Positions 1 to 28,847 of a DNA stretch of 28,847 nt are shown here, piece by piece. The position numbers and the translations under genes are program-made. Each line of letters starts with the position of its first letter. Position 1 is the first letter of the stretch. Source of the DNA: a virus; the IMG/VR virus record IMGVR_UViG_3300009494_000016, positions 1-28,847 of that record. One strand, written 5' to 3'. Under the pieces are notes generated by a model. The model saw only the letters and a list, made by a program, of their open reading frames with translations, was not told where the DNA came from and searched no databases.

Positions 1-215
1 GCCTGCATCAGGTAGCCCTTGTAGGTAAAGTGTATGTCCAACGTACCATAGACTAGTGTGCGGCCGAACGACATCGCGTCGAAGGTCTCGCTGCGGAAAC
101 CATAGATGGGCGTGCGGTCATCGCTGATCTCGTAGTTGATCGTGTGGGCCTCATCCAGCACATACCCCTCCATGAGCAACGTTACCTGTGATGGAGTAAA
201 GCGGTGGGTGGCCAT
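1..215 (-). CDS. Partial virion structural protein (C-terminus beyond window)
   Basis: The first 71 codons of a minus-strand gene run off the left edge. The ATG (215-213) overlaps the TAA stop of the upstream tube-like gene in a TAATG junction, which fixes the start by translational coupling. The visible protein begins MATHRFTPSQVTLLMEG and continues with PIYGFRSETFDAM and a stretch ending in HFTYKGYL. The pattern 'PIYG-aromatic-R-S-x-x-F-D', then 'G-x-x-LV-x-G', then 'hydrophobic-Y-x-GYL' is one I associate with small virion or tail-associated proteins encoded after the tube in large myoviruses. I cannot name the family. Position after two tube-type genes suggests a tail or baseplate part. 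The call 'structural' is inference from context; the coding call is strong. Confidence 0.7.
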   Translation of the reverse strand, partial: MATHRFTPSQVTLLMEGYVLDEAHTINYEISDDRTPIYGFRSETFDAMSFGRTLVYGTLDIHFTYKGYLMQ

Positions 216-1057
216 TATAAAAGTGTCCTAACCCTATTAGCGACGCCTGCCGGTTTAAGCTGGCTGATTGGTTCACCCATACCCTCAGCGGGCGTGCGGA
301 ACGTCAGCATCTCCTTGAGCTTCTTCCGTACGTCGTGGTGTACGAACGGCGTCATGTGCTTTGCTTTAAACGTGTAGGACATCTCAGTGTACATATCGTT
401 CACACTCAGTACGGTCTGGAAGTCACCAATCACGATACCAAGTATAGATGCGCTCACGGAGTGCCCGTACTCGTTGTGGGCAGTGGCGACGATGTGGAAC
501 GGGGGGATGTTATCGACGAAATAGCTATTCGGGTACACCTGATCGCTAAGATCGTTCGAGTACAGCTCGAGCAGTGGGTCTTTCTTCAGCAGCGCCACCA
601 CCATCGTGCCTGCAAACGTCCTGACGCCCTTGGCGTGCGCGGTCGGCGATACCTCTCCGAGCCGTCTGACCTCAGGGATGCTACGTCTGGAAGAGATCGC
701 CAGATCCGTAACCTCCATCAGGTCTTCAATGTACGCGTTTTGCTGCAACCCAGAGAGTTTTCTGCGGTACTCTGCGGCCAGCGTGTAGGATCCGGCGCGT
801 TCGGCAGCAGCAATAGAGGTGGTGAAGGTGCTCTGCAACCGCTCCATATCTTCCTGATCGACCGGAACGTAGCAGGTGATTTGAAAGTCAACTCCGGCGT
901 AGGAGTTGGAGGTGTCGAGGAGGAGGCGGTATATATTCTTCTCGTCATCTTGCGGGGGGACTACTTCGTAGGGGCTTGCTATCTTACCCGCCTGCAGCGT
1001 ACGATAGGATGCTCCGCCACTGGCATCGGAGAACGGCGATTGTGTTGGTTTGGGCAT
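215..1057 (-). CDS. Tail tube-like protein (paralogue of the intron-split tube)
   Basis: This 280-residue protein shares the tube fold signature of its upstream neighbour. Near residue 55 it has YAGVDFQITCYV, matching FSGVDIQATFAG in the tube. Near residues 184-200 it has NIPPFHIVATAHNEYGHSVS, matching QIPPFSVVLTALNEYGHMAR. Between them lies an insert of roughly 100 residues, helical and rich in charged residues (residues 75-150), that the tube lacks. The start is ATG at 1057, about 20 bases after a strong terminator hairpin; the SD is weak. Its stop overlaps the next ATG (TAATG). Likely roles are a tail terminator, tube initiator or baseplate hub component built on the tube fold; the sequence cannot choose between these. 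Homology to the tube is clear by eye; the exact role is inference. Confidence 0.75.
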   Translation of the reverse strand: MPKPTQSPFSDASGGASYRTLQAGKIASPYEVVPPQDDEKNIYRLLLDTSNSYAGVDFQITCYVPVDQEDMERLQSTFTTSIAAAERAGSYTLAAEYRRKLSGLQQNAYIEDLMEVTDLAISSRRSIPEVRRLGEVSPTAHAKGVRTFAGTMVVALLKKDPLLELYSNDLSDQVYPNSYFVDNIPPFHIVATAHNEYGHSVSASILGIVIGDFQTVLSVNDMYTEMSYTFKAKHMTPFVHHDVRKKLKEMLTFRTPAEGMGEPISQLKPAGVANRVRTLL

Positions 1058-1070
1058 TGGCTATCACGAT

Positions 1071-1106
1071 AAAGAAAGCCCCGGGGGATGTGCCCCCGGG
1101 TGCTTA
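1071..1106 (-). terminator. Rho-independent terminator after the tail tube gene
   Basis: On the minus strand the stem CCCGGGGG pairs with CCCCCGGG (1080-1087 with 1093-1100) around a short loop. The stem is extended by AAGC/GCTT after a one-base mismatch and followed by TTTCTTT. It lies 9 bases past the tube stop and ends about 14 bases before the next gene's ATG. It could separate very high tube and sheath expression from the downstream genes. Confidence 0.85.
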
Positions 1107-1114
1107 ATTCCTAC

Positions 1115-3273
1115 CTACACAGCAGAAACTACTCCGGCGTTGGCTATATCAGACACAGCCTGACTTGCATCTGGCGGTATGAAGGTCTCGGCCTTCCACG
1201 GAATCACGTCCGTGGCGACCCAGGTCATGTTCTCGTCGAGCGTGATGTCGTCGACGGAGATACCACTTCCTGAGTTGAGAACCTCCAGACCGCGGATCTC
1301 CATCCGGGCCATGTGTCCGTACTCGTTCAGCGCCGTAAGCACGACCGAGAACGGGGGGATCTGCGTTTTTGTTATCGCCGAGGCTGTTTATCCTCGACCT
1401 CTGCATGTTACCATGCAGTTCGGACCATATCATCGCCCCACCGGGGCGGCTGGCGCTCGTGCTGGTTTCCCCATAGTTGTCCCTTAGGGTACTCTCAGTG
1501 GCCTCTACACCTTCCTGTTGTTTCCAATCAGGCTTGGCTCGGGATTGTCCTACACACGTAGGATGTTCCCCGAATTCACCAGCTTTAATGTGGACCGAAT
1601 CCCAATCCACATACCAAGCAACCGCGGCCTTTTTGACCCCCAGTCTGGAAGGCCCTTCGCGACCCGCTTGCGGAGTCATGTCATCCCCGGCACTTCTCCG
1701 CTGTCTCGTGGCCGAAAGCTCAGTAGTATCGGCCCAGAAGATAGCGTCTTTCCCAATACCCTCAATGAGGGCACTGCGATCGAAGACCAGGAAAATGAGC
1801 GCAAAACTTTTCAGTCTTGGACTATATCTTGACAAGATCATTGTAGTACTCCAATCTTGCCTCTGGCGTTTCATGGGCGGTGTCTACCATCCCATGATAG
1901 TTAAGGTAGGCTAGGAACTTATCTTTCTTCCTCTTTAGGAAAAGGGTGGCATCTTTATCAAAGTACATGAGTCCCATTAGTTTCAGTGAAGTCTTCTTTC
2001 TGTAGACCAGACTCCATCCATTTCCGTTTCCACTAGTCTTACGACGGAGACGTCCGCCAGGCATCTGGTAGTACTTTGATACTTTTGCTTCTACCCACTT
2101 CAAGAGTTGCCTACTCCCTGAAGTAAATTCGACACGTGGTGTTCGGTGTTTTGGCTTCGCGCCCCAGCAAAAACAACCATCCCCATCAAAATACCCGCGC
2201 AAGAAGTGTATGAAATACTTCTTATGTACAGATACTTTCTGTAGTTGGAGAGATTTGTTTGGCATCACACCTAACTCTAGTAGCCGTTCGAACATATGCT
2301 TACTGGTAAACGCCATGCGGTGACAAGTGCAATAAGCCTTTTTACCCTCAGGAAAATCATACCAACCCTCTCGCTTGGTTATGCAACTCTTGGGGATACC
2401 TAACCTATCGCACAACGACTCAAGAATCTCCCTATCCTTTTGGGTGTATGTGATCCGCCACAGCTCTACACCATCCTCTGGTCCTTGGTAGAACAGATTT
2501 CCATCTGCAACCAAGAACCCCAAGGCCCACGCCATATCGGGCGACCATCTATCAAAGTAGGTCACGTCTAGCGTGCGGATATCACCTCGGCCCCTCTTCT
2601 TCAGAGACGTTGCGAATGCCTTGAAATTAACAGACTGATAGCTGCGATTTGGAAGCATGTCATACACTTTAGGATTCCAGGAGTAGTTGTCGACCAAAGT
2701 CGTCATCTCTTCTTGTGTCCACCACTTACCAGGCATATCTTCGCCTTAACTATAGTCTCTACAGGGCTCGTCATACCCCACTGGGTGGGAGAGATACCCC
2801 TCGGTATTGCCCTTTCGGGTTTCACCGATATAAGCCAGATTTACATGCTGAGCCATTCTTCCACATCCTAACCCAGCAATTCCTCTCTTCAGATCATCCA
2901 TGACTTTCGCCACGGTCTGGACTATCTCTTCATCATACCGTTGATGGCGGGCGCTCGAGCTGGTTATTAAGCAAGCTGTACTTGCTCCAGTAGTCTCTGC
3001 ACCTTCCGAGGGTGTACCCTCGGCTTGGCTCAGGATTGGCATGGGATACGATCCTTTAGCTTTCCCTGAATTCACCCGCTTACGTGGCAAGAATCTACCA
3101 CGGCTGAACGCCCTCGGTGAGGGGTTGCCCATCGTGTAGAGCGGCCCCTTCTCCCTCGTAACGGTGTACGAGATACCCTGGAGGTCGGAGAGGTGCGTCC
3201 CAGCAAAAGTTGCTTGGATGTCAACACCGGAGAAGCTGTTGTAGGTCCTGGAGAACTCTGAAGAAAAGTTCAT
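1115..3273 (-). CDS. Tail tube protein, four exons split by three group I introns
   Basis: This encodes the inner tube of the contractile tail. The coding parts on the minus strand are 3273-3097, 2889-2871, 1801-1674 and 1363-1115, together 573 nt or 190 residues. Exon 1 encodes 59 residues, from MNFSSEFSRTYNSFSGVD to PSPRAFSRG. Exon 2 is a microexon encoding KRGIAG plus the first base of a Ser codon. Exon 3 starts by completing S and continues LIFLVFDRSALIEG to GDDMT. Exon 4 starts QIPPFSVVLTALNEYGHM and ends at TAG. The joined motif SRGKRGIAGSLIFLVFDR is what I expect for this tube family, and every junction keeps frame. The SD AAAGGAG precedes the ATG at 3273; the sheath gene lies immediately upstream, the standard sheath-tube order. 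A terminator follows. The function is well supported by motif and order. The exact junctions rest on P1 pairing and protein continuity and need RNA data. Confidence 0.88.
1364..1673 (-). ncRNA. Group I intron 3 of the tail tube gene (ORF-less, 310 nt)
   Basis: On the minus strand the 5' splice site follows GACT, which pairs with the intron's GGGTC to give a P1 ending in a U.G wobble. The core elements are all visible. P3 is GCTGG with CCAGC. P4 is TTCGGG with CCCGA, inside GTGAATTCGGGG and CAATCCCGAGCCAAGCC. P5 is TCCTAC with its GTAGGA partner. P6 is CCTG with CAGG. P7 is GGCCA with TGGTC, in the R-like GGTGTAGAGGCCAC and the S-like GATATGGTCC. P8 is GCCCC with GGGGC. P9 is CTGCATG with CATGCAG. 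The last intron base is G at 1364, and exon 4 resumes with the CAG codon. The intron has no long reading frame of its own. Confidence 0.9.
1802..2870 (-). ncRNA. Group I intron 2 of the tail tube gene, carrying a homing endonuclease (1069 nt)
   Basis: The exon end GCTGGGT pairs with the intron's GCTCAGC to give a seven-pair P1 that ends in U.G, placing the 5' site after base 2871. The R-like element CTGTAGAGACTATAG (about 2751-2765) and the S-like AAGATATAGTCC (about 1817-1829) give a P7 of GACTATA with TATAGTC. The two P7 strands are separated by the endonuclease gene, so P3', P8 or both must be formed within or beside coding sequence. The proposed 3' end is G at 1802; exon 3 then starts CG, completing TCG (Ser) and giving IAGSLIFLVFDR. 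The 3' site is chosen mainly by protein continuity because P10 is weak here. The intron is visibly AT-richer than the surrounding phage genes. Confidence 0.85.
1822..2736 (-). CDS. LAGLIDADG homing endonuclease in intron 2
   Basis: This 304-residue protein has two LAGLIDADG helices, WALGFLVADG (about residues 70-79) and FLRGYFDGDG (about 178-187), each with an acidic residue at the catalytic position. It is therefore a pseudo-symmetric two-motif enzyme expected to act as a monomer, cutting the intron-less tube allele and driving intron homing; some members also act as maturases. The N-terminal 45 residues (WWTQEEMTTLVDNYSWNPK) look like a small Myb/HTH-type DNA-binding region. The SD AAGG lies 8-9 bases before the ATG and sits just 3' of the first P7 strand. 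The TAG stop is embedded in the second P7 strand (ATATAG), so coding and ribozyme sequences overlap at both ends. Translation through the core could compete with ribozyme folding. Confidence 0.92.
   Translation of the reverse strand: MPGKWWTQEEMTTLVDNYSWNPKVYDMLPNRSYQSVNFKAFATSLKKRGRGDIRTLDVTYFDRWSPDMAWALGFLVADGNLFYQGPEDGVELWRITYTQKDREILESLCDRLGIPKSCITKREGWYDFPEGKKAYCTCHRMAFTSKHMFERLLELGVMPNKSLQLQKVSVHKKYFIHFLRGYFDGDGCFCWGAKPKHRTPRVEFTSGSRQLLKWVEAKVSKYYQMPGGRLRRKTSGNGNGWSLVYRKKTSLKLMGLMYFDKDATLFLKRKKDKFLAYLNYHGMVDTAHETPEARLEYYNDLVKI
2871..2889 (-). other. 19-nt microexon (exon 2) of the tail tube gene
   Basis: The sequence AAG AGA GGA ATT GCT GGG T encodes KRGIAG plus one base of the next codon. 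It follows the terminal G of intron 1 (2890) and is followed by the start of intron 2. Its first bases AAGAG pair with UUCUU of the intron 1 guide region (A-U, A-U, G-C, A-U, G.U), a good P10 helix. Its last bases GCTGGGT form P1 of intron 2. Thus nearly every base of the exon serves both protein and splicing. Confidence 0.85.
2890..3096 (-). ncRNA. Group I intron 1 of the tail tube gene (207 nt, no stop codon in frame)
   Basis: P1 is exon CGTGGT paired with intron GCCACG, ending in U.G, so the 5' site follows the Gly codon at 3097. P3 is GCGGG with CCCGC. P4 is TTCAGG with CCTGA, in GTGAATTCAGGG and CAATCCTGAGCCAAGCC. P5 is GGAT with ATCC. P6 is CCGAGGG with CCCTCGG. P7 is GACTA with TAGTC, in GGTGCAGAGACTAC and GAGATAGTCC. 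P7.1 is GCAAG with CTTGC. P8 is CATCA with TGATG. P9 is closed by a GAAA tetraloop. The intron ends at G 2890. At 207 nt it is near the minimum for a complete group I core. It is exactly 69 codons long and open in the tube frame. Confidence 0.9.
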
Positions 3274-3289
3274 CCTATTTACTCCTTTC

Positions 3290-4720
3290 TTAGACCTGCC
3301 CCGCCGTTAGCGACACATACGTATTGACCGTTAGGAGCTCGAATGCCGGTTGGATACTCAGGTCGATCTGCGCCTGCCCGATAGACTTCATCGCGGCCGT
3401 GATGAGCAATTCCACGTTGAACCATTCGAGAGCGCCATGACTCTGCATGATACCCAATCCTTCGTCGATCTCCTGTTCGAGTGCATTCCTGTTGGCAGCG
3501 TTGATGGGTTTTCCTATGAACCGTTCCACCCTCGCACGGACCACGTTCATCGCATCATGCGTGATACGCACCGTGGTATTGAGGTGATAGTCACTCCTGT
3601 AGTACCGACTGATGTAGTGGGCGAACGTGTTGTCCTGTACAATCACGTACCCCAGGCTCCGTACGAGTGCTGGGGCGTATCGCTGGTTGATCAGCCTGTT
3701 TGCCTGTGCTGGTGACAGCCTACGAATGGGCGTGGTACCGGGGACGTACTGATTCGTAGTGCCAATCCTAGAGGGCAACTTCGAAGTAAGTCCGGCATAA
3801 GCAGCCGCCTGCGAGTTCGGGTAGAACCCCAAGGTGGGGTACATACGAGAAGACTCGTCGTTGAAGAACCTGCTCCATTCGGGAACGACAGTGATGTACG
3901 CCCCGATGTCAACAGGTTGACTTCTGCGGTCCGTTACCACCTGACCATCCCACCTCGGAGGCGCTCCCACAGGAATCGACTCGTCGGTAGTGGCCCATCC
4001 AGCATAGGTGTCGGGGATCCCATCGTCACCAGCATCAGTCACACCATCCCACATCGTGAAGTCTGCACCGTTGACGCCCGACGTATCGTACGTCTCAAGT
4101 GCCGTGACCCACGTCTCCAACTGCGTCAACGTCGGTATCCCCGTGGGGGTCGCGACTAGCGGCGCAGGCGGTGTGGTGCCAATCATGCCGATGCACGTTT
4201 GGCTGTTGATGGAGTTCTGATACAGGAAGTTGGCCAGCTGGTACCCAAAGTTCTGCGTACCAAGCAGGCCAGTGGCGTCGATGTACGCCCCTACAGGCAC
4301 TACGATCCTCACATCTGTGTTCCGCAACACACCATACAGAGCCGCAAGGCCTGCGAACCTGGAGGAACTCGTGGGGGCCACACTGAGCTTGGTGCTCAGA
4401 TCGGTCCCGGTCCCTACGGGTATCGCCACAACCTCGACGTTCTGTGCTCCGGCGTTGAACGCCTCAGCGACTGCCAGCGTAAGCTCTGAAGGCTTAGCAA
4501 ACACACCAGCTGGGTTGAGCGTAACACCGTCGGAGTCGTACATGTTGTCGAACAGGATGGAGTCGTCGTCGGTCTCGATGCGGACAGGTTCACAAGCGGT
4601 GACGCCAGGATTGTTCGTCACACCGAGAAGAGTGACTTTTGGAAGGGTCGGAGGCCGAGTGATCCTAAGACTTCCGTCCTGGAACTCAGCTTTGGTGCCG
4701 GGAAGATTGTCCAGCGCCAT
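3290..4720 (-). CDS. Tail sheath protein
   Basis: This 476-residue protein forms the contractile sheath around the tail tube. The C-terminal part (about residues 370-476) is typical of phage sheath proteins: NVVRARVERFIGKPINAANR, an acidic helix EQEIDEGLGIMQ, then a strand-rich tail ending in Val. The N-terminal and central part has PKVTLLGVTNNPGV and repeated 'IVVPVGAYID'-type strands expected for the sheath alpha/beta domain. Length agrees with usual sheath proteins. A GGAGG SD lies 7-8 bases before the ATG at 4720. The next gene, 17 bases on, is the tube, the usual sheath-tube pair, and the two probably share a transcript. The gene is intact and, unlike the tube gene, uninterrupted. Confidence 0.93.
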   Translation of the reverse strand: MALDNLPGTKAEFQDGSLRITRPPTLPKVTLLGVTNNPGVTACEPVRIETDDDSILFDNMYDSDGVTLNPAGVFAKPSELTLAVAEAFNAGAQNVEVVAIPVGTGTDLSTKLSVAPTSSSRFAGLAALYGVLRNTDVRIVVPVGAYIDATGLLGTQNFGYQLANFLYQNSINSQTCIGMIGTTPPAPLVATPTGIPTLTQLETWVTALETYDTSGVNGADFTMWDGVTDAGDDGIPDTYAGWATTDESIPVGAPPRWDGQVVTDRRSQPVDIGAYITVVPEWSRFFNDESSRMYPTLGFYPNSQAAAYAGLTSKLPSRIGTTNQYVPGTTPIRRLSPAQANRLINQRYAPALVRSLGYVIVQDNTFAHYISRYYRSDYHLNTTVRITHDAMNVVRARVERFIGKPINAANRNALEQEIDEGLGIMQSHGALEWFNVELLITAAMKSIGQAQIDLSIQPAFELLTVNTYVSLTAGQV

Positions 4721-4763
4721 GTTGATTCCTCCAACTTACGACATTGTTTCTAACTACGTTAGC

Positions 4764-5819
4764 TTATACGTTGGCTACTAGTACGCCTGTACCGTCCAGG
4801 ACCTCCATAGGCACAATGCCCGTGAAGACCGGCCATTTCAGCGGATCAACCGCTACGGGGCTATCATGGGACTCATCATGTGTCAGTACATCGACAGAAG
4901 CAGTAATGCTGGTAATCCTACGCATAGTGTGGGTGATGTGCTTCTCGGTACGGAAGTAGAACTCTACGGTTCTCTGGATGATATCGTCACGCCAACGGAC
5001 TACCTTGGCGTCTGGTGTTCTCTGCCAGTAGAACACCTCTTGGATACCATTCCATTTGAGAACCCAAGCGTACTTCACCATGAAGCTCTCGAACCACTCC
5101 AAAAGGATGTCAGCTCTACTGTTTCTGGTGGACCACATACTGAACTGTACCACATTGTCAAAAAGCTGGCCAGTGATCGCACTCAACACGGTAAAGTCCG
5201 TGTCATCTCGTACGTACTCTCTGAACCGATGCTTCAACTCCTTGTTAGGACCAAAAGGTTTCTTATCCAACGAGCCCGGCATGCGCTCCGTAACCCTGCA
5301 GGTTATGGTGTCGGTGAAGCTTGCCGGGTTCCTTTCAAGCTGTGAAAGTGGATCAAATACGTAGCTATGTGCCATGTTGGCAGGCTGTCCTTTGAAGAAC
5401 GCAACCCTGTCTGTCTCTGCAAACCTCAACCTCCACCGTTCTTCTGGCACATGCGGTCCCGCGACTCTAACTCTGCCCGTTTTAACCTCACGGAGCTCAC
5501 CCTGGACGCGCTTAACCAGCTTCTCTACCCATTCTATCACAAATTCAGCGCCGGTGTCAATGCATTTAACCTTCTGCCCCTTCGATAGATAGACAGCAAA
5601 GGGAAAACGGATCATGTGCGGATCACTCTCCCTCTGGTAGTGGAAGCCCTGGTAGTCCTGTAGGCACTCATCGATAAACCCCATACCCTCATCGACGTCT
5701 GCACCGCCGTCCCTCTTCTGCTTGGCCGTACGGTACATATCACCAACAGGACCAACCTCCTCCTTGTAGGCGAAGATACCAAGGTCGTCCCAGCTTTCTA
5801 GTGTTCCATCTTTTCTCAC
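4764..5819 (-). CDS. Putative neck or tail-completion protein
   Basis: This is a 351-residue protein I do not recognise by family. It starts at a GTG whose G is shared with the upstream TAG stop (TAGTG), indicating coupled translation. It is mixed alpha/beta, rich in aromatic and charged residues, with no membrane segment. The C-terminal half has WSTRNSRADILLEWFESFM and WQRTPDAKVVRWRDDII, which read like the folds of neck proteins that join head and tail. Position is immediately before the sheath and after a string of connector candidates, the slot where SPO1-like and other large myoviruses encode neck or tail-terminator proteins. The function is inferred from order alone. Confidence 0.6.
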   Translation of the reverse strand: MRKDGTLESWDDLGIFAYKEEVGPVGDMYRTAKQKRDGGADVDEGMGFIDECLQDYQGFHYQRESDPHMIRFPFAVYLSKGQKVKCIDTGAEFVIEWVEKLVKRVQGELREVKTGRVRVAGPHVPEERWRLRFAETDRVAFFKGQPANMAHSYVFDPLSQLERNPASFTDTITCRVTERMPGSLDKKPFGPNKELKHRFREYVRDDTDFTVLSAITGQLFDNVVQFSMWSTRNSRADILLEWFESFMVKYAWVLKWNGIQEVFYWQRTPDAKVVRWRDDIIQRTVEFYFRTEKHITHTMRRITSITASVDVLTHDESHDSPVAVDPLKWPVFTGIVPMEVLDGTGVLVANV

Positions 5820-6346
5820 TACTTACCCATCACTCTCTCACGCGTCAACGCCACCCAGTACTCGATCCGGCCCTGCTGGTCACGGTAGGCGTGGACGTAC
5901 TTTATGTCGTGGATCCGCTCGATATGGTAGGGCTGTTCGGCCCCACCGGAGGCGTCGATCGTAACCTCTATGACCCGGTCGGCTTCCGAGATAGGATTGT
6001 TGTACTTGAAGTAGAACACGTTGTCTCCGACGATCAGGTCTCCTAGATCGGTAGGCTTCTTCGGATTGAGCCCGAACGTACCAAATGCTGGTCTACGCCG
6101 CGTCTTATACCGATGGTCCAGATAGTAGTAGCCGTAGCCGTCACAGAGAGGGCAGTATGCACTACCCTCATCGTACTGGCGGTCTACGTAGCAACTGCAG
6201 CGCTTGCTGGTACGTTTGCGTATAAACACCTCATGTCCCCTACTGTCTAGGAGGGCCGTGACGTTCACCCTGATGTCGACCTCGCCCGAGAACAGGCCGA
6301 TCTCACTCCAGGGGCCGCTGCCAACTGTAGATGTCTCCCACGCCAT
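5819..6346 (-). CDS. Putative neck protein with DnaJ-like zinc ribbon
   Basis: This 175-residue protein has a Cys cluster at about residues 49-71: KRCSCYVDRQYDEGSAYCPL followed by C and DGYGYYY. The C-x-C...C-x-x-C-x-G-x-G pattern is like half of a DnaJ-type zinc ribbon and probably binds one zinc ion. The rest is beta-rich, with GDLIVGDNVFYFKY, DRVIEVTI and EYWVALTRERV. Small phage neck or connector proteins with such CPxC-GxG ribbons are known in large myoviruses of Gram-positive hosts. The start is ATG at 6346 with GGGATAG upstream; the stop is shared with the following GTG. The zinc site is seen in sequence; the neck role is inference from position. Confidence 0.65.
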   Translation of the reverse strand: MAWETSTVGSGPWSEIGLFSGEVDIRVNVTALLDSRGHEVFIRKRTSKRCSCYVDRQYDEGSAYCPLCDGYGYYYLDHRYKTRRRPAFGTFGLNPKKPTDLGDLIVGDNVFYFKYNNPISEADRVIEVTIDASGGAEQPYHIERIHDIKYVHAYRDQQGRIEYWVALTRERVMGK

Positions 6347-6349
6347 AAT

Positions 6350-6679
6350 CTATCCCATAGGTGTTTGTGCCTGGTTGATGGCATAGCCCTTATTGAGCGT
6401 CATGTCTCTGATGTCGTTGTACTTGGCCATGAAGGTCGCGGCCGAGACGAGAATCTTGTCGTTGTTGAACGCAAGAATCGTCTTCTTGTACTCCGGGGTG
6501 TCCTCGAACCAGAACACCAGCTTTGTCTTGTTCCGGCCGCCGACGTCCTTGGTCGTGGTATCGACGAGCTCCAGCGGCTCGATCTTTTCCAACGTCCCGT
6601 CCTTGTTGAGGATGTGCTTCGGCGACATGAACACTGAAGCTTGAATGATCGATGTGGTCGGTACGGGCTTTTTAGCCAT
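6350..6679 (-). CDS. Small structural/connector protein of unknown function
   Basis: The protein has 109 residues starting MAKKPVPTTSII. I chose the ATG at 6679 because AAAGGAG lies 6-7 bases upstream, and because earlier in-frame codons lie inside the preceding gene. It is alpha/beta with WFEDTPEYKKTILAFNNDK and a helix DIRDMTLNKGYAINQ. It has no Cys, membrane segment or known catalytic motif. It lies between the Ig-domain neck candidate and the zinc-ribbon protein, so it is probably a head-tail joining or tail-assembly part. I do not recognise the family. Confidence 0.6.
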   Translation of the reverse strand: MAKKPVPTTSIIQASVFMSPKHILNKDGTLEKIEPLELVDTTTKDVGGRNKTKLVFWFEDTPEYKKTILAFNNDKILVSAATFMAKYNDIRDMTLNKGYAINQAQTPMG

Positions 6680-6695
6680 TGGTCTCTCCTTTAGT

Positions 6696-8087
6696 CTAGA
6701 GGTAGCGGTTGATATTGTCGACGTCTTTGTCACCCAGCGAGTACGCCAGGTCTAGTGTGAAGATTTCTGCGCGGTCTTCCTTCGAACCAACCAGCGGGGT
6801 CCGCCTGAGCATGAACCGGTCCCACGTGCGGTAGCGGAAGCTACCCCTGCGGGTGCTGCTCAGGTAGCCCTTGATGGCCGTCATGGCGATGACCGAGCCC
6901 GAGATTAGTGCGGAGTACTTCTCCAGACACTCCAGTGCGTCCTTGAGTGCGTACACGTACTCAGGTCGTACAGGGGCGTTGCGGATCGAGAAGTCTCCGA
7001 GTGTCTTGTCCTGTCCCAGCGATAGCTGTGCGGCCAACGTGAGGACGTTGATGATGTCGACGATGGTCTGACAGTACACGTACCGGCGGTGAGCAAACTT
7101 AGGTTCTGCTACGTCAAATGATCTGCCCGCCATCTCCCATACGTCGATGGAGTTCTTGTGGATGACCTGTGCGATCGTGGAGTCGTACAGCGTGTTAACG
7201 GCTGGGCCCAAGGCGAGTCGGACCGCATTTACCCCAACGTACTGCGGGAACATATCGGTGATGAAGTATGCAGAGTAGTCGTCGGCCATCGTCGCCCCCG
7301 AGAGGGCCTCGATTGAGGACGATACGGCAACCGTTACCTTGGTATTGTACAGGAAGGGATCGGATCCTTTGGTCCACGTCACAGTGTTACCTGAGACGGA
7401 GAGTGTGCCGGTGGGTACGGTACCGGTGTCGGTATCGGGGTCGAAGTCGATAACGCCATCGAGATCTTCGTCCTCTGCGTACAACACCGACAGTCCCAGG
7501 ATGTTCTCCTGGGTAATCGTGACTAGCTCGTCTACATTGATCGTCGGGTCTAGTGCTTGGTTGAACGTCAGGACGATACCGGTGGTGGTGATGTCTACGT
7601 CGTACGAATACGCCGTGGGAGACATCGAATCCAACGTAAGGTAACCAGTCGTGGCCGGTTGCTCTGCAAGCGGGTCTGTCTCCCGGATCGGACCGACGCG
7701 GATGATGTCAGTACGAGCCGCGATCTCTTCCAGCGATACAAACCTCTCCTCTCCCGTACTGAAGAGGATGGTGACATCTGCCGCCAGGTACTCCCCGCCT
7801 ACGGACTGAATACGGCCCGCAGGATTGTCAGCATCTCCAGAGAGGAGGATCCGGTACGACATGTCCTCTAGGAAGTTTCGCTCAGGAACGATCGTAACCA
7901 CAGCACCCGAGACGGTGAAGGAGCACGATACGGCCTCGTATGTAGTACTACGGAAGATCGTGACGGTGCCGCTGTTGATCGACGTTGCTTCGATCGAGGT
8001 GTTGAAGGCCAGTGTTGGATTAACCGTAGTGGCTACTGCGGTAGCGCCATCTGCGGGAGAGGACGAAGATAGAACCGGTACGGCCAT
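6696..8087 (-). CDS. Putative neck/head-associated protein with Big_5-type Ig-like domains
   Basis: The 463-residue protein begins with an Ig-like domain of the Big_5 (SbsA) type. Residues 1-110 contain SSSPADGATAVATTVNPTLA, then TFTVSG-like and VTIVPERNFLEDMSYRI strands. A second, diverged copy (about residues 150-280) contains GIVLTFNQALDPTINVDELV and GNTVTWTKGSDPFLYNTKVT. It also holds an acidic Asp-rich loop (DEDLDGVIDFDPDTDTG) that resembles a calcium-binding dockerin-like loop. The C-terminal 180 residues are helical and ungrouped, with AHRRYVYCQTIVDIINVLT. The SD GGAG lies just before the ATG. Phage Ig-like domains usually decorate virions and may bind cell-surface glycans. The C-terminal half is probably the anchoring or neck part. 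Domain recognition is by pattern only. Confidence 0.65.
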   Translation of the reverse strand: MAVPVLSSSSPADGATAVATTVNPTLAFNTSIEATSINSGTVTIFRSTTYEAVSCSFTVSGAVVTIVPERNFLEDMSYRILLSGDADNPAGRIQSVGGEYLAADVTILFSTGEERFVSLEEIAARTDIIRVGPIRETDPLAEQPATTGYLTLDSMSPTAYSYDVDITTTGIVLTFNQALDPTINVDELVTITQENILGLSVLYAEDEDLDGVIDFDPDTDTGTVPTGTLSVSGNTVTWTKGSDPFLYNTKVTVAVSSSIEALSGATMADDYSAYFITDMFPQYVGVNAVRLALGPAVNTLYDSTIAQVIHKNSIDVWEMAGRSFDVAEPKFAHRRYVYCQTIVDIINVLTLAAQLSLGQDKTLGDFSIRNAPVRPEYVYALKDALECLEKYSALISGSVIAMTAIKGYLSSTRRGSFRYRTWDRFMLRRTPLVGSKEDRAEIFTLDLAYSLGDKDVDNINRYL

Positions 8088-8090
8088 TGC

Positions 8091-8552
8091 TCAGTCTCCT
8101 GTGACGACGATTAGCCCAGAGTTGCCAGACGACTCCTTTTTAGCCGAATCTGCCTCCTTGACCTCTTTGAGCAACGCAGAAATGTCGGTCTTGGGAAGTT
8201 CGATCACCGAGACGAGTTCACGATCAAAGGAATCCAAGGTAAGCTTCACGCCCTCCTCGGTCGTGACGACCGAACAGATCGCCTCGTACGCTCTGTCGTA
8301 GATTCGGCCCGCCGCCTCTGGGAACTCTGTGATCGTCTTGTCCTTCCTACCGTGGGAGTTCGCTACCTCTACCAGCCACACAGCACAACGTTTGGCATAG
8401 TAGGTGTCGTCGGTCTCCTTGGCGATGTTAACGTACTCAGTTAGGAGGGAGGTTATCTGCTCGTACACGGTTTGTGGGTCAGAGAAGTCTGCCGAACCCA
8501 ATTCCTCTTCCAGAGCAGCATTGATAGTCTTGAGTAGATCTCCGAGCGCCAT
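8091..8552 (-). CDS. Small helical protein after the major capsid gene, putative head-completion
   Basis: The 153-residue protein begins MALGDLLKTINAALEEELG. The ATG at 8552 is preferred over one 15 bases upstream because only it has a spaced SD (AAAGG). It is mostly alpha-helical and acidic, with a Ser/Lys-rich linker (KEADSAKKESSGNSG) and a short strand IVVTGD at the end. It sits directly after the capsid gene and its hairpin, where many myoviruses encode adaptor or head-completion proteins. No family is recognised. Confidence 0.6.
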   Translation of the reverse strand: MALGDLLKTINAALEEELGSADFSDPQTVYEQITSLLTEYVNIAKETDDTYYAKRCAVWLVEVANSHGRKDKTITEFPEAAGRIYDRAYEAICSVVTTEEGVKLTLDSFDRELVSVIELPKTDISALLKEVKEADSAKKESSGNSGLIVVTGD

Positions 8553-8577
8553 AGTGTTGCCTTTCATAGAAAGTTAA

Positions 8578-8603
8578 GGCTGCCCCGGTCGCCCAGGGCA
8601 GCC
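8578..8603 (-). terminator. Hairpin (possible attenuating terminator) after the major capsid gene
   Basis: GGCTGCCC pairs perfectly with GGGCAGCC around a 10-base loop, 26 bases after the capsid stop. On the minus strand it is followed by TTAACTTTC, a poor U-tract. It may be a partial terminator or an mRNA 3'-end stabiliser that sets high capsid output relative to the neck genes. Confidence 0.55.
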
Positions 8604-8628
8604 CAACTTAGTCTTCTAGGTGACTACC

Positions 8629-10002
8629 CTACACAATTGCGTCAAGGAAGCCGGACCCGACCGGGAAGTTGGCCATCGACTCGAAGTCGAAGCCCTTCGC
8701 GGTAGAGACGTTGCGGGCAATCAGGATACCCTCACCCTGGTTGTTCAGGGCAAGACCGTACCGCTCGCGGATCTTGATGCTCTGCAGGTCACGGGAAGGA
8801 TCGTCCCACTTGTCAGTGGTCGGAGGCTCGTCCGTGATCAGCACACCAAGCTCCCCTCGGTCGCACAGAATCACGTCGGTCGTGTTCAGTGTGTCGTTGT
8901 ACGTCACGTAGGGCGTGACCAACATCGAGAGGTTCGCACCGAACAGCTCGTTCGGGTGCGGAGCGTACGTGGTAGACTGGTTGATCGCGCGGTTCGTGGC
9001 ACCACTCGCGCCGGAAGGTCCAAGGTTGGGACTTCCGTAGGAGATGTTACCAGGACTGCCCTGGGTGGTCTGGTACATCGCCGCTCCGTTCTGGAACGCC
9101 CACGACCGAAGGGTCGAGTGACGCGCGAACAGGAGCCAGCCAATGGGGTTGACGATGAACGTGTTGGGGATGAATCCCCGCTGGACGAGATCTGCGTACA
9201 TGACGAAGATGTCATCCTCGGTCATCGTGTCGTTGCCAGCGGTGTTGAAGTCACGTCCCGTGGTCGATCCGTGGAGAGAGACTCCACCGGAGTTGTCGAA
9301 AGAAGCGGTCGCGGCGTTGAGGATCAAGTTCGAAACCTTCTGCTCCTTCAGACGTATGAGTGCGCGCCCGGCAGCCCTCAGGTGCAGGCCAACAATGTCA
9401 AACACCGAGTACCGGATGACCTCGTCCGTGAAACGGACTTGGATACCCGACTTCCCGACGGATGCCGTGATGGTTCCTGCAAAGTCGAGCTCCCTAGCGG
9501 GATAACGCTGTCCGTAGCCGATGTCGGCCGCTTCCATCCCGCCCGCCGAGGGGAAGGTGATGGTGGCACCGGAGTAGCGAATCTCCTGCAGGAGACCGGT
9601 GAGCACGATAATCGGCTCAACAGCTTCGCGCACAACCTGCGACACGATAGTGGGGAGGAGCATCGGATAGTCATTGGGGACCAATGCATCCGAGGCCATC
9701 TCGCCCTTCTCGATCGCTTCTCTTATCTTCTCACGCTCCGACGCCGACGCGCCATCGAGCATACTCACGAACTCCTGGTAGGAGTACCTGTCCTGCTCGA
9801 GACGGAGATCGGCTGCCGTACCATCGACGTAGCCGTTGTTGGTGAGAAGGGCCTGGCCTTTTTCCACTTTCCTGCGGAATTTGGCCTTGTCGAACACCGA
9901 CTGAAAACCGTCTTTTCCAGCACCTTCACCAAGGAGGCGCTGGACGGCGGCGTCGGCGTGCTTCTTTGCCTCTTCGGCAAGCATGCTTTCGAAATCGCTC
10001 AT
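8629..10002 (-). CDS. Major capsid protein (HK97-like fold)
   Basis: This 457-residue protein is the main shell subunit. The first ~90 residues are helical and charged (KFRRKVEKGQALL, ASEREKIREAIEKGE), like the N-terminal arm or delta region removed or buried during maturation. The region from LLPTIVSQVVREAVEPIIVL onward, with an E-loop-like ITFPSAGGMEAADIGYGQR, the spine helix (IVGLHLRAAGRALIRLKEQK) and MTEDDIFVMYADLVQRGF with IVNPIGWLLFAR, reads as HK97-fold P- and A-domains. The C-terminal LQSIKIRERYGLALNNQGEG is also typical of capsid proteins. It follows the protease/scaffold gene and an accessory gene, the normal order. The SD AGGAGGA before the ATG is strong. A long ORF on the opposite strand is only its shadow. 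Confidence 0.9.
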   Translation of the reverse strand: MSDFESMLAEEAKKHADAAVQRLLGEGAGKDGFQSVFDKAKFRRKVEKGQALLTNNGYVDGTAADLRLEQDRYSYQEFVSMLDGASASEREKIREAIEKGEMASDALVPNDYPMLLPTIVSQVVREAVEPIIVLTGLLQEIRYSGATITFPSAGGMEAADIGYGQRYPARELDFAGTITASVGKSGIQVRFTDEVIRYSVFDIVGLHLRAAGRALIRLKEQKVSNLILNAATASFDNSGGVSLHGSTTGRDFNTAGNDTMTEDDIFVMYADLVQRGFIPNTFIVNPIGWLLFARHSTLRSWAFQNGAAMYQTTQGSPGNISYGSPNLGPSGASGATNRAINQSTTYAPHPNELFGANLSMLVTPYVTYNDTLNTTDVILCDRGELGVLITDEPPTTDKWDDPSRDLQSIKIRERYGLALNNQGEGILIARNVSTAKGFDFESMANFPVGSGFLDAIV

Positions 10003-10013
10003 CTTTTCCTCCT

Positions 10014-10811
10014 TTAGGCCAAGGTGATGTTGATCTTCGCGCTGGTCGTGGTCCCGGTATGATTGAGGTGGGAGGCGATGCCATCTGTGTCAACACCCGG
10101 AAGGTTCAAGCCCTTCGTGGTAAACACCTTGTCAAGCCCGCCACGGGCAACCACTGTCTCAACGCGAATCACTCGGCCGATGATCTGATCGACGGAATCG
10201 GCGGCAATGTAACGAACAGTGACGCCGAGGGAGGCAGGCATGGGAACCACAAGACAACCGCTTGCGAGTCCTCTACCGGCTACTCCAGTACCCTTTTGAT
10301 CCGTGGTGCGGATGGGGATCTCGATGAACTTGTCGCAGGTAAGGGTGATTACGTCCTGCATCTGAAAGTTCAGAGCACGGTTGCGGTACACGTCTGAGTA
10401 ACTGGCATTCGGCGCGTACCCGATGGGCAGGTTAGCCGCGTCCTGCGTCGCAGACAGTCCTGCGACGGTCACGAGATTCGTGAGGTTGTTGATGTCCTCT
10501 ACCTGATATGTCCGTTCAGGGTTGTCGGCGTCGAAGACGTCCTGGGCCGTATACGTGATGTTGGCAGCGGTGCCACCATTTGCATACGTTACGTACCCAC
10601 CCTGCGCGGCCATGGTAGAGTTTGCTAGTATCACTCCAGCATAGTGCACATACGGCATGTTGTGTTTGTAGTCCACGTCCACTACCGGAAGGTATTGGGC
10701 CGGATACAACTCCAGAGCGGGCTCTGAAGATTCACTGATCTCGTTGTAAAAACGAGTGCGCCGTTTGTACCCAGGAGGAATGACAATTGTCCTAGAGGTG
10801 GTAAGTGCCAT
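10014..10811 (-). CDS. Putative capsid accessory/decoration protein
   Basis: The 265-residue protein starts MALTTSRTIVIPPG. It has an AGGAGG SD about 10 bases before the ATG. It is strand-rich with many Thr, Ala and Gly, contains LNFQMQDVITLTCDKFIEIP and ends with TTTSAKINITLA. The composition resembles beta-rich head decoration or stabilising proteins that are encoded between scaffold and capsid genes in many phages. It lies 11 bases before the major capsid gene and must be co-transcribed with it. I do not recognise the family; the role is from position and composition. Confidence 0.55.
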   Translation of the reverse strand: MALTTSRTIVIPPGYKRRTRFYNEISESSEPALELYPAQYLPVVDVDYKHNMPYVHYAGVILANSTMAAQGGYVTYANGGTAANITYTAQDVFDADNPERTYQVEDINNLTNLVTVAGLSATQDAANLPIGYAPNASYSDVYRNRALNFQMQDVITLTCDKFIEIPIRTTDQKGTGVAGRGLASGCLVVPMPASLGVTVRYIAADSVDQIIGRVIRVETVVARGGLDKVFTTKGLNLPGVDTDGIASHLNHTGTTTSAKINITLA

Positions 10812-10829
10812 CTACTAGGTCCTCCTAAA

Positions 10830-13148
10830 TTAGTCTAAGAACTCTTGTTTGGTTTGATCCTTCTTTGACAGCCGCCTTGAAGTACGCTCTCTCTCCCTCA
10901 GCTCTGGTTGTCCGCCCTGGACGGAGTCATCCTTGAGGTCTCCAGCCTTGTCGGGATCCACGGCGGGCGCATCACTAGAGAGGTCGCCCAGCAGTTCCAT
11001 ACGGAGGTCGGAGATGGAGTCGAGGAGTGATTCCATGCTACGAGGAGAGAATTGTTCCTTCAACGCCTGTAGGTCTTTTGTCGTCTTGCAGTCGACCACC
11101 TCGGGCTTGTTCAGCGCCAGCTTCAGATCGAGAAGTCGGCTAATGAGGAGCTCGCGGTTGGCCCGCTTGTCCGACAGAGACTGCGTACGAAGCCGTTTGA
11201 CCTCGTCCTCCCTGCCGCCAAGCGTGGTTTTTAGGTTGTCCACTTTCTTCGTAAGTCCCTTAATCTTATCCGTTAAGGTACTGATGATGACGTCTTCGTC
11301 CGCCCCTTCGGTGCTGGCAACACCATCGGGGGCCTGCGGGGTTTCGTCCGAACTATCGGCGTCTTCCTGCGCAGCACCATACACCTCTGCCCTAAGGTCG
11401 AGACAATGCTTGATTTTCTCTTTGAGATCCTCAGCATCGTCGGTCTTCTCCAGAAGCTTGTATGCGTTCTCGACCTGCTCCTTAGTACCCGCGAGGAAAG
11501 TCCTGTTGGGTCCGGCGAAGTCGAGAGTGTTGATTTGTTTACGTGCGTCTGCAGAGGGTACTGCATCAGGATGGGGAAGGTCGGCCTTCCACCCCTCTGT
11601 ACGTTCTACGTCTGCAGCCTCAGTCGCTCCAAGCTCGACGATGAACTCACCCTCCTCGTTCGGCTCTTCCAGCGCATCGAAGTCCTTCTCGATGCCAAAC
11701 TGTGACCACTCGTCCTGATCCTTCTTCTTCTCGGGTTTCAGGTCGGGGTACTTCTTGTACACGCAGTCTTTGATCGCCTGAGGCTTGGGGGCGTTGTGGG
11801 CGAGCTTGATTGCAGATCGGCCACGTGCCTCGGTTCCGATCGGATACGTACCGTCGGGTGCTCCACCGTCGGGGCCGCAGAACGGGCCGTCAGCCTTGGA
11901 GTACTTACCGGCGTTGGAGCCGCCCGGACGCTTCTTCGGATCGGTCTTGTCGATCTGATACGTCCAGGCAAAGTCCTCAAGAATGTCGTCGAGGTCTTCG
12001 TCCTTGACCTCAGCACCATCGTCATCGGCGTCTTTGCTGACGAAGCCCAGGATCTGCTTCGCCAGGGTTGTGATGTCATCGTCCTTTGGGTTCTCTTCGA
12101 AAGTCTTCGAGATCGTCGCGCCCCTTGAGTTCTCCCAGTTCGTCGGGTCATCGCTGGACATGCGGATGTAGAGGTTAATCTTATCCTCTATCCGTCCCAG
12201 AAGGTTCTTCTTTTCAGTCACGTCGTCGTCCTCCACTTGTTCATCCGGTGAACTATCACCGAAATGTGTGAGACTGGAGGGCAGGCTGATAAGGCTACGC
12301 ACCTTAGCCGGGCCGTCCTTCGTACTAGCGTCGTCGAAAAAGTTGAATTGCTGATTCCCGCTGGCATCCATGATGACAAACTCGGTGAGTGCGGGAGAGG
12401 TTCGTAACTCTGGGGCCTCCACCTTGGCGTCAGACGCGATGGACATGCCGGTCACGCCCGATTGGGGTGCGGCAGGAGCGTTCACGAACGCTATGTGGTC
12501 GTACACCCCAGGGGGCATAATTAGAAAGGCTGTCATCGAGACAGTCTCGTCGTCCTCGAGTTCTACGTCGTAAGACTTACCGGGAGCGTGCCTACACGGT
12601 CCGGCTGTCTTCCAGTCCTGTCCGCAGATCGAACACACCGCGGCCAGCGGTGCATGGCAGGTCGAGGTCGTCCCCCACCTGCCGTCGATGACCTTCTCGA
12701 TGTTCTCTCGGCCCATTATGATCGCATCGAGTGCGATATAACCAGAGCCACGAGAACCAGCTGACTCGGGAGTCTTGTAGTCGTTGTCGAACTGAGTGCC
12801 ATCGTAGAGTTTTAGGTATCGGGCGGCGATGACGCGCCCTACCGGTGTGTCCTCATCGTCCTGGAACAGCCCACCCTGTTTGGTATGCTGTGGCAGTACC
12901 GGGCGCTTGTAGTATTGGATCCACGTCCGGGTGGCTCTTCGCATCGATCGTCCGGGATAGACGCGCTTGTTCGTGAGTACGCCAGAGAAGGTGGCGTCCA
13001 TCGTCACCTTCAGAACCGGCGTCTTGGCCTTCTCCAGCGCCGCCATGATGTCTGGATCGACGTACTTACCCTTGGTACCGTCGAAGCACGACAGGGGGGA
13101 CCGCATAGAGAACGTCGAGTAGTCGAATACAGAGTCGAAGCCGATCAT
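10830..13148 (-). CDS. Probable prohead maturation protease fused to scaffold-like region
   Basis: The 772-residue protein has three parts. Residues 40-220 start with VTMDATFSGVLTNKRVYP and RPVLPQH (His88), then RGSGYIALDAII and DGRWGTTSTCH, followed by a putative zinc site C172-x-x-C175...C185-x-H187 (VCSICGQDW...PCRHAPG). This layout matches phage head maturation proteases I know that carry a CSxCG...H insert, but I cannot assign the catalytic residues. Residues 418-470 carry FCGPDGGAPDGTYPIGTEAR and IKDCVYKKYPDL, like the DUF6582-type motif that marks prohead proteins. Residues 615-700 are a strong coiled coil (TDKIKGLTKKVDNLKTTLGG), as in scaffolds, ending in a basic tail. The position, between portal and capsid, is where protease and scaffold genes normally lie. 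Long acidic linkers join the parts. Confidence 0.65.
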   Translation of the reverse strand: MIGFDSVFDYSTFSMRSPLSCFDGTKGKYVDPDIMAALEKAKTPVLKVTMDATFSGVLTNKRVYPGRSMRRATRTWIQYYKRPVLPQHTKQGGLFQDDEDTPVGRVIAARYLKLYDGTQFDNDYKTPESAGSRGSGYIALDAIIMGRENIEKVIDGRWGTTSTCHAPLAAVCSICGQDWKTAGPCRHAPGKSYDVELEDDETVSMTAFLIMPPGVYDHIAFVNAPAAPQSGVTGMSIASDAKVEAPELRTSPALTEFVIMDASGNQQFNFFDDASTKDGPAKVRSLISLPSSLTHFGDSSPDEQVEDDDVTEKKNLLGRIEDKINLYIRMSSDDPTNWENSRGATISKTFEENPKDDDITTLAKQILGFVSKDADDDGAEVKDEDLDDILEDFAWTYQIDKTDPKKRPGGSNAGKYSKADGPFCGPDGGAPDGTYPIGTEARGRSAIKLAHNAPKPQAIKDCVYKKYPDLKPEKKKDQDEWSQFGIEKDFDALEEPNEEGEFIVELGATEAADVERTEGWKADLPHPDAVPSADARKQINTLDFAGPNRTFLAGTKEQVENAYKLLEKTDDAEDLKEKIKHCLDLRAEVYGAAQEDADSSDETPQAPDGVASTEGADEDVIISTLTDKIKGLTKKVDNLKTTLGGREDEVKRLRTQSLSDKRANRELLISRLLDLKLALNKPEVVDCKTTKDLQALKEQFSPRSMESLLDSISDLRMELLGDLSSDAPAVDPDKAGDLKDDSVQGGQPELRERERTSRRLSKKDQTKQEFLD

Positions 13149-13157
13149 CTTGCCTGC

Positions 13158-13352
13158 CTACTTAGGGGCCTTGGGTGCTTTGATGGTCTTTCCCAGTGCC
13201 TTCAGCACACCCTTGTTGAAGTTCTTCTGCGCCTTGAGCTGCTTGTTTACGTCGGCGTTTACGGCTTTCCAATACGCCTCTTCCTGCTTCTTTCCGCCTC
13301 CGCGGGTGAATCCTCCGCCTCCGGTAAGGGTATGGGGTACGTGTCCAGCCAT
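13158..13352 (-). CDS. Small basic protein between portal and protease/scaffold
   Basis: The 64-residue protein starts MAGHVPHTLTGGGG. The AGGAGG SD lies 6 bases before the ATG and is one of the best in the window. The N-terminus is Gly-rich; the C-terminal half is a Lys-rich helix (NADVNKQLKAQKNFNK) ending KTIKAPKAPK. It is likely to bind nucleic acid or an acidic capsid partner. It is the first gene after the promoter at 13388-13416. No family is recognised. Confidence 0.65.
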   Translation of the reverse strand: MAGHVPHTLTGGGGFTRGGGKKQEEAYWKAVNADVNKQLKAQKNFNKGVLKALGKTIKAPKAPK

Positions 13353-13387
13353 AATTTCCTCCTATGGAATATAACTCAACGTATCTA

Positions 13388-13416
13388 TTATCGCTCAGAA
13401 CGTAAGGCCAGTCAAC
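13388..13416 (-). promoter_or_regulatory. Sigma70-like promoter for the capsid gene cluster
   Basis: On the minus strand TTGACT and GATAAT are separated by exactly 17 bases, and a start point about 7 bases after the -10 would fall near 13381. It lies in the only clear gap (71 bases) between portal and capsid genes. The expected transcript would begin with the 64-residue gene and run through the capsid genes. No late-type variant element is obvious. Confidence 0.65.
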
Positions 13417-13423
13417 ACCTGAG

Positions 13424-15394
13424 TTAAGAATTTTCTTTTATTTCTACTTCGAGACTTCCGTAAGTCGTGTTGTATAGGTCTTGCCGAGTTTTGTCTTTTG
13501 TCAGTATTTGTGCACGTAGCACCCCGTAGGCGTGTGCGATGTCCAACCACGAAGATGCAAGGCGAAGCACTTCGTCTGTTACGATTTCTTCGACAATCGA
13601 TCGGTCCATCTGGGTTTGGGCATCGGCGAACATATCGGACATGCCATCGAAGAGCTCGGCCAGCCTCGCCTCTAGCAGCATACTAAACCCGTTGTTGATG
13701 TTAGTGCCCACGTAGAGATCCGGGGCTATTGAGGCAACACCGTCGCTGATCGTAGGTAGGCACAACTCCACCCCTGCTTGGGCGAGGCCCGTCGACAGCT
13801 TCTTTGCATCACAGTCAGAGCTGAGTAGTTTGCCGACCTGCGTCCGCAACTCCTCCTGTAGGTACCGCTGATCGTTCTTCGTCTGTGTCTTGGCGGGCTT
13901 GGTACCGGATGCGTTGGTCGGCTGGTTTCGGTTCGTCGTAGCTGACTTCGACCCCAACCCGGAGCTTTCGTCGACCGCCCCTATCAACGCTATCTTCTTC
14001 GCTACACGATCAAAGAACATATCCTCCTCCTGTCCTGGCTCTATCGGTCGTTGATCTGCCATCGTTCTGGCTTCGGTACGTGTGAACATATGTCCCTGGT
14101 ACATCGCCATTGCGTGGTTGGCTATCTTGAGCCGGTTGTCGATATCGATCTCGTGGAACTTGAACTCCACCATGTTCTCCGTATCGAGCGGAAACCCACC
14201 CTCCAAGAGTAGCTGGTTAAACAACCTGTACGTCAAGAAGTGCTCGATATGCCGTTGGAAGTCCTTGCAGCGCTCTTGGAAGCCGTAGCTGAGCTGCTGA
14301 GCTGTTGAGCGATTTGCGGTCCCGCCACGACCGACATCGATGTCGGACAGGTACACACCAAACTGCACCCGCTCCTTGTAGTTGTCCATGAACGGTTCCA
14401 GTTTGAGGGCGTGCTTCTCTGCACCAACCACCTTGATCTGCACCTTTTCTGAGGTGACGAACGCCGACTCTGTCGCCATCCTCTCGAACTCCTTCTTCAC
14501 GAACTCTACCTCGTCGGTCCCATCGGGCATCCGGCCCGCCGGGTTCTTTTCGTTACCAACGACGATATGGTAGGTCGGAAAGGCGTAGGTGTGGATGAGC
14601 AGGTCGGATAGTTCCTCAATGTTTCTGAGGCTCCGGATGTCGTCGAACACCGGCAGATAGTCTGGCGTACCGAGGACGAAGCCGGTCGTGCGGTTCCGGT
14701 ACAGGTGGAGGATGTTCTCGCGCTCATACACCTTACTGGTCGCACCCTTCTCGTTCCAGTAACCGGTGCTGTTGAAGCTCACCACCTCCTGCTTCCACTG
14801 GGTGACGTTGTTGTACTTATCCACCCGTGGCTCCAACGAGGTTGGATCGATCAGGAACAAGCCCGCTATGGGCTCAACATCCTTACCGTAGAGCTTCGTG
14901 GGCTTTCCCGACGAGAACTTAACGGCCCTGCGCATGTACAGGAAGGCGTTGTTGTACTTAACGAAGTTCCGCGTGAACTCTGGCAGTATAAGCTCGAACG
15001 GCTGCGACGTCACCAACGCCATATCCATGAGGCGTTTTCTGATGTAGGCTCGGGCACGGGGGTTGGCACTCCTGAAGTACCATCCGCAGTTCAGGATCTT
15101 CTCGGTGTACTTGTTGATGGACATCTTGAGTATCGCCTCGGTGTTCTCGGCCCGATCGACCTCAGCCAGATCGTACTCTGGCTTGGCCCATCCGGATGAG
15201 TTCCTGTCCTTGGGATACCCGAGGGCGAAACTCTTGAGGACACGGACGATCACATTCGGTAGGAGCCGTGGCGTCGACGGTATCGGAGTAAGCTCAACTG
15301 GGGCTTGTATCAGCCCGTTATCGGCAACCGGGGCATCTTCCACACTAGGAGAGCGGGAAAATATCCTTCTTAGGTATGTCCCTACTACGCTCAT
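13424..15394 (-). CDS. Portal protein
   Basis: The 656-residue protein would form the dodecameric portal, the DNA channel at the capsid vertex and the docking site of the terminase. The N-terminal region is a proline-rich arm, then NTEAILKMSINKYTEKILNC, the wing-type region FLIDPTSLEPRVDKYNNVTQ and the clip/stem helices. The conserved-looking YLSDIDVGRGGTANRSTAQQ and FQRHIEHFLTYRLFNQLLLE segments match portal proteins of large phages. The C-terminal part is helical and acidic. The start is set at the ATG at 15394 (MSVVGTYLRR), with AGGGA 6 bases upstream, rather than the in-frame TTG at 15418, which lacks an SD. Either start overlaps the upstream gene. Family assignment is by pattern and position (after TerL, before protease). 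Confidence 0.85.
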   Translation of the reverse strand: MSVVGTYLRRIFSRSPSVEDAPVADNGLIQAPVELTPIPSTPRLLPNVIVRVLKSFALGYPKDRNSSGWAKPEYDLAEVDRAENTEAILKMSINKYTEKILNCGWYFRSANPRARAYIRKRLMDMALVTSQPFELILPEFTRNFVKYNNAFLYMRRAVKFSSGKPTKLYGKDVEPIAGLFLIDPTSLEPRVDKYNNVTQWKQEVVSFNSTGYWNEKGATSKVYERENILHLYRNRTTGFVLGTPDYLPVFDDIRSLRNIEELSDLLIHTYAFPTYHIVVGNEKNPAGRMPDGTDEVEFVKKEFERMATESAFVTSEKVQIKVVGAEKHALKLEPFMDNYKERVQFGVYLSDIDVGRGGTANRSTAQQLSYGFQERCKDFQRHIEHFLTYRLFNQLLLEGGFPLDTENMVEFKFHEIDIDNRLKIANHAMAMYQGHMFTRTEARTMADQRPIEPGQEEDMFFDRVAKKIALIGAVDESSGLGSKSATTNRNQPTNASGTKPAKTQTKNDQRYLQEELRTQVGKLLSSDCDAKKLSTGLAQAGVELCLPTISDGVASIAPDLYVGTNINNGFSMLLEARLAELFDGMSDMFADAQTQMDRSIVEEIVTDEVLRLASSWLDIAHAYGVLRAQILTKDKTRQDLYNTTYGSLEVEIKENS

Positions 15395-17384
15395 TGAGTT
15401 CCCTGACAAAGGCGTCAAATTGTTTTAGGTCACTACCAGTAAGGCGCTTCCTGCACTCCTCCTGGTCAATCTTCTTGATCTTACCATCTGCGACCGCAAC
15501 GGCCTCGTTGGCATCGGTGAAGGTAACGCCGTTCTCCAACACATAGGGTGTTTCCATCGCAAATGTCGAATAGGGGTCGTCTGTGTCTGTCGTCGTCAGC
15601 ACCAACGTATCCGGCAGTGCTCCCAAGACGGTGTTCGATACCCGCGTGATCTCTTCCACCGTAGGCGAAGATGTATCTTCTGCCGAGCACAGCTCGGACT
15701 TGTCCGCTGCCGCCATCACCATATCGAGAATCGCTATGTATCTGCGGATCTTTTTCAGACTACCTACGCTGCCAAGGTGGGCCAGGAAGGTTTTGTCCAT
15801 TACCGTTAGGGCATCAGCGTATTTTAGCACGAACTGCACGACCTTGTCAAGGTAACCCCGGGCCCAGTCGGAGATGAACGTCAGGATCTCATCCACAGGC
15901 GTACATGCCGCGACCAGCTGTGCTGTTTCGTCGTCAGCCACATACCCCCAGAGTTTATCCACAAACTTGTCATACCCCTCCATGAGCTCCCACAGGAGGC
16001 GTGTCGAAGCTCGCTTACCCAACGTCCAGCTCTGGTTCATATACCCGGTGGCGACATAGTTGAGGTCGACGGAGAGACCGTCAATGGCAGCGTTGAGTAC
16101 CGTTCGAATTGATCGTATCGTCGGTAGGTCCATACCGCCAGCGATACGAATCAGGCAGCAAATCGTGTCCTGCGTCTCTTTCCACGACAGCACCGCTGCT
16201 GCTTTGTTGATCAGGCCGTTGGCGTTGGCGATCTGCGCCTCATACACCTCCAGGGCCTTGATGTTAGGTTGGCCCGGCGTAACGTGTCTAGATAGGTCGG
16301 ACCTCTGTCCACCCATGAATTTGCTCGAACTGAGTAGGTTGCCAATAGGCGTGTCGGGGCCAGTGAGGGAGGAGGTGTCGAAGGATCCATCAACCTCTGC
16401 TGGCTCCTCGAACTCTGGGGCCTTTACGTCCATCACCTCAACGATAGCCTCGATGTCTCCCCCCGTCGCCTTGATGTCCGGAATGAGCTGCCACTCCTCC
16501 CAGCCTGGATCTCTAGTCTCCGCCAGGTAGTTCTGCACGTAGTCGATGATCAACCGATAGTCCCCGGGGTTCTTGTACAGCTTGGCCAGCTTGTACGCCC
16601 GCATGTTCTCGAGCAGTGCAAGGGCAGCGGCCTTAGAGGCATCGATGTCTGTCTGGCTGACGTTCTCAAACCCGGGCTGGTCTACGAAGTCATCGGAGAT
16701 CTCATCCTCCAGTAGGTTCGTCACCAATAATCGTGTAATCACGGAGATCGCAATCGCTATGGCAACAGACGCAACCTCTGACCCACTGGGTTGTTTGCCC
16801 GCCGTCTGTGCCTGTGTATCGATGTTATCCGTACCCTTATTGAGCAGCTTCAGCATGATCAGCGTAAATGCCTGCGAGGCCATGTAGACGGCGTCGCTCT
16901 TGTTCATACTCTCGGTCTTCATCGTACGCGTAGTGGCTAGGACGGAAGCTGCGGTGGCGGCATCTCCGGGCAGGACGGCCAACACGTCCTCGTCTATCGC
17001 CTCCTTCTCCCGCTGCAGATAGTCCAGCGCCTCCAGGTACAGGCGTAGTTCGATAAACTCTCCGGCCGAGCCCTCTCTCTTCCTCCGCACCGCCGCCCTT
17101 ACCTCCCGGGCATCTTCCGACACCGGTACGGTGCGCCGCGCAGCTAGCTTAGACGCCCCCTCTAGCAGCGTCCGGACCTTCTCCACCACCTTCTTAGCAG
17201 ACACCTTGACGTCTTTGGCCCGATCGAACACCGCTGCCGATGTCGGTACATCCTGTTTTCGATCCGTCTGTAGCAGACGACGGTCCTTCCGGTACTTAGT
17301 CTCGAATAGCTTACCGAGTTGTTCAGCTCCAGCCATAAAATTCTCTGCTAAGGCCCCCCTGTCTTTGGCAGGGGAGGATGTCAA
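15345..17384 (-). CDS. Large helical protein between terminase and portal, unknown function
   Basis: This 679-residue protein is almost entirely alpha-helical, with Lys/Arg-rich N-terminal helices (FETKYRKDRRLLQTDRK, AKDVKVSAKKVVEKVRTLLE) and acidic later segments. There are no transmembrane segments except a possible hydrophobic helix VASVAIAIAISVITRLLVTN near residue 220. Two starts are plausible. TTG at 17384 lies right after the TerL stop with GAGGAG 10 bases upstream. ATG at 17336 (MAGAEQLGKL) has a weak SD. The interval between them holds a CCCCTG/CAGGGG hairpin that could regulate initiation. The last 50 bases overlap the portal start. It could be a packaging accessory, an internal virion protein or a second structural protein. 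I do not recognise it. Confidence 0.7.
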   Translation of the reverse strand: MTSSPAKDRGALAENFMAGAEQLGKLFETKYRKDRRLLQTDRKQDVPTSAAVFDRAKDVKVSAKKVVEKVRTLLEGASKLAARRTVPVSEDAREVRAAVRRKREGSAGEFIELRLYLEALDYLQREKEAIDEDVLAVLPGDAATAASVLATTRTMKTESMNKSDAVYMASQAFTLIMLKLLNKGTDNIDTQAQTAGKQPSGSEVASVAIAIAISVITRLLVTNLLEDEISDDFVDQPGFENVSQTDIDASKAAALALLENMRAYKLAKLYKNPGDYRLIIDYVQNYLAETRDPGWEEWQLIPDIKATGGDIEAIVEVMDVKAPEFEEPAEVDGSFDTSSLTGPDTPIGNLLSSSKFMGGQRSDLSRHVTPGQPNIKALEVYEAQIANANGLINKAAAVLSWKETQDTICCLIRIAGGMDLPTIRSIRTVLNAAIDGLSVDLNYVATGYMNQSWTLGKRASTRLLWELMEGYDKFVDKLWGYVADDETAQLVAACTPVDEILTFISDWARGYLDKVVQFVLKYADALTVMDKTFLAHLGSVGSLKKIRRYIAILDMVMAAADKSELCSAEDTSSPTVEEITRVSNTVLGALPDTLVLTTTDTDDPYSTFAMETPYVLENGVTFTDANEAVAVADGKIKKIDQEECRKRLTGSDLKQFDAFVRELNERSRDIPKKDIFPLS

Positions 17385-20300
17385 TTAGAACTTACTCCTC
17401 TTGGTCGGTCTTAACGCCTTACGCAATGATTTTAGATCTGCCCGCACCGTCTGGCTGGCCGGTACGATACCTCCGCGGTTAGCTCCGAACAACCGGAGTT
17501 GTTTCTTCGGAACCTCTTTCCCTTGGTTATTGTCCTTACCGTCCTTACCAGGACTACCCGATCGGGTGAACTGCACCATCCGGCTGCTGTTGGCGAACTC
17601 TGTCTCGTTCAGCATGAACACCAGCAGCGTTAGGTTCCACGCCGTCAGGGTGTGGTCGTATCCCTGACTGTACACGGGGCGGCCGTCGGGAGAGACTCTT
17701 TCTTTTCGGTACGACCGCACCTGGTGAACCAGCCCCTTGCCCTTCTTACTATCCTCGGACGCCGGGAACTTCTGCAGCCCACGTTCCATTATCTGCACCG
17801 ACCACTCCACCATGAGGGGCTTGATGTGCTTCTTCAGATCCGCACCCGTAATGGCATCCTTGACGATCACCTTGGAACTCATGTTGTACGCGAACATCTT
17901 TTCTTTCAGGCCCGTCTGGGGGTACTTGGCCCCGATGATCTTCAGCAGCTCCTCATTGGTCGAGCCATACCCGGCGTCGAGCCCTATATAGGTCGGCATC
18001 CACAGCTGGTTAAGCTCAACGATACGATCGATCGACTTCAGCTGGGTGTACTCGCCGCCCTTGACGATATCCTTTGCGACGATCTTGAACGCCTCGGTCT
18101 CGGGATCGTATTCGTTTATCACGATGTGCGTTCCATGTATGTGGTCGTTCCAGTCGACCCCCATCAGGTACATTCGATCCTTATTGGGTACGCACGTATG
18201 CAACTCATACGTACCGATAGCAGCATCGACGTACTTTTTCTGGAACACCCCCTCGGCCTCCTCGCCAAACATGGCGAGCATTTCCCGTTGGTAACCACCG
18301 AAGGTGTACATCTTACGAAACCTTGTATCGGTCTCTTCGGTGTAGCGGGGGGACTCGTGGGAGACTCTCCAGAACTCTTTGAACCCAAGGTCTTTTATCG
18401 TGCACACTTCGTGGAAGGTTTCGCGTTTACCCGTAGGGGTGGTGGAGAAGTTTATTGAGCACGCTGGGTGCGAGGCCTGTATGGCTATGATGGCCTCTAA
18501 GTCATCCTTCGTCAGCAAGTCACTCTCGTCCAAGATAATACAGTTATGGGACATCATGCCTGCTGCCATGTATCTGTTTTGTGCCCCAGACTGTAGGTTA
18601 TAGACATCCGCAGTACCAACGGACCTACGTATTGATTTTTGAATTGGAAGTATTACGTAATGATCTTTCCAGTAAAAGAACTCTACCAACTCACTTACAG
18701 TCTTTCTCTCCGTAGAGAAGAGGGGATGGAAACGCCGCCTGTTCCACTTGACCATGTCTACAGATATACCAGTTCTTTTTGATATCTGGGATTGTATTCC
18801 TGTCTCGCCAAGAACTATACGATTGTCTTTCCAGGTCTTCAGATTGTATATACGTTCGTACCACCTGTATAGCCGCCAGCAGTTAGCCTGTATGGTCTTG
18901 TTAACGCTGTAACAAAAGCCTACAGCCTCAACGTACCTATCAATATTCTCTCTGGAGTTGGTAACACGGAGGGTACCTATCCAACGGTCCTCGTCCCCTT
19001 CCTTGAAGTACTTTGTCTCTGGTCTCGATGTTTTTATGTCAAGATCGTTAAGGAGCTTCTCTACATCATCAAACCAAGTATCAATCCACTCCTCTTTAGT
19101 AGACCGCATATTCATTTCGATTACCCGGACTGTCTTGTCGTTTGCTGCATAGGCAACCCCTGTAGCTTCTGCACTAAACAAGCCAGATAGAAATGCAGCT
19201 TTTATGTAATTGAAATTTCCTTTTACCCAATCTGGAACCCTAAGAGGTTGATATACCTTCTTCCCCCTGGGCGCAATCCCGATAAGGAAGTGGGTGGCGT
19301 GTGTGGAGCAGAACTCAGACACCCACCCACGAATACCCTTCTCTTCATTAGCTTTATATGTTGTGGTAATTTTATGTTTCTGATCACCGAGAATACAAAG
19401 GTCCTCTGTGATCTGTTCCAGATCCTCTTTCTGCCCGGCAAAACCAGATATTGGGGTACGTCTCCTCTTAGCGCTCTTAGTACCCTCTCCGTCTATAAAC
19501 CCATCTCCATAGGAGTACCCTGCTAGACGGGCGCGAATCACAGCCCGACCGAATGTGAGGTCTCGATTGGCAAGAGATACAACTACCTCCTCTGCGTCTT
19601 TAGCAGGGACATCCTTCTTACCATTAAAGAATGGATGCTCTGGCGTACAGTGGGCACAGGTCAGTGGTGTGGATAGGGATAGCACGGGCTGCTCTGGTCT
19701 TTTTACCAGGGCCTCTATCTCTCCAATATGAAAGCCAGCACGTCCACCACCGAACACAGTGTGATCCAGAGTAAGTGTTTCTATTGGTCTTGTAGCAAAC
19801 TCGCTGACGTTGACCGCTGTACCCGCAACAAAACAATCTGCATCTTCGCCACGAATCTTCTCTGACTTATTGCCGCTCTTCACACCACTGGTGAATCCTT
19901 TTATTATGCTTTTATTAGTAAATGAAACTGACTGTGGATTTTTAATGTCTGCCAATACAGACTCTCTAACTGAATCATTTCTATCGATCATGTTCCTAAG
20001 CACACCAAAAAGGCGGTCTACTTGTGCTTCATACGGTGTAATAACCAATATTGTATATGCCTCGTACGCCTTCTTTCCAGGCCGTGTGAGTGCCTTGTGT
20101 AACATGTCCACACAGAGAGCATCGGACTTTCCCGATCTGCGGCCCCAGCGGCACACTTTAGCCAGCGCTGAACATTGCAAAAATTGTGCCTGATACCACT
20201 CGGCGTACCAGTTCAGTGTGAGCCCGGCCCACATAACCGGATCCAGCGTAGCCCGGGTGTACATCGCTTCGTCTTTGGTCATCCCCCTCTTTTCTAGGTC

Positions 20301-20492
20301 CTGTAGCTGATCAAGGACGCTTCCCTCACATAGGGGCTTAAAATTCCCCCACCGCTTCTTATACTGCGCCCTACATAGCTCGCAGAAGTTCTTAGAGCGC
20401 CTTCCCAACAACCCCTCTTCGTACTCTTCGTAGTCTGCGCCCAAGAGATCTTCGAGTATATCTAGCGAGATTGGACTAAATTCAATTACCAT
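17385..20492 (-). CDS. terL: Terminase large subunit, precursor containing an intein
   Basis: TerL is the ATP-driven motor that packages DNA through the portal and cuts the concatemer. The precursor has 1035 residues; removing the intein (residues 220-650) leaves 604, a usual TerL length. Walker A is CRWGRRSGKS (114-123). Walker B is CIILDE (651-656), reconstituted as ADCIILDESD after splicing. The coupling motif is STTPTG (684-689). The nuclease domain shows two Asp motifs, LMGVDWND (Asp780) and YIGLDAGYGS (Asp839), of the RNase H-like fold. The N-terminus has C-x-x-C and a later Cys (residues 37-55), a possible metal site. The ATG overlaps the upstream TAA stop (TAATG). The AT-rich intein stands out against the extein DNA. 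Confidence 0.94.
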   Translation of the reverse strand: MVIEFSPISLDILEDLLGADYEEYEEGLLGRRSKNFCELCRAQYKKRWGNFKPLCEGSVLDQLQDLEKRGMTKDEAMYTRATLDPVMWAGLTLNWYAEWYQAQFLQCSALAKVCRWGRRSGKSDALCVDMLHKALTRPGKKAYEAYTILVITPYEAQVDRLFGVLRNMIDRNDSVRESVLADIKNPQSVSFTNKSIIKGFTSGVKSGNKSEKIRGEDADCFVAGTAVNVSEFATRPIETLTLDHTVFGGGRAGFHIGEIEALVKRPEQPVLSLSTPLTCAHCTPEHPFFNGKKDVPAKDAEEVVVSLANRDLTFGRAVIRARLAGYSYGDGFIDGEGTKSAKRRRTPISGFAGQKEDLEQITEDLCILGDQKHKITTTYKANEEKGIRGWVSEFCSTHATHFLIGIAPRGKKVYQPLRVPDWVKGNFNYIKAAFLSGLFSAEATGVAYAANDKTVRVIEMNMRSTKEEWIDTWFDDVEKLLNDLDIKTSRPETKYFKEGDEDRWIGTLRVTNSRENIDRYVEAVGFCYSVNKTIQANCWRLYRWYERIYNLKTWKDNRIVLGETGIQSQISKRTGISVDMVKWNRRRFHPLFSTERKTVSELVEFFYWKDHYVILPIQKSIRRSVGTADVYNLQSGAQNRYMAAGMMSHNCIILDESDLLTKDDLEAIIAIQASHPACSINFSTTPTGKRETFHEVCTIKDLGFKEFWRVSHESPRYTEETDTRFRKMYTFGGYQREMLAMFGEEAEGVFQKKYVDAAIGTYELHTCVPNKDRMYLMGVDWNDHIHGTHIVINEYDPETEAFKIVAKDIVKGGEYTQLKSIDRIVELNQLWMPTYIGLDAGYGSTNEELLKIIGAKYPQTGLKEKMFAYNMSSKVIVKDAITGADLKKHIKPLMVEWSVQIMERGLQKFPASEDSKKGKGLVHQVRSYRKERVSPDGRPVYSQGYDHTLTAWNLTLLVFMLNETEFANSSRMVQFTRSGSPGKDGKDNNQGKEVPKKQLRLFGANRGGIVPASQTVRADLKSLRKALRPTKRSKF
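18543..19835 (-). mobile_element. LAGLIDADG intein in the terminase large subunit
   Basis: The 431-residue intein begins at Cys220 (CFVAGTAVNVSEF, block A) and ends HN before Cys651 (block G); block B is TPEHPFF and block F is VYNLQSGAQN. Cys1, His-Asn at the end and Cys+1 are all present, so splicing should work. Two LAGLIDADG helices, RLAGYSYGDGFIDGEG (322-337) and FLSGLFSAEATG (about 434-446), give a homing endonuclease of the dodecapeptide class. An HTH-like stretch SQISKRTGISVDMVKWNRRR lies at about 567-588. The insertion site is the conserved Walker B strand, where an intein is hard to lose by imprecise deletion. The DNA is visibly AT-richer than the flanks, suggesting acquisition by transfer. 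Confidence 0.95.
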
Positions 20493-21052
20493 TACATACC
20501 TATTCCGGAAAAGTTATTGTAGGCCGTACTGGCTCTGACGTTCCGCCCGGCCGACCACGCACCGAGGAGTCCGCCGATCGGACTACCTATGCTGACACCG
20601 GCCATCGCACCTGCGGCGGCACCCATTCCGACCATGCTGCCCGCGCCCATTGTGCCAAACTGCTCTGCATACGACAGGAAGGCGTTCACACCACTTCCGC
20701 CGTGCGCTATAGGGTTGATGGCCATCTTGGGAATCCGCGAGCCGAACCACATCGCGTGCTTCTCTGCAAAGCCCTTAATGGCCTGTCTGCCATAGGGGGT
20801 TGTGAGCCCTAGACCGACCGCAGCACCAACCGCACCCAGCGCGAGTGCGCCTTTGATCCCACCGGTGATGGATCCTTTGAGACCTCCACCGATACCGGCG
20901 ACGGCCCCCCTGGGCTCTCCGCCAGATCCTACGAACCCAACACCGCCTGCGATGCCACCACTGACGGCCATCTCGGTCAGGATCCGCCGCGGGGTGAAGG
21001 TGGAGCGCATAAAGGCTAGTGCGCCGCCCACTGTGGGGTCCATTGCTGACAT
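20492..21052 (-). CDS. Gly/Ala-rich hydrophobic protein 1 (upstream of terL)
   Basis: The 186-residue protein starts MSAMDPTVGGALAFM. I chose ATG 21052, because GAGAGG lies 7 bases upstream. It is dense in Gly and Ala, with long amphipathic or hydrophobic runs such as GGIKGALALGAVGAAVGLGL and SMVGMGAAAGAMAGVSIG. It is like phage proteins that insert into or disrupt membranes, or that are packed inside the head. There is no signal peptide. The TAA stop overlaps the terL ATG, so it is translationally coupled to terL. It resembles the three genes upstream of it in style. Confidence 0.7.
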   Translation of the reverse strand: MSAMDPTVGGALAFMRSTFTPRRILTEMAVSGGIAGGVGFVGSGGEPRGAVAGIGGGLKGSITGGIKGALALGAVGAAVGLGLTTPYGRQAIKGFAEKHAMWFGSRIPKMAINPIAHGGSGVNAFLSYAEQFGTMGAGSMVGMGAAAGAMAGVSIGSPIGGLLGAWSAGRNVRASTAYNNFSGIGM

Positions 21053-21086
21053 CACTGTACCTCTCTAAGTCGTTTGTACATAAGGA

Positions 21087-21695
21087 CTAACGGTGTGCAA
21101 GTCTTGCTTCGCCGCCCAAGCTATTACGATACCCGCCCATCCCGGATTCGTGTATCGCCTGCAGTCCTGCCTGCCGCATCGTCGCGGCCTGTCGGGTGTC
21201 GACGAACCTCGTTGCCGTGGAGGGTCCTTGGTCTCTCAGCTTCCGACCCACATCCGCTAGGGCGTTGAATCCGCCCACAGCCATGTCCAGGAACATCGGC
21301 GCTAGGTTGCCGTACATGAAGTAGTTAAGACCGACGTTGAGCGCTCCCGCTCCGAGCGCGGCGGCTGTGGCTCTAGGTACGGCACCGGGCAGAACGGTTG
21401 CTGCTTTCCCAAAGCCCCGTGTCAGTCTTTTCTGGGCAGCAATGTTTGCTGCGCTCCATCTTGCACCAAGACCGCCCCTGGTTCCAAAGAAGGCCTTCCA
21501 GGTCTTGCGTTGCATCTTTCGGCCAAACGACCTCTCGAAACTACCCTTACGGGATCCGAATCGCCACGAACCCTCAACGAGTCCCTTACCGGCTGCTCGA
21601 CGTGCAGCGTAGGCCTCGGTTGCTGCACCGAAGCCAAACGTCTGGAGCTTGCCCGCTCCGAGCATTGCCCCACCGAATAGTGCCAGCTCTAGCAT
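21087..21695 (-). CDS. Gly/Ala-rich hydrophobic protein 2
   Basis: The 202-residue protein starts MLELALFGGAMLGAGK. I set the ATG at 21695 because TAGGT precedes it and it lies 5 bases after the preceding stop; the longer frame starts inside that gene. The N-terminal helix is hydrophobic, followed by a basic section (FGSRKGSFERSFGRKMQRKT), a Gly/Ala section with LGAGALNVGLNYFMYGN and a polar end. The mix of basic and hydrophobic segments would suit a membrane-interacting or ejected virion protein. Its role is unknown. Confidence 0.65.
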   Translation of the reverse strand: MLELALFGGAMLGAGKLQTFGFGAATEAYAARRAAGKGLVEGSWRFGSRKGSFERSFGRKMQRKTWKAFFGTRGGLGARWSAANIAAQKRLTRGFGKAATVLPGAVPRATAAALGAGALNVGLNYFMYGNLAPMFLDMAVGGFNALADVGRKLRDQGPSTATRFVDTRQAATMRQAGLQAIHESGMGGYRNSLGGEARLAHR

Positions 21696-21700
21696 ATTAC

Positions 21701-22543
21701 CTACCTGTTGTAGTGCATGGCTAATCCTAGCCCCGCAGTGTTGTTGTGATTGCTCGACATCCCGTAGACTTCGCCCCACGAGCCCTCTCCGACCCTGGAG
21801 GGTCGATCTCCGGCCAACATGTGACGTAGTACCCGGCCACCACTACGAAGGCCCGCCGCGGCAACACCGGCACCGATTATCGCCGCCATCGGGTGCCGCA
21901 TCGCCAGCCCCATCACACCGCCACTCATGTTGCGCAGCCGGGGTCCGGTCAACGCACCCATCGCGGTACCGAGCATCGCAGCTCCTCCGGTGCCGCCGAC
22001 GAGCCCACCAATGGCTCCGCCGATCAGCCCACCAGCGGCACGCACACCCATTCGGCCACCAGCGCCTACGGCGGCATCGCCCATCATGAGCGCAGTGCCC
22101 TTGGCGGCTTTGGAGCCGATGCCGAACATCATCTCCGCGCCTCCACCAAGGATTCCGGCCGCGGATAAACCAGCCTTACCTAAACCACCGGCGAGCGGGC
22201 GAGCAAAGGCAAAGCCTGCGGTACCGGCGGCTAAACCAACACCACCACCGATAGCTGCGCCTGTTGTCATCCCGCCCGGACCCCCCTGGGTGAGACCGAT
22301 GAATCCGCCAAGACCAGCACCGGCAGCTCCGCCAAGTAGGGCGAACGGCGATGCATGGGCGGCCCAGGCTGCGCCGGATCTGAAGGCACTGCCGGGGCCA
22401 AAGTGCAATCCTGTAGAGACTCCTCGGTAGTTCATCCGGCCAGCAACTTGCTTATTAAACACACTTTGTGAAATAAGTCGTCCACCCAACCCGCCTGGTG
22501 TACCCTTGGGGTATCGTGGGCCATATTGTGCGTAGTTTGCCAT
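21701..22543 (-). CDS. Gly/Ala-rich hydrophobic protein 3
   Basis: This 280-residue protein has the strongest Gly/Ala bias of the set. It has several repeats of a G-x-x-G/A-x-x-G type, such as GGLIGGAIGGLVGGTGGAAM and AAIIGAGVAAAGL. Such patterns form glycine-zipper helices that pack in membranes or oligomers. The start is ATG 22543, overlapping the previous TAA stop (TAATG). No signal peptide or enzymatic motif is visible. Like its neighbours, it could be a pilot or ejection protein or an internal head component; this is speculative. Confidence 0.65.
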   Translation of the reverse strand: MANYAQYGPRYPKGTPGGLGGRLISQSVFNKQVAGRMNYRGVSTGLHFGPGSAFRSGAAWAAHASPFALLGGAAGAGLGGFIGLTQGGPGGMTTGAAIGGGVGLAAGTAGFAFARPLAGGLGKAGLSAAGILGGGAEMMFGIGSKAAKGTALMMGDAAVGAGGRMGVRAAGGLIGGAIGGLVGGTGGAAMLGTAMGALTGPRLRNMSGGVMGLAMRHPMAAIIGAGVAAAGLRSGGRVLRHMLAGDRPSRVGEGSWGEVYGMSSNHNNTAGLGLAMHYNR

Positions 22544-23025
22544 TAGCTAAGTCCGTACCACGTACCTAGTCCGCCCATGGCGGCGAAGCCGCGGGCGTAC
22601 TTGGTTGCCATTCCATGCCCCCGGATTCCTTTGGGCCACCGGTTGAGCCCGTACTTGAGTCCACTATACATGGCAGCGCCACCCATGATGGGTGCGGCGA
22701 AGCGCGTCATCTTCCTACCGGTGTCGGTGCTCGACACCAACCCCAGACCGAGTGCGGCCCCCGCGCCAAACGCTCCGGTGCGGATAGCGGCCTGACCGAA
22801 GCGCATCTCTCCCGCACGGAATGCGTGCTTCATCGCCATCCCCCCGGAGAAGCGCGAGGCGCGCCCGGATAGGCGGGCACCAGAGGCGGCCATCCCACCC
22901 ATGCTCATCCCGGAGAAGTACCCGCCCAAGACTGAGCCGATACCGCCCTTGTTGAGCGCATGACGTGCTACCTTCCACGAAGTACCAATGTCCATTGCCT
23001 TTGCGATTCCTGACCAAGCGCCCAT
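22543..23025 (-). CDS. Gly/Ala/Met-rich hydrophobic protein 4
   Basis: The 160-residue protein starts MGAWSGIAKAMD. ATG 23025 is preferred over an in-frame TTG nine bases upstream because TAGGAG lies 9 bases before the ATG. It is rich in Gly, Ala and Met (FSGMSMGGMAASG), with hydrophobic stretches such as AFGAGAALGLGLVS and AAPIMGGAAMYSGL. Its start and stop both overlap the neighbours in TAATG junctions, so it is part of one tightly coupled operon from 25709 down to terL. The function is unknown. Confidence 0.65.
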   Translation of the reverse strand: MGAWSGIAKAMDIGTSWKVARHALNKGGIGSVLGGYFSGMSMGGMAASGARLSGRASRFSGGMAMKHAFRAGEMRFGQAAIRTGAFGAGAALGLGLVSSTDTGRKMTRFAAPIMGGAAMYSGLKYGLNRWPKGIRGHGMATKYARGFAAMGGLGTWYGLS

Positions 23026-25709
23026 TATCCACAACTCCTAAAGGATCTCGACCGAACCGGATGTCTGCGCCGAGCCGGAGCAGACCCCAACAGTCGAAGG
23101 TGCTGACTATCTATTGTATGCTGAATCGGCTTTGATTGCAAGATCCCAGCCTTACCTTGTCGCATTTCTCTCATCCCACGATCCCTACTCGTCTCGAGCT
23201 GGGGCAGTACGCGTAGTTCAGAACCAACCGCCTCCAGGTGGTCCGAATAGAGTTTTCCGCGGTCATTCTCTTTCAGAGCCAGGCCCAGATCGGATCTAGC
23301 TGCTTTGATTCCCTCGCTGTTCATTTTGTTGAACAACTTCCCCGCGCTGACTGATCTGCCGTGTTGGGCAACGCCCGTCTCCAGCCGTACCGTTGCAGTC
23401 GACGCTGTCTGCTCGAGATGGCTCATTATGGTGTCCTCGGACTCCCATACGTTCCGATCAACCAGCCAGTGCTGTTGCGGGACAGCCTTCACGCGCGGGC
23501 GGAGCTGATCCTCCGTCACCGTCCTGGAGAGCTTACGTGTTGGATCACTAGGTGAGCCGAAGTCGGTCATACCTCTCCGGCTGACCTCTCCCATGCCGTT
23601 CTCGTTTCGGTACGGTCCCAACGCCTCCACAGCAGGGGTTTCTCTGATCTTGAGTTTGTAGTACGTCCGGGCTTCTTTCATCTTCCGCTGGCGGTCCAGT
23701 GTGCCAATCAGGCTCGTCGGTAGTGGTTCCATTACTTGTTTTGGAATCGTTACCTGTGGGCGCTCGCCCTTGGGTATCGGCGGCAGGTCCTCACTGTTCA
23801 GCTGGTACGGCACCTGTGGTGCAACCGGGGGTGGCTCTGGATACGACACCGGCTTGGCCATCTCGGTGGGCCGGATGATCCCAGTCTGCTTGTACATCTT
23901 TTGTTTTGGGAACTCCAACATGAAGTTCTTCATCGGTGGGTTGGTGTTGGCGTAGATCGCAGCTGCTGACCTGATCGCGCCCTTCTCGTAGTCGAATCCA
24001 CTGCCGAAGTCGGATACGTTACCCATGGGGAGCGAGGAGGCGTAGACACCACGGACTTGGTTGTACGCGCTTTGTTTCCTCCGTATTCCCTCTATGGGCG
24101 TGTACGGTAGGGTTGGTTGTGGCCGATCATCGCCTCTAAAGACAGAGCGAGCAGCACCCACTGCTAAAAGACCAATCAGGCCCAGCGCGGTTGCCTTTAC
24201 CGCCGTTGGGTGTTTTTCATACACCCCCTTGAACCTATCGAGTGCCTGCCCGGCTATCCTACCGACGTCGTCGGAGAACTCTGAGAGACCCAACACTCCG
24301 GGGCGGCCCCGATTCATCTGCGCCAGTATCTCTTCCGGCTTTAGCTGCATATTCGCCGTCGTCTGCAGCGCGTCCGCATCGAGCCTCCATATCTTCGCCA
24401 TCATCTGGCGTGCGCGCGGTAGTGTCTCTCTCGGCATATTCTGAGCGAATCGGTTGTAGATAAGTTGGCGTTCATACACCATCTGCTCAGCCACTGACGA
24501 GCTAGGCATGACCCGCTCGGCCATCTCGCGCGTAGAGGTCCTGCCGGGAATGTTGCGCAGCATCTCTTCGTGCTCAAGTCCCTCTCGGTACACTCGTGTC
24601 TTGAATGGATCGATGACGTCGTTGGTGATAGATACACCCCTACCGGACTGGATGTCCAGACGGTGCTGGGCAAAGCTCTTCTCGACGTTCTTGAACTTCA
24701 GCCACTCCTGGACGTTGCCCAGCCTCTGCAGGTAGCGGGATTCGTTTGTATCAAAGAGTGCGTCGAACTTAAGATTCCTGCCCTGCGCGCGGTGCATCTT
24801 CTCTGAAATCGTCAGGTTGTGCAGGAGCAGCTCACCCTCGATGACCGAGTCGGCGACCGTGGCGTGGGCCTCTGCGCCAACCACGCTCCCCATGCGGGCA
24901 AGGTTGAGTACGTTGACGTTGGTGCCGGTGTGGACGTCTGCGCCGAAGCCCTCGATGAGCCCACCGAACTTAGCCCCGCCCAACATGGCCTTGGTGGTGT
25001 CCATGAGGTCGAGCAGCATCGTGCGGTCGCCCCGCTTGGCAAGGGCGTGCCGTAGTCCGCCCTCGGCCTCATCGCCCAACCCGCGATAGACGTTCCACCA
25101 GTCGCCTACGTCTTGTGACTTGTACGCGCCCTGGATCAGCTCATTAACACTACTCGGCATCATCTTCAGGTCTTGGTAGTACTTGCTGGCGTACTCGGCG
25201 GTCCTACCGAGGGCTTGGTACGATTCGGGGTCACCCATGTAGGAGAGCGCAGAGGCTTCGAACTTTGTGTTCTGTATGAGCCCTATCCGGCCCTTCGCCG
25301 ACGTCAGGAACTCCTGTAGGAGCTGACCACCAGAGATCCGGGCAGTACCTGCGGCCTCGAGCTTCTCTACCTGTGGGAGGATGTGTTTTTCCGACCAGGG
25401 AGATATGTCTGCCAGCATCTGCTGGCGAGTGATCGTCCTGGTGGGTTGGGCTAGATCACCACGCATCAGGCGCGACATCGCCCTGGCTTCTTCCGCCGCC
25501 CCCGAGGGGATCGCTGCCGGTAGGGTGTAGCCGCCCTTGGATCCGATCAACCACTCACGGGAGCGTGTCACACTCCCCGTGGGGTCAAACTCCACTATCC
25601 CACCGGTCAACACAGGGTGTCTAAACCGATCGAGCCCGCCCGTCTCGACATCCATCACGACGAAGCCGCCGCGCATGGTCGATCTCACCCATTGTAGGCT
25701 CGGCTCCAC
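23025..25709 (-). CDS. Large protein with DnaQ-like exonuclease N-terminus and a membrane segment
   Basis: The 894-residue protein starts at GTG 25709, sharing a base with the preceding TAG (TAGTG); AAGG lies upstream. Residues 14-40 (GGFVVMDVETGGLD) carry the DEDD Exo I motif D20-x-E22. Residues 143-154 (GLIQNTKFEASA) match Exo II, but with Glu151 where Asp is usual. The expected Exo III site is HALAKRGDRT (221-230); the His and Thr are in register, but Arg stands at the usual Asp position and Asp is two residues later. Residues 503-522 (AVKATALGLIGLLAVGAARS) form a single transmembrane-like helix. The rest is a long proline-rich linker and helical C-terminus. It might be an active nuclease carried in the virion, or a structural protein on a former nuclease fold. 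I have not seen this fusion described. Confidence 0.7.
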   Translation of the reverse strand: MEPSLQWVRSTMRGGFVVMDVETGGLDRFRHPVLTGGIVEFDPTGSVTRSREWLIGSKGGYTLPAAIPSGAAEEARAMSRLMRGDLAQPTRTITRQQMLADISPWSEKHILPQVEKLEAAGTARISGGQLLQEFLTSAKGRIGLIQNTKFEASALSYMGDPESYQALGRTAEYASKYYQDLKMMPSSVNELIQGAYKSQDVGDWWNVYRGLGDEAEGGLRHALAKRGDRTMLLDLMDTTKAMLGGAKFGGLIEGFGADVHTGTNVNVLNLARMGSVVGAEAHATVADSVIEGELLLHNLTISEKMHRAQGRNLKFDALFDTNESRYLQRLGNVQEWLKFKNVEKSFAQHRLDIQSGRGVSITNDVIDPFKTRVYREGLEHEEMLRNIPGRTSTREMAERVMPSSSVAEQMVYERQLIYNRFAQNMPRETLPRARQMMAKIWRLDADALQTTANMQLKPEEILAQMNRGRPGVLGLSEFSDDVGRIAGQALDRFKGVYEKHPTAVKATALGLIGLLAVGAARSVFRGDDRPQPTLPYTPIEGIRRKQSAYNQVRGVYASSLPMGNVSDFGSGFDYEKGAIRSAAAIYANTNPPMKNFMLEFPKQKMYKQTGIIRPTEMAKPVSYPEPPPVAPQVPYQLNSEDLPPIPKGERPQVTIPKQVMEPLPTSLIGTLDRQRKMKEARTYYKLKIRETPAVEALGPYRNENGMGEVSRRGMTDFGSPSDPTRKLSRTVTEDQLRPRVKAVPQQHWLVDRNVWESEDTIMSHLEQTASTATVRLETGVAQHGRSVSAGKLFNKMNSEGIKAARSDLGLALKENDRGKLYSDHLEAVGSELRVLPQLETSRDRGMREMRQGKAGILQSKPIQHTIDSQHLRLLGSAPARRRHPVRSRSFRSCG

Positions 25710-26134
25710 TAGATCTTACCTTCCTTGGCAAGCCGTTTGTTCATCGCCGACGCCGCCTGGATCACAGGGGTGCAGGATCCGTAACGCTTCCCGTTACTAA
25801 TCTTCTTCGGCTCCTTCTTCCACCGTTCGGGATCCTCTACGGTCTCTTTGAGCTTCTCACTGACATCGTACAGCGGCAGCACCTCTGGGTCGTTCTTGTA
25901 CGCATCGCCGGGGTCACGCGCCAGGTTGCACAGGTCGGGGTTTGAATACCTCGTGCAGGTGTTGGCGCAGTTGATGATGGGACAACAGTAACCGATCTTG
26001 GCCACGATGGCATCGTTGCACCGATTGCACACTTCCTTCGACACCGGGACGGGTCCTCCGTATTTAGCCACGACGGCTTGGTGCGAACAGTACTGGACGT
26101 ACAGGTCACTCTTCTTTGACGATAAATTCGGCAT
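25709..26134 (-). CDS. Cys-rich small protein, unknown function
   Basis: The 141-residue protein has about ten Cys in the N-terminal 75 residues, including CNRCND, YCCPIINCANTC and CNLAR, consistent with one or two metal sites (Zn or Fe-S). The rest is charged, with EKLKETVEDPERWKKEP. The start ATG 26134 has AAGGAG 10 bases upstream and overlaps the preceding gene by 29 nt. The stop is shared with the next GTG. It is co-transcribed with the exonuclease-like gene. I do not recognise the family. Confidence 0.65.
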   Translation of the reverse strand: MPNLSSKKSDLYVQYCSHQAVVAKYGGPVPVSKEVCNRCNDAIVAKIGYCCPIINCANTCTRYSNPDLCNLARDPGDAYKNDPEVLPLYDVSEKLKETVEDPERWKKEPKKISNGKRYGSCTPVIQAASAMNKRLAKEGKI

Positions 26135-26819
26135 CTTCGATCTCTCCTTGTCGTTCGACTATAAGCTTACGTTTATCACGCATTTCCCGATTAAGATCCT
26201 CTATTCGTCTCGCATACTCTGCGGCGAGCGTAGAGGCATCCTTGGCCTCTCTGAGTTCGGCATGCTTGGCCTTATCGAGCCTAGTGGCGAGCATGGTCTC
26301 GCGCAGCTTTGCCCGTGCGATCCTCGCCTCCTTTAGGTGGCGGATCACCGGGTTGGGCTTTACGTCGTACATTGGCTCACCGTTATGATCGATCCCCCTC
26401 AGCACCCTCTCGACCCCCTTGGGGTTGTCGGAGTACTCACCGTGGAAGCGAGTCTCCATCGCCTCCCAGTTGACGAGCTCTCGTAGGATCGCTGCGTCTA
26501 CCGATTCTAGATCATCCACACCGAACTGCCTGCATAGCTTGTTGAACCGCCGATCCCCCACCATCTCCTCCCACGGACACGACGTACCCTCGGCGGGCTT
26601 CCTACCCATACGGATGAAAGGGCAGTCGCCACGGATCGGACACTCATCGTTACACGAGATCGGAGAGAACCGGGGTCCGGAGTCGGTGCGGACCAAGCAC
26701 AGCTCGAGCAGCTGCAGTTCTTCCAGTTCAAACTGCTCGTCGAACCCCATGGGGAGCACGAGGTGTTCCGATGGTGGATTCGTAGTGGTCTCGGAATTCT
26801 CGGTCTGATCTGAGCTCAT
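26106..26819 (-). CDS. Candidate terminase small subunit (Cys cluster plus coiled coil)
   Basis: The 237-residue protein has an acidic Thr/Ser-rich start. A Cys cluster follows at about residues 56-82 (SCNDECPIRGDCPFI...GTSCPWEE) with C-x-x-x-C-x-x-x-x-x-C spacing. Next is a Trp/Asp-rich middle, then MYDVKPNPVIRHLKEARIAR and a long charged coiled coil to the end. The 'NP-x-x-x-x-L...L' motif followed by a coiled coil is reminiscent of phage small terminases, and the gene lies upstream of terL, though not next to it. This is a weak assignment. The start is ATG 26819 with GGAG upstream, 92 nt inside the previous gene. Confidence 0.55.
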   Translation of the reverse strand: MSSDQTENSETTTNPPSEHLVLPMGFDEQFELEELQLLELCLVRTDSGPRFSPISCNDECPIRGDCPFIRMGRKPAEGTSCPWEEMVGDRRFNKLCRQFGVDDLESVDAAILRELVNWEAMETRFHGEYSDNPKGVERVLRGIDHNGEPMYDVKPNPVIRHLKEARIARAKLRETMLATRLDKAKHAELREAKDASTLAAEYARRIEDLNREMRDKRKLIVERQGEIEDAEFIVKEE

Positions 26820-27036
26820 GATGAAAAAGCTCCACTGCCTTTGTTAGAAACGAACAACCTCGATCGTATTTATGGTCGAAGAACTCCAACATCCTATACA
26901 GGTCGAGATTCCAATGCTGAATCAGCTCCATTGAGGGCTTACTTAGGACGGTGTGTACGTCATATCCAACCTCCCCTGGGGCGGTATTGGATGGCTGGTT
27001 TGTGCCACTCTGTAAGGACATATAGTACGCATCCAA
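26728..27036 (-). CDS. Small protein of unknown function overlapping the candidate small terminase
   Basis: The 102-residue protein starts at a TTG directly after the TAA of the previous gene, with GGAA about 9 bases upstream; an ATG five codons later is an alternative. The protein is acidic and aromatic-rich (MELIQHWNLDLYRMLEFFDH, FHHELRSDREFRDHYES), with no known motif. Its last 92 bases overlap the next gene in another frame, which is unusually long for this window and lowers confidence. Confidence 0.45.
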   Translation of the reverse strand: MDAYYMSLQSGTNQPSNTAPGEVGYDVHTVLSKPSMELIQHWNLDLYRMLEFFDHKYDRGCSFLTKAVELFHHELRSDREFRDHYESTIGTPRAPHGVRRAV

Positions 27037-27393
27037 TTAGGGTTGTTCCAGCAGCAGCATCCGCATGTGGTTCGTAATGATGTCTGATTCTAACTGATCC
27101 GCCCCCTCGAGGTCCTTCAGCAGCTCCCGCATCAGCTGTGCCGGGCCCGGCACGGCCACGCCCTCACCGACCCGCTTCTCTATCTCGGCCCGCACGAGCA
27201 GGAAGATCGTCTCGGCACAATCGGCGGGATCCTCCATATCATCGTCACACACAGAGTCGGCGAGTGCGTCGGCGACTATTCGTGCGTAGGCCTTCCAGTC
27301 ACGCATTGGACGCTTCTTAAACTTCTTTACAGATCGGCAGGAACCACCCGTCCTGCAGTGCCCCATAGGAGCATCACTAATGGGCGGCTTCAT
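27037..27393 (-). CDS. Small protein of unknown function carrying repeat copy A in its 5' part
   Basis: The 118-residue protein starts MKPPISDAPMGHCRTGG at ATG 27393, which overlaps the preceding TGA (ATGA). A second in-frame ATG (RPMRDWKAYARI, about 27306) just after repeat copy A is a credible alternative start. The C-terminal part is an acidic helical domain, DALADSVCDDDMEDPADCAE and AQLMRELLKDLEGADQLESD. No known motif is seen. Confidence 0.55.
   Translation of the reverse strand: MKPPISDAPMGHCRTGGSCRSVKKFKKRPMRDWKAYARIVADALADSVCDDDMEDPADCAETIFLLVRAEIEKRVGEGVAVPGPAQLMRELLKDLEGADQLESDIITNHMRMLLLEQP
27308..27366 (-). repeat. Short repeat, copy A
   Basis: On the minus strand it shows stem GCAGGA, loop with GGACGG overlap and GGTGGT, stem TCCTGC, then CGATCTGTAAAGAAGTTTA and AGCGTCC. 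Bases from TGCCGATCTG to GCGTCCAA match copy B with two differences. It lies within the 5' part of the 118-residue gene. Confidence 0.65.
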
Positions 27394-27680
27394 CGTTGCT
27401 CCAGTGGTCGTCTCAGCCTTCCCGTCCAGTACCCGCGGGGCGGCTTGTCTATCTCGTAGGCCCTGCACCAATTTGCGATCGTGACGTCGGTGACGCCGAA
27501 CATCTCGGCCAGTTTCTTCGACGGGTGGTCCCACACGAGCAGTTCTAGCTCTTCCCGTGTTGGTCGCTCGGCGATCCGCTGATCCTTCTTCGCACACTCC
27601 TGGCTACAGTACTTGGTCCGGGTAGGACGGTAGCATCCCTCTCGGTTACAGGTAAAGTACTCAGGTTCCTTTGGACGCAT
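27390..27680 (-). CDS. Zinc-finger/HTH DNA-binding protein
   Basis: The 96-residue protein has an N-terminal Cys4 site (TCNREGC and KYCSQECAKK, about residues 9-30), probably one zinc. An HTH follows in the well-known phage pattern REELELLVWDHPSKKLAEMF, GVTDVTIANWCRAYEIDKPP, RGYW. That pattern is common in HNH endonucleases and small DNA-binding proteins of phages; no nuclease motif is present here, so it is a regulator or nuclease remnant. ATG 27680 is inside repeat copy B, with AAGGAAG 6 bases upstream. The stop overlaps the next ATG (ATGA). Its place at the head of a small-gene operon suits an early regulator. Confidence 0.8.
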   Translation of the reverse strand: MRPKEPEYFTCNREGCYRPTRTKYCSQECAKKDQRIAERPTREELELLVWDHPSKKLAEMFGVTDVTIANWCRAYEIDKPPRGYWTGRLRRPLEQR

Positions 27681-27729
27681 CTTAAACTTCCTTACAGATC
27701 GGCACAGACCATCCGTCCAATCCTGCCCA
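27673..27729 (-). repeat. Short repeat, copy B (leader of the zinc/HTH gene)
   Basis: It shows GGACGGATGGTC, then CTGTGCCGATCTGTAAGGAA, then GTTTAAGATGCGTCC. The ATG of the zinc/HTH gene lies 7 bases before the end of the repeat, so the SD and start codon are part of it. The GGACG in the loop can pair with the CGTCC after the start codon. Confidence 0.65.
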
Positions 27730-27799
27730 GTTTGAACAGTTTGAAGAAGCGGTGATTAGATGGCTGGTTGCGCGTTCGGTTGATAGGTTTCCTCCTCAT
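27692..27799 (-). CDS. Possible 35-residue basic peptide
   Basis: An ATG overlaps the upstream TGA (ATGA) and opens a short frame starting MRRKPINRTRNQPSNHR, ending GRMVCADL inside repeat B. The composition is basic. An AGGAGG lies inside, not before, the frame, so initiation would depend on coupling. The region 27681-27795 is otherwise non-coding apart from repeat B. Confidence 0.25.
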   Translation of the reverse strand: MRRKPINRTRNQPSNHRFFKLFKLGRIGRMVCADL

Positions 27800-28113
27800 C
27801 CAACCAGCAGGTCTGGATCGTCATTAACGATGATCATCGACGGCCCCAGCCGGGCTAGGTCGACAATCGTATCGGACATCATCACATCGTCCTTAGTTGC
27901 CTCGTAGGCCGCTTCTGTTACAAACACCACATCAACGGTCAGTCGGTGCGCGCGGATCATAAGGTTATGGGGGCACATACAGATGAATACATCCGTGGTG
28001 GTCTCGACGTAGTCGGGGTAGTAGTTGACGACCGCGCCCTTGCTCTCTTCGATGATGTTGCGCGTTACCGTCAACGCCTCCTCTGGTGTCTGCGCGACCA
28101 CGGCGATTATCAT
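27796..28113 (-). CDS. Small protein of unknown function, alpha/beta
   Basis: The 105-residue protein starts MIIAVVAQTPEEALTV and has alternating hydrophobic strands and helices (DVFICMCPHNLM, LTVDVVFVTEAAYE, GPSMIIVNDDPDLLVG), suggesting a small Rossmann-like or similar alpha/beta fold. It lacks a P-loop. A strong SD, AAGGAG, lies 6 bases before ATG 28113. The start overlaps the stop of the 24-residue peptide (ATGA). The function is unknown. Confidence 0.7.
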   Translation of the reverse strand: MIIAVVAQTPEEALTVTRNIIEESKGAVVNYYPDYVETTTDVFICMCPHNLMIRAHRLTVDVVFVTEAAYEATKDDVMMSDTIVDLARLGPSMIIVNDDPDLLVG

Positions 28114-28184
28114 TGGACGCTCCTTACGTATCCCTGCCTAATGGCGCACGACCATCCGTCCTCGGCGCCCACCAAACGAAGCAA
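28110..28184 (-). CDS. Likely 24-residue peptide gene within repeat copy C
   Basis: TTG at 28184 follows directly after the upstream TGA, with AAGGAGG ending 8 bases before it. The frame encodes LRLVGAEDGWSCAIRQGYVR then SVQ and ends in TGA, overlapping the next gene's ATG by four bases (ATGA). The coupling at both ends and the strong SD argue it is translated. The DGW-x-x-A/P core recurs in the other repeat copies. Confidence 0.5.
   Translation of the reverse strand: MLRLVGAEDGWSCAIRQGYVRSVQ
28115..28171 (-). repeat. Short repeat, copy C
   Basis: It shows GGCGC...GCGCC as stem with GGACGGATGGTC inside, then ATTAGGCAGGG, then AAGGAGCGTCC just before the next ATG. The stem bases differ from copies A and B but still pair. 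It shares ATTAGGCAG with copy D. Confidence 0.6.
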
Positions 28185-28382
28185 TCATAACTCCTCCTTG
28201 AGTTGGGTGAAGAACCTTATGAGGTCGTTACAATCCGTCCTCGTCAGCGGAAGGTCGCGCAGGGAGCAGACCGAGTAGATGTGGGCGGCAGGCCCCGAGG
28301 GCGGCGTCAGGTGGAGGTCGAGGTGGATCTGCTCGGCGTCTACCCGTAACGCAACCCACTTTGTCAGTACGGATAACTTCAC
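28185..28382 (-). CDS. Small protein of unknown function
   Basis: The 65-residue protein starts at GTG 28382, overlapping the previous TGA (GTGA), which I prefer to the longer frame that would overlap the upstream gene by 91 nt. It has a strand-rich start (KLSVLTKWVALRVDAEQIHL) and a helical end (TDCNDLIRFFTQLKEEL). It is a plausible small alpha/beta domain. No family is recognised. Confidence 0.6.
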   Translation of the reverse strand: MKLSVLTKWVALRVDAEQIHLDLHLTPPSGPAAHIYSVCSLRDLPLTRTDCNDLIRFFTQLKEEL

Positions 28383-28567
28383 CTGTACCACCGAATTACA
28401 ACAGTAAAGACGCCCATCGACAGCGTGAACACCACGACGATCGTCGTCAGCCACACGAAACAGAACCACTCGGGGTCGACCTGTCGGGCCACTACGTACG
28501 AGCCAACCATGACCAGTGCGAGATAGGCATAGCCGAGTAGGGCGATAAATGGAGAATCATCATCCAT
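28379..28567 (-). CDS. Small membrane protein with two predicted helices
   Basis: The 62-residue protein starts MDDDSPFIALL. It has two hydrophobic helices, FIALLGYAYLALVMVGSYVV (about 7-26) and WFCFVWLTTIVVVFTLSMGV (about 34-53), ending in basic VVIRWYR, so probably both ends lie in the cytoplasm or lumen depending on charge. The ATG starts about 6 bases after the predicted -10, so its mRNA would be leaderless or nearly so. An early membrane peptide of this kind may act in host takeover or lysis control; this is speculation. Confidence 0.6.
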   Translation of the reverse strand: MDDDSPFIALLGYAYLALVMVGSYVVARQVDPEWFCFVWLTTIVVVFTLSMGVFTVVIRWYR

Positions 28568-28571
28568 ACGT

Positions 28572-28601
28572 CTAGTATAGCATACTAGGGAGGTGTGTCA
28601 A
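28572..28601 (-). promoter_or_regulatory. Strong sigma70-like promoter with palindromic operator over the -10
   Basis: On the minus strand TTGACA and TATACT are separated by 16 bases. The 17-base sequence CTAGTATGCTATACTAG (28572-28588) is a perfect 7-3-7 inverted repeat that covers the -10. It would suit repression by a dimeric regulator. It is the only strong promoter at the head of the small-gene run. Confidence 0.8.
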
Positions 28602-28789
28602 CAGTGGGTTTGTTTGGACGCTTCGTAGGCTTCTCTGCCTAATGGCAGGAACCATCTGCTCGCTCTGAGCGAGTCGTCCTGGGTGCCCCATAGGGGAGGG
28701 GTGGGGGATTCGTATGTTTGTTTCCTAGGTAAAGTCGAAAATCTCATATAAAAATTTTTACAGATGCCGAAGCTCATCGGGTACCCCAA
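28598..28789 (-). CDS. Possible small protein ending in the repeat-encoded peptide
   Basis: The frame of up to 63 codons starts at TTG 28789 or an internal ATG (MSFGICKNF or MRFSTLPRK). It ends with LWGTQDD...SRWFLPLGREAYEASKQTHC. The tail shares the W-F-L-P and Y-x-x-S-x-Q pattern with the peptide in repeat C. No good SD is visible. The stop lies at the -35 of the next promoter. Confidence 0.35.
   Translation of the reverse strand: MGYPMSFGICKNFYMRFSTLPRKQTYESPTPPLWGTQDDSLRASRWFLPLGREAYEASKQTHC
28616..28690 (-). repeat. Short repeat, copy D
   Basis: It shows CAGGACGA, an inserted 7-base hairpin (CTCGCTC with GAGCGAG), then ATGGTTCCTG, giving stem CAGGA/TCCTG. It continues with CCATTAGGCAG as in copy C, then AGCGTCCAAAC. 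It ends 15 bases before the -35 of the strong promoter, so it lies at the 3' end of the upstream frame. Confidence 0.6.
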
Positions 28790-28847
28790 GGAGCCAGTAT
28801 TGGATGGATGTCTCTTGGCGATCTGTGGGGTAGTGGGGTCGGCATCC

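Follow-up and report, generated by a model that had tools for sequence, protein, structure and literature searches.

Does a short repeat lying between small genes near one end of an uncultured phage fragment represent an RNA element that controls their translation? The fragment, IMG/VR record IMGVR_UViG_3300009494_000016, is a 28.8-kb piece of a large tailed phage, and the window referred to below is the whole of that stretch (28,847 nucleotides); the minus strand carries nearly all of its likely genes. Judged by its terminase, portal and tail sheath proteins, it belongs distantly with large tailed phages, among them Moorella phage MTATph1 (portal 28% identical), Bacillus phage KLEB27-3 and Acinetobacter phage ME3. 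No near DNA relative of the window was found in the phage collection, the closest viral contig found (L176) having a portal that is 39% identical.

Phage terminases match the terminase large subunit (1035 aa; 17385-20492, minus strand) only in two separated pieces, and residues 431-525 give a LAGLIDADG-like match just under the curated cutoff; this segment is probably an intein. Two group I introns (Rfam RF00028; 1401-1614 and 2898-3106, minus strand) flank a LAGLIDADG endonuclease gene at 1822-2736.

Six Copies of One Element

A sequence-only reading of this DNA had described a four-copy repeat, and all four copies, A to D, could be located on the minus strand. They belong to an element of about 60 bases with six copies in the window, the other two, E and F, being on the plus strand; identity among the copies is 42-78%. 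GGACG, TGGT and the octamer GCGTCCAA are present in each of copies A-D, and the octamer occurs four times on the minus strand and not at all on the plus strand. From the start of GGACG to that of CGTCC it is 41-42 nt in A-C; in D, where a loop carries an inserted 6-bp hairpin, CTCGCT-CAG-AGCGAG, the distance is 59 nt.

Copy E (26977-27036) was first detected as an inverted repeat pair and scores 73 bits with a covariance model; as the model was trained on A-E, the scores of these five are not independent evidence. Copy F (28791-28847), which stops at the contig end, was left out of the model and is weak in the covariance model search of the window. When its matches to A, B and E are summed, however, F reaches 104; the best non-copy position in the window scores 81 and the top one of 20 shuffles 88. 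With the filters of cmsearch turned off, the window yielded no copy beyond the six.

Two Interleaved Helices Kept by Compensatory Changes

Read on its own strand, the element consists of GGCA (the 5' strand of helix P1), a loop 1 of 4-5 nt, GGAYG (the 5' strand of P2), a loop 2 of about 9-10 nt, UGCC (the 3' strand of P1) and, after 23 nt in all six copies, CRUCC (the 3' strand of P2). Loop 2 contains TGGT, replaced by TGTC in F, and in D it accommodates the hairpin insert, a kind of insertion that is typical for structured RNA. AA directly follows CRUCC wherever the sequence extends that far, and P2 can be extended by two U-A pairs in B and E, amounting in B to 7 bp with flanking UU/AA.

On the minus strand, copy A (27306-27365) has P1 at 27359-27362/27336-27339 and P2 at 27349-27353/27308-27312, and copy B (27671-27730) has them at 27724-27727/27701-27704 and 27714-27718/27673-27677, respectively. 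Copy C (28113-28172) forms P1 as GGCG(C)/(G)CGCC at 28166-28169/28143-28146 and P2 at 28157-28161/28115-28119; in copy D (28614-28689) P2 is at 28675-28679/28616-28620. On the plus strand, E has GGATG/CATCC as P2 and GGCG/UGCC, including one G-U pair, as P1, and F has GCCA/UGGC as P1 and GGATG/CATCC as P2. P1 and P2 interleave in a crossing, pseudoknot-type arrangement.

The two pairings foreseen in the sequence-only reading, that of GGACG with CGTCC and that of a stem with variable but pairing bases (P1), are both found in every copy: all 54 cells of the six-row, nine-pair alignment are paired, and both-sided changes occur at three of the nine pairs. Pair 2 of P1 turns from G-C to C-G in F, pair 4 of P1 from A-U to G-C in C (and to G-U in E), and pair 4 of P2 from C-G to U-A in E and F. 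A lack of further copies and of compensatory changes had been named as what would speak against the element; within the window there are two additional copies and three compensated pairs. Only 2 of 500 shuffles match the six-row alignment in paired percentage and covariation score, pairing falls to 23-44% in slid registers, and whole-column shuffles give a helix of at least 5 bp in all rows plus a second of at least 4 bp in 0.05% of trials. Besides the helices, the unpaired bases TGGT and T..G.A..GA are conserved.

For alignments A4 and A5 one base was dropped from C, the hairpin was removed from D and an N was placed in loop 1 for register. The pairing of P1 and P2 was confirmed on the unedited sequences of A, B, C, E and F, which have a common layout, and by eye for D, which differs only by its loop hairpin. 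The maintenance of both crossing helices through compensatory changes, in a small sample from one genome, supports classing the repeat as a putative pseudoknot RNA element. The covariation itself, a few events among six copies of a single genome, supports pairing within the strand, and would by itself look the same for RNA and for single-stranded DNA.

In the 23-nt spacer, UAAA/UUUA in A and UAGGC/GCCUA in D might form a third conserved hairpin, but this was rejected because the register differs among copies. At 28749-28790 on the minus strand, CATCTGTAAAAATTTTTA is similar to the spacer of A and B (GATCTGTAAAGAAGTTTA) but has no P2 partner. An extra upstream CTCC..TATGGGGCAC is common to copies A and D (27358-27369 and 28683-28694) and partly to E; it may form a short hairpin in competition with P1.

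Folding Energies and an Alternative Hairpin

As for the pseudoknot proposed from the sequence, the crossing helices and their compensatory changes speak for it, but P1 and P2 are absent from the nested folds of most copies: minimum-energy folds favour neither helix, the exception being P2 in D and E, and the shuffle z-scores of folding are ordinary in all copies but D. Before loop costs, stacking of P1 and P2 is worth -18 to -23 kcal/mol, compared with -15 to -30 kcal/mol for the nested folds, which gives the crossing helices no clear advantage.

RNAalifold, which is unable to represent crossing helices, prefers P2 plus a small nested hairpin, UGGU/GCCR, that uses the 3' strand of P1 and fits all six copies as well. 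This choice would suit a bistable RNA in which the same GCC can pair either in P1 (GGCA/UGCC) or in UGGU/GCCR and the balance between the two sets expression. In the shared strand copy F has G in place of C, and this change is matched by G to C in the P1 partner and by G to U in the UGGU/GCCR partner; with both partners changed, this single case is compatible with two competing helices. However, the evidence for two helices comes from copy F alone, and the UGGU/GCCR hairpin, with G-U among its pairs, is a weak one, so we hold this explanation to be very improbable.

Gene Context of the Copies

Copies C, B and A occupy gaps of 71, 115 and 83 nt ahead of three successive small genes on the minus strand, in an operon-like gene run in which most other gaps are shorter than 20 nt. 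The gene after C (27796-28113, 105 aa) begins at ATG 28113 with the start site AAGGAG-CGTCCAATG, the gene after B (27390-27680, 96 aa) at ATG 27680, inside the copy, with ATGCGTCC, and the ORF after A (27037-27306, 89 aa) at ATG 27306 with CGTCCAATG. In A and C, CGTCCA comes before the ATG or shares its last A with it; in B the ATG stands before CGTCC. The 3' half of P2 had been placed at the Shine-Dalgarno sequence or start codon in B and C, and it does lie within the ribosome-binding footprint there, as it does in A. The broader claim, that the repeat sits at gene starts, is true for these three of the six copies; it fails for D, which precedes a promoter, and for E, inverted just behind a stop codon, F, at the contig end, being outside the comparison. 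A translational operator with its 3' half over the Shine-Dalgarno sequence or start codon in every copy is not what the window holds, D and E departing from that pattern.

At the CGTCC of copy D there is no start codon; about 12 bp separate the end of the copy from a downstream sigma70-like promoter, TTGACA-16-TATACT (28574-28601, minus strand, 11/12 consensus matches), so that the copy is outside the transcript made from that promoter, the gene start at 28567 lying beyond it. Such intergenic placement, including the position of D upstream of a promoter and the head-to-head arrangement of D and F, together with the conserved unpaired TGGT and T..G.A..GA, would agree with an RNA acting on the transcript between operon genes, as an antitermination, processing or mRNA-stabilising site, and not on start codons. 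We regard this as unlikely: three copies end precisely on start codons, no terminator-like sites were found at the copies, and E would act on a transcript without genes.

Copy E runs in the opposite direction to the genes and follows immediately on the stop codon of the 27037-27306 ORF, so that E and A, as inverted copies, flank exactly this one ORF. This arrangement is one of the points for the main rival to translational control, which takes the repeat to be a DNA-level or mobile boundary repeat: a small element bearing palindromes, either REP- or MITE-like or marking a gene-module boundary, that would have spread in a single region of the genome and whose arms pair for mobility or recombination and not for translation. 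The copies are in both orientations and only in gaps between small genes, and the cluster includes an HNH-type fragment: the 96-aa product of 27390-27680 aligns with phage HNH endonucleases in their C-terminal, DNA-binding part only, at about 45% identity, and is without the HNH domain of its Vibrio phage relative. (For the 105-aa product no relatives were found.) Against this origin, flanking target duplications were not seen by eye, the pairing is kept despite 42-78% identity, interleaved palindromes would be odd for a dyad protein site, and A-C adjoin start codons. We consider it somewhat unlikely.

Open reading frames also run through the copies. In B and C their ATG overlaps the previous stop, and they span P1 and GGACG and stop 14-18 nt before CGTCC; that in B has 35 codons, and that in C reads MIASFGGRRGRMVVRH, preceded by AAGGAGGAG. 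At copy A an ATG at 27393 again overlaps the previous stop and its frame runs on into the downstream ORF, and copy A may lie inside this longer ORF, a point against translational control by this copy. These overlaps, the open frame through A and the residues CRSV(K/R)KFK common to A and B in one frame might suggest that the repeats are alike because they encode conserved or leader peptides. The frames differ, however, C being shifted by one base, the shared frame in B lacking a start codon and D and E containing stops; the extension at A (from 27393) has a codon score near background, and the pairs covary. Coding similarity is accordingly an explanation to which we give hardly any credence.

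Search for Relatives

At gathering thresholds Rfam has no match to the element, its only hits being the two group I introns elsewhere in the window, and sub-threshold matches up to E 10 include nothing plausible for it. A loose DNA pattern returned matches in IMG/VR that on inspection were all due to chance, and stricter patterns gave none or chance matches in IMG/VR and in the 84,980 genomes of GTDB. Searches by blastn with the region and with copy B against phage records produced nothing useful, and no relative carrying these genes was found. The covariance model search that had been suggested at the outset gave no convincing match among related phages, where model R1, run on the whole records of 48 portal relatives (including MTATph1 and KLEB27-3), reached a best E of 0.36 with unconvincing 20-nt fragments. 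The element so far appears private to this contig, the searched collections being ones that may omit records very near to the genome of the window.

A Candidate RNA Control Element

Given that three copies are exactly on gene starts and that the pairing is kept, the repeat resembles a new RNA control element, and we tentatively favour, at somewhat less than an even chance, its being a cis-acting RNA by which a large tailed phage controls the translation of small genes. In the mRNA, GGAYG would pair with CRUCC across P1 to give a pseudoknot, and in A-C the pairing of P2 would hold the start region in structure. The structure might be opened by a phage or host RNA-binding protein, or by a ribosome coming from the upstream gene; since the overlapping ORFs in B and C pass through P1 and GGACG and end before CGTCC, an arriving ribosome would strip P2, and coupled translation is a possible way of opening the element. 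Copies E and F would be additional sites on the opposite strand, and F may lead a divergent operon past the contig end. A more elaborate form, a new phage RNA family in which competition of P1 and UGGU/GCCR for one strand makes a bistable translational switch, recurring across many small genes of a single large phage, seems to us quite improbable. If control of translation is correct, a single phage would set the expression of many small genes through a shared structured RNA site, in effect an RNA-level regulon.

Comparison with Known Systems

preQ1-II, SAM-II and the T4 gene 32 leader are pseudoknot operators or riboswitches that mask the ribosome-binding site. The element shares with them pseudoknot-type pairing at the ribosome-binding region in A-C, with a loop hairpin tolerated in D; it differs in being without an Rfam match and in having several copies on unrelated small genes. 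A T-box, in which UGGU would meet the ACCA of tRNA, was rejected by eye, there being no room for stem I and F having UGUC. REP and MITE repeats and integron attC sites are short, repeated, paired elements found between genes in both orientations. The repeat is likewise short, paired, intergenic and in both orientations, but by eye it has no terminal duplications or recombinase core motif, and its helices are interleaved; membership of attC was dismissed by eye, the paired core sites being absent.

In placement the nearest published analogue is the pair SAS/ESAS (Start-Associated Sequences and extended SAS) of the Cluster K mycobacteriophages, described in 2011 with function unknown (PMC3203893). 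SAS is a 13-bp sequence, GGGATAGGAGCCC, located 3-7 bp before start codons, to which ESAS adds inverted repeats of 17 bp separated by 4-13 bp; they are confined to non-structural genes, about half have imperfect inverted repeats upstream, and occasional copies are reversed (PMC3203893). Both systems are multi-copy phage repeats near starts (A-C here) with some copies reversed. By sequence the element is no member of SAS/ESAS, the consensus of the six copies being without the 13-bp GGGATAGGAGCCC, and it differs further in its length of about 60 nt, its two interleaved helices, its fixed 23-nt spacing, the reversal of two of six copies and its occurrence on one contig. Its compensatory base changes offer concrete mutants for testing.
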